Below are positions 1-64,000 of a stretch of DNA of 64,000 nt, one piece after another (position 1 is the stretch's first letter; each line of letters begins with the position of its first letter). The DNA comes from Psychrobacter sp. JCM 18900 (GTDB lineage Bacteria; Pseudomonadota; Gammaproteobacteria; Pseudomonadales; Moraxellaceae). The DNA is taken from contig NZ_CAJHBL010000001.1 in the NCBI RefSeq assembly GCF_904846625.1, positions 248,001-312,000 on the forward strand, in the 5' to 3' direction. Under the pieces are notes generated by a model. It was given only the letters and a program-made list of their open reading frames with translations, was not told the DNA's origin and made no database searches. Position numbers and translations under genes: made by a program.

Positions 1-103
1 TCTTTATAGCTATTTTGTCTCTTATATTAAATGTACTGCCTTACAATTTTATTATCATTTAACGAACACACCTCTTTATCGTTCACGTATAAACGAGCTA
101 CCC

Positions 104-1510
104 ATGTCAGCTAATTCAGCAACTTCTCAAGCGATGCCACCTATTGACACAAGCTATAAGCGTATTGTCGCGATTGCATTGCCTGTGCTACTCGCCAATT
201 TGGCTATGCCATTGCAGAGCGTGATTGATACGGCCATTGTCGGCAATATGAATGACACAGCGAAACTTGCTGGTATGGGTTTAGCCATACAGCTGCTATC
301 GCTATTGCTTGTTAGCTTTAACTTTTTGCAGTATGCATCATCTGGGCTTGCTGCGCAGGCATTGGGACAGCTGGCTAATAATACTAGCAATACATCGGCC
401 GTATCAGTGCCCACGCCTTTGCTGTCTATCTTACAACGCGCGTTACTATTGGCGTTTGTTATTGGAGCAATATTACTACTCGCAAAACCATGGCTGATTG
501 ATTTTGGCTTAAAAGCACTGTCAGCCAATCCTGAAAGTGGACGCGCAGCAAAAACCTACTTAGACGTACGCTTTTGGGGCGTGATTGCGGAGCTGATGAA
601 TTTTGCATTTATTGGTTGGTTTGCAGGACAAGGCAAGACCCGTTATATGCTTTACCAGCAAGGCTTTATTGCTGTACTTAATATTGTACTGACTCTGTTT
701 TTTGTATTTGCAATGCAAATGGGATTAGCTGGTGTTGCACTGGGAACGACTATTGCATTTTGGTTTGGAATACTGATGGCATTATGGTTGAGCCGCCAAC
801 ATTTAAAAATATCGTGGTCTGTATTATTCAAAGCAGATCGTCAATACTTTACGAAAGAAAAGATGCTTAGGTTATTTTCTTTAAACAAAGATATCTTTGT
901 ACGTACCCTTATTTTAACGCTAAGCTTTGCTTGGATTACTCGACTTTCTGCCCAAAGCGGTGATGTCATACTGGCTGCCAATGCTATTTTATTGCAAGTA
1001 TTAAGCATATCTGCTTTCGCTTTAGATGGCGTCGCTGTCTCTGCTGAAACATTGAGTGGACAAGCCGCAGGGCGACGTGACTGGCCACGTTTTCGTATTA
1101 TTGTGAAGCGTACAGGCGTGGTTAGTTATGGCCTTGCTATCATGTTGAGCGCCATTTGGTGGCTTGCAATGCCTACGTATTTAGGATTTATGACCAATAT
1201 TGAGTCAGTGTTTGCTCTCGCCTATGATTACCATTTATACGCTGTACTATTGCCTCTTGTCGGCGTCGGTGCCTATTGGCTGGATGGGATATTTTTCGGT
1301 TTGACGGCTGGTAGTGTGATTCGTAATGCGGCGCTGATACTGGCTGCGATTTTCTTCCCTTTGAGCTGGTTGCTCTATCAGCAATGGGATATGACAGGTA
1401 TTTGGCTTAGCGTGTGGTGTCTATTATTATTGAGACTAGTCATCCTAGGTGGGTTTTTGTACCGTGCCAATCAGACTGGCAGTTATGAAAAACCACAACC
1501 TGAAACTTAG
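104..1510 (+). CDS. MATE family efflux transporter (DinF-like)
   Basis: Multidrug/toxin extrusion exporter of the inner membrane, 468 aa, the usual family length. The protein opens with a hydrophilic N-terminus and then runs as about 12 hydrophobic segments with short loops; the first contains the typical MATE pattern LPVLLANLAMPLQSVIDTAI, in which a transporter fold starts with a bundle facing a conserved Asp. The second half repeats the pattern (residues about 265-450). Family knowledge: MATE proteins export drugs or metabolites in exchange for Na+ or H+; DinF-type members are often SOS- or stress-linked. The substrate cannot be read from sequence. Only a weak GAGC precedes the ATG. No gene is visible upstream in the window; azlC follows 155 bp downstream on the same strand, probably independently expressed. 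Confidence 0.88.
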   Translation: MSANSATSQAMPPIDTSYKRIVAIALPVLLANLAMPLQSVIDTAIVGNMNDTAKLAGMGLAIQLLSLLLVSFNFLQYASSGLAAQALGQLANNTSNTSAVSVPTPLLSILQRALLLAFVIGAILLLAKPWLIDFGLKALSANPESGRAAKTYLDVRFWGVIAELMNFAFIGWFAGQGKTRYMLYQQGFIAVLNIVLTLFFVFAMQMGLAGVALGTTIAFWFGILMALWLSRQHLKISWSVLFKADRQYFTKEKMLRLFSLNKDIFVRTLILTLSFAWITRLSAQSGDVILAANAILLQVLSISAFALDGVAVSAETLSGQAAGRRDWPRFRIIVKRTGVVSYGLAIMLSAIWWLAMPTYLGFMTNIESVFALAYDYHLYAVLLPLVGVGAYWLDGIFFGLTAGSVIRNAALILAAIFFPLSWLLYQQWDMTGIWLSVWCLLLLRLVILGGFLYRANQTGSYEKPQPET

Positions 1511-1665
1511 TTAATTTTATACTATGTTTGCTCTATCAATTTTCGATAAATCATTTTTATTAAGCACGTTTTTTACTTTTTAATTTTGCAGCAATACCGT
1601 TTGAATCAATAATTTTTATATCAATAGATTTATAAAAATATCATAAGAAAAATTTAGGATATCGT

Positions 1666-2397
1666 GTGAATACTCATTCAAATGAATTAAGCCATCAACA
1701 TGAAAACCGCTACCACTGGGCTGAGGGCTTTAAAAAAAGCTTGCCAGTTGCTATGGGATATCTGCCTGCCGGTATTGCCTTTGGTGTACTCGCACAGGTA
1801 GCAGGTATCCCGATATGGGCAACGATTATGCTCAGTATCATTCTCTATGCTGGTGCAGCTCAGTATGCTTGTCTGCCAATGCTAAGCGCTGGCCTACCGA
1901 TTGGCAATATCGCCACCAATATTGCCGCGATTAATCTACGCCATGTATTCTATGGCATGCCGTTATTACAGTATCTACCAAAAAATAAGCTGACCAAGAC
2001 GTATTGTCTGTTTGCTTTGACTGATGAGACTTTTTCGATCATGACAAGCTTACCAAATGAGTCGCGACGAGCCCTGATACTTCCTATTAGCTTATTTAAC
2101 CAAAGCTGGTGGGTACTGGCGAGTACGGTTGGCGTAATGATTGGTAGTACGCTCAGTGACTTGGTACCAAATTTAGATTTTGCGTTGGTTTGTCTGTTTG
2201 CGATTCTTGCTTATGAGCAATTTCAAAGTATCAAACGCTACTTCCCTATTGGTATTGCCGTGCTTGGCTTAATCATTGCTTCGCTATTTACCAGTGACTG
2301 GTTGCTACTAGTAGCCATCACTATCTGTATGTTTATGATTTTGGTACGTGGGTTTTGGATAGAGCGTCAAAAGACGGGAGACTCTTATGACCAGTAG
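1666..2397 (+). CDS. azlC: AzlC family branched-chain amino acid export protein
   Basis: Large subunit of an AzlCD-type exporter of branched-chain or related amino acids, 243 aa with about 7-8 membrane segments. The family hallmark is visible near the N-terminus (GYLPAGIAFGVLA, then a segment ending YAGAAQYA) along with the INLRHVFYGM motif in the middle. The start is a GTG at 1666, supported by AGGA seven bases upstream (TTTAGGATATC-GTG); no ATG lies near. The 3' end overlaps azlD by 11 bp, so the two are translationally coupled and presumably form a heteromeric complex in the inner membrane. The exported substrate is not known from sequence. Confidence 0.9.
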   Translation: MNTHSNELSHQHENRYHWAEGFKKSLPVAMGYLPAGIAFGVLAQVAGIPIWATIMLSIILYAGAAQYACLPMLSAGLPIGNIATNIAAINLRHVFYGMPLLQYLPKNKLTKTYCLFALTDETFSIMTSLPNESRRALILPISLFNQSWWVLASTVGVMIGSTLSDLVPNLDFALVCLFAILAYEQFQSIKRYFPIGIAVLGLIIASLFTSDWLLLVAITICMFMILVRGFWIERQKTGDSYDQ

Positions 2398-2746
2398 TTA
2401 TCTTATTTTTGCTACGCTTGCCATGGCAGCAGTGACCTTTATCACTCGTGCATTGCCAGCACTGATACCTAGAAAGCTACTCGATACACCTTGGCTACAT
2501 CGATTAAATGAGAGCTTACCGTTGTCCGTGATGGTGCTGCTAATTTTGACTAGCCTTTCCTATCAGGACTTATCGATGACTGTTACTTTATATGACACCG
2601 AGTTGCATCTATTAATGGCACAAGTCGGTGCACTTATTTTGGTATTGTTTATTTATCATATCAGCCGTCAGCTTTTGGTCAGTATGGTTGTCGGTATCGC
2701 AGCAATCAATGGTCTGTTTTGGTTATTTAACAGCTTCTTAGGCTAA
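2387..2746 (+). CDS. azlD: AzlD family branched-chain amino acid transport protein
   Basis: Small partner of AzlC, 119 aa, about four membrane segments. It shows the AzlD signature early (VTFITRALPALIPRK) and a second conserved hydrophobic block around LNESLPLSVMVLLIL. The ATG overlaps the end of azlC and is preceded by GGGAG within the azlC coding sequence (GGGAGACTCTT-ATG), a good ribosome site for coupled translation. A strong hairpin terminator closes this two-gene operon about 55 bp downstream. Family knowledge: AzlC and AzlD act together in amino-acid export; neither works alone in the studied Bacillus case. Confidence 0.88.
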   Translation: MTSSYLIFATLAMAAVTFITRALPALIPRKLLDTPWLHRLNESLPLSVMVLLILTSLSYQDLSMTVTLYDTELHLLMAQVGALILVLFIYHISRQLLVSMVVGIAAINGLFWLFNSFLG

Positions 2747-2800
2747 AACTGTTTTGACCATTTATATAAACGTCAGTACCCTTAGCGATACTTTAAACAT

Positions 2801-2836
2801 AAAAAAGCTAGATTCTATTTAGAATCTAGCTTTTTG
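2801..2836. terminator. Bidirectional intrinsic terminator between azlD and purF
   Basis: Perfect 16-bp inverted repeat (arms 2802-2817 and 2820-2835) flanked by A-run and T-run, so it gives a U-tract in both directions. It sits between convergent azlD (+) and purF (-) and can end both transcripts. Confidence 0.9.
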
Positions 2837-2865
2837 TTATCTGAAAACAATGGCTTTAGTTTAGC

Positions 2866-4401
2866 TTAAAGCTCTTCTACGCCCATCATATCAACTGGGG
2901 TATCAGCTACTATTTGTACGCCTTTTTTACCAGTTTTGGCAGTATCATTACGCTGCTCTTGCAGGTGATCAAGATACGCTTCATTGATCTGACCAGTGAT
3001 ATAGCAGCCGTTAAATACCGCACAATCAAAACCTTCCACTCGGCTATGCTTGGTATCTTTTACTGCGTCAATCAAATCATCCAAATCTTGGAAGATTAAA
3101 CGATCTGCACCGATAATATCACGTACTTCTTCGACACTATTGCCTGAGGCAATAAGCTCGCTACGTACTGGCATATCAATGCCGTATACGTTTGGAAATT
3201 TCACTGGGGGCGCAGCACTGGCAAAAAACACCTTGTTAGCACCAGCATCTCGTGCCATTTGAATGATTTCATGACAAGTCGTACCACGAACGATAGAATC
3301 ATCAACCAATAGGACGTTTTTGCCTTTGAATTCTAGTGGCACAGCGCTCAGCTTTTGGCGAACTGATTTTTTACGCTGCTGCTGACCTGGCATAATAAAC
3401 GTACGACCGATGTAGCGGTTTTTCATAAACCCTTCACGGTACTTGACGTTCATTTTTAGCGCCAGCTCCATCGCTGAAGTACGCGACGTATCTGGAATTG
3501 GAATGACCACGTCGATATCATGATTCTCACCCCATTCAGCAAGGATTTTATCTGCCAGTTTTTCACCCATACGTAGGCGTGATTTATAAACTGAGATATT
3601 GTCCATAATTGAATCTGGACGAGCAAAGTAAACATATTCAAAGATACAAGGCGTGTATTCTTTTTGCTCGACGCACTGATGCGTATGTAGCTTATGGTTC
3701 AAATCAATAAAGATCGCTTCGCCTGGTTTTACATCACGAACGATAGTGAAGCCAGAACCTGTCAATGCAACTGATTCAGAGGCAACCATATACTCAGTGC
3801 CGCCATTCGGTGCCATACGCTTACCAAAGATAAGTGGACGGATACCGTTTGGATCACGGAATGCAAGCAAGCCATGACCCGTGATCAAAGCGACAACGCC
3901 GTAAGCACCTTCACAACGTTTATAGACAGCTTTTACTGCTTCAAAGATATCATCAGCAGTTGGATGGGTCTTGCCTAGATTCTGCATCTCATGTGCCAGT
4001 ACGTTTAACAGTACTTCAGAATCTGAGTCAGTATTAAGGTGGCGGCGATCTTCGATGTACAAAGATTTGGCCAAACTCTCAGCATTGGTCAAGTTACCAT
4101 TGTGCGCAAGGGTAATACCATATGGTGAGTTGACATAAAATGGCTGCGCTTCGGCGCTGCTAGAAGTACCAGCTGTCGGGTAACGAACGTGACCGATACC
4201 GAACTTACCAACCAGTTTCATCATATGACGATTCATAAATACGTCACGTACCATGCCATTTTCTTTACGTAGATAGAGTCGCCCATCTTGCAAAGTGACA
4301 ATACCTGCTGCATCTTGCCCGCGATGCTGTAGCATCGTCAAACCGTCATAAAGAATCTGATTGACTGGTTCGTGAGCTGCAACTCCAATGACTCCACACA
4401 T
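2866..4401 (-). CDS. purF: Amidophosphoribosyltransferase (PurF)
   Basis: First committed enzyme of purine synthesis: converts PRPP and glutamine to 5-phosphoribosylamine. 511 aa, normal length. After Met1 comes Cys2 (MCGVIGV), the N-terminal nucleophile of Ntn glutaminases, exposed when Met is removed. The glutaminase domain occupies roughly residues 1-235 (RHGQDAAGI, RYPTAG, AHNGNL), and the phosphoribosyltransferase domain follows with the PRPP loop [12 protein letters not shown] at about 365. AGGAT lies ten bases before the ATG. It is the last gene of a pyrD-cvpA-purF run on the minus strand; cvpA-purF linkage is widespread in gamma-proteobacteria. The 235-bp cvpA-purF gap leaves room for a separate promoter. 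Confidence 0.97.
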
Positions 4402-4636
4402 AATAGCTATATCCTATTTTGACTCATACATTAGTACGACAATAACGGCAAACTTAACGACAGTATATTGCTAAAACCATTCACTGTCGCACGCCGCTAA
4501 CCTGATGATATTGTAAGAAACTTAACGAGATTTTTCGATAATCTATTTTTGATTATCAGTGAAACGTGCAAAAACTTAGAAGTATAGAAAGAAGTAAATA
4601 ATGGACAGTTAGATAAAATAATAGGCAATTCAACAA

Positions 4637-5134
4637 TTACGACTGATTGACCTGATCCCAAGCCATGCCTAATACATCTGATACTAACGCCTTGCCCATC
4701 GGTGCATATGGCATTAGCTCAGGCGCTAGTACGGAGGTTTGCCACTGCGGCATCTGTACTAGCAATGGCGCACTGACGCTCAGTACAACCAAGACCATTA
4801 GTACGTTTTTGGCAGCACCCAGTACGCCGCCCGCCATTTTATCCAAGACGCCCAAACGTAAGGTTTTGAGCACGCCTGAGAATACAAACGCCATCAGATG
4901 CATGATTGCCAATATGGCAATCACTACCAATAAAAAGGCCATGGCCATCTGTAGTACAGGGTTTTGTACGATACCCGTTAATTGGGGCGACACTACTCCT
5001 GCCAGCTTAGTAGCAGCGATAAGGGCGATAAACCAACCTACCAAGCCTATTGCTGTTTTAATCAGTCCTACTTGAAAGCCGCGCCATAAGCCAATCAAGA
5101 CAACGATAGCAATCACAATATCTAAACCACTCAT
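4637..5134 (-). CDS. cvpA: CvpA family membrane protein
   Basis: 165-aa inner-membrane protein with four hydrophobic segments (starting at about residues 5, 28, 62 and 105). It carries the CvpA pattern: DIVIAIVVLIGLWRGFQVG at the start and a Gly-rich GGVLGAAKN segment at about 105. Family knowledge: E. coli CvpA was named for colicin V production and is linked to envelope and bile stress; biochemical function is unresolved. It lies 30 bp downstream of pyrD and upstream of purF, the conserved cvpA-purF arrangement, so it is probably cotranscribed with pyrD. Confidence 0.9.
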   Translation of the reverse strand: MSGLDIVIAIVVLIGLWRGFQVGLIKTAIGLVGWFIALIAATKLAGVVSPQLTGIVQNPVLQMAMAFLLVVIAILAIMHLMAFVFSGVLKTLRLGVLDKMAGGVLGAAKNVLMVLVVLSVSAPLLVQMPQWQTSVLAPELMPYAPMGKALVSDVLGMAWDQVNQS

Positions 5135-5164
5135 GCTTTACGCCTTATTACCTTATCTATTGGA

Positions 5165-6199
5165 TTAGCTTTCCATGGCATCGTAATAGCCACCGATTGC
5201 CTGAATGCAAGACTGCACCAGCCCAGGACCACGATAAATAAGCCCCGTATAGAGCTGTACCATGTCTGCGCCTGCTTCAATTTTTTTGACGGCTTTGGCA
5301 CCACTATCGATACCGCCCACGCCTATCAAAGCGACTTTACCATCTAACTGATCAGAGAACTGTTGCAAAATCTGGGTACTAATATGACTCACAGGACGAC
5401 CGGATAGACCACCCATTTGATCACCATCACGCAAGTCTTCGACACCTACGCGGCTCAATGTTGTATTGGTGGCTATCAAACCATCAATTTCAAAGTCTAT
5501 TAATTGCTGCGAGATATAATCAACTTGTAATGGCTCTAAATCTGGAGCAACCTTAAGCACTAATGGGACATAAAAACCATATTCAGTAGCCAACTGACTG
5601 TGACGGTTTTTGATCGTATCCATCAGCTGAGTTAGTGCTTCACCACTTTGCAAATCACGTAAGTTTTTGGTGTTTGGCGATGAGATGTTGACCGTAATGT
5701 ATGAGGCATGCGGATACACACGCTCTAAGCAATACACATAATCATCAGCGGCTTGCTCTACCGGCGTATCGGCATTTTTACCAATATTGATACCGATATT
5801 GCCTTTATATTTACAGCGTTTGACATTGTCGATTAGATAATCAACGCCTTCATTGTTAAAGCCCATACGATTGATAATCGCGTCTGCTTGCTTGATTCTA
5901 AACAGTCTTGGCTTGTCGTTGCCTACTTGCGGTCTTGGCGTGACGGTTCCTACTTCTATAAAACCAAATCCTAATTCAGCCAGCGCGTCAATATAATCGC
6001 CGTTTTTGTCCAAGCCTGCTGCCAGACCAACTGGGTTAGAGAACTGCAAACCCATACAGTCTGTTGGTTGCATTGACTGACCATACGCCAAGCCTAAAAC
6101 ACGCGCTTTATGCGCTTTATCCAATAAAGATAGTGTCATCTCATGGGCGTGTTCGGGATCCATATTAAACAAAAAAGGACGAAGTAAGGCATAAGACAT
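5165..6199 (-). CDS. pyrD: Dihydroorotate dehydrogenase, quinone-dependent (class 2)
   Basis: Fourth step of pyrimidine synthesis: oxidises dihydroorotate to orotate with FMN and passes electrons to ubiquinone at the inner membrane. 344 aa. The N-terminal helices (residues 1-35, with the [13 protein letters not shown] segment) are the membrane-associating part found only in class 2 enzymes. FMN/substrate motifs follow: [13 protein letters not shown] (about 55), [11 protein letters not shown] (about 172, with the class 2 catalytic Ser region), ATNTT, and the phosphate-binding GVGGI near 295. It leads directly into cvpA (30 bp), giving a pyrimidine gene upstream of a purine gene on one likely transcript. 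Confidence 0.97.
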
Positions 6200-6413
6200 A
6201 GTGATGGCAGACCCTGCTTGGAAGAAATAGTGAATAAAAAATGCGAATGAAATCGGGCGCAGCGATTATATCAGCTTAACAGAAATAAGAGCAAAGTTTC
6301 AGTCGCTAAATTTCTACATTTAAGCAGTAACCAATACTGATGAGTCTCTGCTACATAACGATGAATTGTCGTTTTCTAAGTTAAAGACATAGCACGAAGG
6401 TACTCTTAAACAT

Positions 6414-6827
6414 CTACGGTACTGGACGCCCATCAGTCAACGCAATCCAACCACGTATAATGCGATATAAATGCCAGATAAAGGTAAAGGTCATAATCAG
6501 CAAACCAAGACCAGCCAATAATATTGAGCCAATAGCGATATTGCCACTATCCGCCAATACGCTAACGCCAAAGCCGCCTAATGCAAAGGTAATCAAAATA
6601 ATGCCAATGACGAACCAAACAACACTGTACCAAAAGGTCTTGATTTGCCAATCGAAATGCGTGGCCAACCATGATCCATTAGCATCATGGCGCTTGGCAT
6701 AGTTCATGGCAATCGGCACAATCCACAGCAGACCTGCAGTAAAGTAGCTGATCACATATAAGAAATAAGTGATATGGTTATAAGTAATTAAAGAACGGCG
6801 CTTATCATTGCTCATACTGTCCCGCAT
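6414..6827 (-). CDS. Small DUF4870-like membrane protein
   Basis: 137-aa protein with three to four hydrophobic stretches (about residues 20-45, 65-90, 95-122) and the ITYFLYVISYFTAGLLWIVP opening typical of the DUF4870/YtxE-like membrane proteins, in which a TYLLY-type first helix is followed by a short cytoplasmic loop. Function unknown. Met1 has AAGGAA about 13 bases upstream; Met5 (position 6815) has a closer GGGA and could be the real start. The gene stands between gspM (190 bp away) and pyrD (214 bp), same strand as both, with no clear operon partner. The family assignment rests on overall pattern only. Confidence 0.6.
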   Translation of the reverse strand: MRDSMSNDKRRSLITYNHITYFLYVISYFTAGLLWIVPIAMNYAKRHDANGSWLATHFDWQIKTFWYSVVWFVIGIILITFALGGFGVSVLADSGNIAIGSILLAGLGLLIMTFTFIWHLYRIIRGWIALTDGRPVP

Positions 6828-7017
6828 TATGTGAGGTTTTCCTTACTGGTAATATTTTTATTCAATAGTCATATGATTAACTATTTAATGGAGCCGGATA
6901 AATGGCTTTTCAATGATACCACCGATAAAGCATTATTTTGCTGTCGAGGATTGAGTGTCGAGTACTAGACACACAGTGTTATAAGTATCTAAAATTTCTA
7001 TCACAGTCTGACGCGTT

Positions 7018-7587
7018 TTAAGAAGTGACCGTTGCTTGTACCTGAATAGATTTATTGGTCAGGTCTTGCTGCATAGATAGCTGTGTAAATTGCCAACCTT
7101 GCTGTTCAAGCTTACCCAGTGCAGTGCTGACGACCGCTTGACTAGGATGCGTAAAGCTCAATTGCACTGCATCGCCAGTCGCAACCACCTGGGCACCTGC
7201 TATACCTGAGTTATTGAGCAGCGCGTTAATACGACTAGCAGGCGGCATATCAGCCTCTCCAGTAGCGTTGTTACCAGCATTCAATGCACTACTATCAATA
7301 TTACCTGCTTGAGCACGCAACCAAAAATAATCCGCCACTTGTTCCTGATAGTCACTCTTACTATCGCTCGCTGCTTGATGAACGCTATAGCCACCATAGC
7401 CGCCTATAAACAACAGTAAAAATATAGACAATATAGCTAATGCTAGCTGATCACGGGGAGGTAATGCTTGCCAGCGCGTCGTTAGTACATTTTGATAATT
7501 ATTCATACGCTCTGACAATACATGAGCCTTAGTACTGGTTGCAGAGACCGCTGCATGACGTTTGGTACGGCGTTGTAATCGTTTCAT
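7018..7587 (-). CDS. gspM: Type II secretion system protein M (GspM)
   Basis: Inner-membrane component of the type II secretion assembly platform, 189 aa. A short cytoplasmic N-terminus with basic residues is followed by the PPRDQLALAI motif that precedes the single membrane helix (about residues 43-68), and then a periplasmic ferredoxin-like domain with repeated short beta/alpha units to the C-terminus. Family knowledge: GspM dimerises and pairs with GspL in the periplasm to anchor the GspE ATPase. It starts 32 bp after the end of gspL, so they are cotranscribed. No other gsp gene is in the window, consistent with the scattered gsp loci of Moraxellaceae. Confidence 0.85.
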   Translation of the reverse strand: MKRLQRRTKRHAAVSATSTKAHVLSERMNNYQNVLTTRWQALPPRDQLALAILSIFLLLFIGGYGGYSVHQAASDSKSDYQEQVADYFWLRAQAGNIDSSALNAGNNATGEADMPPASRINALLNNSGIAGAQVVATGDAVQLSFTHPSQAVVSTALGKLEQQGWQFTQLSMQQDLTNKSIQVQATVTS

Positions 7588-7619
7588 GTTGTGACCTTTG
7601 TTACCAATACCTTGATGAG

Positions 7620-8891
7620 TTACGACGCTGCCGCATTATTTGCCATGTCGCTGCTTTCTACAATATTATTTTCTATCACATTGACAGTGACTTGACCACT
7701 AAACTGACCTTGGTCATTACTATTCACTTGCGCAAGTTTGGCATTCAAGCCTTGCGCTACCAGTGTGCTTGTGAATTTATCAAGGCTACCGCGATCTGGA
7801 GCAATCAAGGTAAAACTGAGCGCTGATGGTTGCATTACCAGTGACTGTGCATGCAATGAGGACTGCTTAATTAATGGTGATATGCGTGACAGTGCGGCCA
7901 CATGTGATGCAGGTGCTTGGCTATCGCTACGCAGTTTTGGTTGCAGCTGTACTTGCAATTTGGTGCGCGTACTCAGTGGCTCATCGGCGAACCAAGATTG
8001 ATACTGTGCCGCAATTGCCGTCTTGATTGCTGCGGTCGCTTCATTATACTTATACCACTGCACACCATCGGTTGCCATTTGCAGCACTAACGCTGATAGC
8101 GCAACCATCATCGCCACTCGCAAATATGGTGATAATTGTGAGTCAGTAGATTTCATAAAGAAATTAAGCGCATGACGTTCGGGATTGTCAATTGGCTTAG
8201 GTACTGTAGGCAGGGTCGTCAGTAGCAGGTGATGATCGGCGATCAACGCTTTAGTTTGCGCCACTAAATTCGTGGGTGATGAGGAATCTAATGAGTCGAC
8301 CGATGCTTCTATAGATGCCTCAATAGACGGCTGTACCATTACTTCACTCAAATGCGGGAAACGCTCAAACATTAGCGGTAAATAGCTGACGGCCATACCC
8401 TGACGCAATGATTGGCGCAGCAGCATAGTCTGCGAATCTTGATAGAGGATCACTTGCTGACCTGCGCCCTCTTCTGGCGGTGGCAACAATAAAAAGTCTG
8501 GCAGTAACGCTACTATATTCATACCGGCTAGCTGCGCGCTTTGTTGCCAGGATTCAATATCGTTTTGTGCCAGTGCGTACAGTTGCGTCGTATCAGCATG
8601 GCTCAATTGACGGATGTTCAATTGCTCAATAGGCGTTAATGACGTTTCTTCAAATAAGTACTGCTTGCCGCTATTACCAAGCTGTTTGAGCTGAGCAGCA
8701 TTGAGCGCCGTGTCCACTTGCAATGCGTGACTTGAGGGAAAATATAGACAAAGCGCCTTTGGGCTACTGGACTTATAGTTACCATAAATTGTTTGCAACT
8801 GTTGCCAACCGTCAACCATTTGCCATTGCTGTACATCTTCGTGCCAGACAGCTAGCGGGCTATGCTGCGCTCGTAACCAAACATGTAACAC
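7620..8891 (-). CDS. gspL: Type II secretion system protein L (GspL)
   Basis: Bitopic inner-membrane protein that connects the cytoplasmic GspE ATPase to the pseudopilus machinery. The cytoplasmic actin-like domain covers about residues 1-235, one membrane helix lies at about 258-280 (VAMMVALSALVLQMA), and a periplasmic ferredoxin-like domain ends the protein. I place the start at GTG 8891 (423 aa) rather than the TTG 15 bases further up: GAGGA lies eight bases before the GTG and would itself overlap the TTG codon. A Ser/Asp/Glu-rich stretch near residue 190 (VEASIEASVDSLDSSS) interrupts the cytoplasmic domain. gspM follows 32 bp downstream. Confidence 0.82.
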   Translation of the reverse strand: MLHVWLRAQHSPLAVWHEDVQQWQMVDGWQQLQTIYGNYKSSSPKALCLYFPSSHALQVDTALNAAQLKQLGNSGKQYLFEETSLTPIEQLNIRQLSHADTTQLYALAQNDIESWQQSAQLAGMNIVALLPDFLLLPPPEEGAGQQVILYQDSQTMLLRQSLRQGMAVSYLPLMFERFPHLSEVMVQPSIEASIEASVDSLDSSSPTNLVAQTKALIADHHLLLTTLPTVPKPIDNPERHALNFFMKSTDSQLSPYLRVAMMVALSALVLQMATDGVQWYKYNEATAAIKTAIAAQYQSWFADEPLSTRTKLQVQLQPKLRSDSQAPASHVAALSRISPLIKQSSLHAQSLVMQPSALSFTLIAPDRGSLDKFTSTLVAQGLNAKLAQVNSNDQGQFSGQVTVNVIENNIVESSDMANNAAAS

Positions 8892-9082
8892 TGAACGTGT
8901 CCTCAATTATTGCTGCGGTTATCAAAATATCTTTAAGAATTGATGCGGTTTTTGAAAGTATTGGATGATTTTATATGATTGATAAAGGGCTGAACTTTGT
9001 ACCAATACCATTTTAAATCCGTCATATCTAATCAATTCTGCTCTAGCAAATCGTTTCTAAGCAAAATATTAGAATGTCTAGT

Positions 9083-9541
9083 CTAATAAGGCTGGTCAGG
9101 AACAAAACGATCAACTTCCGTTGCCATGCCAGTCATCACAAATTCCATATCAAACACTCTGGCTTCCGCTAGAGAGAACGACTCTGGATAATCGCCTGTA
9201 AGCAATCCCGCGATATAGGCGACGATAGACATATGACAAACAACGACCAAACACTCAGCTTCAATATTGGCAATATCTATCAGAGCTTGGCGAGCATCAT
9301 CAGAGGGCGTTATATTGTCCTGCACAGATGAGACTACTTGCGGCGCTCGCGACTGGAACGCAGATAAAGTCTGCTGCGCTCTAGTATAAGGGCTGACCAC
9401 AAAACGATCTGGGCTATAGTGAGTGTTCACATACTCTGCCGTTTGCGCTGCCTGCTGCTGACCAAAGTCCGTCAGCTGACGTGCACTATCTGGACGTGTC
9501 TCGTCTTCTGCTTGACCATGACGTACTAATATAATTTTCAT
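9083..9541 (-). CDS. sixA: Phosphohistidine phosphatase SixA
   Basis: Histidine phosphatase superfamily, 152 aa, the compact SixA length. The RHG catalytic signature is at the N-terminus (ILVRHGQAE, His8 expected to be phosphorylated), and the second active-site His is in VVVCHMSIVAYI near residue 107; VSPYTRAQQT supplies the conserved Arg. Family knowledge: SixA dephosphorylates phosphohistidine on HPt or PTSNtr proteins. AAGGAAGG immediately precedes the ATG, an excellent ribosome site. It lies 57 bp downstream of gpsA and is probably cotranscribed with it. Confidence 0.92.
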   Translation of the reverse strand: MKIILVRHGQAEDETRPDSARQLTDFGQQQAAQTAEYVNTHYSPDRFVVSPYTRAQQTLSAFQSRAPQVVSSVQDNITPSDDARQALIDIANIEAECLVVVCHMSIVAYIAGLLTGDYPESFSLAEARVFDMEFVMTGMATEVDRFVPDQPY

Positions 9542-9598
9542 AACCTTCCTTGGAGCGCTAAGTTCGACTTTCTTAATACTGATTTTTAACGGTGTGTC

Positions 9599-10891
9599 TT
9601 ACTTATCAGCATCGCCGTCTTTGCTTTTGGTATTGCTACCAGAGGTTTTCATATGAGCCGTAAGTGCTGCATTGCTATGATCATGCGCCATGACAAACTC
9701 AACATCGCTACGGAACCCAGCTTCCATCAGATGTAGCGCAACGCCTAGAGCAGCTTTGTCTTCATAAATGACTGCATAGAGCGCATGAGTAATTGGCATA
9801 TAGATACCCGCTTTGGTCGCCTTTTCATGTACTTGCTGAATGGTATTTACTCCTTCAGCAGTTTGGCCAAGCTTTTTGACTGCAGCATCAATACTCATAC
9901 CGCGACCAAGCATATTACCGATACGATAGTTACGACTTAGCTCTGAGCTACAAGTGGCGTATAAATCGCCTACGCCAGATAAGCCCAAGAAAGTGAGCGG
10001 ATTGGCACCTTCTTCAACGCCAAAACGACTCATTTCTGCCAAAGCACGAGTAAGAATCATCGCCTTCGTATTCTCACCTACTTCATAAGCGGCCGCCATA
10101 CCCATAGCAATTGCGTAGATATTTTTTAGCGCGCCGCCAAGCTCGACGCCGCGTATATCATCACTAGCAAATACTCTAAAGAAGGCACTATGTAATGCTG
10201 CTTGTACAGCATGACGCAATGGCTCTGACTCACTTGCAATAACCGTAGCAGACGGCATATTTTTCATGATTTCGATAGCGAGGTTAGGCCCCGACATGAC
10301 ACCAAAGTTCACTTCTGGCAGCACTTCTTTGATGATATCGCTCATCATCGCAAAGGTGTCTTTTTCCATACCTTTGGTCAACGATACAATAGACTGACCG
10401 CTGATAAAAGGTGCAATGTTTTTTAGCGTTTCGCGAAAGGCTAAACCTGGTACAGCGATAAAAATAATGTCTTTGTCTTTGACACTTGCCGCCAAATCAT
10501 GGCTGTATTTTAGTCGATCATCAAGCTTATAGCCTGGTAGATACTTTTTATTGGTCTGTGTTTTGGCCATCGCTTTTACCGTACGCTTATTACGTACCCA
10601 CAGCGTAGTATCACAGCCATTACGGGCAGCTAAATTTGCCATTGCCGTACCGAAGCTACCACCACCTAAAAACGCCAAACGCAGCTTGGTAGGATTGCTA
10701 TGAATGTCGGCCATATCCTTTGCCACAGCTGATTCAACAGGGCTAGGATTTGACTTTTTACGGCCGAGACCTGACTTGGTTGCTCGCTCAAAAATACCTG
10801 CAAGCATACCATTCTGCTTTTCAGACGACTCTTTGTCCGTTTCATTATTAGCACTGCTGTTGTTTTTATTACTATTGTTAGGGCTTGTCAT
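9599..10891 (-). CDS. gpsA: Glycerol-3-phosphate dehydrogenase [NAD(P)+]
   Basis: Reduces dihydroxyacetone phosphate to sn-glycerol-3-phosphate, the backbone precursor of phospholipids. The dinucleotide-binding GGGSFGTAMA motif sits at about residue 76, about 70 residues later than in typical GpsA (family about 330-340 aa; this is 430). The catalytic Lys region is GGALKNIYAIAMGM, and the substrate loop GLSGVGDLYATC is clear. The N-terminal extension (1-70) is Asn/Ser/Lys-rich and probably disordered; the C-terminus also carries a Ser/Lys/Asp-rich tail of about 20 residues. No internal start with a better ribosome site was seen. sixA follows in the same direction. Confidence 0.95.
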   Translation of the reverse strand: MTSPNNSNKNNSSANNETDKESSEKQNGMLAGIFERATKSGLGRKKSNPSPVESAVAKDMADIHSNPTKLRLAFLGGGSFGTAMANLAARNGCDTTLWVRNKRTVKAMAKTQTNKKYLPGYKLDDRLKYSHDLAASVKDKDIIFIAVPGLAFRETLKNIAPFISGQSIVSLTKGMEKDTFAMMSDIIKEVLPEVNFGVMSGPNLAIEIMKNMPSATVIASESEPLRHAVQAALHSAFFRVFASDDIRGVELGGALKNIYAIAMGMAAAYEVGENTKAMILTRALAEMSRFGVEEGANPLTFLGLSGVGDLYATCSSELSRNYRIGNMLGRGMSIDAAVKKLGQTAEGVNTIQQVHEKATKAGIYMPITHALYAVIYEDKAALGVALHLMEAGFRSDVEFVMAHDHSNAALTAHMKTSGSNTKSKDGDADK

Positions 10892-11017
10892 GTTCTTTTA
10901 TCCGTGTTGACTGACGTATTATCAATAGAATCTATCGTGCTCAGCTACTGGCCTTATTATCTTTGAATTACAACTTTGTGAAATTATAATCTTATTAATA
11001 GACAGTACTAAGCTACA

Positions 11018-11686
11018 TTACGACTCGAAGCGAACTAGCGGTTCGATATCAATAGGTTTGCGTTTGGACTCATCCTTGGGACTTGTGCCAGTATAAACAA
11101 AAGCGGTCACATAATCATCTGTGCCTACACCGAAATACGCTTTTACTGCAGGCTCATTACATAGCAGCCCAGTGCGCCAAACGGTACTAAATCCTTGGGC
11201 CTTTAATGCCAAGATTAGATTTTGTACAGCAGCACCCGCACTGAGCATCTGCTCAAAGGGTGGCACTTTTTTGTGTTCTTGCATTTGAGTCACAGCTGTT
11301 ATGATCAGCGGCGCTCGCAGCGGCATATTTTGAGTTTTAGTGATGGTCTTTTCAGACAACTCTTCGCCATCTTGTAGCGCTTTTGCTTGGGCTGCTTCGA
11401 GCAAGGCACGGCCTAACTCATGGCGCGCCTCACCTTGCGTAACTATGAAGCGCCACGGACGCAATTTTTTATGATCTGGCGCAGTTGCCGCACACTCAAT
11501 GGCAGCCTCAATCTGCGCACGCGTCGGGGCTGGCTCATCTAGATTGCCCATGCTGCGTCTTGAATTGATCCAACCTATTAGCTCATCACTGGTAGATGAG
11601 ATATCATTCACCGCTACGTTCTTCACAGACAGTTTTTTGTCTTCTATCTCTTGGCTTTCATTATCAGCATTGTCAGTTGTAGTCAT
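11018..11686 (-). CDS. Nitroreductase family protein (YdjA-like)
   Basis: FMN-dependent oxidoreductase of the nitroreductase superfamily, 222 aa. The core starts at about residue 38 with INSRRSMGNLDEPAP, the RRS segment that contacts the FMN phosphate; HKKLRPWRFIV, AGAAVQNLILALKAQGFSTVWRTG and the C-terminal FVYTGTSP match the small YdjA subfamily, which binds FMN at a dimer interface. The first 36 residues are Asp/Glu/Lys-rich and precede the fold. The physiological substrate is unknown; family members reduce nitro compounds or quinones in vitro. The gene is alone, between gpsA and zapE on the same strand. Confidence 0.85.
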   Translation of the reverse strand: MTTTDNADNESQEIEDKKLSVKNVAVNDISSTSDELIGWINSRRSMGNLDEPAPTRAQIEAAIECAATAPDHKKLRPWRFIVTQGEARHELGRALLEAAQAKALQDGEELSEKTITKTQNMPLRAPLIITAVTQMQEHKKVPPFEQMLSAGAAVQNLILALKAQGFSTVWRTGLLCNEPAVKAYFGVGTDDYVTAFVYTGTSPKDESKRKPIDIEPLVRFES

Positions 11687-11807
11687 TGTTTTATCCTTAT
11701 TTATTATTATCTATCACTACTTGTCATTTATAATATCTTTTTCTTATTTTCTAACAATTATAGAGCAGTTGAGAGCGACACATAGGCAGTCTCAACTCAG
11801 CAATAAA

Positions 11808-12920
11808 CTATGCAACATCTTCGACTCGGTGGTCCATGCGTAGATAGTCCTCTGACTGCATCTCAAGCAAGCGTGAGCGAGTACGTTCAATCTCAAACGC
11901 CAACTTCTCTCCTTGGTACAAGTCTAGAATAGGCTGCTCTGCCCGTACCAATAATTTTACACGGCGATCATAAAACTCATCGACAAGGTAAACAAAACGT
12001 CGCGTTGGATCACGTAAGTCGTCATCTAGCGCTGGCACAGAGTCAACTAAAACAGTGCTAAATCGTTTGGCAAGCTCAATAAAATCAGCGGCTGATCGCG
12101 GTGCCATACAAAGATGACGGAAATCACAGAATAAGATATCTTCGGTACAAGCGTTGATTTTTACTTCTCGTCCATTGATAGTAATGGGCTCTTTACTGAT
12201 TTTCTGATTATTTGACAAGCTCGCAAAACGGTTGGCTAGCCAATGATAGTTCGCCTTAGTAAGTGGTGCTTCGTATAGCTCAGCTTGCTGCAATACGCGC
12301 AGACGATAATCAATTCCCGAGTCAATATTCATGACCGTGGTATGACGCTCAACTTCCGCAATGGCAGGCATAAAACGGTCACGATGTAAGCCATCTTTAT
12401 ACAATCCAGCTGGTTCAATGTTTGAGGTGGCAACCAAAGTAATACCGCGATTGAACAGCATAGTGAACAAATCACCCAATATCATGGCATCAGAGACATT
12501 AGAAACAAAAAACTCATCAAAACAGATGATAACCGCTTCTTTATAAATAATATCGGCGACTTTTTCGAGTGGATCGCTCTCACCTTGTAGTTTGTTAAGC
12601 TCTCTATGGACACGCTGCATAAAATGATGGAAATGTAGACGCATCTTGCGCTCGATGGTCAACGAGTCATAAAACATGTCCATCATCCACGTTTTACCAC
12701 GGCCGACACCGCCCCACATATAAAGACCCGTTGGTGCGGCAGGTTTGGATTTTAAAAATCCAAAAAAACCTTTCTTTTGCGGTGCGCTATTGATGAGCTG
12801 ATGGTATATCTCATCAAGATAGCTCATGGCCTGAAATTGCTGCTCATCCCGAGTAAACTCATCTGTACTGACGGCTTTCTCGTAACGTTGCAATGGAGAT
12901 AAACTCATAATACGACTCAT
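11808..12920 (-). CDS. zapE: Cell division protein ZapE (AFG1-like ATPase)
   Basis: AFG1/ZapE-family ATPase, 370 aa. Walker A is GGVGRGKTWMMD (about residue 72) and Walker B is ICFDEFFVSN (about 133), followed by the ATSN sensor motif and a conserved HLCMAPRSAADF region. N-terminal SPLQRYEKAV is the usual opening of the family. Family knowledge: E. coli ZapE binds FtsZ and destabilises polymers late in division, especially under low oxygen or heat; mitochondrial AFG1 works in protein quality control. Met5 at 12908 is an equally possible start; neither has a clear Shine-Dalgarno sequence. Confidence 0.92.
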   Translation of the reverse strand: MSRIMSLSPLQRYEKAVSTDEFTRDEQQFQAMSYLDEIYHQLINSAPQKKGFFGFLKSKPAAPTGLYMWGGVGRGKTWMMDMFYDSLTIERKMRLHFHHFMQRVHRELNKLQGESDPLEKVADIIYKEAVIICFDEFFVSNVSDAMILGDLFTMLFNRGITLVATSNIEPAGLYKDGLHRDRFMPAIAEVERHTTVMNIDSGIDYRLRVLQQAELYEAPLTKANYHWLANRFASLSNNQKISKEPITINGREVKINACTEDILFCDFRHLCMAPRSAADFIELAKRFSTVLVDSVPALDDDLRDPTRRFVYLVDEFYDRRVKLLVRAEQPILDLYQGEKLAFEIERTRSRLLEMQSEDYLRMDHRVEDVA

Positions 12921-13050
12921 CGTTGAATTAAATAAATATCAAAATAGTAGGATAATTTAGCATAATGCTGGTGCTACCAAGCAAGCCATGCCAAAACATC
13001 TCAAAACGAGAACCATCAAGCTAAGTTAGCTATGAATAAACTTAGCTGTC

Positions 13051-13701
13051 CTACCCAAAGCTATGTTTGTCTAATAAACCTTTGAGCTCTGATAAGCGAC
13101 CATGGAAAAAGTGACCCGCACCATCAACCACACTAACTTCAATGCCTAATCGGTCTGCAAATGCCTGCATATTGTCAGGTTCGATCACTTCATCCGCATT
13201 ACCATAAATCTCAAAGGTTTTGTCCGCAGGCAGGTTAATATCACTGCTGTCATTTTTTTCGACTGACGGCGCGATAAGAGCGATTTTTGTTACTTCAAAG
13301 TCACCCAGCCCCCATATATGTGCGGCCTCAAGCACTTGTTCAGCCACGCGTGCAGTAACATAGCCACCAAAAGAAAAACCACCCAGCCATAGCTTTCGAG
13401 CATTGGTTTGTTCAGCAATCCATTGTAGCACGGTCATTGCATCGACCACTTCACCTTCCGCATAATCATGCTCGCCTGTCGATTGACCAACGCCGCGAAA
13501 GTTAAAGCGCACCACATGCATACCATTATCACGGGCAAAGCGATACATGGTGGTGACCACTTTGTTATTCATCGTACCATCAAACAACGGATTGGGATGG
13601 CATAGCAGCGCCACAGTGTCTGTATTTGGATCATTAGGATTGTCATTTTGCCACAGTGCGTCAACCTCGAGCACACCAGCAGGAGCAGGAATCAATTGCA
13701 T
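13051..13701 (-). CDS. Alpha/beta hydrolase (COG2945-type)
   Basis: 216-aa alpha/beta hydrolase of the small COG2945 type. The nucleophile elbow is GGFSFGGYV at about residue 110 (Ser in GFSFG), the acid is expected in the YGNADEVIEPDN turn near 168, and the catalytic His is in GAGHFFHG near 198. The HPNPLFDGTMNNKVV stretch near residue 36 forms the oxyanion side in this family. Substrate unknown; members are annotated as esterases or dienelactone-hydrolase-like. It is divergent from the lipoprotein gene at 14004, with a 302-bp intergenic region between. Confidence 0.82.
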   Translation of the reverse strand: MQLIPAPAGVLEVDALWQNDNPNDPNTDTVALLCHPNPLFDGTMNNKVVTTMYRFARDNGMHVVRFNFRGVGQSTGEHDYAEGEVVDAMTVLQWIAEQTNARKLWLGGFSFGGYVTARVAEQVLEAAHIWGLGDFEVTKIALIAPSVEKNDSSDINLPADKTFEIYGNADEVIEPDNMQAFADRLGIEVSVVDGAGHFFHGRLSELKGLLDKHSFG

Positions 13702-14003
13702 AGTATTACTTATTAATAAAAAATGAATGGCTCAATTATCCTAGATACAATTTATATTTCAAGTGATTTGCTGTGTACGGATGCGACTTGTTTTATTTTT
13801 GGTCAATAACGGTTGTCTGTAGTTTTGCAATATTGCTATTCTTAAGGTTTTAAACTGGTTTATATCTAGTGCTAGGTTCATCGGCAATATACCGGTAATA
13901 CAGCACACAATAACTGTCTAGACAGGTAATATCTAGATAAGCTACATTCATAAAGCTTTGCCTATAGCTGAGACGTTCTGCTTATATAAATCAGGAATTA
14001 TTT
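13702..14003. promoter_or_regulatory. Divergent intergenic region with CTAG palindromes
   Basis: 302 bp between the alpha/beta hydrolase (-) and the lipoprotein (+). It contains a perfect 12-bp palindrome CTGTCTAGACAG (13914-13925) and, five bases on, a perfect 10-bp palindrome TATCTAGATA (13930-13939), both centred on CTAG. These are 65-90 bp upstream of the lipoprotein ATG, a typical operator position, but I recognise no regulator for them. Confidence 0.4.
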
Positions 14004-14372
14004 ATGAATACTTTTAATAAAACTGCCAGTTTGACGGCTACGTTAGTGGCTGCACTTGCTTTGAGCGCCTGTCAGAGTACGCCTTCTTCACCCGTGATTC
14101 AGCGTGCCAACTCTATCTATGAGACAACCGGTATCGCTGATACCAAGGTCAAAGCACAACAAAATGCGATCGATAGTGCTCAAAAAACTTGTCGAAGCAA
14201 GCAAGTAATTATCGTGGATGACAACGTAAAATATAATGGTATTTTAAACGAACGTACTGGCCGTATGGTTGGCCAAGTAGGAGCTGTCGTTGGCTCAATA
14301 TTTGGCACAGGTACACCAGATTTGTCACGTAGCGATGATTATGAATACACCATTAACTTCCGTTGCCAATAA
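14004..14372 (+). CDS. Small lipoprotein of unknown function
   Basis: 122-aa predicted lipoprotein. A short charged start and hydrophobic stretch lead to the lipobox LSAC, giving Cys23 as the lipidated residue after signal peptidase II cleavage; the residue after Cys is Gln, not Asp, so sorting to the outer membrane is expected by the Lol +2 rule. The mature part has an alpha-like segment rich in Lys/Gln, a paired cysteine (TCRSK and final FRCQ) that could form a disulfide, and a Gly-rich GRMVGQVGAVVGSIFGTG segment resembling glycine-zipper proteins. AGGA lies about eight bases before the ATG. I do not recognise the family. Confidence 0.75.
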   Translation: MNTFNKTASLTATLVAALALSACQSTPSSPVIQRANSIYETTGIADTKVKAQQNAIDSAQKTCRSKQVIIVDDNVKYNGILNERTGRMVGQVGAVVGSIFGTGTPDLSRSDDYEYTINFRCQ

Positions 14373-14741
14373 ATATCGTCCATATCATATAAATCAGATA
14401 CAGTGTCAGGCTCACTCAGCCTACTATTTGTAGCACTTTCACTTGCCTTCCTAGTATCTAAATTATCTTGAACCGACTATACCTAGCTAAAACATTCCTT
14501 TACTTTTCTCTACACAACAACTTCTTTTAGACGGAAACAGGTTTATGATCTAACCGCTAACATTAAGTGACATACAATTCTTCTCTGATTCAACAGCCAA
14601 CAAACTGCGATATAGATAATATATCAATCAAAGCTTGTTGGCTTCGCTTTTTGTGCTCTCCTTTTTAAGTTAAACTATCCGCTATCGTATTCAGCACATC
14701 CTCGTCAGTCTTTATATTTTCATTATCTTTGGTCTAATATT
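14373..14741 (+). other. 369-bp intergenic region with nested hairpin upstream of xseA
   Basis: No gene seen. A 9-bp inverted repeat (14595-14603 and 14635-14643, AGCCAACAA/TTGTTGGCT) encloses a smaller hairpin (GATATA/TATATC at about 14609-14625). It is followed on the plus strand by TCGCTTTTTG, so it could be the terminator of the lipoprotein gene, although more than 200 bp away, or a structured leader or small RNA before xseA. Confidence 0.4.
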
Positions 14742-16274
14742 ATGCGCAAACCCAATCTTTCAAATATTAAACAGGCCAAAGTATTAGCACCTGCCAAAGA
14801 TTTGGCCACTCTAGAGGCGGAACTCGCTGAGCAGGAAGACCATCTAGAAGATACGGTCCTACGCTTAAGTGATTATTTATCAGCGGTTGAGATGGTCATC
14901 AAACAAACTTTTGACCACCGTGTCTGGGTAAAAGCCGAAATTCGTAATCTGTCGAGTAAAGGTGGTCACTATTATTTTGAATTGGCAGAAAAAGATGATG
15001 ATGGCAAAGTGGTCGCCAGTTGCCGCGGCAATCTATGGCGTTTTAAAGCGGCTCGTGTGTTATCCAAGTTTGAGCGCGCAACGGGTATGCCGCTTGAGCG
15101 TGACTTGACCGTACTCCTCAAAGTATCGGCAGGATTTCATGCCCAGTATGGCTTCTCAATCACGATTGAAGATATCGATCCCAGCTATACGCTAGGCGAC
15201 TTAGCACGGCAATATGCAGAAATGGTCGACCGCCTAACAGGTGAAGGGCTATTACATCTCAATCAACAGCTACCTGCTCCTTTTGATATTGAGCATGTGC
15301 TGGTCATCGCGCCTGAAAAGGCAGCAGGATTGGGAGATTTTCAAGCAGATGCCGATCGCTTAGCCAGTACAGGTGCGTGTCACTTCCACTACCATAATGC
15401 AACCTTTCAGGGCAATCATGCACCCGCTGAAATCCGTCAAGCCATCGTTAGCGCCCAGCAGCAGTTTTACGATACTTATCAACGCCTACCAGACTTACTA
15501 GTCATCATTCGCGGCGGCGGTGCGGTTGGTGATTTGGCTTATCTCAATGATTATGAGTTGGCAGCTTTGGTTGCTGAGCAGCCTGTCCCTGTCTGGGTGG
15601 GTATCGGTCATGAACGTGACAAAGTCATCTTAGATGAAGTCGCTCATACTAGCTTTGATACACCCTCAAAGGTGATTGCTGCTATCCATAACCACTTGGC
15701 CCAGCTCGTCACTCAGACGCTACAATATCAGGCACAAATCAAGCAAGCGGCTCAGCGTCAATTGAATACTGCTGAGCAACAAACTGCGCGACAGTTAAGT
15801 CAAATACAATCGCAAACGATTGGGCAGCTCACCGCTCTACGAAAAGACAGTGACTATGCATGGCGCAGTATTCAACAAAGTGCCCAGCGCCAAGTAAAGC
15901 AAGCCGTCAGACTGACGGCTGAGCGATACACACAAACGCAAACCTTGGCGCATCAACAGCTCGCAAAAGCCGCTACCAATAGCAAAAGTCATCAAGAGTC
16001 AATCATGCAAAACGCGCAACAGCAAATTGTGCAAGCACAGCGTGATAGTGAACATCTACGTGATATTGTGCTATTACATCGACCGTCTCGCGTGCTCAAG
16101 CAAGGCTATACCATGCTAATGGATGCTCAAAACAAGCAGACGCTCACTAGTAGTACCCAACTCTATCCTGAGCAAACTGTCAATATCATTTTAAAAGATG
16201 GCAACGCAAAAGCGCAGATTATCGATGTCACTATGGATAAAGAAGCGACGGAAACCTCAGGCGCTCTAACTTAA
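14742..16274 (+). CDS. xseA: Exodeoxyribonuclease VII large subunit
   Basis: Large subunit of exonuclease VII, which degrades single-stranded DNA in both directions. 510 aa. An OB-fold starts at about residue 40 (LSDYLSAVEMVIKQTF, then VWVKAEIRNLSSKGGHYYFEL), the catalytic domain contains the conserved IIRGGGAVGDLAYLNDYELA (about 263) and GIGHERDKVILDEVAHTSFDTP (about 287), and a long coiled coil rich in Gln/Ala runs from about 325 to 445 before a short C-terminal beta segment. A 35-residue N-terminal leader precedes the OB-fold. xseB follows 58 bp downstream, the normal two-subunit operon. Confidence 0.96.
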   Translation: MRKPNLSNIKQAKVLAPAKDLATLEAELAEQEDHLEDTVLRLSDYLSAVEMVIKQTFDHRVWVKAEIRNLSSKGGHYYFELAEKDDDGKVVASCRGNLWRFKAARVLSKFERATGMPLERDLTVLLKVSAGFHAQYGFSITIEDIDPSYTLGDLARQYAEMVDRLTGEGLLHLNQQLPAPFDIEHVLVIAPEKAAGLGDFQADADRLASTGACHFHYHNATFQGNHAPAEIRQAIVSAQQQFYDTYQRLPDLLVIIRGGGAVGDLAYLNDYELAALVAEQPVPVWVGIGHERDKVILDEVAHTSFDTPSKVIAAIHNHLAQLVTQTLQYQAQIKQAAQRQLNTAEQQTARQLSQIQSQTIGQLTALRKDSDYAWRSIQQSAQRQVKQAVRLTAERYTQTQTLAHQQLAKAATNSKSHQESIMQNAQQQIVQAQRDSEHLRDIVLLHRPSRVLKQGYTMLMDAQNKQTLTSSTQLYPEQTVNIILKDGNAKAQIIDVTMDKEATETSGALT

Positions 16275-16332
16275 CCACATAATAATATCTACAGATTACT
16301 CACCGACTTACCTTTAACAATTAGGAAATTTT

Positions 16333-16578
16333 ATGACAACCCCTACTCGCCGACGCAAAAAAGCCGCCCCAAAAACCTTTAAAGCGGCTTACGATATTTT
16401 AAAAACCAATGCGGCTGAACTACAGCAACAGGATGAGCCTGATATTGATAATCTAATGACAACGGTCGAAGAATCTATTGCCGCTTATCGTGTTTGCGAG
16501 ACTCGTATCAATGCTGTACAGCAAGCATTGGATGCGGCCTTTGCCGAAGAAAAATCCACCAGTAGTGTTGATAGTTAA
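16333..16578 (+). CDS. xseB: Exodeoxyribonuclease VII small subunit
   Basis: 81 aa, the usual XseB length. A basic N-terminus (RRRKKAAPK) is followed by a two-helix domain; the FKAAYDILKTNAAELQQ helix and the later AYRVCETRINAVQQAL helix match the family. Several XseB subunits wrap the XseA coiled coil. AGGAAATTTT precedes the ATG. The stop codon lies next to the pncB terminator, so the converging transcripts share a very short intergenic space. Confidence 0.92.
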   Translation: MTTPTRRRKKAAPKTFKAAYDILKTNAAELQQQDEPDIDNLMTTVEESIAAYRVCETRINAVQQALDAAFAEEKSTSSVDS

Positions 16579-16610
16579 ACAAAAAACAGCCACTAGATAG
16601 CAGCTGTTTA
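16578..16610 (-). terminator. Intrinsic terminator of pncB
   Basis: Stem AAACAGC (16584-16590) with GCTGTTT (16603-16609). Read on the minus strand the stem is followed by TTTTTTG, giving a U-tract, 54 bp beyond the pncB stop. It begins directly at the xseB stop codon. Confidence 0.7.
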
Positions 16611-16663
16611 GTCAAGCCAAGCGCATCAATCTCATTTGGCAACGCAACAGTTTGATATTCGGT

Positions 16664-17890
16664 TTACTCTGGTTCATCAACTTCAAAAACTTGGCGAAGA
16701 TAGGCAAGATACGTGTCATTATTGATCATGGTCTTGCCTGGGCTGTCAGACAGCTTGGCGACTGGCTGACCATTGCACTCTACCAATTTAAGCACGATAT
16801 TAATCGGCGTAATGCCCATATCATTGGTCAGATTGGTGCCAATGCCAAAGCTCGTTCTAATGCGCCCTTTAAAGTATTGATGCAGCTCCCACGCCTTCCC
16901 TAAATCCAACCCATCGCTAAAAGTTAGAATCTTAGTTTTTGGGTCTATTTTTAACTTCTCATAATGGGCAATTGCCTTGTCGCCCCAGATGTAAGGGTCA
17001 CCGCTATCATGACGCAGACCGTCGAATAGCTTAGCAAAATACAAGTCGAAATCACGTAAGAACGCATCCATGCCGACTACGTCTGTCAATGCAATACCCA
17101 AGTCGCCACGATACTCATGCACCCACGCTTCAAGTGCGGCCTTTTGTGAGTCACGCAGACGCACATCTAATGCCTGAAACGCCTGCATAAACTCATGTGC
17201 CATGGTACCTATTGGCGTCATTCCTAACTGCTTGGCCAAATACACGTTTGATGTACCACCAACTATCTTTGACTCGGCTTTATGTAACGTCTCCACTACG
17301 TGTGCCTGCCAGCGTCGACTAAAACGTCTACGCGTGCCAAAATCAGCGACGATAAATGGTGGTGTATCCTGACCGTACTGGGTTTGCTCTTCGGCATACT
17401 GATGTAATAGCGCTACTTTTGCATCGAGGCGACGTTGCCCTTCTTCTATCACGCTGTCATTAGATAGCGCATTAAAATACAGCTCATTGACAATAGCCAG
17501 TACAAATACTTCAAAGAACATCGCTTGAATCATTGGCCCTTCGATATCGATAAACAGGCGACCTTTATCGTCTGTACTTACCGTAATAAAGCGGCGTTTT
17601 AGCTTGAATAATTCTAGATAATCAACGAAATCTGAGCGAATAAAGCGTAAGCTACGCAAGTACTCGAGCTCATCTGGCAAAAAGCGCAATTCACATAAAC
17701 TGTCTAGTTGCTGCTCTAGATCTTTTCGGATATCAGCCAATGGATAGGCTGCATCTTTATTATTACGGCAGCGAAAGCGATAAACACCATGGGTTTGCGG
17801 GAACTGATGCAGCATGGCTTGTAACATCGTAAATTTGTACAAATCATTATCAAGCAATGAAGTAATAATAGGTGCATAAGAAACGGTCAT
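16664..17890 (-). CDS. pncB: Nicotinate phosphoribosyltransferase
   Basis: NAD salvage enzyme: nicotinate plus PRPP (with ATP) gives nicotinate mononucleotide. 408 aa, typical length. The N-terminus has the family opening [16 protein letters not shown], then [13 protein letters not shown] at about 180 and the autophosphorylated His in [14 protein letters not shown] at about 228. [13 protein letters not shown] near 365 closes the phosphoribosyl site. It stands alone, convergent with xseAB and followed by its own terminator. Confidence 0.97.
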
Positions 17891-18162
17891 GCTATGGCCT
17901 TAAAAGTGCAAAATAAGAAACAAACGTCATTTGATAGACAAAGCGACATCATATGTGGACGATAAACAATACACGCTCATTCATTATGAGCCATCGATAA
18001 ACCGTTCAGTATAACGAAGTTTGGTATTTATTTCAGAGTTCACTTTTGATTACCGTAAAATGACAGTGAAAAGCCAGTAAAACGATTGCGATTATTTAAA
18101 CCATTCATAAAAACATCGTATAAGTCTATCCAGACAACCTATTCATGGATGGTTAACACGGC

Positions 18163-19074
18163 TTACGCTTTCGCACTCATAAACTGCTCCACATAATCAT
18201 CAGCAGGATTATGCCGCAACTCGCTTGGCGTCCCCGTTTGTATGAGTCGACCGCCATTTAGCATACTGATACGCTGACCTACTTTGACAGCTTCATCGAT
18301 ATCATGGGTAATAAATACAATGGTTTTGTTCAATCGATCTTGTAATTCGAGTAGTTGATCTTGCAGCTGAGCGCGAATGAGCGGATCAAGTGCAGAGAAC
18401 GCTTCATCCATTAGCAAAATTGGGTTATCCGTTGCCAAAGCACGAGCCAGACCAACGCGCTGCTGCATACCCCCTGACAACTCGTCAGGGTAGCTGTTTT
18501 CCAGATTTGATAGCCCTACTTCATTGAGCCAATATCGCGCCGTTTCATGTCGCTCGTTTGCGCTCATCTTTCGGACACGCAGCCCATAAGCGACGTTTTG
18601 TATGACCGTCATGTGTGGCACTAAGCCGAAATGCTGAAAAACCATACTGACGGTCTGCTGACGATAATACTGCAACTGCTTATCGTTGAGCGCTAAAATA
18701 TTAATAGCCGTAGCAGAACTCTCTTCTACTACCGTACTTGTATTATCTGTCGCTGATTGCCTACCAGTCATTGTATGACTCGCATGCTCTCTATTCAGAA
18801 CAGTATCTACCCATATCTCGCCACTGGTTGGATCTATCAAGCGGTTAATATGACGTATCAGCGTTGACTTGCCAGAGCCTGATAGCCCCATAATACAATG
18901 CAACTCGCCTACCTTGATATCTAGATTGATATCATAAAGACCAACTGAATAGCCCGTTTGCTCTTTTACTTTGATGCTATCCATACCCTCAGCCAGCAAT
19001 GCCAATGCAGACTGTGCCTGCGTGCTATTGGCATTATAAATCTTACTGATATTTTTTAATTGAATATGATTCAT
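18163..19074 (-). CDS. Glycine betaine/proline-type ABC transporter ATP-binding protein (OpuAA/ProV-like)
   Basis: ATPase subunit of a quaternary-amine importer, 303 aa from ATG 19074 (a GTG 12 bases upstream is possible but has no ribosome site). Walker A is GLSGSGKSTLIRHIN, the ABC signature LSGGMQQRVGLARAL, Walker B ILLMDEAFSALDPL, and the switch His is in FITHDIDEA. It lacks the C-terminal CBS pair that senses ionic strength in OpuAA and ProV (about 400 aa), so osmotic gating of that kind is not expected. A Ser/Thr-rich insertion of about 30 residues sits between Walker A and the Q-loop (around residues 105-135). The fused permease gene is 85 bp upstream and would be cotranscribed. Confidence 0.9.
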   Translation of the reverse strand: MNHIQLKNISKIYNANSTQAQSALALLAEGMDSIKVKEQTGYSVGLYDINLDIKVGELHCIMGLSGSGKSTLIRHINRLIDPTSGEIWVDTVLNREHASHTMTGRQSATDNTSTVVEESSATAINILALNDKQLQYYRQQTVSMVFQHFGLVPHMTVIQNVAYGLRVRKMSANERHETARYWLNEVGLSNLENSYPDELSGGMQQRVGLARALATDNPILLMDEAFSALDPLIRAQLQDQLLELQDRLNKTIVFITHDIDEAVKVGQRISMLNGGRLIQTGTPSELRHNPADDYVEQFMSAKA

Positions 19075-19159
19075 CGGTGCTCTCACTATTCACGTGGTTT
19101 TTATTATCAGGGCTTCGGTCAATTACCATGGGTTCAATCGTATACCACTAAACGACTTT

Positions 19160-21088
19160 TTATCCAATCGGACGTCTGCCTGCTTCGATGGTTTTTTGAC
19201 GGGTACGCTTACCTTGACCAAATGCTTGCGTAATACGGTCAATGATAATGGCAACGATAACGATGGCCGTACCTGCTTGTAGGCCCTGACCAATATTGAG
19301 CGTTTGGATAGACTGCAATACATCTTCACCCAGCCCAGGAGCACCAATCATTGAGGCCAATACCACCATGGCAAGTGACATCATCACAGCCTGATTGATA
19401 CCTGCCATAATACTAGGCAACGCTTGTGGCAATTTAATCCAGAGAAGTAGCTGTAAATGGGTACTACCAAAAGATCGTCCTGCCTCAACCATTTCATGAT
19501 TGACTTGTGTAATCCCTAACGTCGTCAGACGAATCAAGGGCGGCAACGCATAAATCACGGTCGCGAATAACGCAGGCACTTTACCAATACCAAACAGCAT
19601 CAGCACTGGTATGAGATATACAAAACTCGGCATGGTCTGCATGATATCTAGCACTGGCGTCACTATCTTGCGTAGCAGTTTGCTACCTGACATAGCGATA
19701 CCAATAGGAATACCAATCACTACCGTGACCAGTACCGATACGATAAGCAGCGCTAGAGTGTCAATTAATGCGCCCCATAAGCCAAAAGCACCAATCAAAA
19801 ACAGCCCTGCACCACATGCCAGCGCAAACCAAATCTTGCGAACACCAAACCAGCCAAGCACAGTCACAAATGCAATAATCAACCAAGGTGAGATAACCGT
19901 TAATAATCGTTCAATAGGTAATAGCAAATAAGTAAGCGCCATCATGCTAATAGTACGGAATACATCACCATAATTTTGAACAACGTTTGCTAAAGCGTTA
20001 TTGAGAGGGGTCTCAAGTGACCATGAAGGAAAGCTTGAGGCGAGCGCTGACGCATTGATACTAGATGCAGTTGCTTCTGTAGAGATAGCACCCGTTGAGC
20101 TAAGGCCTAACTTGGTAGCGAGATTGGTAGCGGCCTCATCGGATAACCATGCTTGCCAAACCTCTGGGTTGTCACGCAAAAACACCATGGCTTGCTCATC
20201 GCCAGTGCGTTTACTTTCGCTCATCTCCAAGATAGCACCGTTTAGCTCATCAGAGGTAAATTGCACCTTTTCAAAGACAGCTGCTAGTTCGGGATTGGAT
20301 TCGACAAACGGAGTAGAAACGGCAATACCTAATGGCGATACTGGGAATCCTGACACGCAGTCCATCTTACCATCAACGAGCAAAAGGTTTTGCCAACAAG
20401 CATCCTTATAAGCTGGGAATTCTAACGGCGCAAGGTCATATTTTGCCATTAGCCCAGTAGGCTGCCAGTAGTAAAACAACAGTGGCTTATGCTGCTCGAA
20501 AGCGGAGGCAATTTCAGCATCGAGAGCAGCACCTGTACCAGGGTGTGCATTGTTAAAGAGACTGTCTAAACCGGTAGTTTTTAGCAAACGTGTGTTAAAA
20601 ATCTCACACGTCCAACCAGAAGGGCAGTTCATAAAGCGAGATTTACCAGGATCTTCAGGGTCTTTAAATAGCTCAGTATATTTAGGCAAATCTTGATAGC
20701 TGCGTAGTCCTGGATTCTCTTCCAAGACGTATCGCGGGACATACCAGCCTTGAGTTGCACCGCCCTTTAGCGTATCGCCGATGATGGCCACTTTATTTTG
20801 CTCAATGGCTTTTTCCATGATTGGCGAACGGCCAACCCACTGCTCCCCGATGACCTGAATATCATTCTGTGATAGTGCCGTATCAAGTGCAGGCCCTGCT
20901 CCTGGCACTTCTTCTACCGTACAACCATATCCATCTTCTACGATATGTCTGAGTACGCCGGAGGTAAATTGCCCACTCTCCCAGGTTAGTGCCCCAAATT
21001 TAATCGGCGAGTTGCAGGCTGCAGACGCCGATACAGGCAATAGTATCGCGCTCATCCACAATAAGCTTAATGCAATCCATTGGCGCAT
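19160..21088 (-). CDS. Betaine-type ABC transporter: fused substrate-binding protein and permease
   Basis: 642-aa fusion. A signal peptide (residues 1-24, cleavage expected after ASA) leads to a periplasmic binding domain of the ProX/OpuAC kind (about 25-315, beginning PIKFGALTWESGQFTSGVL, with several Trp for a cation-pi cage such as GEQWVG, TQGWYVP and YYWQPTG). A linker rich in Ala/Ser/Thr (320-350) is followed by six to seven membrane helices of the OpuAB/ProW permease, with the EAA loop EAGRSFGSTHLQLLLW at about 545. ATG 21088 has TAGGAAAGAG just upstream. The order binding protein then permease is the reverse of Lactococcus OpuABC. The ATPase gene follows. Confidence 0.9.
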   Translation of the reverse strand: MRQWIALSLLWMSAILLPVSASAACNSPIKFGALTWESGQFTSGVLRHIVEDGYGCTVEEVPGAGPALDTALSQNDIQVIGEQWVGRSPIMEKAIEQNKVAIIGDTLKGGATQGWYVPRYVLEENPGLRSYQDLPKYTELFKDPEDPGKSRFMNCPSGWTCEIFNTRLLKTTGLDSLFNNAHPGTGAALDAEIASAFEQHKPLLFYYWQPTGLMAKYDLAPLEFPAYKDACWQNLLLVDGKMDCVSGFPVSPLGIAVSTPFVESNPELAAVFEKVQFTSDELNGAILEMSESKRTGDEQAMVFLRDNPEVWQAWLSDEAATNLATKLGLSSTGAISTEATASSINASALASSFPSWSLETPLNNALANVVQNYGDVFRTISMMALTYLLLPIERLLTVISPWLIIAFVTVLGWFGVRKIWFALACGAGLFLIGAFGLWGALIDTLALLIVSVLVTVVIGIPIGIAMSGSKLLRKIVTPVLDIMQTMPSFVYLIPVLMLFGIGKVPALFATVIYALPPLIRLTTLGITQVNHEMVEAGRSFGSTHLQLLLWIKLPQALPSIMAGINQAVMMSLAMVVLASMIGAPGLGEDVLQSIQTLNIGQGLQAGTAIVIVAIIIDRITQAFGQGKRTRQKTIEAGRRPIG

Positions 21089-21374
21089 ACTCTTTCCTAT
21101 TATTATGTTGTATCGGCATGAAATCACTATTAGAACAATAGAACTAAAAATCAGCTGAAAGGTCTATATCATGTTTACCAATGCTGGCTCTAGACCATTC
21201 AGCTACTATCTACTGTTGTTTAGACTTACTACAAAGTGTAGCGATTTATAGAAGTGATGACAAACGCTTATTTGTCGATTAACGCATTAGATAAATTTAC
21301 GATAATTTTGATAAAACTCTTATGATAAGTCGCTCTTAATTTTAGAAATCTATATTTGAGAAGTCATATTTTAG
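21089..21374. other. Intergenic region upstream of the betaine-type importer
   Basis: The spacer upstream of the fused transporter gene (286 bp here, up to the terminator at 21375) should hold the importer promoter on the minus strand. I see only AT-rich sequence and a short palindrome CTTATGATAAG (about 21320-21330); no confident promoter elements. Confidence 0.3.
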
Positions 21375-21409
21375 ACAAAAAAATAGCACCTATCTGGATA
21401 GGTGCTATT
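21375..21409 (-). terminator. Intrinsic terminator downstream of the aldehyde dehydrogenase
   Basis: Perfect 13-bp inverted repeat AATAGCACCTATC (21382-21394) with GATAGGTGCTATT (21397-21409). On the minus strand it is followed by a run of seven T. It lies about 130 bp past the dehydrogenase stop and separates it from the betaine importer. Confidence 0.88.
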
Positions 21410-21460
21410 GGTTATGATATCGATTAAAAAGGTCACTATTACTTTCTATAGCTACTATAA

Positions 21461-21550
21461 AACGTCTACTTCAAAAATAGTTATTTTAAAGACAACTCTT
21501 TTAAGAGCGGTTATTTTAAAGACCTTTATTTCAAGAACAGTTATTTTAAA
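21461..21550. repeat. Three 30-bp tandem repeats overlapping the stop codon of the aldehyde dehydrogenase
   Basis: The decamer TTATTTTAAA occurs at 21481, 21511 and 21541, exactly 30 bp apart, and the 20 bp in between are related (an ACTT- or CTTT-centred segment followed by TCAAGAACAG-like or TTAAGAGCGG-like sequence). The third copy contains the TAA stop of the dehydrogenase, so the array is a duplication of its 3' end. Confidence 0.8.
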
Positions 21551-23025
21551 AACAGCGCCATCGCCTTTTTAAACAGTCCACCATACGGCGGCAATAGTAA
21601 ATTCAGGCCATTGAGCTTGGTTTGTACAAAAATCGGTTTCATATGGCTGAGGCGTTCAAAGCCAGCCTTACCATGGTACGCGCCAGTACCAGAGTCACCC
21701 ACACCACCAAATGGCAAGTCATGCTGGGCAACATGTATCAGAACTTCGTTGATACACAGACCACCTGAGACCGTATTATTACGCACGTTTTCGATACTGC
21801 TGTAGTTGTCACTAAACACATATAGCGCCAATGGGCGTGGACGCGAGTTTACAAAATAAATGGCATCATCAAGCGTCTCATAATGCATCAGCGGCAAAAT
21901 CGGGGCAAAAATCTCGTTTTGCATAAGGTCACTGTCAGGCGCAGGCTCGCTGACGATGACTGGTGGCATTAGACGGGTTTCTATATTAGGCTCAACGGTA
22001 GTTAACGCATGTACCTCCCCGCCTGTTAACGCATCTAGATAGCCTTTTACCCGTTTGAACTGCTCAACATTAATAATGCGAGAGTAATCTGGGTTTTCTT
22101 CGATATCAGGATAATGCTTGGTCATCCACTCTTTTGCAAGTTGGATGAACTGGTCATGGTATTGGCGCTGAATCAAGACATAATCTGGCGCAATACACGT
22201 CTGCCCAGCATTTAGTGTCTTACCCATCATCACTCGATTGACGACAGACTCTAGATTGACATCATCCAGTACAATCACTGGTGATTTGCCACCAAGCTCA
22301 AGCGTTACTGGTGTTAGATTTGGTGCAGCGGCAGCCATTACTTTTTTGCCCACCGCAGTCGATCCGGTATATAGCAGATGGTCAAATGGTAGCTCACTAA
22401 AGGCGGCAGCAATCTCAACTTCACCGAGCACCACACAGATCATATCTGGCGAAAAATAACGAGCAATGGCATCAGCAAACGTCTGAGCAAATTGTGGCGC
22501 GGCTTCACTCATCTTAACCATAATGCGGTTACCCGCGGTGAGTGCATCAATCATCGGGCCAATTGCTAAAAATAACGGATAGTTCCAAGGCACCATGATA
22601 CCGACCACACCCAATGGCTGCGGTTGGATTTCATTATGGGCTGGCATATACAGCGCTGAAATAGGCGCACGATGTGCTTTCATCCATTTTTTGCCGTGTT
22701 TTTTGGCGTGGCTAATACCGGTAAAGCTAGGAAATAACTCAGCAAACTGCGTCTCTGACTGGCTACGATAGCCAAAGTCTGCACTAATCGCCTTTGCAAA
22801 ACTCTCTTGGTTGTCACTCAGCATCACTTCTAGATTATCTAGCTGCGTCGTACGAGTGCCCCAATCATTAATTGGCTGGGTACGGCTTAACATTTGTAAG
22901 CGTGAAAATTGCGCTTTCATCTCATCGATAGTCGTCGCCGTACTTAGGGCTTCAGGCACACGCTGCAGCGCAAAACCGGTCTCGGTCACTGCCTGCTCAT
23001 AGGTGCTTTGGTTGCTATCTGTCAT
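21541..23025 (-). CDS. Coniferyl-aldehyde-type dehydrogenase (class 3-like ALDH)
   Basis: NAD(P)-dependent aldehyde dehydrogenase, 494 aa. Catalytic elements are VTLELGGKSPVIV (general-base Glu) and NAGQTCIAPDYV (nucleophilic Cys) near residue 280; VPWNYPLFLAIGP supplies the NAD-binding Asn, and the cofactor loop GSTAVGKKVM is clear. The short class-3-like form without an oligomerisation tail and the YFxNSRPRPLALY and GGLCINE motifs match coniferyl aldehyde dehydrogenases (CalB) and the fatty-aldehyde ALDH group. Substrate could be an aromatic or long-chain aldehyde. Despite the neighbouring betaine importer it does not look like betaine aldehyde dehydrogenase. The last codons are part of a 30-bp repeat. 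Confidence 0.88.
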   Translation of the reverse strand: MTDSNQSTYEQAVTETGFALQRVPEALSTATTIDEMKAQFSRLQMLSRTQPINDWGTRTTQLDNLEVMLSDNQESFAKAISADFGYRSQSETQFAELFPSFTGISHAKKHGKKWMKAHRAPISALYMPAHNEIQPQPLGVVGIMVPWNYPLFLAIGPMIDALTAGNRIMVKMSEAAPQFAQTFADAIARYFSPDMICVVLGEVEIAAAFSELPFDHLLYTGSTAVGKKVMAAAAPNLTPVTLELGGKSPVIVLDDVNLESVVNRVMMGKTLNAGQTCIAPDYVLIQRQYHDQFIQLAKEWMTKHYPDIEENPDYSRIINVEQFKRVKGYLDALTGGEVHALTTVEPNIETRLMPPVIVSEPAPDSDLMQNEIFAPILPLMHYETLDDAIYFVNSRPRPLALYVFSDNYSSIENVRNNTVSGGLCINEVLIHVAQHDLPFGGVGDSGTGAYHGKAGFERLSHMKPIFVQTKLNGLNLLLPPYGGLFKKAMALFLK

Positions 23026-23383
23026 TTGTCTTCCTTGTCATAATCATAGTAATAGTCATAAGGTTTGTAGTCACTACATTATATTGGGTTAGAGGCTCTA
23101 TCTTTCTAGTCAGGTGCACTCTTTGATAACCTACTCTGACTATAAATTTCATCAGATTCCATTCATTACACTTTAATGTAGCGCATCGACTGAGCAATGA
23201 ACAGCACCTTTGGTTGACTACTGCGTCTGTACTAGCAGTACCTTTATAAGCGACCTACCACTGTTCTATACCTATTATTTCGTCAGCCATTGCTAGCTGT
23301 TTTCTATTAGTATTTACGCCACTTACAGACATTGCGACAGTATATATCTTTGGGCGATAGTCGCCAAAACTGCTACACTACCG
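23026..23383. other. 358-bp divergent intergenic region (aldehyde dehydrogenase / lipB)
   Basis: Promoters for both divergent genes should lie here. I see a small inverted repeat GTACT-AGC-AGTAC around 23228-23240 and otherwise nothing I can assign. Confidence 0.3.
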
Positions 23384-24271
23384 ATGAGCATTATTTATTT
23401 TAAACTTGATAATAATAAGACAGATACTCTCATGCAAAATGATACACAACCCCTCAATAATACGCTTGTCAGCAAATCTCTCTCAGCGGCCGATTATGTC
23501 CCTACTCTCGATGCGATGCTGGCACGCACCCTCGAACGTATCGATCTAAAGAAACGACAAGGACTGCATACGCCTGATGAACTGTGGATTGTTGATCATA
23601 ACGATGTCTACACGCTTGGACAGGCAGGCAAAGAAGAGCATATATTACAGCGTACTGACACGCCTATCATCAAGACCGATCGCGGTGGTCAGGTGACATG
23701 GCACGGTCATGGGCAGTTGGTGATCTATTGGTTGTTTGACTTGGACAGTCTCAAATGGAGTGTGCGCAATCTTGTCTCCCATGCTGAGCAAGCGATAGAA
23801 GACGTCATCAATGACTGTTTGCGTAGCTCACCATCTAGTAGCGACAATATCAGTGCTCATGCACGCCGCGATGCCCCTGGTGTCTACTTATATGCAGATA
23901 CTGGTGCAACAGATGACAGCACCTCTACAGATGACAACTCTCTTGATAATAAAATTATGCTTGGCAAAATGGCCTCGCTAGGCTTTAAGATTAAGCATGG
24001 CTTTAGCTACCATGGCATTGCGATTAATTTAAATTGTGACCTATCTTCATTTAACGCTATCAATCCTTGTGGCTATGCCGGCATGCAAATGTTGCGATTG
24101 TCTGATTTTGTAGCCATGCAGACAGATTCAGAGCAAACAGAGCCAGAGGCGCAAACCGAGCAGCAAATGAGCGATTCATTCAGCTATGAGACAGTCACTC
24201 AAAAACTTATTGATAACATCGCCAAGCGTCATGCTGGACTGATTGAGTTGCGAGCTATCGCGCCCAAGTAA
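23384..24271 (+). CDS. lipB: Lipoyl(octanoyl) transferase
   Basis: Transfers octanoate from octanoyl-ACP to lipoyl domains, the first step of lipoate synthesis. 295 aa, longer than the usual 210-230. The core motifs are present: DRGGQVTWHGHGQLVIY (about 103), RRDAPGVYLY, GKMASLGFKI with the active-site Lys (about 205), HGIAINLN and the catalytic Cys in INPCGY. Extra length comes from a Ser/Thr/Asp insertion of about 20 residues between PGVYLY and the Lys motif, another short one before RRDAPG, and a Glu/Gln-rich C-terminal loop. The upstream ATG (23384) and one at 23432 are both possible; neither has a clear ribosome site. Confidence 0.93.
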   Translation: MSIIYFKLDNNKTDTLMQNDTQPLNNTLVSKSLSAADYVPTLDAMLARTLERIDLKKRQGLHTPDELWIVDHNDVYTLGQAGKEEHILQRTDTPIIKTDRGGQVTWHGHGQLVIYWLFDLDSLKWSVRNLVSHAEQAIEDVINDCLRSSPSSSDNISAHARRDAPGVYLYADTGATDDSTSTDDNSLDNKIMLGKMASLGFKIKHGFSYHGIAINLNCDLSSFNAINPCGYAGMQMLRLSDFVAMQTDSEQTEPEAQTEQQMSDSFSYETVTQKLIDNIAKRHAGLIELRAIAPK

Positions 24272-24356
24272 ATTTTGAGTCCGTTTTTGCATAATCTTTT
24301 TTTGCATAATATCTTGCACGCTTAGACTTAAGCATTAAGAGAAAATTCAGTACAAA

Positions 24357-24367
24357 CTTGCTATAAT
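24357..24367 (+). promoter_or_regulatory. Extended -10 promoter of ppa
   Basis: TTGCTATAAT contains TG-N-TATAAT, a perfect extended -10 element (TATAAT at 24362-24367), 99 bp before the ppa ATG. No good -35 hexamer lies 17 bp upstream, which fits an extended -10 promoter. Confidence 0.55.
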
Positions 24368-24465
24368 CGCATGCAGTACAAATCGGACGCAGCAACTATC
24401 CTTGCTGTATCCCTAGCTCAACCCCTTATTCAAACATTTAAAACAAAAGCAAATTGGAGCATTTT

Positions 24466-24996
24466 ATGGCAGATTTTAACAAAATTTTGGACGCAGGCGA
24501 CGTAGACGGCGGCATCATCAACGTAGTAGTAGAGATCCCAGCTGGTAGCAGCCATAAAATTGAGTGGAATCGCGAATTAGCAGTATTTGAGCTTGACCGT
24601 ATTGACCCACAGATTTTTGCCAAACCTTGTAACTATGGTTTCATCCCACAAACACTTGACGAAGACGGCGATGAGCTTGACGTATTGCTATTGACTGAAC
24701 AGCCATTACCGACTGGTATTTTCTTAAAAGCCAAAGTTATCGGCGTGATGAAGTTTGTTGATGATGGCGAAGTAGATGACAAAATCGTTGTTGTCCCTGC
24801 TGATGACCGTGACACAGGCAATGCTTACAACAGCTTAGAAGACCTACCAAAGCAGTTGATCAACCAATTAGAGTTCCATTTCAGCCATTATAAAGACCTG
24901 AAAAAAGCTGGTACGACGGTTGTTGAATCTTGGGGTGATGTTGCAGAAGCGAAAGAAGTTATCAAAGAGTCTATCCAACGTTGGAAAGATCTATAA
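24466..24996 (+). CDS. ppa: Inorganic pyrophosphatase
   Basis: Family I soluble pyrophosphatase, 176 aa. It hydrolyses PPi released by biosynthesis. Motifs: IPAGSSHKIEWN near 29, CNYGFIPQTL at about 52, and the metal-binding signature DGDELDVLLL at about 65 (family D-x-D-x-x-D type) followed by VVPADDRD. The real start is ATG 24466 with GGAG seven bases upstream; an upstream in-frame TTG overlaps that ribosome site and is rejected. A strong terminator lies 40 bp after the stop. Confidence 0.97.
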   Translation: MADFNKILDAGDVDGGIINVVVEIPAGSSHKIEWNRELAVFELDRIDPQIFAKPCNYGFIPQTLDEDGDELDVLLLTEQPLPTGIFLKAKVIGVMKFVDDGEVDDKIVVVPADDRDTGNAYNSLEDLPKQLINQLEFHFSHYKDLKKAGTTVVESWGDVAEAKEVIKESIQRWKDL

Positions 24997-25036
24997 TTAT
25001 CAAATATTGGCAAAAATGCCAATAACGATAAATAAT

Positions 25037-25073
25037 AAAATACCGCAGTCACCATAGTGGCCGCGGTATTTTT
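25037..25073 (+). terminator. Intrinsic terminator of ppa
   Basis: AAAATACCGC pairs with GCGGTATTTT around an inner stem GTCAC/GTGGC with loop CATA; a T-run follows on the plus strand. Confidence 0.85.
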
Positions 25074-25153
25074 CTGCTTGAACATTGCTTATCTAACATG
25101 GTTATAATGAGCATATAACTCATTCACACTTATACGCCGTAATAAGGACAGTC

Positions 25154-25618
25154 ATGTTTAACCCCGACCCTAGCGCAAAACCGGTCAATACCAAGTTGCC
25201 AAGAGACGTCATTATGATGGTCGAAAAAAACAACCTAGTAATGGCTATTAAAACTTTGGCGGCAGACGAAAACATCAGTATGGATGAAGCCAAAAGTAGA
25301 ATTGATGCTTACGAGACCCAGCTGAAAGTAAAGCAACAACAGAAGCTCAATACCATTGCTAGTAAACAAGGCATTCCAAATCAAGCCATTAGCTTTGATA
25401 GAGAGCAAGAGGAAGACGAGCCTGGGCCATTGGTAAAAAATCGTGTTAAAACGACTAAACAGAGTCAAGGGTTTAAGGGGCTACAAGATGGTGTCGATAG
25501 TCAGTTGAATGACTTAGGCTATAAGAAACCTCTACTACCTTATTGGCTAAAACGACTGCTCGTGATTGCTGTCTTGATGATAGGAATGTTTTGGATATTG
25601 TGGCGAGTATTTGGTTAA
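25154..25618 (+). CDS. Hypothetical membrane-anchored protein
   Basis: 154 aa, family not recognised. Residues 1-55 form a helical segment with LPRDVIMMVEKNNLVMAIK and a following SMDEAKSRIDAYE helix, resembling the small helical ribosome- or membrane-associated domains of moraxella-type proteins. Residues 55-125 are Lys/Gln/Glu-rich, and one membrane helix lies at the C-terminus (about 132-150, LVIAVLMIGMFWILW) with the basic side just before it, so the bulk is expected in the cytoplasm. AAGGACAGTC precedes the ATG. It follows the ppa terminator and is convergent with the TauE/SafE gene. Confidence 0.7.
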   Translation: MFNPDPSAKPVNTKLPRDVIMMVEKNNLVMAIKTLAADENISMDEAKSRIDAYETQLKVKQQQKLNTIASKQGIPNQAISFDREQEEDEPGPLVKNRVKTTKQSQGFKGLQDGVDSQLNDLGYKKPLLPYWLKRLLVIAVLMIGMFWILWRVFG

Positions 25619-25667
25619 GTGATTTAGCTAAATAAGAAACTGGCTCGACATATTCCCCATACAGCCA

Positions 25668-25710
25668 CATACCGACTAGCTATAATTTAAGAATGTAGCT
25701 AGCCAGTATG
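25668..25710. terminator. Hairpin between convergent genes
   Basis: CATAC-CG-A-CTAGCTA pairs with TAGCTAG-C-CA-GTATG, giving two stacked stems around a 13-base loop. It lies between the convergent hypothetical gene and TauE/SafE. There is no U-tract, so termination is uncertain. Confidence 0.35.
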
Positions 25711-25765
25711 CTAATAGAACACCTGCTTCTAAAGTATCTTGTCGTATCTACTAATCTCAAACTAC

Positions 25766-26581
25766 TTAGAGTAATCCTTTATATAAAAAGTAACAGCCTA
25801 CGACGGTCAACAGTACTGCAAAGCATTTTTTTAGCAACTGTGGCGATAATGCGTGAGCGACTTTTGCGCCTAGCTTGGCGGTAAAGAAGCTCATAATGCT
25901 AATGCCTAAAAAAGCATAGATGTGAACAAAGCCAATCGTATTGGGCACGTCGACTTGCGCCTGCATGCCAAAGAATATAAACCCTAGCGCGCCTGCAATG
26001 GCGATAGGCAATCCACATGCGGCTGAGGTTCCAACTGCTTTTTGCATAACCACACCGTAACGTGTGAGATAAGGTACGGTTAAGCTACCACCGCCAATCC
26101 CAAAAATAGCAGAAGCGATACCGATACCCGCCCCTGCTGCTAGTTGCTTAGGCTTTGAAGGCAAAGCTATATGAATATTACCAGCATCGCTATCTGCTTT
26201 CTTTTTACCACCCATAAACATTTTATAAGCAACCCAAAGCAAAAACACACCAACAATCAACTGGAGATATAACCCAGATATCTGTCCTGCTATCCCTGCC
26301 CCTAAAAAGCAGCCTATTACTAAGCCTGGCGTCAGGTTTTTAAAGACAGGCCACATGACTGCGCCTTTTTTGTTATGCGCCATGAGCGAGCTTATAGACG
26401 TGACAATAATGGTTGCCAGTGAAGTACCCAAGGCCAAGTGCATAATAGTGTCAGGACTGTAACCCATTTGCGTAAAGACGATAAATAGCAGTGGTACGAT
26501 AATAGTGCCACCGCCTACTCCAAATAGCCCCGCAGCAAATCCTGCTAGCGCCCCTATTATTAAAAAAGTTATTAATTCCAC
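25766..26581 (-). CDS. Sulfite exporter TauE/SafE family protein
   Basis: 271-aa inner-membrane protein with about eight hydrophobic segments and the two-fold repeat of the TauE/SafE family: GLFGVGGGTIIVPLL at about residue 19 and the second-half counterpart AIFGIGGGSLTVPYL at about 159. Family knowledge: members export sulfite, sulfoacetate or other organosulfur anions, though many have unknown substrates. It lies 113 bp downstream of the flavin reductase in the mesX-mesD block and on the same strand, so it may be the last gene of that operon; no terminator is seen between them. Confidence 0.87.
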   Translation of the reverse strand: MELITFLIIGALAGFAAGLFGVGGGTIIVPLLFIVFTQMGYSPDTIMHLALGTSLATIIVTSISSLMAHNKKGAVMWPVFKNLTPGLVIGCFLGAGIAGQISGLYLQLIVGVFLLWVAYKMFMGGKKKADSDAGNIHIALPSKPKQLAAGAGIGIASAIFGIGGGSLTVPYLTRYGVVMQKAVGTSAACGLPIAIAGALGFIFFGMQAQVDVPNTIGFVHIYAFLGISIMSFFTAKLGAKVAHALSPQLLKKCFAVLLTVVGCYFLYKGLL

Positions 26582-26694
26582 AGGATAGTTACTTCTTATT
26601 TAGATTTAATGAGATGATAATTATAGTTAAACGACTGCTTAATGTTGAACGAGCAATAGCCCATAGGCTCAGGGGTTGGACTATAAATACTGGA

Positions 26695-27210
26695 TTAAAT
26701 AAGTTCCACTTGCCCTACTCTAGAGTAGGCACGATTGAAGTAAACCAACCCTTCATCAGTTCCGCCTTGTGGCTCAGCCTGATTGATGGCGACAACGCGG
26801 CACATAAAGACGCTATGTGTGCCGACTTCTTGAATTTGTTCAATCTCACAATCAAAGCTGACCAAGGCATCCTCCAACACAGGAGCGCCTGTTTGTAATT
26901 GTATCCAAGAACCATATTCAAACCGTTCTTCTGAACACAGCTTAGAGGCAAAAGCATTGGACAGCTGCTCATGTTGCGCGCCTAACACATTGACACTTAA
27001 AATCTTATTTTCCAGAAAGTAGCCATGTGACCGAGACGTTTGATTCATACAGACAAGCAAGGTCGGCGGTGTGTCTGTGACACTACATACTGCCGATGCT
27101 GTAAACCCATGTACGCCCGTTGGCCCTGCTGTGGTCACCACATTGACCGCAGTCGTTAGCAAAGACATGGCATCTCTAAAGTCGGTCGCGTCAATCCTAT
27201 CTTTAATCAT
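26695..27210 (-). CDS. Flavin reductase family protein (HpaC/RutF-like)
   Basis: NAD(P)H:flavin oxidoreductase of the FMN-binding split-barrel family, 171 aa. The family core is clear: HGFTASAVCSVTDTPPTLLVCMN (about residues 34-56, in two parts) forms the FMN site, ILSVNVLGAQHEQLSNAFA follows, and a conserved His is in GTHSVFMCRV. Such enzymes release reduced FMN or FAD to a partner monooxygenase. AGGA lies nine bases before the ATG. It starts 105 bp after the mesD stop on the same strand, and mesX is upstream of mesD; a role in supplying reduced flavin to that oxygen-dependent system is inference from position. Confidence 0.88.
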   Translation of the reverse strand: MIKDRIDATDFRDAMSLLTTAVNVVTTAGPTGVHGFTASAVCSVTDTPPTLLVCMNQTSRSHGYFLENKILSVNVLGAQHEQLSNAFASKLCSEERFEYGSWIQLQTGAPVLEDALVSFDCEIEQIQEVGTHSVFMCRVVAINQAEPQGGTDEGLVYFNRAYSRVGQVELI

Positions 27211-27315
27211 TGCTTCAATCCTGAGAAACGTTAAAAAATAACGTTAAAAAATTGTGCTTCAATTTTAGTTTTGCAAAGGAAATTCTTTAAATAGAATTTC
27301 CTAAACGGCTAAACT

Positions 27316-28344
27316 CTAAGCAGTCAGTTCTTGACGAACGATTTGAGCACCAGCGCTTAAGGCTGCGAGCTTACCACGTGCGACTTGGCGAGACAAAGGT
27401 GCCATGCCGCAGTTGGTCGCAGGATACAGCTTATCAGCATCGACAAATTGTAGCGCTTTGCGTAACGTATCTGCCACTTCTTCTGGTGTCTCAATAGTGT
27501 TGGTTGCCACATCAATGGCACCGACCATCACTTTTTTACCACGAATCAATTCAATCAGATCCATAGGTACACGTGAGTTTTGACACTCCAGTGAGATGAT
27601 ATCGATTTTTGATTGTTGCAGTTTAGGAAATGCTTTTTCGTATTCGCGCCACTCTGAGCCCAGTGTCTTTTTCCAATCGGTATTGGCTTTGATGCCATAG
27701 CCGTAGCAAATATGCACAGCTGTCTCACATTTTAGGCCTTCAATGGCACGCTCTAAAGTTGCAATACCCCATTCGTTTACATCATCAAAGAACACATTAA
27801 ATGCAGGCTCATCAAACTGGATAATATCGACGCCAGCCGCTTCTAATTCTTTTGCTTCTTGATTCAGGATTTTAGCAAAGTCCCAAGCCAATTTTTCACG
27901 GCTTTTATAATGACCGTCATATAACGTATCAATCATCGTCATCGGCCCTGGCAGCGCCCATTTAATTGGCTGATCGGTTTGCTGACGTAAAAACTTGGCA
28001 TCATCAACGAATACGGACTTTGGACGGCTCACCGCACCAACGACTGAGGGCACGCTCGCATCATAGCGATTGCGGATTTTGACCGTTTCACGCTTCTCAA
28101 AGTCAACACCATCAAGGTGCTCGATGAACGTAGTTACAAAGTGCTGACGGGTCTGCTCGCCATCACTGACAATATCAATCCCTGCGTGCTGTTGCTCTTG
28201 CAATGATATGCGTAGCGCATCTTGCTTGGCTTCAAGCAACTGCTCGCCCTCTAACGCCCAAGGTGACCAGATTTTCTCTGGTTCTGCTAGCCAAGACGGT
28301 TTTGGTAAGCTGCCAGCGGTAGACGTCGGTAATAGTAGTTTCAT
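27316..28344 (-). CDS. mesD: Core methionine synthase MesD (folate-independent MetE-like)
   Basis: 342 aa, equal to only the C-terminal catalytic half of MetE (about 750 aa), without the N-terminal folate-binding half. Zinc ligands align with MetE: His211 and Cys213 (HICYGYG), Glu253 (DIISLECQNS) and Cys312 (NCGMAP); the homocysteine-binding IQFDEPAF motif is at about 177. The protein lies directly after a DUF1852 gene. Known: in aerobic bacteria the MesD family makes methionine without methyltetrahydrofolate or cobalamin and needs both DUF1852 (MesX) and oxygen (Price and colleagues, folate-independent methionine synthases). The methyl donor is unknown. About 18 extra residues lie between the Cys213 and Glu253 motifs compared with E. 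coli MetE. Confidence 0.92.
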   Translation of the reverse strand: MKLLLPTSTAGSLPKPSWLAEPEKIWSPWALEGEQLLEAKQDALRISLQEQQHAGIDIVSDGEQTRQHFVTTFIEHLDGVDFEKRETVKIRNRYDASVPSVVGAVSRPKSVFVDDAKFLRQQTDQPIKWALPGPMTMIDTLYDGHYKSREKLAWDFAKILNQEAKELEAAGVDIIQFDEPAFNVFFDDVNEWGIATLERAIEGLKCETAVHICYGYGIKANTDWKKTLGSEWREYEKAFPKLQQSKIDIISLECQNSRVPMDLIELIRGKKVMVGAIDVATNTIETPEEVADTLRKALQFVDADKLYPATNCGMAPLSRQVARGKLAALSAGAQIVRQELTA

Positions 28345-28402
28345 ACGAGTTATCTTCTAATTAATTAATTTATTTTTTATTATGTTGATGAGTGATGCTC
28401 AG

Positions 28403-29440
28403 TTAAGCGGCTTGCTTCCTAGCCGTTTCTTTATCAGCAGCTTCTTTTTGAGCAGTATCGCCTGTTACATCATAGCTTGTAGCCCATTCCTCAAGGATTG
28501 TTTGATACGGCTTAATAAAATGTGTCTCAGTAAATCTGCCTTGGGTCACTGCCATCTGACTACGTTCGGCACGGTCATAGACCACTTGAGTCAATGAATA
28601 GTCTTGGTAGTTCAGGCTAGGTTGATACACTTGTCCAGCGCTTGAGTTGGCGTTGTAAATCTCAGGACGGTAAATCTTCTGAAAGGTCTCCATAGTACTG
28701 ATAGCACTAATCAGCTCAAGATCGGTGTAATCACTGAGCAAGTCCCCTGCAAAATAAAATGCTAATGGCGCGGCGCTTCCTTCAGGCTTAAAATAACGTA
28801 CCGTTAAGCCCATTTTATGAAAATAGTCGTCGGTCAACGAGTATTCATCTTGCTTGTACTCAATGCCCAATACAGGATGCTGATTGACAGTACGGTAGTA
28901 AGTCTTGCTGGTTGAAACGCTCAGGCAAATCACAGGTTTTTTGTGAAAATGAGCATTGTAAGCTTCTGAATTCAATAAGTATTGAAACAGCTTGCCGTGC
29001 AACTCACCAAAATTATCTGGTGTTATGGATGCTAGGTTTTTGTCGCGATGCTCTGGTAACACAATACTAAAATCATAATCACGTACGTAAGATGAGAAAC
29101 TGTTACCAACCATGCCGTCGATACGCTTGTTTTCTTTGTGATCCACAATCGTGGTTTTTAGCGTTTCGATAATAGGAAACGTCTGTCCATTGCCTTTAAC
29201 ATCTAGATCGACAGAGATGATATCAACTTCAACAGAATAACGATCTGCTGTCAGATTATCCCAATGCGCCAATGCATTGAATCGATTATTAATCATGGTT
29301 AACGTTTTGCGTAAGTTCTCTTGGCGGTGCTCGCCGCGTGCCAAATTTGCAAAGTTAGTCGTCAAACGCGTGCTATCTGCAGGCTGATAGTTTTCGTCAA
29401 AACGAATGTGCTTAATTGAACAATTGAATTCTTTACTCAT
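28403..29440 (-). CDS. mesX: DUF1852 protein MesX, partner of MesD
   Basis: 345 aa, recognised as DUF1852 from the IKHIRFDENYQPADSTR opening, the TNFANLARGEHRQENLR segment and the NSFSSYVRDYDFS block. Soluble, no signal peptide or membrane helix. Known: this family is required by MesD for oxygen-dependent methionine synthesis; its biochemical activity is not established. It is the first gene of the mesX-mesD-flavin reductase run, 58 bp upstream of mesD. A perfect MetR-consensus site lies about 106-118 bp before the start. The last 12 residues are Ala/Lys/Glu-rich, outside the family core. Confidence 0.92.
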   Translation of the reverse strand: MSKEFNCSIKHIRFDENYQPADSTRLTTNFANLARGEHRQENLRKTLTMINNRFNALAHWDNLTADRYSVEVDIISVDLDVKGNGQTFPIIETLKTTIVDHKENKRIDGMVGNSFSSYVRDYDFSIVLPEHRDKNLASITPDNFGELHGKLFQYLLNSEAYNAHFHKKPVICLSVSTSKTYYRTVNQHPVLGIEYKQDEYSLTDDYFHKMGLTVRYFKPEGSAAPLAFYFAGDLLSDYTDLELISAISTMETFQKIYRPEIYNANSSAGQVYQPSLNYQDYSLTQVVYDRAERSQMAVTQGRFTETHFIKPYQTILEEWATSYDVTGDTAQKEAADKETARKQAA

Positions 29441-29692
29441 GGTGATCCGCTACCTTATTTATCTGAGATAAAACCAAATCTGTGTATGAGATGAATCATA
29501 CATAAATCTAAACATGAATAAAAACGATACTATCTAAACATAAGATGAATTTTATTCATCTTACTGAAACTTAGATATATAAAGGAAATTTAACAGCGGA
29601 ATTTTTAAGGATTTATTTATCGTATAATTAAGCCCTTCAAATACAAACGGCGAAGAAGGTTCTTATACTGTTTAAGCATATTTTTAAGGCAT
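29441..29692 (-). promoter_or_regulatory. mesX upstream region
   Basis: Spacer between mesX and the acr1 terminator. It contains the MetR-type site (29546-29558) and a second palindrome, TGTATGA-N6-TCATACA at 29483-29502, between that site and the mesX start. No SAM riboswitch fold was recognised. Confidence 0.5.
29541..29563 (-). promoter_or_regulatory. MetR-type operator upstream of mesX
   Basis: TGAATTTTATTCA at 29546-29558 fits the MetR consensus TGAANNTNNTTCA at every fixed position and sits in a longer palindrome TAAGATGAAT-TTT-ATTCATCTTA (29541-29563). MetR is the LysR-type activator of metE and related genes. The distance to mesX suits an activator site. Confidence 0.7.
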
Positions 29693-29717
29693 AAAAAAAG
29701 GATACCGTAGTATCCTT
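29693..29717 (-). terminator. Intrinsic terminator of acr1
   Basis: AAGGATAC (29698-29705) pairs with GTATCCTT (29710-29717), loop CGTA. On the minus strand a seven-T run follows, 35 bp beyond the acr1 stop. Confidence 0.85.
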
Positions 29718-29751
29718 CTTATTCAAACTCGAGCCTGATAACAAATCGATT

Positions 29752-30639
29752 CTAGTGATGTTCACCAGGAAGGATTTTGGCAAAGGCACGCTGAGCAAGG
29801 TTAGGCTTGCTATCAGTCGTTTGCGCAGCGGTCGAACTTGGGAAAATGCGATAACCAATGGACTGGACGCCAACGTTAAAGGCTGGTACTAGTGAATAAG
29901 TCGCCGAGGCAAATTTACCCATATTACTAGCAATGCTATTTGGCTTATGAACGATGGCTTTTGCGACCATCATCGCTGCTTCGTCTGGCATCAGCGCTGG
30001 CATGTAGCGATATAGCTTGGTTGGCGCAATCATCGGGGTACGCACAAGTGGCATAAAGATATTGGTTACTTTGATGTTATCGCCTTTGACTTCAGCAGCC
30101 AAACAGCGACTAAATGCATCTAAAGCCGCCTTTGACGCGACATACGCTGAAAAGCGAGGGCTGTTTGCCAATACCCCAATTGATGAGATATTCACGATTT
30201 GACCAGTTTGACGACCAATCATCGTTGGCAAGAAACCAAGAATGATTTTGACCGCGCCAAAATAGTTAATCTCCATGGTGCGTTCAAAATCATGAAAACG
30301 GTTGACCGACTCATGCACTGAACGGCGAATCGAACGTCCTGCATTGTTGACTAGTACATCGACATGCTTAAAATCAGCCAAAATCTTTTCACTGGTTTTT
30401 TCAATCTCATCCATATTGGTCAGATCGCATGGATAGTAACTGGCCGCGCCGCCAAGTGTTTCGATATTTTCCTTGACCATTTTTAGCTTATCTTCAGTAC
30501 GGGCCAGCAAAATAACATGCGCACCACATTCACTGAGCAAAAAAGCCGTACGCTCGCCGATACCACTTGAAGCGCCTGTGATGATAATATTCTTGCCTTT
30601 GACGGCTTTGGTGATTGCTTTTTTCGAGAGATTGGCCAT
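29752..30639 (-). CDS. acr1: Acr1-like fatty acyl-CoA reductase (SDR family)
   Basis: Short-chain dehydrogenase, 295 aa, the same length as Acinetobacter Acr1, which reduces long-chain acyl-CoA to the fatty aldehyde for wax ester synthesis. NADP-binding GASSGIGERTAFLL is at about 21, NNAGRSIRRSVHES at about 98, and the catalytic ISSIGVLANSPRFSAYVASK with the Tyr-x3-Lys pair near 165. Downstream, MPLVRTPMIAPTKLYRYMP and the C-terminal PSSTAA and RAFAKILPGEHH segments closely resemble Acr1 as I recall it, which separates it from generic SDRs. It has its own terminator. A role in wax ester or aldehyde metabolism is inferred from this resemblance. Confidence 0.85.
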   Translation of the reverse strand: MANLSKKAITKAVKGKNIIITGASSGIGERTAFLLSECGAHVILLARTEDKLKMVKENIETLGGAASYYPCDLTNMDEIEKTSEKILADFKHVDVLVNNAGRSIRRSVHESVNRFHDFERTMEINYFGAVKIILGFLPTMIGRQTGQIVNISSIGVLANSPRFSAYVASKAALDAFSRCLAAEVKGDNIKVTNIFMPLVRTPMIAPTKLYRYMPALMPDEAAMMVAKAIVHKPNSIASNMGKFASATYSLVPAFNVGVQSIGYRIFPSSTAAQTTDSKPNLAQRAFAKILPGEHH

Positions 30640-30849
30640 AAAAAGTCCTTTTCGTTTATTCTATAGTTATTGGTATTCGGTTATAGCATAGCAAAAAATG
30701 TCGTATGGAGTGAACAAAACCATAGTGGGCGTTAGCTAACGGGACTTTTACAAATTTCGTCGACATAAATATTTATAAATATATTTTTAGCTTGTTGTTA
30801 ACTACTAAGTGCTAAGCTTTTTTCTGATCAATTATGAGGGGTACCTGCT

Positions 30850-31245
30850 TTGATAGACACACTAACTCACTATATCGACTTAATTGCCAAAATGATCGAA
30901 GTCATTGGCGTCCTCATTATGTTTTTTGGGCTATTTCTTGCTTTATATAGAGCTTTTCGAGCGTCTGGCCATTTCAATAATGATACTTACGTCGAGATCA
31001 GACAGACCGTAGGCAAGTCTATATTGTTGGGGTTAGAAGTACTGATTGCCGCTGATATCGTGGCTACTGTCGTCACCGAGCCATCGCTACGTAGCGTACT
31101 GGTGCTAGGTTTTATCGTACTGATTCGAACCTTTTTAAGCTTATCGCTACAGGTTGAACTAGAAGGTCGATTCCCTTGGCAAAATAGAAAACCTGCGCCT
31201 GATAAGCAGCCTGATACTGATACTGTGCCAATTGATAAAGCATAG
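30850..31245 (+). CDS. DUF1622 family membrane protein
   Basis: 131-aa inner-membrane protein with three hydrophobic segments (about residues 10-35, 58-75, 80-100). It has the DUF1622 pattern: AKMIEVIGVLIMFFGLFLALYR in two parts, the RQTVGKSILLGLEVLIAADIV segment (in parts), and SVLVLGFIVLIRTFLSLSL. Function unknown. The start is TTG at 30850, supported by GAGGGG eight bases upstream. The tail after residue 105 is hydrophilic and Pro/Asp-rich. It is divergent from acr1 and convergent with dusB. Confidence 0.8.
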   Translation: MIDTLTHYIDLIAKMIEVIGVLIMFFGLFLALYRAFRASGHFNNDTYVEIRQTVGKSILLGLEVLIAADIVATVVTEPSLRSVLVLGFIVLIRTFLSLSLQVELEGRFPWQNRKPAPDKQPDTDTVPIDKA

Positions 31246-31337
31246 CTGTTAGATAAAAGAGCTATCAAAATGCAAGACGTAAAAAGCACTATTAAAAGTA
31301 ATTAGCACTGGTTCATAAAACAAGATTTAAGCAATTG

Positions 31338-32369
31338 CTACTCATGTGCCTGCAAAAAAGTCTCGACTACCTTAAATTGTCCAGCGGTACTTTCTTCACC
31401 ATACATTGCCTGTCTAAAGGCGTTAGAGTTTGGAATACCTGTCGTATACCATGCAATATGTTTGCGAGCGATACGGCAGCCTGAGTACTCCCCATAAAAA
31501 TCATAAAGCTCTTGCAAATGGGCCAGTACGATCTCTTTTATCTCACTAACACTCGGTGCCTCTAGACGCTCGCCAGTACGCAAGAAATGCTCAATATCGC
31601 GAAATATCCATGGTTGACCTTGTGCAGCACGCCCAATCATCACCGCATCACAGCCTGTCATCTCATAGACGTGTTGGGCTTTTTGTGCGCTATCGATATC
31701 ACCGTTAGCAATGACAGGAATACTGATGCTTTCTTTGACTTCGCGTATTAGCTCATAGCGTGCATTGCCTGTGTACATGTCTTCACGCGTACGTCCATGA
31801 ATAGCAATCGCTGCAATGCCTGCCTGCTCAGCACGCTTGGCGACTCGTAAGATGTTTTCACGACCGTTTTCAAAACCTAGACGTGTCTTTAGTGTGACAG
31901 GCGCATCAACGGCATTGACCGTTGCATCTAGCAATCGCGCGACCAAATCCTCATCTTGCAACAATGCAGAGCCTGCCAGCTTACGACAGACTTTTTTGGC
32001 CGGACAGCCCATATTGATATCGATAATCTGTGCGCCATTATCAATTTGATAACGAGCCGCTTCAGCCAGTTTGTCCGGCTCAGCACCTGCTATCTGCGCC
32101 GAAATAGGCGCAATCTCATTGTCAAAATTGGCACGGTACAGAGATTTTTTGCGTGCATAAAGCGCCGTGTCAGCGATGATCATTTCACTGACCGCATGGC
32201 CTGCGCCAAATGATTTGCATAATCGGCGAAAGGGATTGTCTGTCACGCCTGCCATCGGTGCGACCATCAAACGGTTTTCAATCGTCAGGCCACCGATATT
32301 TAGTGGCTGTAATAACGGATGATCAGACAAAGTCGAGGACGAAGGTAAAATGGGAGAATCAATAGACAT
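31338..32369 (-). CDS. dusB: tRNA-dihydrouridine synthase B
   Basis: FMN-dependent enzyme that reduces uridine in the tRNA D-loop. 343 aa from ATG 32369. The TIM-barrel starts with LMVAPMAGVTDNPFRRL (about residue 34); the catalytic Cys is in NMGCPAKKVC (about 100), with KTRLGFENG and IPVIANGDIDS following, and the C-terminal helical domain (RKHIAWYTTGIPN) is the DusB form. No Shine-Dalgarno sequence precedes the ATG: the six bases upstream are the T-tract of a hairpin. A TTG 30 bases further up is less likely. fis, the usual partner in enterics, is absent here. Confidence 0.93.
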   Translation of the reverse strand: MSIDSPILPSSSTLSDHPLLQPLNIGGLTIENRLMVAPMAGVTDNPFRRLCKSFGAGHAVSEMIIADTALYARKKSLYRANFDNEIAPISAQIAGAEPDKLAEAARYQIDNGAQIIDINMGCPAKKVCRKLAGSALLQDEDLVARLLDATVNAVDAPVTLKTRLGFENGRENILRVAKRAEQAGIAAIAIHGRTREDMYTGNARYELIREVKESISIPVIANGDIDSAQKAQHVYEMTGCDAVMIGRAAQGQPWIFRDIEHFLRTGERLEAPSVSEIKEIVLAHLQELYDFYGEYSGCRIARKHIAWYTTGIPNSNAFRQAMYGEESTAGQFKVVETFLQAHE

Positions 32370-32405
32370 AAAAAACGGCTTGATTTGTAAGGAAAACAAG
32401 CCGTT
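32370..32405 (-). terminator. Terminator-like hairpin abutting the dusB start codon
   Basis: On the minus strand AACGGCTTG pairs with CAAGCCGTT (arms 32397-32405 and 32374-32382) followed by six T directly before the dusB ATG. It lies 85 bp past the BCCT stop and would end that transcript. Confidence 0.7.
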
Positions 32406-32433
32406 ATTCTAAGGATTCGTGCACATAATGCAA
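32406..32433 (-). promoter_or_regulatory. Candidate dusB promoter
   Basis: On the minus strand, TTGCAT (32433-32428), a 16-bp spacer and TAGAAT (32411-32406) form a plausible sigma-70 promoter; transcription would start inside the terminator hairpin, about 30 bases before the dusB ATG. The -35 overlaps a 30-bp palindrome. Confidence 0.5.
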
Positions 32434-32457
32434 GCTATTCACGTGAATAACTTGCAT
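32428..32457. promoter_or_regulatory. 30-bp near-perfect palindrome between the BCCT gene and dusB
   Basis: Arms of 15 bp match with one mismatch pair around a CACGTG centre (ATGCAAG-N-TATTCAC facing GTGAATA-N-CTTGCAT). No U-tract follows, so it is more likely a protein-binding site than a terminator. Confidence 0.5.
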
Positions 32458-32489
32458 AAGCATTGGTCATTTTTGATACATTTCATACA

Positions 32490-34535
32490 TTATTTATCGA
32501 GCACACTGCCCTGCTCTAGCGTGATGTCATCATCATGCTCCTGCATGCGCCACGGCAGGCTATCAGGCGACACATTGAGGAAATGTAAATACTTCTCAAA
32601 CTGATCGATGATGTCATTAATCACTGATTCAGATTTGTAGCCGTATAAGTCATAGGTCTGACCACCACGGCGTAGATACACCTCAGCGCGATGATGATGC
32701 TCTTGTGGCAAGGTATCCGCACTGTCTTCAGTATAATAATCAGGCGCATCATGCTCAGATAAGCGCACCTCATACCAAAATTCAACATCGTCACCGCGCT
32801 GTAGCTCTAATACGGCTCGGTTATTAACCGCGTCATAGTTGACCTCAGTCGTCCAACCAGTTTCTGCAAATTTAGACGACACCTCCATCATCGAAGGCAT
32901 AACCACTTCTTTGATATAACTTAAGACCTTTTCACGCGTTGGCTTATCGGTCATATAGTCAATACGCTCGCGCCATGCAGACGGTTTGAGTAGATGCGGC
33001 GGCAGTCTGTTGTCATTACCAAGGCTTTGATTACGATGTCCTTCGATACGCAGCGCACGCCACATGCCAAACATTGAAATAAGAATAATAATCGCAAATG
33101 GTAACGCACTAACGATAGCCGCTGTTTGTAGGGCTTCTAAACCACCTGCAAGTAGCAATACTGCTGCGACAGCACCTTCAGTTACTACCCAAAAGCTACG
33201 CTGCCACCATGGTGTATCACTGCGACCACCTGCCGCTAGCGAGTCGATTACCAATGAGCCAGAATCCGAAGACGTCACAAAAAAGGTAATAATCAATAAA
33301 ATGGTCAACGACGACACAAATTCAGTAAACGGTAGATTCTCTAACAGTTTAAACAAAGCAATCGCTTGGTTGTTTTGTACTTCACTGATTAATGAGGTAT
33401 AACCATCGACCATAATCATGTGTAGCGCGGTATCACCAAACACCGAAAACCAGAAGAACGTAAAGAAAGTCGGTACCAGCATCACACCCAATACAAACTC
33501 ACGAATAGTACGACCACGGCTAATCTTGGCGATAAACAGACCTACAAAAGGTGCCCATGCAATCGTCCATGCAAAAATAAATAAAGTCCAGCTGCCGATC
33601 CAATTGCTATTCTCGTATGCTTGCAAGCTAAAGGTACGTTCAACGATATTACCCAAATAGCTACCCGTATTTTCCATAAAGGCGTTCAAGATAAAAATGG
33701 TCGGACCGACAACAAATACGAACAGCATCAACGCAGTTGCCAGTAGCATATTTAAAATAGATAAGCGTTTTACACCCTTATCCATCCCTGCTAATACCGA
33801 TACCAATGCTGCGGCGGTCACCAAGGCAATGGCAATCACCTGTACGGTCGTATTCACTGGAATGATATCTGGCAATAGATAATTGAGTCCCGCATTAATT
33901 TGCGACACCGACAAGCCAAGACTGGTCGCAATACCGAACATCGTACCCAATATCGCAAACACATCAACCGTATGACCGATAGGGCCATGAATCCTGTCAC
34001 CAATAATCGGATACAGCGTCGAGCGTATTGATAGTGGTAGACCATGACGAAACGCAAAATAAGCTAGTGATAAACCAACGACACCATAAATTGCCCAAAT
34101 ATGAAAACCCCAGTGAAAATACGCTATTTGCATCGCCTCTTTTGCCGCGGCGATAGTCTGCGGATCCGACATTGGCGGACTAGAAAAGTGCATCACTGGT
34201 TCCGCTACCCCATAAAACAGTAACGCAATCCCGTAACCTGCCGAAAACAGCATGGCAAACCATTCAAGGAATCCGTACTCCGCCTCAGCATGATCAGGGC
34301 CTAGCTTGATACTGCCATAAGACGAAAACGCCAGTACAATAATGAACATCAAAAACAGTGCCACTGCCAGCATATAAAACCAGCCGAATGTCTCAGTCGT
34401 AAAACTAAGCACATCACTAAACAGAGCACCCGCTGCTTCAGGATTAATAGCCGTACCAATGACCAATAGCAGCATAATAATTGCTGCAGGTACAAAGACT
34501 GGTAATAAAATAGTCGAACGAGGTAATTTACTCAT
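32490..34535 (-). CDS. BCCT family betaine/choline/carnitine transporter (BetT-like)
   Basis: Sodium- or proton-coupled carrier for quaternary ammonium osmolytes, 681 aa, with 12 membrane segments in the first 500 residues. Family marks: GPDHAEAEYGFLEWFAMLFSAG (in parts) at about 75-95, and the Trp-rich signature around TLFIFAWTIAWAPFVGLFIAKISRGRTIREF at about 330 (in parts). The C-terminal 170-residue cytoplasmic region with FWYEVRLSEHDAP and YLHFLNVSPDSLPWRMQEH matches the long-tailed BetT choline transporters, where the tail senses osmotic stress. ATG 34535 is chosen because GAGGAT lies upstream of it; the in-frame TTG 18 bases earlier overlaps that site. Confidence 0.92.
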   Translation of the reverse strand: MSKLPRSTILLPVFVPAAIIMLLLVIGTAINPEAAGALFSDVLSFTTETFGWFYMLAVALFLMFIIVLAFSSYGSIKLGPDHAEAEYGFLEWFAMLFSAGYGIALLFYGVAEPVMHFSSPPMSDPQTIAAAKEAMQIAYFHWGFHIWAIYGVVGLSLAYFAFRHGLPLSIRSTLYPIIGDRIHGPIGHTVDVFAILGTMFGIATSLGLSVSQINAGLNYLLPDIIPVNTTVQVIAIALVTAAALVSVLAGMDKGVKRLSILNMLLATALMLFVFVVGPTIFILNAFMENTGSYLGNIVERTFSLQAYENSNWIGSWTLFIFAWTIAWAPFVGLFIAKISRGRTIREFVLGVMLVPTFFTFFWFSVFGDTALHMIMVDGYTSLISEVQNNQAIALFKLLENLPFTEFVSSLTILLIITFFVTSSDSGSLVIDSLAAGGRSDTPWWQRSFWVVTEGAVAAVLLLAGGLEALQTAAIVSALPFAIIILISMFGMWRALRIEGHRNQSLGNDNRLPPHLLKPSAWRERIDYMTDKPTREKVLSYIKEVVMPSMMEVSSKFAETGWTTEVNYDAVNNRAVLELQRGDDVEFWYEVRLSEHDAPDYYTEDSADTLPQEHHHRAEVYLRRGGQTYDLYGYKSESVINDIIDQFEKYLHFLNVSPDSLPWRMQEHDDDITLEQGSVLDK

Positions 34536-34845
34536 GAAAGATAATATCCTCAAAAGTTGACGATGCCTTTTTATGAAAATTTTTAATTAAGGCAAAGATT
34601 AGAAAATGTGTGTGAATGGTCATAATAATTATCACACTCTTTTCCAAAACCCTAGACAAGCGTTCAACTCGTAACATGACTTTAACGAATGTTACATGAC
34701 TATTACCAAGAAAATAAAAAAGGCAGCTTGCTAGCTGCCTTTTGATTGTATATGTATTTTTTTAGTGATTTATAACCTATAAATGCTCGCTAATTCGTAA
34801 ATACCAATATTTTTTGTACCTAAACAGAAGCACTCTGTTTCCTAA
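34536..34845. promoter_or_regulatory. BCCT upstream region with inverted repeat
   Basis: 310 bp between the BCCT gene and hit. It contains an inverted repeat GTAACAT-N11-ATGTTAC (34671-34695), about 140 bp before the BCCT start, and then the hit terminator. The repeat is a candidate regulator site; the regulator is not recognised. Confidence 0.35.
34717..34743. terminator. Intrinsic terminator of the HIT gene
   Basis: AAAAGGCAGCT pairs with AGCTGCCTTTT around TGCT, with T-runs in both directions. It is 100 bp beyond the stop of the minus-strand HIT gene. Confidence 0.85.
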
Positions 34846-35286
34846 CTAGGCATCAATCACTGCCGCCAACTTCTGCGCAATATCTGCCAAATCATTGTTG
34901 TCGGCTTGGGTCACTGCATGACGACCCAATTCATGGATACTTGATGGAATGAGATGCACATGATAATGAAAGACTGTTTGACCTGCTTGTGAGCCATTTA
35001 ATTGCATTTGGATAACGCCTTCACGCTCGAACACTTGACGTTGGGCTTGCATAACCTTTTTAGACGTCATTAATACCGCAGCGGCGTACTCTGGCTCAAG
35101 ATCGGTCAAATCTACCGCTTTTTGCTTCGGTATCACCAATACGTGGCCTTCTGCTTGCGGCATGATATCCATAAAGGCGAGCGTTTTATCATCTTCATAT
35201 ACTTTATAATACGGAATATCACCATCTAACATTTTGGCAAAAATGTTATTGTTGTCATAAGCAGTCTGTTGATTCACGTCAGTCAT
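34846..35286 (-). CDS. HIT family protein
   Basis: Histidine-triad nucleotide hydrolase/transferase, 146 aa. The triad is HYHVHLIPS near residue 110, the second His acting as nucleophile; earlier FAKMLDGDIPYYKVYEDD and FMDIMPQAEGHVLVIPK are typical of the HinT/Hit branch. Family knowledge: such proteins hydrolyse AMP- or ADP-linked metabolites and similar nucleoside conjugates. AAGGAAAAGTA precedes the ATG. The gene is isolated and ends at its own terminator. Confidence 0.92.
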   Translation of the reverse strand: MTDVNQQTAYDNNNIFAKMLDGDIPYYKVYEDDKTLAFMDIMPQAEGHVLVIPKQKAVDLTDLEPEYAAAVLMTSKKVMQAQRQVFEREGVIQMQLNGSQAGQTVFHYHVHLIPSSIHELGRHAVTQADNNDLADIAQKLAAVIDA

Positions 35287-35512
35287 TACTTTTCCTTTAA
35301 GAGTTTTATTATCAGTTAATTAATAGCTCAATAGCTATCCAAGATAGATAAAAGCGTCTGTCATATAGTGGACGAAATATGACTTTAGTACAAGTCAGTA
35401 TGACAATCGAATTTGAAAAATATCAAGCCATATTCCAACCATACTAGCTCACTAATTTATTGGCAGGCCGTACCCTTAAAATGTTATATTAACTCTCTAT
35501 TTTAATAACGCT

Positions 35513-36388
35513 ATGTTTATGGATTTGCCTACTTTGCCGACCAATACATCAGATAACTCAAATAGCCCAAACAACCTAGACAGCTTAGATAACAACACTG
35601 ACGCTGTGCGCGATGACGCGGACCAAGTGTCTGGAGCGACTCTAGTTTTTGGAGAAGGTCTCTCTGTGTCTAACAGCATTGCTTCAGAACACCCTGACTC
35701 AGCGCAACCTCATATTGAGTCTACAAACACTACTCAAGCCATCGATCCAAGCGCTATCATATTAGCAGAAGCATTGACTGATAAAGCCATCAGCTGGCAG
35801 ATACATAATTGTAAAATTATAAAGAAGACTGTCACGCAAGATTTGCCACTGCCCTTTTTGTATCACTATGACAGTTTAGATGATGCGATCAAACAGACGC
35901 ACCCGCTTACTCCTGAGCTACTGCTTCAATTCAATACACCCATGTCGGCTCATGAGGCTGCCAAATTAATTGGCATTGACGAGGAGCTGCTGACCAGTCC
36001 TTGGCATGTAAAAATTATCGGCTCGTTGGTAGTCTTTAGTGAGGCATTGCAGTTGGCTGTACGGCTACACTGGACCAATACGGGTAAAGAGACGCAGCAG
36101 GTATATACTAAGAATGCTGCCGACGCTATTATTGCCGCTTTTAAAGACTGGCAGTTTTTTGGTCGTGTAGACGTCCTTTATAAAAACAATAAGCAAATAT
36201 TAATTAGTATTGACGAGCTAAACTCTAACACACAAGCACTACCTGCCGAGTCACTGTTGACGATTGACGCTAGTGGCGATTATCAACAGCTACTGGCTAC
36301 TCATGCGCTTGCAGCCATTTTGAAATTAGAAGCAGACAAAGCCGACCTTCCTTGGTTTGACAAAGCCATATTAGAACGTATCGAATAG
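35513..36388 (+). CDS. Hypothetical protein, possibly lineage-specific
   Basis: 291 aa, not recognised. Residues 1-80 are Asn/Asp/Ser/Thr-rich and look disordered. From about residue 83 a folded part follows: AEALTDKAISWQIHNCKIIKK, a LTPELLLQFNTPMSAHEAAKLIG helix region (in parts), then a mixed alpha/beta part with WHVKIIGSLVVFSEALQLAVRLHW and a C-terminal Ala/Leu helix (LLATHALAAILKLEADKADLPW, in parts). No signal peptide or membrane helix. A second ATG at 35519 is equally likely; neither has a ribosome site. The gene stands alone upstream of ilvD, transcribed the same way with a 220-bp gap. Confidence 0.65.
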   Translation: MFMDLPTLPTNTSDNSNSPNNLDSLDNNTDAVRDDADQVSGATLVFGEGLSVSNSIASEHPDSAQPHIESTNTTQAIDPSAIILAEALTDKAISWQIHNCKIIKKTVTQDLPLPFLYHYDSLDDAIKQTHPLTPELLLQFNTPMSAHEAAKLIGIDEELLTSPWHVKIIGSLVVFSEALQLAVRLHWTNTGKETQQVYTKNAADAIIAAFKDWQFFGRVDVLYKNNKQILISIDELNSNTQALPAESLLTIDASGDYQQLLATHALAAILKLEADKADLPWFDKAILERIE

Positions 36389-36608
36389 CTATTTTGAATA
36401 ACTGTTTTTTTGCTCATCGCTTTTGATTATTAATTCGTTATTATTAATTCACTGTTATTAGCATAATGTTTTTAGTTATTCATATCTAATGGTATGGTAA
36501 CGAATTAGTATTATTCACTAGTACTCACTCTCTATAAAAAGCACACTATCCCTATTAAAACTGAGGGTGCACATTTTAACAACCCCGCCTATTTGTAAGG
36601 AATATCAC

Positions 36609-38495
36609 ATGGATTATCGCTCAAAAACTTCTACCGGCGGTCGTAATATGGCAGGCGCGCGCGCATTATGGCGTGCAACCGGCATGACTGACGGCGACTT
36701 TGGCAAGCCAATCATTGCAATTGCTAACTCTTTTACCCAGTTTGTACCCGGCCATGTGCATCTAAAAGACCTTGGACAACTGGTCGCCCGTGAGATTGAG
36801 CAAGCAGGCGGCGTTGCAAAAGAGTTCAATACCATTGCGGTCGATGATGGTATTGCGATGGGCCATAGCGGTATGTTGTACTCGCTACCAAGCCGCGATT
36901 TGATCGCTGACTCTGTCGAGTATATGGTCAATGCTCACTGTGCAGATGCACTAGTTTGTATCTCTAACTGTGACAAAATCACTCCGGGTATGCTGATGGC
37001 CGCCATGCGCCTTAACATTCCAGTGGTATTTATCTCAGGTGGTCCAATGGAAGCGGGCAAAATCTTAGCCAGTACCGTTGGTAAGAGCCATAATACTGAT
37101 AGTAGTGACAGCAGTGCCGTTCGCAAACTTGACCTTGTCGATGCGATGATGGACGCTGCTGATGATAGCATCAGTGATGAAGACGTCGCTGCTATCGAAG
37201 CTTCAGCCTGCCCTACTTGTGGTTCATGCTCTGGTATGTTTACCGCCAACTCGATGAACTGCTTGACCGAAGCTTTAGGCCTAGCCTTACCAGGCAACGG
37301 CTCACTGCTAGCTACTCATTCATTGCGCCGCGAGCTATTCTTAGAAGCGGGTCGTACCATTGTGTCGCTTGCTAAGCGTCGTTATGAGCAAGATGATGAC
37401 TCTGTATTACCACGCTCTATCGCTACCAAGGCTGCTTTTGAAAATGCCATGAGCTTAGATATCGCTATGGGCGGCTCAACCAATACCATCTTGCATCTAC
37501 TTGCAGCTGCCAACGAAGCAGAGATCGACTTTAAAATGGCTGATATTGACCGTTTGAGTCGCGGTGTGCCTTGTCTGGCAAAAGTAGCACCTGCCTCACA
37601 AAAATACCATATGGAAGACGTGCATCGTGCTGGCGGTGTCTTTGCATTACTTGCTGAACTTGATCGCGCTGAGTTACTAAAGACTGACGTGCCAACTATC
37701 CATAGCGCAACGATGAAAGAAGCGATCGACAAGTGGGACATCATGAACCCTGACAATCATGAGGCACGCGCACGCTTCCTTGCAGCACCTGGTGGCGTAC
37801 GTACCACAGAAGCATTCTCACAATCAAAAGAGTGGTCAAACCTCGACGTCAACCGTGAGTCAGGCTGTATCCGTAGTGCCAAACACGCCTACTCTACAGA
37901 TGGCGGCTTAGCCGTACTATATGGCAATATCGCCGAGCGCGGCTGCGTGGTCAAAACCGCAGGCGTCGACGAAAGCATCTTGACCTTTACTGGTCGCGCG
38001 CGACTATTTGAATCACAAGACGATGCGGTTGCTGCGGTATTGGCTGATCAAATCGTTGCAGGCGATGTTGTTATCATTCGCTACGAAGGCCCTAAAGGCG
38101 GCCCTGGTATGCAAGAGATGCTGTACCCAACGACTTATCTGAAGTCAAAAGGATTGGGTAAAGAATGCGCCCTACTGACTGATGGTCGCTTCTCTGGTGG
38201 TACATCAGGTCTATCAATTGGCCATGCTAGCCCAGAAGCTGCTGAAGGCGGGGCGATTGGTTTGGTTGAAGAAGGCGATAGTATTCATATCGATATCCCA
38301 AATCGTACCATCAACATGCAAGTGAGTGATGCAGACCTAGCTGCTCGCCGAGAAGCTATGGAAGCGCGTGGTCGTGATGCATGGAAGCCTGTCAACCGTG
38401 ACCGTCATGTCTCGCCAGCATTACGTGCTTACGCTGCTATGACTACCAGCGCTGATACTGGTGCCGTCCGTGACGTGAGCCAAGTGGAGCGCTAG
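36609..38495 (+). CDS. ilvD: Dihydroxy-acid dehydratase
   Basis: Third step of branched-chain amino-acid synthesis: dehydrates dihydroxy acids to the 2-keto acids of valine and isoleucine. 628 aa. Fe-S cluster cysteines lie in [12 protein letters not shown] (about 122) and [17 protein letters not shown] (about 202). The substrate/Mg part is visible as [10 protein letters not shown] and [11 protein letters not shown] near 500-540. ATG 36609 is chosen because AAGGAATATCAC lies just before it; 14 further in-frame codons upstream are not supported. It is a monocistronic gene with a strong terminator. Confidence 0.97.
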
Positions 38496-38540
38496 TCTGT
38501 AAGCTATCAACGCTTCAAACATACTGATAAAAACATATTA

Positions 38541-38566
38541 AGCCTGCGCAATGCAGGCTTTTTTTT
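38541..38566 (+). terminator. Intrinsic terminator of ilvD
   Basis: AGCCTGC (38541-38547) pairs with GCAGGCT (38553-38559), loop GCAAT, followed by a T-run of eight. Confidence 0.92.
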
Positions 38567-38745
38567 CACCAAAAAACAACGTAGCGGTCGTTTTGATAAC
38601 TATTTTTTGCGGTAATTATTTTATTTTGACGTCATGATAAAGAGTATCCGTGACTGACTATCAACTATTGCTGTTAATTGTCATCAATACCTAAAATTAC
38701 CCTTTTAAAATTGACCCTTAAAACATAACGACGTGCGTAAACCTT

Positions 38746-39993
38746 ATGATTGAAAAATACAACTTATTCTTATTAATCTGCGGGATTGCCTTTTTACTCG
38801 GGGCCTTGTTTCCTGTTATTTTTAAGCGCACCTCTATCTCATTACCGATGCTCCAAGTCAGCTTCGGTCTGATGATGGGCTACTGGTGGACGTCTTTATC
38901 CTTTTTAGACCCACTTGATAACGGTTTACTCATCGAGAAGCTGACTGAGATTGTTGTATTGGTCTCATTGGTTGGTGCTGGTATTAAAATCGACACTGAG
39001 TTGTCTTGGCGATTGTGGCGACCAACTGTAAGACTGCTACTCATTACCATGCCTATTGGTATTTTTGCGATGGCAGTCTTGGGGTATTACGCGTTTGGTT
39101 TGAGCCTTGGTGCAGCTATTTTATTGGGCGCCGTACTTGCCCCAACTGATCCCGTGTTAGCGTCGAGCATTCAGGTGGGACCTCCCAATACAGGAGGAGA
39201 AGACACACCGCGCTTTACCTTAACATCAGAGGCCGGGTTGAACGACGGTTTGGCTTTTCCGTTTGTGTACCTAGCGATTAAGATTGCAGAAGCGTTCAGT
39301 GAAGGCAAAGCCTTTACCTACGAGATGCTATGGTCGTGGTTTACTCATGATGTCTTATGGAAGATTGGCGCAGGTGTAGTGGTAGGTGTATTGGTTGGTA
39401 AAGTATTGGCCAAAGTCGTGTTTTCTAAACATACCCGTGAGACGACCATCTCGCAAGGCTATGTGGTTATTGCATTGACGCTACTAGCCTATGGACTTGC
39501 AGAGTATGTACACAGTTATGGCTTTATCGCTGTATTCGTGGCCGCATTTGCGTTTCGTCGCTCGGAGTGTGAGCATACTTATCATCAAAAACTGCATGAT
39601 TTCGCTGAGCAATCAGAAGGCTTACTGATGTCATTGGTGCTCGTTATCTTCGGTATGTTCCTTGGTCAAGGATTGCAGGCAGGTGTCGAGTTGACATGGC
39701 GCGTCTATATCGTCAGCTTTACCTTCTTACTACTTATACGTCCGATTGGTGGATTTATTGCCTTATCAGGATTGAACTTACCTCATACCGAAAAATATGC
39801 GATATCGGCTTTGGGTATTCGCGGTATCGGTACTTTGTATTATCTGTCCTATGCGCTCAATCAAGGTTTCTTCGCGGATGAAGATGCGCTTAAACTGTGG
39901 ATTGTTTGTTCGATTGTCATTTTGACTTCTATCTTTATCCATGGTCTTAGCGCATCAAGATTGCTTAAAATGACACCAAAAAAGCAGCATTAA
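38746..39993 (+). CDS. Cation:proton antiporter (NhaP/CPA1-like)
   Basis: 415-aa monovalent cation:proton antiporter with about 12 membrane segments. The conserved ion-binding site is visible: GAVLAPTDPVLASSI at about 131 and the family Glu/Asn-Asp motif TSEAGLNDGLAFPFVYLA at about 161. A Gly-rich helix around VGAGIKIDTEL precedes. Family knowledge: exchange of Na+ or K+ for H+ for pH and salt tolerance; the specific ion is unclear. The stop codon lies inside the terminator hairpin of the convergent serine hydrolase gene. Confidence 0.88.
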   Translation: MIEKYNLFLLICGIAFLLGALFPVIFKRTSISLPMLQVSFGLMMGYWWTSLSFLDPLDNGLLIEKLTEIVVLVSLVGAGIKIDTELSWRLWRPTVRLLLITMPIGIFAMAVLGYYAFGLSLGAAILLGAVLAPTDPVLASSIQVGPPNTGGEDTPRFTLTSEAGLNDGLAFPFVYLAIKIAEAFSEGKAFTYEMLWSWFTHDVLWKIGAGVVVGVLVGKVLAKVVFSKHTRETTISQGYVVIALTLLAYGLAEYVHSYGFIAVFVAAFAFRRSECEHTYHQKLHDFAEQSEGLLMSLVLVIFGMFLGQGLQAGVELTWRVYIVSFTFLLLIRPIGGFIALSGLNLPHTEKYAISALGIRGIGTLYYLSYALNQGFFADEDALKLWIVCSIVILTSIFIHGLSASRLLKMTPKKQH

Positions 39994-40007
39994 CATTAAT
40001 GCTGCTT
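39978..40007 (-). terminator. Intrinsic terminator of the serine hydrolase, overlapping the nhaP-like stop codon
   Basis: Perfect 12-bp stem AAGCAGCATTAA (39982-39993) with TTAATGCTGCTT (39996-40007). On the minus strand it is followed by TTTTTT. The antiporter TAA is at 39991-39993, inside the stem. Confidence 0.85.
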
Positions 40008-40048
40008 ATATTTGAAACAGAATCAATTCGCGATTAAAACTAGCATTG

Positions 40049-41485
40049 TTAAAATATCTCTTCTATCCAGCTCAAGACGGCTTCTGTCAATGCAAACTGA
40101 CGAACGTCATTGAGCATAGTGGTATCAAAATTATGAATAAAAGCAAATGACAATTGGCGCTCAGGGTCACACCAAGCAACCGAGCCGTTATATCCCATAT
40201 GCCCAAATCCTGATAATGCAGGACTCATTCTCTTATCCGTATCATCGTTGTTAGCATACAAGCTGAATAATCTATGGTAGCCCAATCGCCATTTCATAGC
40301 CGCTGGCATAACCGCATCTAAACCCTCAACCTGCGGAGTAGATAACTGCTCAAAAGTAGCACTATCAATCAGCGTCTTTCCTTGCCATATACCGCCATTA
40401 GCGAGCATTGCATAAATCGTTGCCAGTGCTTTAGCGGAAGCGACACCATTTGCCGCTGGAATGACAGCCTGTAGCGTCTGACGATTATAATAGTCAAGGG
40501 CATGCTTGCCAGTAGGTATCAGCGCCGCCTTATAGTTTTTTAGATTGAGCTGACTAGTATTGAAATATAAGCTATTAATACGCGCCGTATTTAATACAGG
40601 TTGTACGCTATCAGTATCAGAGCTATCTAGCTTTCCATCAAGACTGTCATCAAGGCTACTTTGCGTCTCAGCTGCACACTTGTCACTTAGCATTTTCTGC
40701 TGCCAGCAATGATAACTAGGTAAGCTTGCATAAGTACGTAAAGTCTCTTGAGAGTCTACTTTTAAGGTTGGTTTTTGACGTCTCGATTTTAATTGAGAGC
40801 TTGTATCCTCTGTTTCTTCAAAATCTTTGGCCAATTTTGCCACCTGATCCACTTTACTCTCTGGCACACCAAAATAGCAGCTGTCGGCAATACCCAGAGG
40901 CTCCGTTAGATACTGGCGCAGTGCTGCAGCGAATGATAAATTCGTGACCGCCTCTACTACGCCGCCCAATACCCAACCGTAGACCAATGCACTATAAGCG
41001 CTGTCATACTTAGTAGCATCTTCGGGAGAATTAATGGGCATCGCTGCAATATGGCGCTGCATCGTATCCCAATCGAGTACTGTCTCGCTATCGACATCAA
41101 TACTTTGGATCGAAAACAAATCGGCTTGATGTGACATGACTTGTCGCAACGTAATTTGGTCTTTGCCGTTTGCAGCAAACTCTGGCCAGTAATGGGCAAT
41201 AGGTTTGTCATATTCGATCAGTTTCTGCGAAACCAGCACATGAACCAATGTTGCCAATACCCCTTTACCGGTAGAAAAATTAATCGCCAACGTATCGGGC
41301 TGCCACGACATATCAGGACGCGCCATACCTGTACTGGCTTGCGCAATGCAATGACCTGCCTGATACACGGCCACAGCCCCGCCAGCAGGTGCATCATCAA
41401 GCTGTAAATCTGTCAGTAATTGCTGTAATTTGTTTTGAAAGTCAGTGTTTATGGGTGTATTAGAATTTTCTGTATTATGATCCAT
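40049..41485 (-). CDS. Serine hydrolase (class C beta-lactamase/EstB-like)
   Basis: 478-aa penicillin-binding-protein-like serine hydrolase. The nucleophile is in FSTGKGVLATLV (Ser-x-x-Lys, about residue 75); a Tyr motif YDSAYSALVYGW at about 160 matches the YxN/YxS position of EstB esterases; HMGYNGS near 430 fills the HxG position. No signal peptide is seen, so it is probably cytoplasmic, unlike a true AmpC lactamase. A Ser/Asp/Lys-rich insertion of about 75 residues lies around 205-280. ATG 41485 is chosen because AAGG lies eight bases upstream; an in-frame TTG 18 bases earlier is rejected. Function may be an esterase. Confidence 0.85.
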   Translation of the reverse strand: MDHNTENSNTPINTDFQNKLQQLLTDLQLDDAPAGGAVAVYQAGHCIAQASTGMARPDMSWQPDTLAINFSTGKGVLATLVHVLVSQKLIEYDKPIAHYWPEFAANGKDQITLRQVMSHQADLFSIQSIDVDSETVLDWDTMQRHIAAMPINSPEDATKYDSAYSALVYGWVLGGVVEAVTNLSFAAALRQYLTEPLGIADSCYFGVPESKVDQVAKLAKDFEETEDTSSQLKSRRQKPTLKVDSQETLRTYASLPSYHCWQQKMLSDKCAAETQSSLDDSLDGKLDSSDTDSVQPVLNTARINSLYFNTSQLNLKNYKAALIPTGKHALDYYNRQTLQAVIPAANGVASAKALATIYAMLANGGIWQGKTLIDSATFEQLSTPQVEGLDAVMPAAMKWRLGYHRLFSLYANNDDTDKRMSPALSGFGHMGYNGSVAWCDPERQLSFAFIHNFDTTMLNDVRQFALTEAVLSWIEEIF

Positions 41486-41591
41486 TATTATTACCTTGCT
41501 CAAGTGATATGAATTATTCTAGTTTTCAGATGATAGTAAGACGTAAGCTATATAAAATATTTGAACCAGTATAAATGAATTGTGAGCCAAT

Positions 41592-41621
41592 AAAAAAGGC
41601 CACCTATTGGTCGCCTTTTTT
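41592..41621. terminator. Intrinsic terminator of the DUF442-like phosphatase gene
   Basis: AAAAAAGGC-C-ACC pairs with GGT-C-GCCTTTTTT around TATT, with A and T runs on both sides. It is about 75 bp beyond the phosphatase stop (41697). Confidence 0.85.
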
Positions 41622-41696
41622 ATTATTTATTTCGATGATATTTTTAGAGTTTGTTAACATCTAAGCCAGCGTTAACATTCGATGCCATAAATATAG

Positions 41697-42269
41697 TTAA
41701 CGCGGTACTAGCAAACGATTATGAACTTCTTGTTCAAGCTTGGTCAAACCATGACTGCGACCACGTTCCATCGCCGTATCCATCTTACGTCCACGCAACC
41801 ATCCTGCCCTCAGCGCAATTGCAGCTCCCACTCTATTGCCCGACCCACAGTGCATAGCGACTTTTTTACCATGGTGCTGGCGTAATACATTATCAAACGC
41901 CAATATCTTAAGCTGCTTTAGCTCTTTAGCACCGCTGATAGGTAGCTGTTCATAGTGCATACCTGCTCGCTCAACTGCTGATGCCTCATCAAAGCTTAAT
42001 TCGTCATCAGGCTGCAAGTTGATGACCAGCTCGACGCCCGCTTTCGCTAAAGCCGCAACTTTTTCGTCATCTAATGCACCGCACACGATAGTGTTTGCAT
42101 CTGGACGAAAATAAGGCTCAAAGATATCGGCCAAATCAACGCCATTATCGGCACTGATATGAATGTTAGCGCCGCTATCATTAGCGGCAACCGTATTAGT
42201 CGCTATCGAGCTATCTGTTTGATCTACGTCTATCGCGTTTTCTTCTGAAGGCATGTTTTGTGAAGTCAT
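41697..42269 (-). CDS. DUF442/BLH-type tyrosine phosphatase-like protein
   Basis: 190 aa. The first 50 residues are Asp/Ser/Asn-rich and probably disordered. The phosphatase-like fold follows: FEPYFRPDANTIVCGALDDEKVAALAKAG, then GVELVINLQPDDE, GMHYEQLPISG, and the loop AMHCGSGNRVGAAI, where Cys and Arg are four residues apart (CX4R) instead of five as in classic tyrosine phosphatases. That CX4R loop is the mark of the DUF442/BLH group found in sulfide-oxidation and biofilm-linked proteins. Substrate unknown. It lies alone, 58 bp after the MaoC gene on the same strand. Confidence 0.78.
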   Translation of the reverse strand: MTSQNMPSEENAIDVDQTDSSIATNTVAANDSGANIHISADNGVDLADIFEPYFRPDANTIVCGALDDEKVAALAKAGVELVINLQPDDELSFDEASAVERAGMHYEQLPISGAKELKQLKILAFDNVLRQHHGKKVAMHCGSGNRVGAAIALRAGWLRGRKMDTAMERGRSHGLTKLEQEVHNRLLVPR

Positions 42270-42327
42270 AATAATAAATATGTACGTTAAATATGGCTGT
42301 TAAAATAGAAGCTTTATGATGTTTATG

Positions 42328-43242
42328 CTACTTGCTGTCGCTCTTTAGGGTTACAACACCCGCCAAATGCGGTTTATTGTTTTTAGAGCTATACAGTCCA
42401 AACTCACAAGTATCATCTACGTTTGTAAGCTGGGCTACTGGCTCAGCAATCAGCTCTACTTCAGCTGGCAAAAAGATAGGCAGCTTAAATGAGACGTCAA
42501 TCGTATAAGCATCAGGCAAGTCACCCATTAGAGCAAGGCACTTAGCCTTTGACCACATACCGTGTGCGATCGCTTTAGGAAAACCAAACGCGCGTGCTGA
42601 TAGTGGATGCAAATGAATCAAGTTAAAGTCGCCTGAGACAAAGGCATAACGACGACCGATATCTTCCGGCACTTCAAAAATGCTATGGACACCTTCTTCG
42701 TTTACTTCAGGCTTGACCATAACCGGACGCGGCGCGCTCTTCTTATCTTTACTGCTAGGTTTTTTGCTACGTGATAAATAAGTCGACGTACCTTCCCAGA
42801 TGACTTCCTCTTCTGACTTTACAATAGTCACAAAGTCAAACTGCTGACCTTGGGCATGATCGCGCAAGTTATCAAAAGTGACCGACATTGCTACCGTTTC
42901 ACGCTCTCCAATCGGGCGATACTGGGTGACGCTATTATCGACATGGACAAGACCTAACATGGCAAATGGGAATGGCTCTTTGACCATCATGTTCATTTGC
43001 AGCGTCTGTGACAATACCGAGAAATAAGTCGCTGGCACTTTGCCATCATCAGCAAAACCGCAAATTTTGCGATAGTCATCTAGGTTTTCTTGATCGATAT
43101 GCAAGTCATCTACATAGTAAGTAGATTGTGGCAACTGGTCTCTACTGACCTTGCCACCATTACCGATAGGCAATAAGCTTTTGACAATATTGGCGTAAGT
43201 GGTGTGCGCTTTTGGCAACGCATCATAATGTTTGTCTGACAT
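42328..43242 (-). CDS. MaoC-like (R)-specific enoyl-CoA hydratase (HtdX-like)
   Basis: 304-aa double-hotdog protein of the MaoC/HtdX kind. The hydratase motif is in the second hotdog: YAFVSGDFNLIHLHPLSARAFGFPKAIAHGMWS (about residues 203-235, in parts), with catalytic Asp and His in GDFNLIHLH. The N-terminal hotdog (1-170) has no such motif and provides substrate binding. Family knowledge: reversible hydration of trans-2-enoyl-CoA or ACP to (R)-3-hydroxyacyl. Its neighbours are a long FabG upstream and a thiolase beyond, the trio also seen as htdX-fabG4-fadA2 in mycobacteria. A weak terminator in the 325-bp gap after fabG suggests separate transcription. Confidence 0.85.
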   Translation of the reverse strand: MSDKHYDALPKAHTTYANIVKSLLPIGNGGKVSRDQLPQSTYYVDDLHIDQENLDDYRKICGFADDGKVPATYFSVLSQTLQMNMMVKEPFPFAMLGLVHVDNSVTQYRPIGERETVAMSVTFDNLRDHAQGQQFDFVTIVKSEEEVIWEGTSTYLSRSKKPSSKDKKSAPRPVMVKPEVNEEGVHSIFEVPEDIGRRYAFVSGDFNLIHLHPLSARAFGFPKAIAHGMWSKAKCLALMGDLPDAYTIDVSFKLPIFLPAEVELIAEPVAQLTNVDDTCEFGLYSSKNNKPHLAGVVTLKSDSK

Positions 43243-43566
43243 AAGTACATCCTAAGTGTGGCTTGAACAAGTTCTTTAACGTATATAAAGACAATCTGCA
43301 GTCATTGACTAAAGCCTACTATTAAATCATCTAATAAGCATTAAATTTAATCAACCTCATGAGTATCTTTAATAGCAAAAAATAGTTTAGCTATTGGTTC
43401 TTGTGTTTTTATCATAAAAAAGCCACCCTTGGGCAGCTTTATTACACTTTATCAGAGATTATTTCGTAAGCATATGTGATACAAACGAGAAATAATAGCT
43501 CATATGATACAACTACTGTCTCTATCTGTACCTTATTTCTCACATATACTTATCAATTAATCAACA
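43243..43566. other. Intergenic region between MaoC and FabG genes
   Basis: 324 bp. It includes an imperfect hairpin AAAGC-CA-CCC-TT-GGG-CA-GCTTT (43418-43440) with a T-run on the minus strand, a likely weak terminator of fabG. The MaoC promoter should lie between it and 43243; no elements were confidently recognised. Confidence 0.4.
43415..43441 (-). terminator. Weak terminator downstream of the FabG gene
   Basis: Short stem of 8 bp with an internal CA/CA mismatch and a TTTTT tract on the minus strand, about 125 bp past the fabG stop. Confidence 0.45.
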
Positions 43567-44967
43567 TTATGCACCAAGTAAGCTTTGACCACAGACGCGA
43601 ACCGTGTTGCCATTTAGACCGCCAGACGCAGGTGACGCAAACCATGCGATAGTCTCAGCCACATCTACTGGCAGGCCGCCTTGGCTCATTGAGTTCATGC
43701 GGCGACCAGCTTCACGAATAGCAAATGGAATGGCTTCTGTCATTTGGGTTTCGATGAAGCCAGGAGCGACTGCATTGATCGTCATGCCTTTAGCATTGTC
43801 TTCTAATTGCTTGGCAGTTGCGTTAACCAAACCAATTACCCCAGCTTTAGAAGTGGCATAGTTGGTCTGACCCATGTTGCCCGCGATACCTGAAATTGAC
43901 GACACACATACGATACGTGCGTTTTCTTTCAGTACGTCATTGTCCAACAAGTAGCGGTTCAATCTAGCGATACTGCCCAAGTTGATATCGATGACCATGT
44001 TCCACTTTTTCTCATCCATCTTAGCCAACGTCTTATCACGAGTCACGCCAGCATTATGGATAATTGAATCTAGGCCACCTCGTTTCTGGGCAGCGTCAGC
44101 GATTTCTGCACCAGCGTCTTCACTAGTGATATCTACTGTCAAAGCAGAGCCGCTGATTTCGCTAGCAACTTTTTGTAGGTCAGCTTGCTGCTGTGGTACA
44201 TCTAGACAGATAACATGAGCCCCTTCACGAGCCAATACACGAGCAATAGCTTCGCCAATACCGCGACTTGCGCCAGTCACCAGCATAGTCTTACCACCCA
44301 AAGGCTGGTTCCAGTCAACATCAACTGAGCTGCCTTTACTGACACGTACTACTTGTCCTGATACATAAGCTGAACGAGCTGAGGTAAAAAAGCGTAAGGT
44401 TGAATCTAGGTTTTGCTCTGCGCCTTCTTCAACATAAATCAGCTGCGCTGTGATACCGCGCTTAAACTCTTTACCCACTGATTTCACAAAACCTTCAAGC
44501 GAGCGTTGAGCCATTGCAGATTCAATATCAGTGATGTTCTCTGGCGTACGGCCAACCACAACCACACGGCCTGATTTTTCTACGCGGCGTGCAACTGTAT
44601 GGAAAAACTCGTAAAGCTCTTTTAGCTGTTCAGCATTGCTGATATTACTGGCATCAAAAAGCAGTACTTTGAATTGATCATCGCTACCCGTGTTGGCTTT
44701 TGCCTCAACGCCTGCATCAGCAAGTGCGTCTTTGATGTCATCACTGCTGTTTACATATACTTCGGCATGGACGTCTGACAGGATACGGGCAACAGATTCA
44801 CTGACGCTCTTGTCATCACCAGTAGCACGGCCAACCAATACGCTACCACGCACCAAACGCTCACCGCTTTCAAAACGATCAAGCGTCGTTGGCATCGGCA
44901 AACCTAAGTTTTTTGCTACTTTTTTGCCAATAGAAGATTGAACAAAATCACCGTAACGGTCTGACAT
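43567..44967 (-). CDS. High-molecular-weight 3-oxoacyl-ACP reductase (FabG4-like)
   Basis: 466-aa two-domain SDR; ordinary FabG is about 245 aa. The N-terminal half (to about 205) is a degenerate Rossmann-like domain without the Gly motif. The catalytic half contains VTGASRGIGEAIARVLA (about 222), NAGVTRDKTL, and SSISGIAGNMGQTNYATSK with the Tyr-x3-Lys pair near 365, then a PGFIETQM loop. The start at 44967 is set by AAGGATTATATT just before the ATG; 25 further codons upstream are not supported. It matches mycobacterial FabG4, which reduces 3-oxoacyl-CoA. It is divergent from the thiolase and upstream of the MaoC gene. Confidence 0.9.
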   Translation of the reverse strand: MSDRYGDFVQSSIGKKVAKNLGLPMPTTLDRFESGERLVRGSVLVGRATGDDKSVSESVARILSDVHAEVYVNSSDDIKDALADAGVEAKANTGSDDQFKVLLFDASNISNAEQLKELYEFFHTVARRVEKSGRVVVVGRTPENITDIESAMAQRSLEGFVKSVGKEFKRGITAQLIYVEEGAEQNLDSTLRFFTSARSAYVSGQVVRVSKGSSVDVDWNQPLGGKTMLVTGASRGIGEAIARVLAREGAHVICLDVPQQQADLQKVASEISGSALTVDITSEDAGAEIADAAQKRGGLDSIIHNAGVTRDKTLAKMDEKKWNMVIDINLGSIARLNRYLLDNDVLKENARIVCVSSISGIAGNMGQTNYATSKAGVIGLVNATAKQLEDNAKGMTINAVAPGFIETQMTEAIPFAIREAGRRMNSMSQGGLPVDVAETIAWFASPASGGLNGNTVRVCGQSLLGA

Positions 44968-45516
44968 AATATAATCCTTATAATTAATGATTCGTATAAT
45001 AATAAAAAATGCAATGAATCTATTATATAGAGACATTGACATCGTAATTATTTAAATTTAGTAAATCGCCTCAAAACTAGCCTAACTATACACTTCCCTT
45101 ATAAACAAGTCCAAAAACAGATAATGTCTACAACAATCTGTAAACAAGTCAGTATACAAGCCAGTCGTTTTTAGCAGCGTTAAGCGCCACTATAACATGT
45201 TAAAATCTGACCTATAGGTTATGGCATACTTAATTATTGATAACAATATATTATCAAACGTACTGTTATGCAATGCTAATATTTCTTACTAGTCAGTCTA
45301 TTAGAGCGATGCGTCATGGTCATGAATCTACTACCTACCTCATACAAGCGTCACATCGTTTGCTAAAGAGATACATTAAGTGAATAAAAAACGCCTTATG
45401 ATAAACAGCTGTATTGCGTAATAAATGATAATATTTGCTTGTATAAAATAACTTAACTATTTTTTATTGTTACCTATCACTTTTTACTTCTACCCATACT
45501 TTTTAAGGATAATATT
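44968..45516. promoter_or_regulatory. Divergent 549-bp regulatory region (fabG4-like / thiolase)
   Basis: Long, AT-rich intergenic region with three perfect inverted repeats: TAACATGTTA (45193-45202), ACCTATAGGT (45210-45219), and TTGATAA-N7-TTATCAA (45237-45257). They are spaced within 65 bp near the middle, as expected for a shared operator region between two divergent genes. The region is unusually long for this window. The regulator is not identified. Confidence 0.5.
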
Positions 45517-47031
45517 ATGAGTAATAAAAACAATCATCCAGATAGCCCTGTTGTTGAAAGTACAGTTGTTAAAGCAACGGATACAAAATCAGATACAGCA
45601 AAAAAAGAAACCGCTGCAAAAAATACCTCGACTAAAGACAATAGCGCTAAAGATGCTGCTAGCAAAAAAGCGGTCGATGAAAAAGTGGAAACCACTGCTG
45701 CTAAAAAACCTGCTCCAGCTAAAAAAGCCAGCGAAACCAAACCAGCTTCGAATCTGAATCGTGTTGCTATTTTAGGTGGTAACCGTATTCCATTCGCACG
45801 CTCAAATGGATCATACGCTGATGTTAGCAACACAGACATGTTAACAGCTGCATTGGACGGCTTGGTTGAGCGCTATAACCTACAAGGCGAAACCGTAGGC
45901 GAAGTGGTATCTGGTGCAGTCATGAAACTTAGCCGCGACATCAACCTTACTCGTGAAGCGACATTGAATACTGCGCTAAACCCACATACGCCAACTTATG
46001 ATATTTCACAAGCTTGCGGTACTGGCTTACAAGCGACCTTTGCTTCTGCTAACAAGATTGCACTTGGTCTGATCGATTCGGCAATCACTGGCGGTGTAGA
46101 CACTACGTCTGACGCTCCTATTGCTGTCGGCGATGGCTTACGTAAAGTACTGATCAAACTTGGTGCAGCAAAAGACAACAAACAACGTCTAAAAGCACTA
46201 ATGGGTCTAAACCCAAAAGACTTAATCGATTCACCGCAAAATGGTGAGCCGCGCACTGGTTTATCAATGGGCGATCATCAAGCGATTACCACGCTTGAGT
46301 GGAATATCAGCCGTGAAGCGCAGGATGAGCTTGCATTTAACAGCCATCAAAACCTAGCACGCGCTTATGACGAAGGTTTCTTTGACGACTTGATCACGCC
46401 ATACAAAGGCCTAACTCGTGATAACAACTTGCGTCCAGATACTACATTAGAAAAACTGGGCAAATTAAAGCCAGTTTTTGGTAGAAAAAATGCCAATCCA
46501 ACGATGACAGCTGCCAACTCTACGCCGCTTACTGATGGTGCTTCTTGTGTACTACTAGGTACTGATGAGTGGGCAAAAGAGCACGGTCTAAAACCACTTG
46601 CTTATATCGTCCATCAAGAAACCGCAGCGGTAGATTTCATTGGTAAATCTGGTACTACAGAAGGCTTACTAATGGCACCAGCTTATGCGGTACCACGTAT
46701 GCTTGAGCGCGCTGGTCTGACTCTACAAGACTTTGACTTTTATGAGATTCATGAAGCCTTTGCTTCACAAGTACTATCAACCTTAGCTGCTTGGGAAGAT
46801 GAGAAATTCTGTGAAGAGCGCTTAGGCTTAGATGCACCACTAGGTTCTATCGATCGTAGCAAATTAAACGTAAACGGTTCATCACTAGCGGCAGGTCATC
46901 CATTTGCAGCAACTGGTGGCCGTATTTTAGCTACTGCTGCTAAATTATTGGATCAAAAAGGTTCAGGTCGTGCACTTATTTCTATCTGCGCAGCAGGTGG
47001 CCAAGGCGTAACTTGTATCCTAGAAAAATAA
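45517..47031 (+). CDS. Acetyl-CoA C-acyltransferase (FadI/FadA2-like thiolase)
   Basis: Thiolase, 504 aa. The nucleophilic Cys167 is in SQACGTGLQAT, the His in DFYEIHEAFASQVL, and the second active-site Cys in SICAAGGQGV at the C-terminus. The sequence LNRVAILGGNRIPFAR begins the fold only at about residue 79: the first 75 residues are a Lys/Ala/Thr-rich tail with PAPAKKA-like units, like histone H1 or phasin tails, not part of known thiolase folds. AAGGATAATATT precedes the ATG. It diverges from the FabG gene; with the MaoC gene the trio can carry out chain cleavage or elongation of acyl-CoA. The terminator lies 65 bp downstream. Confidence 0.9.
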   Translation: MSNKNNHPDSPVVESTVVKATDTKSDTAKKETAAKNTSTKDNSAKDAASKKAVDEKVETTAAKKPAPAKKASETKPASNLNRVAILGGNRIPFARSNGSYADVSNTDMLTAALDGLVERYNLQGETVGEVVSGAVMKLSRDINLTREATLNTALNPHTPTYDISQACGTGLQATFASANKIALGLIDSAITGGVDTTSDAPIAVGDGLRKVLIKLGAAKDNKQRLKALMGLNPKDLIDSPQNGEPRTGLSMGDHQAITTLEWNISREAQDELAFNSHQNLARAYDEGFFDDLITPYKGLTRDNNLRPDTTLEKLGKLKPVFGRKNANPTMTAANSTPLTDGASCVLLGTDEWAKEHGLKPLAYIVHQETAAVDFIGKSGTTEGLLMAPAYAVPRMLERAGLTLQDFDFYEIHEAFASQVLSTLAAWEDEKFCEERLGLDAPLGSIDRSKLNVNGSSLAAGHPFAATGGRILATAAKLLDQKGSGRALISICAAGGQGVTCILEK

Positions 47032-47097
47032 GCTTGGTTACTTTTAAGTGGAAAAGATACGCTGACTTATTATTTTAATCAGTACATATCTATCAAT

Positions 47098-47135
47098 AAA
47101 AAAATGCCCTTTAATTTATTTAAAGGGCATTTTTT
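47098..47135. terminator. Intrinsic terminator of the thiolase gene
   Basis: ATGCCCTTTAA (47104-47114) pairs with TTAAAGGGCAT (47120-47130), extended by A and T runs on both sides. It lies 65 bp past the thiolase stop. The in-frame ATG upstream of ppk2 is inside this hairpin and is not its start. Confidence 0.9.
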
Positions 47136-47217
47136 ATTGTCTGTACTTTGCTATGATAGAAACGACCTAGATAGTAGCCTCTTAAAAAAGCCGATACGCA
47201 AAACAAAGGTAATATTT

Positions 47218-48297
47218 ATGGGTAAGACAAAAATTTTATTAAGAAAAATGAGGCAAGTCATTTTTGGCTCTGAAAAACTGGTGATGACAGAACCGCTTGC
47301 AACCGCTGATTTTCAATCTCTAACGACTGAGGAGGATTTAGATCGGTACCATCAGGAACAAGCTATTCTTACTGAACGCATCGAAAAAGACATTCTTGAT
47401 GATGATTTACGTCGAAAAATGCACCAAGACTTAATCGATACATATGATGAAGAACTAGAAAATGAAATAGATGACTATGCACGTGACTTTCGTTTTAACG
47501 GACGTGAGATGAGCGAGCAAGAAAAACTGGATCGACGCACCTACTTTCAAGAGTTGGTACGACTACAGCGAGAACTGATAAAACTACAAGATTGGGTCGT
47601 TGATCGCGGTGAACGTATTGTCGTTATCTTTGAAGGGCGGGATTCTGCTGGTAAAGGTGGTGCCATTAAACGCATTACCCAACGATTAAACCCACGCGTG
47701 TGCAGGGTAGCTGCCCTGCCGGCTCCTACTGAGCGTGAGCAAACGCAGTGGTACTTCCAACGTTACGTGGCCCACTTGCCTGCAGCAGGCGAAATCGTAT
47801 TGTTTGACCGTAGTTGGTACAACCGCGGAGGCGTTGAGCGTGTCATGGGGTTTTGTACTGACGCGCAATATGAGGAATTTTTTCAATCAGTACCAGAGTT
47901 TGAGCGTATGCTCGTACGCTCAGGCATTCGCTTAGTAAAATACTGGTTTTCTATCACTGATGATGAGCAACATGCACGATTTATGAGCCGAATATATGAT
48001 CCGCTTAAGCAGTGGAAACTCTCACCAATGGACCTACAGTCGCGCCGACGCTGGGAAGATTACACCAAAGCAAAAGAAACCATGTTTGAGCGCACTCATA
48101 TTCCTGAAGCACCCTGGTGGGTAGTTGAGGGCAATAATAAAAAACGTGCTAGGCTGAACTGCATTGCCCATTTGCTCGACCAAATCCCTTACAAAGAAGT
48201 GCCTCGTGACGAAATTGAGTTACCCAATCGCAAACGCGATGATGAGTACTACCGCGAACCTATTCCCGATGATATGTATGTGCCGCCTCGTTATTAA
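47218..48297 (+). CDS. ppk2: Polyphosphate kinase 2 family protein (class I type)
   Basis: 359 aa. PPK2 uses polyphosphate to phosphorylate nucleoside diphosphates or runs the reverse; class I members act on ADP or GDP and are about this length. Walker A is FEGRDSAGKGGAIKRI (about 140), Walker B is FDRSWYNRGGVERV (about 198), and a lid module follows with DPLKQWKLSPMDLQSR. The start at ATG 47218 has AAAGGTAATATTT upstream; 38 in-frame codons before it run through the thiolase terminator and are rejected. The gene is followed by a strong terminator. Confidence 0.92.
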   Translation: MGKTKILLRKMRQVIFGSEKLVMTEPLATADFQSLTTEEDLDRYHQEQAILTERIEKDILDDDLRRKMHQDLIDTYDEELENEIDDYARDFRFNGREMSEQEKLDRRTYFQELVRLQRELIKLQDWVVDRGERIVVIFEGRDSAGKGGAIKRITQRLNPRVCRVAALPAPTEREQTQWYFQRYVAHLPAAGEIVLFDRSWYNRGGVERVMGFCTDAQYEEFFQSVPEFERMLVRSGIRLVKYWFSITDDEQHARFMSRIYDPLKQWKLSPMDLQSRRRWEDYTKAKETMFERTHIPEAPWWVVEGNNKKRARLNCIAHLLDQIPYKEVPRDEIELPNRKRDDEYYREPIPDDMYVPPRY

Positions 48298-48341
48298 GCG
48301 ACTAGCGCCTACTACTATAAAAATTTAAAGAAACTTGATCC

Positions 48342-48380
48342 AAAAAAGCAGCCTTACTAAATAATAAGGCTGCTTTTTTT
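48342..48380 (+). terminator. Intrinsic terminator of ppk2
   Basis: AAAAAAGCAGCCTTA pairs with TAAGGCTGCTTTTTT, loop CTAAATAA, with a T-run of seven on the plus strand. Confidence 0.92.
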
Positions 48381-48473
48381 ATATTCATAAGTTAAAAATC
48401 ATAGCCAAACTCATCAAAGATACAGGTGTGATTTCTAGATACTGCCTAGTTATCACCTAGTTATTAATAGATA

Positions 48474-48821
48474 CTACATAGTATAAGTCGATTGCAAGCT
48501 ATCGATTTTTCCCGCTAGTAGGCGCTCAACTTCATTCTTAATTCTTTGACCAGAGACATCACTACCAATTTGCACAGCAAACCCTGCTGGGCGACTGCCT
48601 TGACTCTTAGAGTTAATCCAAACCACCTTACCATTCATTGGTAGGCGTTCGCTGGAGTTGGGTAGCGTGATAGCGATAAACACCTCATCACCCAATTGCT
48701 GAGGTTTGTCAGACGGTACAAACAAAGCGCCATTACTGACAAATGACAAATAGCTGGCATATAACATTTCGATACTTTCATAATGACAGGTTAAAATCCC
48801 GCCACGTCCTGGCATTGCCAT
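48474..48821 (-). CDS. pilZ: Type IV pilus PilZ protein
   Basis: 115 aa, PilZ-fold protein of the type IV pilus group. It has the family opening GGILTCHYESIEMLYASYL and LPNSSERLPMNGKVVWINSK in the middle, and RPAGFAVQIGS. The N-terminal RxxxR and DxSxxG c-di-GMP-binding motifs are absent, as in the founding Pseudomonas PilZ that does not bind c-di-GMP well. Family knowledge: PilZ works with PilB and FimX in pilus assembly. It is on the same strand just after holB (111 bp), the usual holB-pilZ linkage in gamma-proteobacteria. Confidence 0.9.
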   Translation of the reverse strand: MAMPGRGGILTCHYESIEMLYASYLSFVSNGALFVPSDKPQQLGDEVFIAITLPNSSERLPMNGKVVWINSKSQGSRPAGFAVQIGSDVSGQRIKNEVERLLAGKIDSLQSTYTM

Positions 48822-48932
48822 AGTCAGCTTCCTTCATCAACTGGGTTTAATATATTTATATAAATAATCGATAGTATATAGTTAAGAACAATTGCAAATT
48901 TTCGAACACTAACTAAGCGCTCAAGCATGGCT

Positions 48933-50042
48933 CTATAAGCTTGCCAACTCTTGCATTAGCTTATCATAGGCAAATTTTTCTTGCACATTTTGTTGCAGCG
49001 CAATTTTGGTCTGCTGCACGCTGTTGGCAAACGCCTCTAACCCGCTATCAGTAGGCTGATAAGTAGCCAATACTGTTGATAGATTGACATCCTTTTGCAG
49101 TTCAACCAAGCCTAGACAGACACGGCGTATATCAAGGAGCATCAGCTCAGACAGCTGTATAAATTCTTTAATATTGAGCTGACCTTGCCAATAATCACTT
49201 GCCGCCACACCACTACGTTTACCACTACATAGCGCCTGCCATGTGGTCAACCATAGGCTACGCTTGCTATACCATGGTGCTTGCGCTAAGGCGATAGCAG
49301 CTAACGGCGCACCATTGGCCAGTTGTATCAACTGCTCAATCGCAGCGGTACCGACGGCTTCGCGGTTAATCGTGTGACCTAGCGCCTGCGTCACATAATC
49401 GACAGCAACAGTTGGCTCAATTGTCTGTAGTGCCAACTGTTGCACACGACTCTTAATCGTTGGCAATAGCTGAGCAGGCGTATCACTAATCAAAAACAGA
49501 TGCACCTGCGCTTGTGGTTCTTCCAATGTCTTAAGCAGCGCATTAGCAGCGGCCACCGTCATTTTTTCAGCGTGATCTAATACACAGATGCGCACCCCTT
49601 GCCCGCCTTGATAAATAAAAGGCTGCAAAGCACGAATATCATCTACTTTGATCTTAAGTGCGCTATTGCTAGTGGTCTTGGCAATTTTTTTATCTTTCGT
49701 GCTGCTGGATTTTTCTTGAAGCGCATCGCTTTCGGCACTGATAGGCATACTAACGAGTGGTAATACTTGCAAGCTCGGATGAGTTCCCGACTTGAGCCAC
49801 TGACAGCTCTCACATACTTCGCAAGCACCTAGTGGGTGTGTACCACGCTCACGGCATAATAGCCAAGCGACCAATCGCCATACAAAGGCGCGTTTGCCCA
49901 TACCTTGCATACCAGCAGCGAGCAATGCATGCGGCAAGGACTGCTGCTTAAGTACGCGCTCGGTCAACTGTAACCACAGTACTTTTTGCCATGGCAGTAG
50001 TGGCGCAAAGTACATACGGTCTGTGTTATCTAGTGCGTCCAT
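48933..50042 (-). CDS. holB: DNA polymerase III delta' subunit
   Basis: Clamp-loader subunit, 369 aa from ATG 50042. Motifs: WQKVLWLQLTERVL, MGKRAFVWRLVAWLLC (a degenerate Walker A without the usual full GxxGxGK), a zinc finger CEVCESCQWLKSGTHPSL (in part), the RICVLDHAEKMTVAAANALLKTLEEP segment (in parts) with the SRC-like sensor changed to SRVQQL. delta' is normally non-ATP-hydrolysing, consistent with the poor P-loop. ATG 50042 has ACAGGAAAT just before it; ATGs at 50063 and 50108 have none. A Ser/Lys-rich insertion lies near residue 115 (KSSSTKDKKIAKTTS). pilZ follows. Confidence 0.92.
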   Translation of the reverse strand: MDALDNTDRMYFAPLLPWQKVLWLQLTERVLKQQSLPHALLAAGMQGMGKRAFVWRLVAWLLCRERGTHPLGACEVCESCQWLKSGTHPSLQVLPLVSMPISAESDALQEKSSSTKDKKIAKTTSNSALKIKVDDIRALQPFIYQGGQGVRICVLDHAEKMTVAAANALLKTLEEPQAQVHLFLISDTPAQLLPTIKSRVQQLALQTIEPTVAVDYVTQALGHTINREAVGTAAIEQLIQLANGAPLAAIALAQAPWYSKRSLWLTTWQALCSGKRSGVAASDYWQGQLNIKEFIQLSELMLLDIRRVCLGLVELQKDVNLSTVLATYQPTDSGLEAFANSVQQTKIALQQNVQEKFAYDKLMQELASL

Positions 50043-50167
50043 ATTTCCTGTCAAATTATTCATGGTTATGGCTCTGTCACATTGATTAGGTACTTTAGGT
50101 ATAGCCATGATAACAATACTTTAGCGTTGTAGAAAACTTAGAGTCGCACGCAACTTTGCTCAGACTA

Positions 50168-50980
50168 TTACTTAGTAGGGTTGTGAAAGTTATCTAAGCT
50201 CATCGCGTTTAGACGGTCTAAATCTTCTTGTGTATCGACACCCGCTGGTAACTGACAGGCAGCTTCTGCGATTGCGATATGCTGACCATTTTCTAAAACA
50301 CGTAATTGCTCTAGACTTTCAAGTATCTCAAGTGGTGTTTGTGGCCAGTTTACGAACTGCTGTAATAGACTGACACGATAAGCGTATAAACCCAAATGGC
50401 GATAAGCATTTTTTGGAGTTTGCATCTGATTATTATCAGCTAATACAACATCACGATCACAAGGAATCGGTGCGCGGCTAAAATAGAGCGCACGCTGTAA
50501 GTTATTAGCAGATTGGCTGACCACTTTTACTACCGATGGCCGCTGGAACGTATCATAGTCATCGATAGGCTCACAGAGTGTGGCCATCACGCTATCCTCA
50601 TCCGCTACCAAAAGCGCCTGTACTTGCTCCAAAAGCAATGGCGGTACAAGGGGCTCATCGCCTTGCATATTCACCACAATATCGTGCTCAGCCCAGCCTT
50701 TGATAGCTGCTACCTCTGCCAAGCGATCCGTCCCTGAAGCATGCTCACTACTGGTCATAATCACATCAAAACCTGCATCGGTGCAAACTTTTGCAATTTG
50801 CTCATCATCAGTCGCTATACACATGTCATCAGCAAAATTTGCTGTCTGCGCTTTTTCTGCTACCCAAAGTATCATCGGCTTACCATGAATATTTAGCAAT
50901 GGCTTACCAGGTAGCCGTGTACTCTTAAAACGCGCAGGAATTACGATATGGGTTTTTGCGGGCGTGGTGGCGAACGACAT
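50168..50980 (-). CDS. kdsB: 3-deoxy-manno-octulosonate cytidylyltransferase
   Basis: Activates Kdo to CMP-Kdo for the inner core of lipopolysaccharide. 270 aa. The CTP-binding [16 protein letters not shown] at about residue 14 is clear, with MVVN-type [11 protein letters not shown] and the LGLYAYRV motif near 190. AGGAATACGCC precedes the ATG. It lies 50 bp downstream of lpxK on the minus strand, forming the msbA-lpxK-kdsB lipid A/core group. Confidence 0.96.
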
Positions 50981-51029
50981 GGCGTATTCCTATAAAAATC
51001 ATACGGCGATTTAAAATATTAGCTGCTAT

Positions 51030-52160
51030 TTATAATGGGGCTGACGTGTTCATATCATGGTTGATACGAATCCCTAGCGCCTTTAGCTGCGCATCTAGAT
51101 TATGATAACTATTTTCTGATAATACAGCCGTCACTGGCAACACCCATAGTCTACTGACAAGTTCTACATACTCATCACTTAAGGCTTGTGTCGCTGTATA
51201 GTCTGCCAATAATGCGCTGATTTTTACCGCATCTTTACTGGTTACGATGATAGGATAATCACCATATTGTAAAAGCTCAGCCAAACTAAAATCATAATGG
51301 TCAGGGTAAGGATGCCCTATGACCTCAAAGCCAATGGACTCTAAGGTATCAAAAAACCGCTGCGGATAACCGATACCACTAACAGCATGAACATGACTAT
51401 TATTAGTAGGCTTCACACTATTTAGTTGAGCTGCACTCGATGTAGGATTCCATAGGCGCTGTAACTCGGCTGGTTGCAAATGCATGGTCAAACGGTCAGT
51501 AGACTGTATCTTATTACCACTTTTAGAAGTCAGAGTTAAATCCGTATTTGGTTTTTCATGATAGATGACATTTGCACCCTTTAATCGTGACATCGGCTCA
51601 CGCAAAAAACCCGTTGGTAATAGCTGCTTGTTACCAAACCCACGGGAAGCATCTACCACAATCCATTCAATATCACGCTGTAGTGCATAATGCTGCAAAC
51701 CATCATCTGCAATAATCAATTGCAAATCAGGCTCTGCCTTTAACAGAGTAGCAATCGCTTGTTGGCGATTGGGACAGACTGCCATAGTAGCGCCTGTCAT
51801 ATGAGCAATCAAGCACGGCTCATCCCCTACTACATGGGGTAAACTGGTAGCACTAACCAATGCGGGCATTTGACTCGTATCACCGCCATATCCGCGACTG
51901 ATTACCCCTACTTTTATGCCTTTTTTCTGTAAGTAGCTGACCAGAGCAATAATCAACGGCGTCTTACCACTACCGCCCACACTGATATTACCAATGACCA
52001 TCACGGGAATAGGTGCTCGATAGCTTGATAGTAGGCCAGCCTTATAAGCTTGACGACGCAGCAAAGTGATGAAACCGTATAACCAACTGATAGGCAGCAA
52101 CAACCACAACCAAACAGCTTGACGTTGCCATGCGCGGGTGACTGTCGTCTCAATACTCAT
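51030..52160 (-). CDS. lpxK: Tetraacyldisaccharide 4'-kinase
   Basis: Phosphorylates the 4' position of the lipid A disaccharide at the inner membrane. 376 aa, slightly longer than the usual 330. An N-terminal hydrophobic helix (VWLWLLLPISWLYGFITLL, about 16-34) anchors the protein; the P-loop is ISVGGSGKTPLIIALV at about 58, the DDGLQHYALQRDIE motif holds the family Asp-Asp, and GIGYPQRFFDTL follows. A Thr/Ser/Asn-rich insertion lies near 210-260. It starts 66 bp after msbA on the same strand. Confidence 0.94.
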   Translation of the reverse strand: MSIETTVTRAWQRQAVWLWLLLPISWLYGFITLLRRQAYKAGLLSSYRAPIPVMVIGNISVGGSGKTPLIIALVSYLQKKGIKVGVISRGYGGDTSQMPALVSATSLPHVVGDEPCLIAHMTGATMAVCPNRQQAIATLLKAEPDLQLIIADDGLQHYALQRDIEWIVVDASRGFGNKQLLPTGFLREPMSRLKGANVIYHEKPNTDLTLTSKSGNKIQSTDRLTMHLQPAELQRLWNPTSSAAQLNSVKPTNNSHVHAVSGIGYPQRFFDTLESIGFEVIGHPYPDHYDFSLAELLQYGDYPIIVTSKDAVKISALLADYTATQALSDEYVELVSRLWVLPVTAVLSENSYHNLDAQLKALGIRINHDMNTSAPL

Positions 52161-52226
52161 TAATCAATGTCGCTTATCTTATTGGCTCATGGCTGCGTGA
52201 AAATTGGCTAAAAACTTCTAAATTGA

Positions 52227-54014
52227 CTACTCGAAATCTCGAGCATACATTTGCGCATAGTGGCCTTGCAGTTTCATTAGCTCATTGTGCGTTCCTAACT
52301 CAACAATCTGGCCGCCATCCATCACAGCAATACGATCCGCTGATTCAATAGTCGTCAATCGATGGGCAATGACCAACGTGGTGCGGTCTTTCATCACATT
52401 ATCGAGCGCTTGCTGAATGTAATATTCAGACTCATTATCAAGTGCGCTGGTGGCTTCATCTAAAATTAGAATCGGTGCATCCTTTAATAGTGCACGAGCA
52501 ATAGATAATCGCTGACGCTGACCGCCTGATAGTTGCAATCCTTCAGCACCAATTTCGCTTTGATAGCCGTTTGGCATTTTCATAATAAAGTCATGAGCGA
52601 AGGCATCTTTTGCGGCTTGTTCAACCTCAGCTTGAGTCTTGTCAGCTAGGCCGCCATAAGCAATATTATTAAATACAGTGGTATTAAACAATACTACCTG
52701 TTGGTTCACCATTGCAATCTGGGCACGCAGACTCTCTAACTTAATGTCTTCGATTGGCATGCCATCTAGTGTGATTTGCCCTGAGGAAGTTTCTAGAGTA
52801 CGTGTTAATAAATTGACCAGTGAGGACTTGCCCGCACCACTTCGCCCTACTAATGCAACTGTCTCGCCTGCTTTAATATTCAAGGTAAAGTCACGTAGAG
52901 CCACCGTCGAATCTGGATATACCAAGCTGATATTGTCTAACGACATTTGCCCTGATAGCGCTTTACTGATTGTTCCTGTGTCTTCTTCTTCTGGCTCATC
53001 AAGTAGTGCAAAAATCGACTCACCAGCAGCCAGACCTTTTTGCAGCTTCTGATTAATATCAGTCAGCGAACGTACTGGCTTACTCAATAAACCTGCAGCT
53101 GCAATGTAAGAGATGAACTCACCTGCTGAAATATCATCTATTACTGCAGGTCGCAACGCAAGCCAGACGACAACGGCCATCGCAATCGCCATCAACAGCT
53201 GTACGGCTGGCGTATTAATACTATTGGTAACAACTACCTTCATACCTTGGCGTAGGTTTTTCTTCGATGTTTTGTCAAAACGTGCTGACTCGTATGATTG
53301 ACCACCGTAATTTTTGACCACTTGATAGCCGCCGATAACTTCATTGGTAATATGACTGACATTACCCATCGTCTCTTGGATACCTTTTGAGAGCTTAAGA
53401 TAGCGCTTTGATGCAATGCGTACCAGCCATAGTATTGGTGGCAAGACCACAAATAAAATAAGCGTTAGACGCCAATTGCTATAGAACAAAAAACCTATCA
53501 ATGCGACAACGGTCAAACCATCACGCAGCAAAGTCTTCATTGAGTCTGTACTGGCGGCCGTGACCTGTTCAACATCAAATATCAACTTCGATGAAATCGT
53601 ACCGGCTGGATTGGCCAAATAAAATGAACTAGGCAAGCGCAGTAATTTGTTGAAAACTTCTATACGTAGCTCATAGACTAAGTTGCGTGAGACCAATGCA
53701 GAGTAATAGTTACCCAAAAAACTACCAACCCCGCGCACAAAGAATAGCAATATAATCAATAGCGGAAATAAGGTTTGTTTGCTTCGATCATTCTGATTGA
53801 TAGCATCAGTAATATATTGCAGAAGCTTGGCAGTCCAAATCTCTGTCCCTGCATTAATCGCAAAACCTAACGCCGTCAATAGCAATGCCCACCAGTAAGG
53901 CTTCAAATACCTTAATAAGCGTAATAATGTCTTACTCTTAGGCGTAACGGGCGATACTGCCGATGCATTTTTAGCAGAAGATTTTTTAGAGTCAGGTAAA
54001 TAAGCTTGGCTCAT
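52227..54014 (-). CDS. msbA: Lipid A export ATP-binding/permease protein MsbA
   Basis: Homodimeric ABC exporter that flips lipid A-core across the inner membrane. 595 aa. Six membrane helices lie in residues about 35-325, and the ATPase carries Walker A GRSGAGKSSLVNLL, signature LQLSGGQRQRLSIARALL, Walker B PILILDEATSALDNES and the switch His in IAHRLTTIE. The N-terminal 25 residues are Lys/Ser/Pro-rich. GAGGCTTTT precedes the ATG. It follows exbD by 75 bp and precedes lpxK, the normal order. Confidence 0.95.
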   Translation of the reverse strand: MSQAYLPDSKKSSAKNASAVSPVTPKSKTLLRLLRYLKPYWWALLLTALGFAINAGTEIWTAKLLQYITDAINQNDRSKQTLFPLLIILLFFVRGVGSFLGNYYSALVSRNLVYELRIEVFNKLLRLPSSFYLANPAGTISSKLIFDVEQVTAASTDSMKTLLRDGLTVVALIGFLFYSNWRLTLILFVVLPPILWLVRIASKRYLKLSKGIQETMGNVSHITNEVIGGYQVVKNYGGQSYESARFDKTSKKNLRQGMKVVVTNSINTPAVQLLMAIAMAVVVWLALRPAVIDDISAGEFISYIAAAGLLSKPVRSLTDINQKLQKGLAAGESIFALLDEPEEEDTGTISKALSGQMSLDNISLVYPDSTVALRDFTLNIKAGETVALVGRSGAGKSSLVNLLTRTLETSSGQITLDGMPIEDIKLESLRAQIAMVNQQVVLFNTTVFNNIAYGGLADKTQAEVEQAAKDAFAHDFIMKMPNGYQSEIGAEGLQLSGGQRQRLSIARALLKDAPILILDEATSALDNESEYYIQQALDNVMKDRTTLVIAHRLTTIESADRIAVMDGGQIVELGTHNELMKLQGHYAQMYARDFE

Positions 54015-54089
54015 AAAAGCCTCAATTTGGGTATCATGGTATGAATGGGCTGTGTGTCACACAGTTTTATGATGATAAGACTATATATG

Positions 54090-54521
54090 TTATTGCGGCA
54101 GCGTTTGGCCAAGTGGCACCACTGTACTGATGTTTAAATTCAAAAATCCGAGCTTTCCAGCGATATCCATCACTCGTACCACAGACTGATGGGTCGCATT
54201 GGCATCCGCTGCAATGACAAATAGCATATCGCGATTGCTGCCCGCCTCTTGCTGCAACATACTGGTCAGTTCAGCCTCATTGCTACTAGCAAGTGTAATA
54301 CCGTTGACCAAATAGCTACCATCCTCTTGCACAGCTACTTCGATACTGTTGTTTTGTTCTGTCAGTGCAACACCTTCCGCTTCCGGAAGAATAATATTTA
54401 AACGACTAAAGTGATTGAATGAGGTAGCAAGCAATAAAAAAACAATCAAAAACAGTAAACAATCAATCATCGGTGTCAGATTAATTTCAAGCGGTTCAAC
54501 CGTTGGTTTTCTAAAACGCAT
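54090..54521 (-). CDS. exbD: Biopolymer transport protein ExbD/TolR family
   Basis: 143 aa with one membrane helix near the N-terminus (about residues 17-40) carrying the essential Asp in LTPMIDCLLFLIVFLLLATSF; the rest is a periplasmic domain. It works with ExbB to use the proton gradient for TonB- or Tol-type energisation. AGAG lies just before the ATG. It starts 65 bp after exbB. No tonB is in the window. The genes sit just upstream of msbA-lpxK-kdsB, an arrangement seen in many gamma-proteobacteria, where the pair is often thought to serve the envelope rather than iron uptake. Confidence 0.92.
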   Translation of the reverse strand: MRFRKPTVEPLEINLTPMIDCLLFLIVFLLLATSFNHFSRLNIILPEAEGVALTEQNNSIEVAVQEDGSYLVNGITLASSNEAELTSMLQQEAGSNRDMLFVIAADANATHQSVVRVMDIAGKLGFLNLNISTVVPLGQTLPQ

Positions 54522-54586
54522 ATCAATCTCTTTAATTCAGCTACCATTTATAGGCCCAAGACTTCTATTCTTTAAAACCGTATTTA

Positions 54587-55318
54587 CTACACTGCTGCTA
54601 TGCTAGGCTTATCCGAATCCAACCCACCGAATGAACGTTCTTGCACAATACTATCTTCTATTGACGTACGGCTAGAAGATGTAGATGGCTGAGCACTAGC
54701 AAGCAAGTGATAATCATACAACTCTTGAATCATAAGCCCTGCTTGAGTCTCGAACTGAGCGTTAATATCAATGATACGGCGCTGAAAATAACGATAAGCA
54801 ACCAACGCGGGGATAGCAACGATCATACCTGCAGCGGTAGTGATTAGTGCCTGTGATACACCAGCGGCTAGCATCGTCGGATCTTGCATTGCGCCATCGG
54901 TAATCGCTAAGAATGAAGAGATGATTCCTAGTACCGTACCTAATAGGCCAAGCAACGGCGCTATCGCACCGATAGTACCTAGCATATTGATGTTTTTTTC
55001 TAACTGATGAACTTGGACGCTGGCACGATTTTGCATGTGCATCGTCATCGACTCTAGCCCATACTGCCGATAAAGCAAACCCGTTGCCAAGATATCGCCA
55101 AGCGCCGTTTTTTCTTTTACATTCATCAATTGTGTGCGGCCAATATCGCCATTTTCACGTAAACGAGTTATTAGCTGTTCGCGCAACCTGCTAGGGGCGA
55201 CTTTATTAAACTGTAGCGTATGGCTACGTTCAATGATGATAACCAAAGCCAATATAGAACAGACCACGATAGGTGTCATTAGCCAGCCACCTGCTTTTAC
55301 CAACTCCCACATACTCAC
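54587..55318 (-). CDS. exbB: MotA/TolQ/ExbB proton channel family protein
   Basis: 243 aa with three membrane helices (about 12-30, 112-135, 155-178). Typical motifs are ELVKAGGWLMTPIVVCSILALVIIIERS (in parts), GAIAPLLGLLGTVLGIISSF, and TTAAGMIVAIPALVAYRYF. GGAAGAGAGTGAG precedes the ATG. It is the first gene of the exbB-exbD pair and leads into msbA, lpxK and kdsB. The C-terminal Ser-rich tail (about residue 210 onward) is an extension beyond the family core. Confidence 0.93.
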   Translation of the reverse strand: MSMWELVKAGGWLMTPIVVCSILALVIIIERSHTLQFNKVAPSRLREQLITRLRENGDIGRTQLMNVKEKTALGDILATGLLYRQYGLESMTMHMQNRASVQVHQLEKNINMLGTIGAIAPLLGLLGTVLGIISSFLAITDGAMQDPTMLAAGVSQALITTAAGMIVAIPALVAYRYFQRRIIDINAQFETQAGLMIQELYDYHLLASAQPSTSSSRTSIEDSIVQERSFGGLDSDKPSIAAV

Positions 55319-55398
55319 TCTCTTCCATATTTTTGCAAAAATAATTATTACAGAGGCGATTTAGCGTTTGGATAGATACAGCTAACTCGCAAACGTTA

Positions 55399-56547
55399 TT
55401 AAGCCTGAGCTTCTATATGTTTAATCAACGCAGCTAATTGATCTTGATTGTGGAAAAATATCTCAACACTACCTTGACCATCTTTTTTATGTTTTAGTTT
55501 GACTTCAGCACCAAGCATGTCTGTCAATCTTTGGGTCAAACGCTCTACATCACGAGATTGTACTTGTTCAGCACGATTGATTTTGGGCGCTGGCTGCAAG
55601 ATTGATTTGACCAACTTTTCAGCTTCTCGCACGGTCATACCGCCATCGATAATCTTTTGCGCGATGATAGGTTGCTGTTCAGAGGACAATGCTAAAAGTG
55701 TACGAGCATGACCCATATCTAGCGCGCTGTTGGCTAAATGATCTTTTACTGTATCATGCAGCTGATTTAAACGAAGTAGATTCGATACTGTCGTACGCGC
55801 CTTACCAACGACTTCAGCAATCATGGCATGACTCATACCAAACTCCGTATGAAATCGCTGCAATGCTGCCGCCTGCTCAATCACTGACAAGTCTTCGCGC
55901 TGAATGTTTTCAATCAATGCTAGGGCAATCGCTAACTCATCCGATAAAGCACGCTCAATCGCAGGGATAACTGCTTTTCCTGCCATTTTTGCTGCGCGCC
56001 AACGGCGTTCACCAGCGATAATTTCGTGAGTGACAAATGCTTCACTCTTATCTTCATTTGCCAATAGCGGGCGGATAACGATAGGCTGCATCACGCCATG
56101 CTGCTCGATAGAAGACGCTAATTCTGCAAGTGCTGTCTCACTCATATCACGACGAGGCTGGTACTTACCTGCTTGCAAACGTGTGACATCGATCTGGACA
56201 AGGCTAATCTGATCTTCGGTTGCACTCGTATCTGCACTATTGCCACGCGATTTGTTGAGCGACGCCTTGCTGGTAGCACGAGATGAACGTGGCGCACGAG
56301 CGCTATTCTCGCTAGCAGCATCGTTAGTAGTCTTCGCAGATAATTTTTTACTGGCTTTTGTCGGAGTGATATCAGGCGCTATATCTGTGGACACAGTATT
56401 TACAGGCGCATTAGTATCTGGCGCAGCATTTTCACGCGCCACCATGTCGTCTTGCAAGGCAGAGGCGGTAATTTGCTTTTCTTTTTTGATTGACCCTAAT
56501 AAGGCATCTAAGCCCCGATTAGCAGCCAACCCTCTTTTCTTCGCCAT
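55399..56547 (-). CDS. parB: Chromosome partitioning protein ParB
   Basis: CTP-gated DNA clamp that loads at parS and separates origins. 382 aa, longer than the usual 290-310. The N-terminus has AANRGLDALLGSI, which contacts ParA; the CTP-binding GERRWRAAKMAG motif lies near 180 and the helix-turn-helix in MSHAMIAEVVGKARTTVSNLLRLNQ (about 235-260, in parts). Residues about 40-110 are an Ala/Ser/Lys/Thr-rich linker that accounts for the extra length. AGGATAGGTAATC precedes the ATG. parA is 158 bp upstream. No canonical parS was found in the window. Confidence 0.95.
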   Translation of the reverse strand: MAKKRGLAANRGLDALLGSIKKEKQITASALQDDMVARENAAPDTNAPVNTVSTDIAPDITPTKASKKLSAKTTNDAASENSARAPRSSRATSKASLNKSRGNSADTSATEDQISLVQIDVTRLQAGKYQPRRDMSETALAELASSIEQHGVMQPIVIRPLLANEDKSEAFVTHEIIAGERRWRAAKMAGKAVIPAIERALSDELAIALALIENIQREDLSVIEQAAALQRFHTEFGMSHAMIAEVVGKARTTVSNLLRLNQLHDTVKDHLANSALDMGHARTLLALSSEQQPIIAQKIIDGGMTVREAEKLVKSILQPAPKINRAEQVQSRDVERLTQRLTDMLGAEVKLKHKKDGQGSVEIFFHNQDQLAALIKHIEAQA

Positions 56548-56705
56548 GATTACCTATCCTCTAACGCTAAAATAAAAGCTAATTGATTACTGATGCGGCT
56601 TACTAAATACAATGTTAAGTGCTCTATGCTTATGCTATTCATTTACTGTCTTGATCAGTGACACTTTTTATCTAAAAATCCTTTGTGAGAGACTTTAGAT
56701 AAAAA

Positions 56706-57485
56706 CTAGCTGCTTTGCTTCATCACTTCAGCGGCAAGCTTTTGATATGCGCGTGCGCCTTTCGACCATCTCTCATACGCAATAACTGGTAAGCCGTGCG
56801 CAGGAGCTTCTGCTAAGCGAATATTCCTTGGAATATGAGTCTTGTACATGATATCGCCAAAATGCGCTTCTAGCTCAGTAGAGACATCACGAGCAAGCGT
56901 ATTACGCGCATCAAATAGCGTTCTGACCACACCGCGAATATACAGCTTAGGGTTCAACTCTGTAAGACGTTCAATCGTTTGTGATAAGTCAGCCAATCCT
57001 TCTAGTGCATAGTACTCACACTGCATAGGGATAATCACACTATCTGTAGCCACCAACGCATTAATCGTCAGTAGATTCAAACTAGGCGCGCAATCGATAA
57101 TCACATAATCGTATGGCTGTTTTTGTGTGGATACCTGATCGTTAACCAATTCAGCCATGGCGGTTTTGAACAGCTCATGACTATCTGTCTTACTCATCAA
57201 CGTAATGTCCATGCCAGCCAAATCGCGATTGGCACCGATGACATCGAACCCTGCAGGACTAGTAACAATTGCTTCAGACAACGCGACACCATCTAGCAAA
57301 ACGTCCGCTATGGTAAGATCCAACTCGTTTTTGTCAACACCTGTGCCACTGGTCGCATTACCTTGTGGGTCTAAGTCAATCAGCAGTACATGCTTGCGTT
57401 TAGCAGCCAAGCTGGCGGTCAAATTTACTGCCGTTGTGGTTTTACCCACACCGCCTTTTTGATTCGCAATTGCTATGATTTCCAT
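56706..57485 (-). CDS. parA: Chromosome partitioning ATPase ParA
   Basis: Walker-type ATPase that moves ParB-bound origins, 259 aa from ATG 57485. The deviant Walker A KGGVGKTTTAVNL begins at about residue 10, VLLIDLDPQGNAT follows, and DYVIIDCAPSL is Walker B. Four in-frame codons upstream start at a TTG and are not needed. The gene order rsmG-parA-parB is the standard origin-proximal cluster in gamma-proteobacteria. mnmG, which often precedes rsmG, is not in the window. Confidence 0.95.
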   Translation of the reverse strand: MEIIAIANQKGGVGKTTTAVNLTASLAAKRKHVLLIDLDPQGNATSGTGVDKNELDLTIADVLLDGVALSEAIVTSPAGFDVIGANRDLAGMDITLMSKTDSHELFKTAMAELVNDQVSTQKQPYDYVIIDCAPSLNLLTINALVATDSVIIPMQCEYYALEGLADLSQTIERLTELNPKLYIRGVVRTLFDARNTLARDVSTELEAHFGDIMYKTHIPRNIRLAEAPAHGLPVIAYERWSKGARAYQKLAAEVMKQSS

Positions 57486-57600
57486 ACACTCACTCAATTT
57501 TATTAGGGTCTATTACTTTTGACTCGGTTGGTACGATTATTTTTGTTCAATCTTGTACAGCGACACTCGATCAATATTTAAAAATAAGCAATTTATGGTC

Positions 57601-57631
57601 TAAAATGCTCAGTTTGCGGTCGAGCATTTTA
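57601..57631. repeat. 10-bp inverted repeat between parA and rsmG
   Basis: TAAAATGCTC pairs perfectly with GAGCATTTTA around an 11-base loop. It lies about 93 bp after the rsmG stop (minus) and could end that transcript, but the U-tract is poor. Confidence 0.4.
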
Positions 57632-57674
57632 AATGCTTTTAAATATTATGTCATTTAGATACAGACGTAAACTA

Positions 57675-57690
57675 TGTTTCACAAAAAACA
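57675..57690. promoter_or_regulatory. Degenerate parS-like site
   Basis: TGTTTCACAAAAAACA matches the parS consensus TGTTTCACGTGAAACA at 13 of 16 positions: the left half is exact, the central GTG is replaced by AAA. It sits between parA and rsmG where parS often lies. Chance occurrence in 64 kb is not negligible. Confidence 0.3.
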
Positions 57691-57723
57691 GTGCCTGTTT
57701 CATGACTGCGAAGTGTTTATGCC

Positions 57724-58440
57724 TTAGCTATCTTTAGCAGACATTTCGATTAAATGACGGCTGTCGTGCAAACGTGGCACTGTCAGTTTAATGGTTTTGA
57801 TATGCCAATCACTATCAAGTGCTTGCAGCTCTTCCTCACTCGGGACTTTGCCTTTCATAGCACATAAGAAGCCACCATCTGCTAATCTTGGCTGCGCTAC
57901 TTCTACAAAATCTATCAAACTGGCGAACGCTCGCGATGTCACCACCGCATAACTTTCTTCATGCGCTTCAATACGCGATGCGATCGGCTGCATATTACTC
58001 AAACCGAGCTCGCTGCTGATTTGCTTAATAAAGCGGATTTTCTTCTGATTGCTATCAAGCGCCGTACACTGGCGCTCAGGCTGACAAATGGCAATGATAA
58101 CTGCCGGCAACCCTGCTCCCGTGCCGATATCTAGCAACGATCCGGCGGGTAAATGCGTTATAATAGACAGACAATCTATCACATGCTTGATCAACGCTTC
58201 TTCTGGATCAGTAATGGCGGTCAGATTATACGCTTTATTCCATAGTAAAAGCTGGTCTAAGTACAATAATAACGTGCGCTGCTGCGTTTCACTTAACGGC
58301 AGACTCAGCTCATTTATCGCTTGCGCCAAGATATTAGCCAGCTTTGGCAATTGTGAACCAAGCTTTACGAAACCAGTCGGATCAATATTGATAGTACCCA
58401 TACTAGCAGACGATGAAGAGTTTTTAGCGGAAGCTGACAT
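57724..58440 (-). CDS. rsmG: 16S rRNA (guanine527-N7)-methyltransferase RsmG (GidB)
   Basis: Methylates G527 of 16S rRNA; loss gives low-level streptomycin resistance in other species. 238 aa. SAM-binding DIGTGAGLPAVIIAI lies at about 101, with LDSNQKKIRFIKQ following and the conserved VVTSRAFASLIDF near 170. The first 30 residues are Ser/Ala-rich; Met14 is an alternative start. No clear ribosome site. It lies 226 bp from parA on the same strand and diverges from the Lon-like protease gene. Confidence 0.94.
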   Translation of the reverse strand: MSASAKNSSSSASMGTINIDPTGFVKLGSQLPKLANILAQAINELSLPLSETQQRTLLLYLDQLLLWNKAYNLTAITDPEEALIKHVIDCLSIITHLPAGSLLDIGTGAGLPAVIIAICQPERQCTALDSNQKKIRFIKQISSELGLSNMQPIASRIEAHEESYAVVTSRAFASLIDFVEVAQPRLADGGFLCAMKGKVPSEEELQALDSDWHIKTIKLTVPRLHDSRHLIEMSAKDS

Positions 58441-58779
58441 ACAACGAGTTATCCAGTTTTGACTTGTGAACCGTTTATTTTATCATGCAGTCTGCTCATT
58501 GAATAGTTGCAGATTGCGCCAATGTGGGACATCTTATACTATCTACGCTGATCATGAGGCGTTATTCTGCTTTGATTGCCTCCAATTCGCTGATTAAGTC
58601 ATTCGTTTTTTATCAGTTTTACTCAATAATTTGTCTAAATATGATACAAAACTGCGCTTAATGACTTCGCTAATAGGTGACTATATCTTGTAAGATGTCA
58701 TGATTGATTATAAAAAACTCAGAATACGCATGACTAGATAAAACCAATCACTTCTCATATTCCTTTAATACTTTTTAAG
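58441..58779. other. 339-bp divergent intergenic region (rsmG / Lon-like protease)
   Basis: AT-rich. No gene, DnaA-box cluster, or palindrome longer than about 8 bp was seen. Promoters for both genes should be here. Confidence 0.3.
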
Positions 58780-61629
58780 ATGATTTTTCAAACGCCTATG
58801 ACAGAACAACCCTATACCCCTATATCGCCAGTATCAAAAGACGCTAACAATATGGTAGTACCTGCTACCGATACAAAAAACATTAAGCAAACAGCACCTG
58901 ATACCCCAAACCCTATCTTCACAGAAGTTCAGCAAAATTGTCGCATTTCCGCTGAGCAATTAAAACGCTATAGCGACCCTGATGAATTGCCTACAGACAC
59001 TCGCACTGCGCCCGACTTAGATGTTGGTTTCGGCCAACAACGCGCGCTTAAAGCATTGCATACAGCGCTGGATATCAAAGCCAGTGGTTACCATGTGTTT
59101 GCCGCTGGTGAGAACGGTTTGGGCAAGCGTACTGTGATTAGTCGTCTTTTGACGCGTATTGCCGCCGACGCACCGACGCCAGATGATTGGGTATACGTGC
59201 ATAATTTCACTGATCCACGCACACCATTGGCGCTGCGTCTACCAGCTGGTCAAGCCTCGCTATTACAGCAGCAAGTTAATAACTTATGGCAGCAAGCAAA
59301 AAAGCGTTTAAGCCAACGCTTTCGTAGCGATCAATACCAGAGCAAAATCGAAGCCATCAAAAACAGTACTCATCAAAAAGAAAGTCATGCCTATGACGCG
59401 CTTAATGCTGAAGGCAAGCAATATGACCTAGCATTGACGTTTCGCTCGTTTGATAATAAAGCCGTATTTGTTCATCCTAGTCAGCTGCCTACAGAAAGCA
59501 ACAGCGATGATGACAAGCAAATAAAAACACCCAGCAATCGTAAAAATTTAGAAAAGCTCGATGATAGCGAAAAAGTTAACATTTTGGGCAATGAAAACAC
59601 TGAAAATAAAGATTCTACATATGGCAATAATGAGTATGAAGCTGAGCTAAATAACTTCGTGCAAAAGAACCATATGCAAAAGCGGCTGAGTCAATTGACC
59701 ATCGCTTTAGAGCAATTAGAAGACGAAGCCAACGATGAGATAGAGGCATTACATCGTAGTATTGCCCAACGTGCTTTACAGCCATTATTTACTCCTATTT
59801 ATGAGCAGTTTTCGACTCATCCACTTGTCGTGGCATATCTCGAGGCTGTATTTGATGACATGGTCACTCACGTAGAGCGTATCGTCAATGGCGATGATGA
59901 AGAGTTTGTGACGGCAGTGTTGGCTACGACGCCCAGTCGTTATGCGGTCAATGTTATTGTCAGTCATACACCTGACAGTGGCGCACCTGTGGTCTTTGAG
60001 GATTTGCCAACCCATCTCAATTTATTGGGGCATGTCGAGCAAATCACCCAATTAGGCACAGTAACCACTGACGTGAGTATGATTCGTGCAGGTGCTCTAC
60101 ATCGCGCCAATGGCGGCTATTTACTGTTAGAAGCTAGCCACGTCCTTGAGCATCCTTATGCATGGCAGGGCTTGAAGCGCGCATTACAATCACGAAAAAT
60201 AAAACTATCAAGTCTAGAGCAAATGCTGACGCTAACAGGTAGCTTGTCTCTGTCACCAGCGCCTATTGATTTAGATATCAAGGTTATCTTGTTAGGTGAA
60301 GCAGATTTATATTACGAGCTGCTAGAGCTTGAGCCTGAATTTGATGCGGTATTCAAAGTCCGAGCTGATTTTCATGACGATGTGCCTCGTACCATTGAGC
60401 ATGAATTGGCATTGGTCGCAAAAATGGCTGATATCATCGACTATGCCGACCTTTATCCGTTTGATAGCAGTGCACAAGCCACGCTCCTTGAACACTTAAG
60501 CCTGCAAGCTGAAGAACAAGATCGCTTAAGCCTACACAGTGACTTGTTGATTAAACTACTGCATGAATCAAACCGTCACGCTCGCTTAAATAATGAGAAC
60601 ATGGTGACGGCAGATCACGTCACTCAAGCAATCGATGATATGGATGAGCGTTCAGGATATTTGCGCGATCTGTACTGGGATGAGCTGAAAAACGGCCAGC
60701 AGCTGATCCAAACGCAAGGCGATGCTATCGGACAAGTTAATGCATTGACTGTGGTCAGTTATGCCGATAGTGAGTTTGGCATGCCAGCACGGCTTACTGC
60801 GGTTATTCAGCCCAATATTGGCACAGGTGAAATTCTTGATATTGAGCGTGATGTAGACTTGGGTGGTAGTTTACACGCCAAGGGCATGCTAATTATGACC
60901 AGCTATTTGCGCGCGTTGTTTAGTCAACATCATGCACTGAACTTTAGTGCCTCACTGGCGTTCGAGCAGAGCTACGCGCAAATCGATGGCGATAGTGCCA
61001 CCGTTAGCGAAGGCTGTGCATTGCTATCCGCGTTAGCAAACGTCCCTATCAATCAGTCTCTCGCGATTACTGGATCTATGAACCAGCTAGGCGAAGTACA
61101 GGCAGTTGGTGGCATCAATGCTAAAATCGCAGGTTTTTTCGACGCCTGCCGCGAGCAAGAGCTGACAGGCGATCAAGGCGTTGTCATTCCGATGGCTAAT
61201 GTCAAACAGCTGATGTTACGTGACGACATTATTGATGCAGTAAATAGAGGCAAATTTCATATCTATGGCGTCTATACGCTAAGTGAGGCCCTGACGTTGA
61301 TGACTGGCTTGCCCATCGACACCATGAATAAAAAAGGCCGTTATCGTAAAGATACTTTATTTGGCAAAGTATTAAGTCGTCTGATGCTATGGGATGAAAA
61401 CCAAGAAAGCACGGACGACATCGATGATGAAAAGTCCAAAAAGAAAGCGAAGAAAAAGCGTAAAGAAAAACGTCAAAAGAAAGAAGATAAGAGAATGAAA
61501 GAAAAGCGAAAAGGTGAGAGAAGTGATAAGAAAGGTAGCGAGGAAAGTAACAAGCAAAGCGATGCTAAGCCTATTGATGACACCCTAAACGATAGCGAGA
61601 CAACAGCTATCGATGAGAATAATAATTAA
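58780..61629 (+). CDS. LonB/YcbZ-type ATP-dependent protease
   Basis: 949-aa AAA+ protease of the Lon-like family that lacks the Lon N-terminal substrate domain. The P-loop is GENGLGKRTVIS (about residue 108), later HRANGGYLLLEASHVLEHP resembles the family's Walker B region, and the C-terminal proteolytic domain has Ser739 (DGDSATVSEG) and Lys782 (GGINAKIAGF), 43 residues apart as in E. coli Lon (679/722). About 50 Asn/Asp/Lys-rich residues near 240-295 are inserted between ATPase segments, and the last 70 residues are a Lys/Arg/Glu-rich tail. Met7 (58798) is an alternative start; neither has a ribosome site. Confidence 0.88.
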   Translation: MIFQTPMTEQPYTPISPVSKDANNMVVPATDTKNIKQTAPDTPNPIFTEVQQNCRISAEQLKRYSDPDELPTDTRTAPDLDVGFGQQRALKALHTALDIKASGYHVFAAGENGLGKRTVISRLLTRIAADAPTPDDWVYVHNFTDPRTPLALRLPAGQASLLQQQVNNLWQQAKKRLSQRFRSDQYQSKIEAIKNSTHQKESHAYDALNAEGKQYDLALTFRSFDNKAVFVHPSQLPTESNSDDDKQIKTPSNRKNLEKLDDSEKVNILGNENTENKDSTYGNNEYEAELNNFVQKNHMQKRLSQLTIALEQLEDEANDEIEALHRSIAQRALQPLFTPIYEQFSTHPLVVAYLEAVFDDMVTHVERIVNGDDEEFVTAVLATTPSRYAVNVIVSHTPDSGAPVVFEDLPTHLNLLGHVEQITQLGTVTTDVSMIRAGALHRANGGYLLLEASHVLEHPYAWQGLKRALQSRKIKLSSLEQMLTLTGSLSLSPAPIDLDIKVILLGEADLYYELLELEPEFDAVFKVRADFHDDVPRTIEHELALVAKMADIIDYADLYPFDSSAQATLLEHLSLQAEEQDRLSLHSDLLIKLLHESNRHARLNNENMVTADHVTQAIDDMDERSGYLRDLYWDELKNGQQLIQTQGDAIGQVNALTVVSYADSEFGMPARLTAVIQPNIGTGEILDIERDVDLGGSLHAKGMLIMTSYLRALFSQHHALNFSASLAFEQSYAQIDGDSATVSEGCALLSALANVPINQSLAITGSMNQLGEVQAVGGINAKIAGFFDACREQELTGDQGVVIPMANVKQLMLRDDIIDAVNRGKFHIYGVYTLSEALTLMTGLPIDTMNKKGRYRKDTLFGKVLSRLMLWDENQESTDDIDDEKSKKKAKKKRKEKRQKKEDKRMKEKRKGERSDKKGSEESNKQSDAKPIDDTLNDSETTAIDENNN

Positions 61630-61842
61630 AATTTGAACGGTACTGCCGATACGCACGCACATTGCTGTTCGACTAGATTTATCGTTGTATCTACAGCTAG
61701 ATCGAGCAGCTATCATCAAATAAACATACGCATGCATGAACGTCGCTAGACGCTACGCTGCTTTTCTGCGATGATTAACGGTTCCTGATCGAGCAATATC
61801 GTGCCAGAAACCGACTTGTAACTTCATAAAGGGTATCTCTTA

Positions 61843-62985
61843 ATGACTGTACATCCTACTGATGCTGATAACATCCAAGCTCAGTCCAATCCTAGTGAGC
61901 AGGCAGGTGCGCTTGCAGCTGTAGACACTGGCACCTCAAAAGAGGCCAATGCTGCCAATATTAATGACAATCGACATGGTGCGGCAACGACTGCTCGGCA
62001 ATGGCAGGTACTATCACAGCTGCAGCGCAATCGCTGGGTAGGCACAACACATATTTATGAGCAGCTGATGATGGCAGGCTTTGATATCAGCCTACGTACT
62101 GTCCAACGCGATTTGAATGCCCTTGCCAAACGCTTCCCTATCGAAAAAAACAATGCCAATCCTCAAGGATGGCGCTGGAAAGAAGACGCCCCATTACAAA
62201 GCTTGCCGCACATGAACTTATCACAAGCGGTTGCTTTTAATATGGTTGAGGCCAATCTGACCCAGTTACTGCCACCTGTTATCTTAGATGAATTATTTCC
62301 TTGGTTTGACTTAGCACGGCGACAGCTCAAAAACAGCAAAGTGACCCACTCTTGGATAGACAGAGTGCGTATCGAGCCTGCCACACAGCCGCTTATCGCA
62401 CCAGATATAGATTTGGATAGTAAAGACAATATTTACCACGCGCTATTTTATCAGCTGCAGATTCATGCTTGTTATACTCGTAGCAACAAATCACAAGCCA
62501 GCGAATATACCCTAAATCCAATCGCAATTATCCAGCGCGGCGTGATTATTTATCTGCTGGCAACTCGTACTGACGATCCAGAAGTCACCATTCGCACCTT
62601 TGCCTTACATCGTTTTGATAGTGTTGAAATTCTCGAAACCGCTGCAAAAACGCCAGAGAACTTTCAACTTGATACCTATTTGGATGAAGGTAGCATGGGC
62701 TTTAGTCACCCACTGTTTGGCGAATTGGATGAGCGTGGCAAAAATACTGCTGTTGAGCTTAGATTTACTAGGCAGGCTGGTAAGAGTCTGACCGAAAGTA
62801 AGCTTAATGACGATCAAACCGTGACGCTAAATGAGGACAATACCCTTACTGTCAAAGCCACTGTTAACTTAACCTCACAGCTGGTCTGGTGGCTACGTGG
62901 ATTTGGTAGTGGGTTATTAGATGCCAAGCCTGAGCTACTTTATCAAGCAGTATTAGATAAGTCTTCAACAGCAATCAGTGAGTGA
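61843..62985 (+). CDS. WYL-domain transcriptional regulator (YafY-like)
   Basis: 380 aa. After a 45-residue Ala/Asn/Thr-rich leader comes a winged helix-turn-helix: WQVLSQLQRNRWVGTTHIYEQL and DISLRTVQRDLNALAKRFPIE (about 50-105, in parts). The WYL domain follows (about 200-270), with YTLNPIAIIQRGVIIYLLAT and TFALHRFDSVEIL; the W-Y-L tripeptide is replaced (IIQRGVIIYLLA). A C-terminal WCX-like domain ends the protein (about 290-375). Such proteins sense nucleotides or ssDNA, and some regulate defence genes. It lies 97 bp upstream of the TerD gene on the same strand. Confidence 0.85.
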   Translation: MTVHPTDADNIQAQSNPSEQAGALAAVDTGTSKEANAANINDNRHGAATTARQWQVLSQLQRNRWVGTTHIYEQLMMAGFDISLRTVQRDLNALAKRFPIEKNNANPQGWRWKEDAPLQSLPHMNLSQAVAFNMVEANLTQLLPPVILDELFPWFDLARRQLKNSKVTHSWIDRVRIEPATQPLIAPDIDLDSKDNIYHALFYQLQIHACYTRSNKSQASEYTLNPIAIIQRGVIIYLLATRTDDPEVTIRTFALHRFDSVEILETAAKTPENFQLDTYLDEGSMGFSHPLFGELDERGKNTAVELRFTRQAGKSLTESKLNDDQTVTLNEDNTLTVKATVNLTSQLVWWLRGFGSGLLDAKPELLYQAVLDKSSTAISE

Positions 62986-63082
62986 CATCACTGACCTGAG
63001 TTAGGCTAACATCCGCACGCCTTATGTAAGCAAGCACCAAATCTAGATAACGGTTAGAAACTAAGAATAAAAAAGGAAAGTT

Positions 63083-63730
63083 ATGTCGACCACTGCCCCA
63101 TCACCACTGCTGTCAGATAGTTTACGAGGACTGGGACTAGACGCAGGAACGTTGTTCTTTGCGCTCAATTATGAATTTACCAAAATTGAGCCAAAAGGCA
63201 TGTTTAAGCGCTTCAAAAAAAATCAAAGCGCGATGGATATTGATCTGGCTTGTGTGTTGTACGATGACAATTGCGTCATCAGTGACATCGTTTGGTTTAA
63301 ACAATTACGAGATAAAGCTGAGTCGGTCAAGCATCAAGGTGACAGCTTAAATGGTAAGGATCGCGGTGAACAAGCCATGTATCTTGCCCCGCTTGATCAA
63401 GAGCAGATCAGACTGGAGCTTGAGAAAATACCCACTCATATTACTCATATTGGTTTAATTGCCAACTCATACCATGGCCATTCGTTTTCTAGAGTCAAGA
63501 AAGGCGAAATTCATCTGAGTGACGATGAAGGAAACCGTTGTTTTGAAGTCAACCTTAAGCAGCTCCCACGCGACTGCACCACGCTATGGGTAGCGCATTT
63601 GCGTCGATCTGTTGACGACTGGCATTTAACATTGCAAAACTTACCACTCACTGCAGAAGATCTAGCAGATGCAGCACAAGAAGTAGCTCATGAGTTAGCA
63701 CGTGCATTGCCTATTCCTCAGGGAATATAA
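63083..63730 (+). CDS. TerD family protein
   Basis: 215 aa with one TerD domain: GLDAGTLFFALNYEF near 20, MDIDLACVLYDDNCVISDIVWFKQL (about 50-74, in parts), the RVKKGEIHLSDDEG stretch and a final ELARALPIP. The Asp residues of MDIDLACVLYDD and of LSDDEG are placed as in the Ca2+-binding loops of TerD. Family knowledge: TerD/TerZ proteins occur in tellurite and stress-response operons; this gene has no other ter gene beside it, so tellurite resistance should not be assumed. AGGAAAG precedes the ATG. The WYL regulator lies just upstream, likely the same transcript. Confidence 0.8.
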   Translation: MSTTAPSPLLSDSLRGLGLDAGTLFFALNYEFTKIEPKGMFKRFKKNQSAMDIDLACVLYDDNCVISDIVWFKQLRDKAESVKHQGDSLNGKDRGEQAMYLAPLDQEQIRLELEKIPTHITHIGLIANSYHGHSFSRVKKGEIHLSDDEGNRCFEVNLKQLPRDCTTLWVAHLRRSVDDWHLTLQNLPLTAEDLADAAQEVAHELARALPIPQGI

Positions 63731-63751
63731 GAGCAATTAGTAATCGCATAT

Positions 63752-63791
63752 AAAAGAGGTCTTGTGCTATCCAAACACAAGACCTCTTTTT
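63752..63791. terminator. Intrinsic terminator between TerD and the zinc-ribbon gene
   Basis: AAAAGAGGTCTTGTG (63752-63766) pairs with CACAAGACCTCTTTT (63776-63790), loop CTATCCAAA, and T-runs both ways. It serves the convergent genes. Confidence 0.92.
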
Positions 63792-63857
63792 ATGGTCAAA
63801 ATATTAGCTATAATTAATTGCTAAAAACCTATCTGTTATAAATCATTTCACACTTCG

Positions 63858-64000
63858 CTATAAAACTTCACCGCAATGCGGACAGAAGTTCTTTTGGCGC
63901 GTCTCAACTTCTTTTTCACGCCGTTCAAGCTCTTGCTCTCGAAGTACCTGTAAAACAATATTTTGTGCCTGCTCTTTATCTAAGCCTAGCTCTCGACGAA
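63858..64000 (-). CDS. Partial zinc-ribbon protein, 3' end only
   Basis: Cut by the window edge; the start lies beyond position 64000. The minus-strand frame ends with a TAG at 63858-63860. The visible C-terminus (47 codons) is a charged helix rich in Glu, Arg and Gln (ELGLDKEQAQNIVLQVL, then EQELERREKEVE) ending in FCPHCGEVL, a single zinc-knuckle pair CPxCG. A second Cys pair, needed for a full ribbon, would have to lie earlier. Function cannot be stated. It is convergent with the TerD gene and separated by a bidirectional terminator. Confidence 0.65.
   Translation of the reverse strand, partial: RRELGLDKEQAQNIVLQVLREQELERREKEVETRQKNFCPHCGEVL

Follow-up and report, generated by a model that had tools for sequence, protein, structure and literature searches.

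The FadA2-type thiolase encoded in the window, i.e., the whole 64,000-nucleotide stretch of DNA from Psychrobacter sp. JCM 18900 that was analysed, carries in front of an ordinary FadA2-type core an N-terminal tail of 77 residues (positions 45517-45747). The tail is not uniform and consists of three parts, namely a conserved tip, a hypervariable linker and a basic patch (Table 1). In this enzyme of fat metabolism, a conserved tip combined with an otherwise free tail points to a small, flexibly leashed recognition tag, not to a histone-like or polyphosphate-binding element.

Table 1. Features of the thiolase gene and its neighbours (positions in the window)
Feature	Position	Strand	Basis
Acetyl-CoA C-acetyltransferase/FadA2-type thiolase with N-terminal tail, 504 aa, ATG start	45517..47031	+	
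Conserved tip, residues 1-19, MSNKNNHPDSPVVESTVVK, putative docking or recognition element	45517..45573	+	pN/pS
Hypervariable mixed-charge linker, residues 20-57	45574..45687	+	pN/pS ~0.6; pLDDT ~26-33
Basic patch adjoining core, residues 58-77, ETTAAKKPAPAKKASETKPA	45688..45747	+	Composition; pN/pS 0.42
Thiolase core, residues 78-504	45748..47028	+	Pfam, NCBIfam, PDB matches and AlphaFold
Shine-Dalgarno TAAGGA, 7 nt 5' of ATG	45504..45509	+	Read from sequence
Intrinsic terminator, 16-pair stem and T run, between thiolase and ppk2	47099..47135	+	
Polyphosphate kinase 2, start probably at 47218, preceded by AAAGG	47218..48297	+	Start read from sequence
Divergent high-molecular-weight FabG, FabG4-type	43567..45042	-	NCBIfam match from residue 26
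MaoC-type dehydratase, HtdX-like position	42328..43242	-	

The assignment of the core relies on several matches. Thiolase_N and Thiolase_C of Pfam both score over the cut-off, the former from residue 83, the NCBIfam model PRK09268 (acetyl-CoA C-acetyltransferase) matches residues 74-504 with 803 bits (cut-off 539), and the best PDB match in a phmmer search is FadA2, 7xly (E 9.7e-170, query residues 77-503). Residues C167, H412, H461 and C491, which we take to be the catalytic residues of thiolases, are invariant in 46 sequences. The remaining thiolase matches in the same genome lie in open frames of 405-409 aa, and the tail is unique to the FadA2-type copy. A Shine-Dalgarno-like AAGG stands no more than 16 nt 5' of the start in 100 of the 103 Psychrobacter orthologues; one of the other three begins at a contig edge, and L094 and L107 do not have it.

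The tail contains 16 K, 14 A, 10 T, 8 S, 6 D, 6 V, 5 N, 5 P and 5 E, thus 11 acidic residues (D+E) against 16 K, and is devoid of Arg, aromatic residues, Cys, Gly, Ile, Leu and Gln; the string KKPAPAKKA corresponds to residues 63-71. In the AlphaFold2 model residues 1-76 have a pLDDT below 50, and the core has values from above 80 to 90 for most of its length. The orthologue and its tail were found in 105 of 105 Psychrobacter genomes. Two draft copies (L081 and L112) are frameshifted, with the tip motif in another frame, and were left out of the tail counts; in the other 103 the tail is in frame and comprises 39-271 residues, with a median of 110. In the clade of the window the reading frame is preserved across 26 different tail lengths. 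The window thiolase has no second in-frame ATG between start and core, the sole in-frame GTG of its tail (residue 57) has no Shine-Dalgarno sequence, and ATG, GTG and TTG are absent from the 14 codons preceding the core, i.e., there is no inner in-frame start with a Shine-Dalgarno sequence here. The earlier, sequence-only reading of this gene had described a histone-like, Lys/Ala/Thr-rich tail without thiolase counterpart and had named loss in relatives or an internal start near residue 78 as possible objections. Its account is partly supported. The tail is real, since similarity to thiolases begins at residue 74, 77 or 83 depending on the database, it is kept throughout the genus as counted above, and no start codon was found near residue 78. 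The composition and the KKPAPAKKA string also stand, and so does a basic patch that recurs in relatives; the uniformity does not, since tip, linker and patch differ, and the histone-like label, the polyphosphate target and the link with polyphosphate kinase 2 (PPK2) fare worse, as described below.

The selection acting on the tip was estimated with 60 distinct loci of the window's clade, picked by core identity alone (at least 94%). The pN/pS ratio was 0.054 for codons 2-19 and 0.044 for the core versus 0.567 from residue 20 to the core. The pS values of the three regions were comparable (0.498 in codons 2-19, 0.524 in the core and 0.57 in the rest of the tail). The tip is thus under protein-level purifying selection close to that of the core in this clade, and the linker is without selection of this kind, free in length and sequence. 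A second set of loci was chosen with a regular expression on residues 1-7, a selector which itself favours conservation there (pN/pS 0.041 in that set). In this set codons 5-7 have a pS of 0.97 and a pN of 0.000, and such near-saturated silent change together with zero replacement indicates a constraint on the peptide, not on the DNA bases. The boundary of the tip is sharp in the same set: pN rises from 0.005 in codons 17-19 to 0.26 in codons 20-22 and to 0.36-0.55 beyond, up to codon 31. Genus-wide (102 loci), pN/pS was 0.257 for the tip, 0.131 for the core and 0.692 for the rest of the tail, so that the tip is looser than the core yet far tighter than the linker. Identical sequences were excluded, and L110, which has a frameshift in the core, was left out of the core-identity and genus-wide sets. 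Of the 103 tails, 93 have the motif [SN]P[VI][VIT]x[STAG][TASV][VL] within their first 25 residues and 10 do not, and the pattern of the tip, [SN]P[VI][VI]x[ST]TVVK, is strand-like.

The tip was not found in other proteins of its own genome, neither with a protein query nor with a 12-row profile, and the thiolase alone matched; one additional match of 9 residues (E 0.6) in a 50-aa frame is at chance level. A search of PDB chains did not reveal the tip either. In the AlphaFold model, built for the monomer only and from a shallow alignment, the tip is not docked on its own core.

The gene neighbourhood is that of a FadA2/FabG4/HtdX set, in which fabG4 is divergent and adjoins the thiolase gene. 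The true start of fabG4 is probably near 44967, because the mechanically called frame has 25 residues ahead of the family match, which sets in at residue 26. All 101 Psychrobacter loci with room for it have a divergent fabG4 neighbour, as does every locus examined in Acinetobacter, g7 and g9. A table of PMC10699116 gives the same divergent fabG4 arrangement for Mycobacterium, Rv0242c being next to Rv0243, and this paper places FabG4 and FadA2 in the lipid-inclusion proteome of mycobacteria and rhodococci. The HMwFabG of A. baumannii has been crystallised, and PMC8007833 reports that without it growth in rich medium and the formation of pellicles are impaired. A small protein similar to dual-specificity phosphatases is encoded beside maoC (41697-42269, minus strand); its Pfam matches are weak and below the cut-off.

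The interpretation that we prefer, tentatively and at somewhat less than an even chance, is that the gene encodes a FadA2-type thiolase whose docking peptide sits on a flexible tether, the latter being optional where a lineage has two starts. It starts from what the data establish: the anatomy of the tail, its genus-wide presence, the selection on the tip, the unselected linker and the predicted disorder. The pN/pS values and AlphaFold together reveal a short motif that is conserved and a linker that is variable and disordered, and from this pattern we infer that the tip would bind one specific partner. Most simply, this would be FabG4 or MaoC, further enzymes of the same short-chain 3-hydroxyacyl-CoA route, or else a lipid-associated surface. 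The two enzymes come first, as their genes lie alongside that of the thiolase; lipid inclusions come second, since PMC10699116 reports actinobacterial FadA2 and FabG4 in the inclusion proteome. The linker could let the thiolase tetramer reach the partner from several arms. No publication on a disordered N-terminal extension of a bacterial thiolase, or on an N-terminal extension of a Psychrobacter acetyl-CoA acetyltransferase, was found in the open-licence PMC literature.

Related genera show that the tail may be dispensed with. Among the Acinetobacter genomes, 6 of 139 have no strong orthologue; of the 133 others, 126 have a tail-length frame, matched from query residue 37 or earlier, and in 7 the match does not begin before residue 68. 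All 61 distinct tailed Acinetobacter loci that were read have an inner ATG in frame, three residues ahead of the reference position for the core; they belong to related species and do not represent 61 independent events. At a fixed distance from this ATG, AGG occurs in all 61 and AGGA in 58. These loci were not random picks (67 were given, 6 identical ones were dropped, and the tailless L136 and L137 were excluded). The residue pair encoded at the inner site varies (Q-D, Q-E, Q-V, Q-G, K-E, K-D), and its first codon always ends in G; elsewhere, Gln/Lys codons ending in G make up 75 of 513 (14.6%) in the Acinetobacter linker and 363 of 2434 in the core. A comparable inner start, an ATG with a Shine-Dalgarno sequence, was also found in eight Psychrobacter genomes (L094, L096, L099, L100, L101, L105, L107, L108). 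The window's clade, which comprises 73 distinct cores and has a support of 0.919, does not include them. Support for their own grouping is low (0.268), and the early Psychrobacter branches L098 and L104 are tail-only. Records L138/L220 and L108/L129 are apparent duplicates. Only the short form was found in g7 (5 loci) and in the Moraxella-like g10 (15 loci), 20 of 20 in total, which means that the tail is dispensable for catalysis. A regular expression found no relic of the tip upstream of the tailless Moraxella and g7 genes. In a minority of Acinetobacter, namely L137 (Acinetobacter brisouii), L136, G252, G238, G211, G266, G181, G245 and G187, the tail has apparently been lost with the inner start kept.

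Under the docking interpretation, one gene in Acinetobacter and in the eight Psychrobacter genomes might give tailed and tailless subunits through two starts, so that tethering would be adjustable; in the window's clade the inner start would have been lost and the thiolase would always be tailed. An extended version, according to which attachment of the docking peptide to its partner is set by the choice of start, the inner ribosome site of Moraxellaceae FadA2 (preserved in Acinetobacter despite changing residues) yields leash-free subunits and mixed tetramers tune how strongly the enzymes of the fatty-acyl pathway assemble, with the window lineage always leashed, is in our opinion rather unlikely. 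Homology between the tips of Psychrobacter and Acinetobacter, which look alike by eye (PVVEST and PAVENS), was considered and rejected, as the real median equalled the shuffled median in a shuffle test. The tips are not detectably homologous, and the two-start account may therefore join two independent tails. The tail may be ancestral and have been lost twice, or it may have arisen twice.

The strongest rival of the docking interpretation, doubtful as it is, holds that the tail is driven by charge: the basic patch, together with the wholly basic Acinetobacter linkers, would bind an anionic partner (polyphosphate, nucleic acid, membrane lipid or an acidic acyl carrier protein), and the tip would be secondary. 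At positions -1 to -15 before the core K+R amounts to 0.23-0.36 and D+E to 0.02 per residue (103 tails). A net positive charge over the last 25 residues was seen in 92 of the 100 Psychrobacter tails that have 60 or more residues and in 55 of 61 Acinetobacter tails; the charge of the whole tail is +5 to +12 in 61 of 61 of the latter. N-terminal extensions elsewhere in the thiolase family, found in 15 of 54 other loci, have 15-46 residues and 0-1 acidic residues and are all net positive, so that a basic arm beside the core seems to recur. Nine of them belong to Marinobacter (L141, L144, L150, L154, L158, L170, L176, L181, L182) and six to other lineages (L155, L159, L160, L172, L178, L192); L143, a GC-rich artefact frame, and L140 were excluded. 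Against the charge-driven reading, the uncharged and strictly conserved tip is left unexplained, a net basic patch is missing from 8 of the 100 Psychrobacter tails, and there is no coupling with PPK2. The total charge of the tail ranges from -26 to +13 in the 103 orthologues and is zero or negative in 37. The longer Psychrobacter tails also contain sequence islands, YDSIAELK-like in 20 of 103 and NVFDT in 9 of 103. In L127, residues 44-102 hold YDSIAELK-like and KKAKLK-like islands, and AlphaFold gives a 37-residue helix at 66-102.

Binding of polyphosphate, to which the sequence-only reading had pointed on account of PASK-like Lys clusters and the nearby PPK2 gene, is mostly unsupported. As defined in PMC12345225, a PASK is a stretch of 20 residues that contains a Lys and in which D/E/S/K make up at least 75% (15/20). 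The best such stretch of the tail has 12 of 20, short of the formal definition, which 24 of the 103 orthologues satisfy. According to PMC12077175, confirmed targets of Lys-polyphosphate modification (KPM) have 9 K per 20 residues, four of them consecutive, and non-binders have 5 and 7; the best stretch of the window tail contains 6 K in 20, with a longest run of 2 and no KKK, and thus falls below the Lys density of confirmed KPM targets. A relaxed PASK-like threshold, which recovered 3 of 7 E. coli binders in PMC12345225, would be passed by the tail with its 60% D/E/S/K, a point in favour of the charge-driven reading, and for this reason some binding of polyphosphate is conceivable. The recurring basic patch may likewise play an electrostatic role. 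The closeness of PPK2 is not evidence, as a strong intrinsic terminator separates the two genes (the mechanically called ppk2 frame begins inside it) and tailed Acinetobacter have no adjacent PPK2. In Psychrobacter, PPK2 adjoins the thiolase in 85 of 100 loci with room and was not found in 15, 5 further loci being without room; it was not found beside the thiolase in 16 of 16 tailed Acinetobacter-like, 5 of 5 g7 and 16 of 16 g10 loci (one duplicate). Among the loci examined, this adjacency was seen only in Psychrobacter. The polyphosphate/PPK2 link is weakened by the terminator, by the Acinetobacter loci and by the motif counts together.

The other suggestions of the same reading did not hold. 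For a histone-like tail, the HC2 model (PF07382) gave a weak compositional match (E 0.0038) of 17.8 bits, below the gathering cut-off of 40, and both the 16 K opposed by 11 D+E and the variable charge speak against it. Binding to storage granules was rejected: a profile search for the PHA synthase domain PF07167, positive in a Caulobacter control, found none in the own genome, and the wax-ester synthase domain, present in 157 of 159 genomes of the family, occurs in tailless genera too and hence does not track the tail.

Bacterial N-terminal degrons combine a short, conserved motif at the terminus with a disordered stretch of variable sequence behind it. The tip could accordingly be a degradation or quality-control signal for a protease or adaptor, the linker serving as an unfolded initiation site, and the lifetimes of tailed and tailless forms would then differ. 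The architecture matches, and a two-start gene would in that case set stability, but nothing ties the tip to a protease or a named degron, and we regard this explanation as improbable. Recognition by a protease also fits the pattern of conserved tip and free linker; the docking step is what we infer beyond that pattern.

The chance is similarly slim that the tail is an entropic bristle which maintains the solubility of a crowded or cold-active enzyme, only length and composition being important. Its hypervariable, hydrophilic nature and its range of 39-271 residues would suit such a role, and a ParB-like protein of the window (55399-56547, minus strand) has, between its N-terminus and the ParB core, a K/A/S/T-rich stretch of a composition similar to that of the thiolase linker. 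However, the selection on residues 1-19 would require a separate reason, and Acinetobacter, mostly mesophilic, is tailed as well.

It is very improbable that the conserved 5' stretch is a DNA or mRNA element, such as an operator or translation-initiation region, with the peptide incidental. For Psychrobacter this is already contradicted by the pS values of the window's clade, close to the core's in the motif and higher still in codons 5-7. A search of Rfam gave no match, and a search for operator palindromes upstream gave nothing convincing. The situation is different in Acinetobacter, where pS of codons 2-12 is 0.183 versus 0.617 in the core (20 loci) and a constraint at the nucleotide level is indicated, so that an element of this kind may exist at the outer start. 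The sequence TGC.TGG.aAAGCCTTATG is near-invariant at that start (L130-L135, L193-L202, L207-L212).

There is next to no chance that the tail is an annotation artefact with the true start at the core, as the tailless orthologues of g7 and g10 might suggest, since the window has no internal start codon near the core, which refutes this idea here, and the frame kept over 26 tail lengths and the selection on the peptide also oppose it.

A docking peptide at the tip, if confirmed, would provide a handle on the cellular organisation of the widespread and poorly understood FadA2-FabG4-HtdX enzymes in Acinetobacter and Psychrobacter, which are easy to work with in the laboratory. The natural series of one enzyme in tailless, one-start tailed and two-start forms makes control of assembly by the choice of start site testable.

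Several known systems may be compared with this thiolase. The N-terminal proteoform pairs of Salmonella, as presented in PMC11005335, arise from one gene with two in-frame starts, as in the Acinetobacter and some Psychrobacter orthologues; here, by contrast, the two starts were deduced solely from sequence conservation, and the window gene has one. Like the Lys-rich or PASK-like polyphosphate-binding tails of PMC12345225 and PMC12077175, the window tail is disordered and rich in Lys, with 60% D/E/S/K in its best 20 residues, but it lies below the formal PASK threshold and the confirmed Lys density, and its charge is not conserved. The likeness to histone H1-like HC2 (PF07382) is weak and compositional, the window tail being of mixed charge and not polycationic. 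The PRK09268 model agrees with the window core and does not cover the tail. The closest solved relative of the core is FadA2 of the Rv0243 type (PDB 7xly); the match begins at chain residue 9, hence 7xly has no comparable tail, and Mycobacterium shares the divergent fabG4 neighbourhood.
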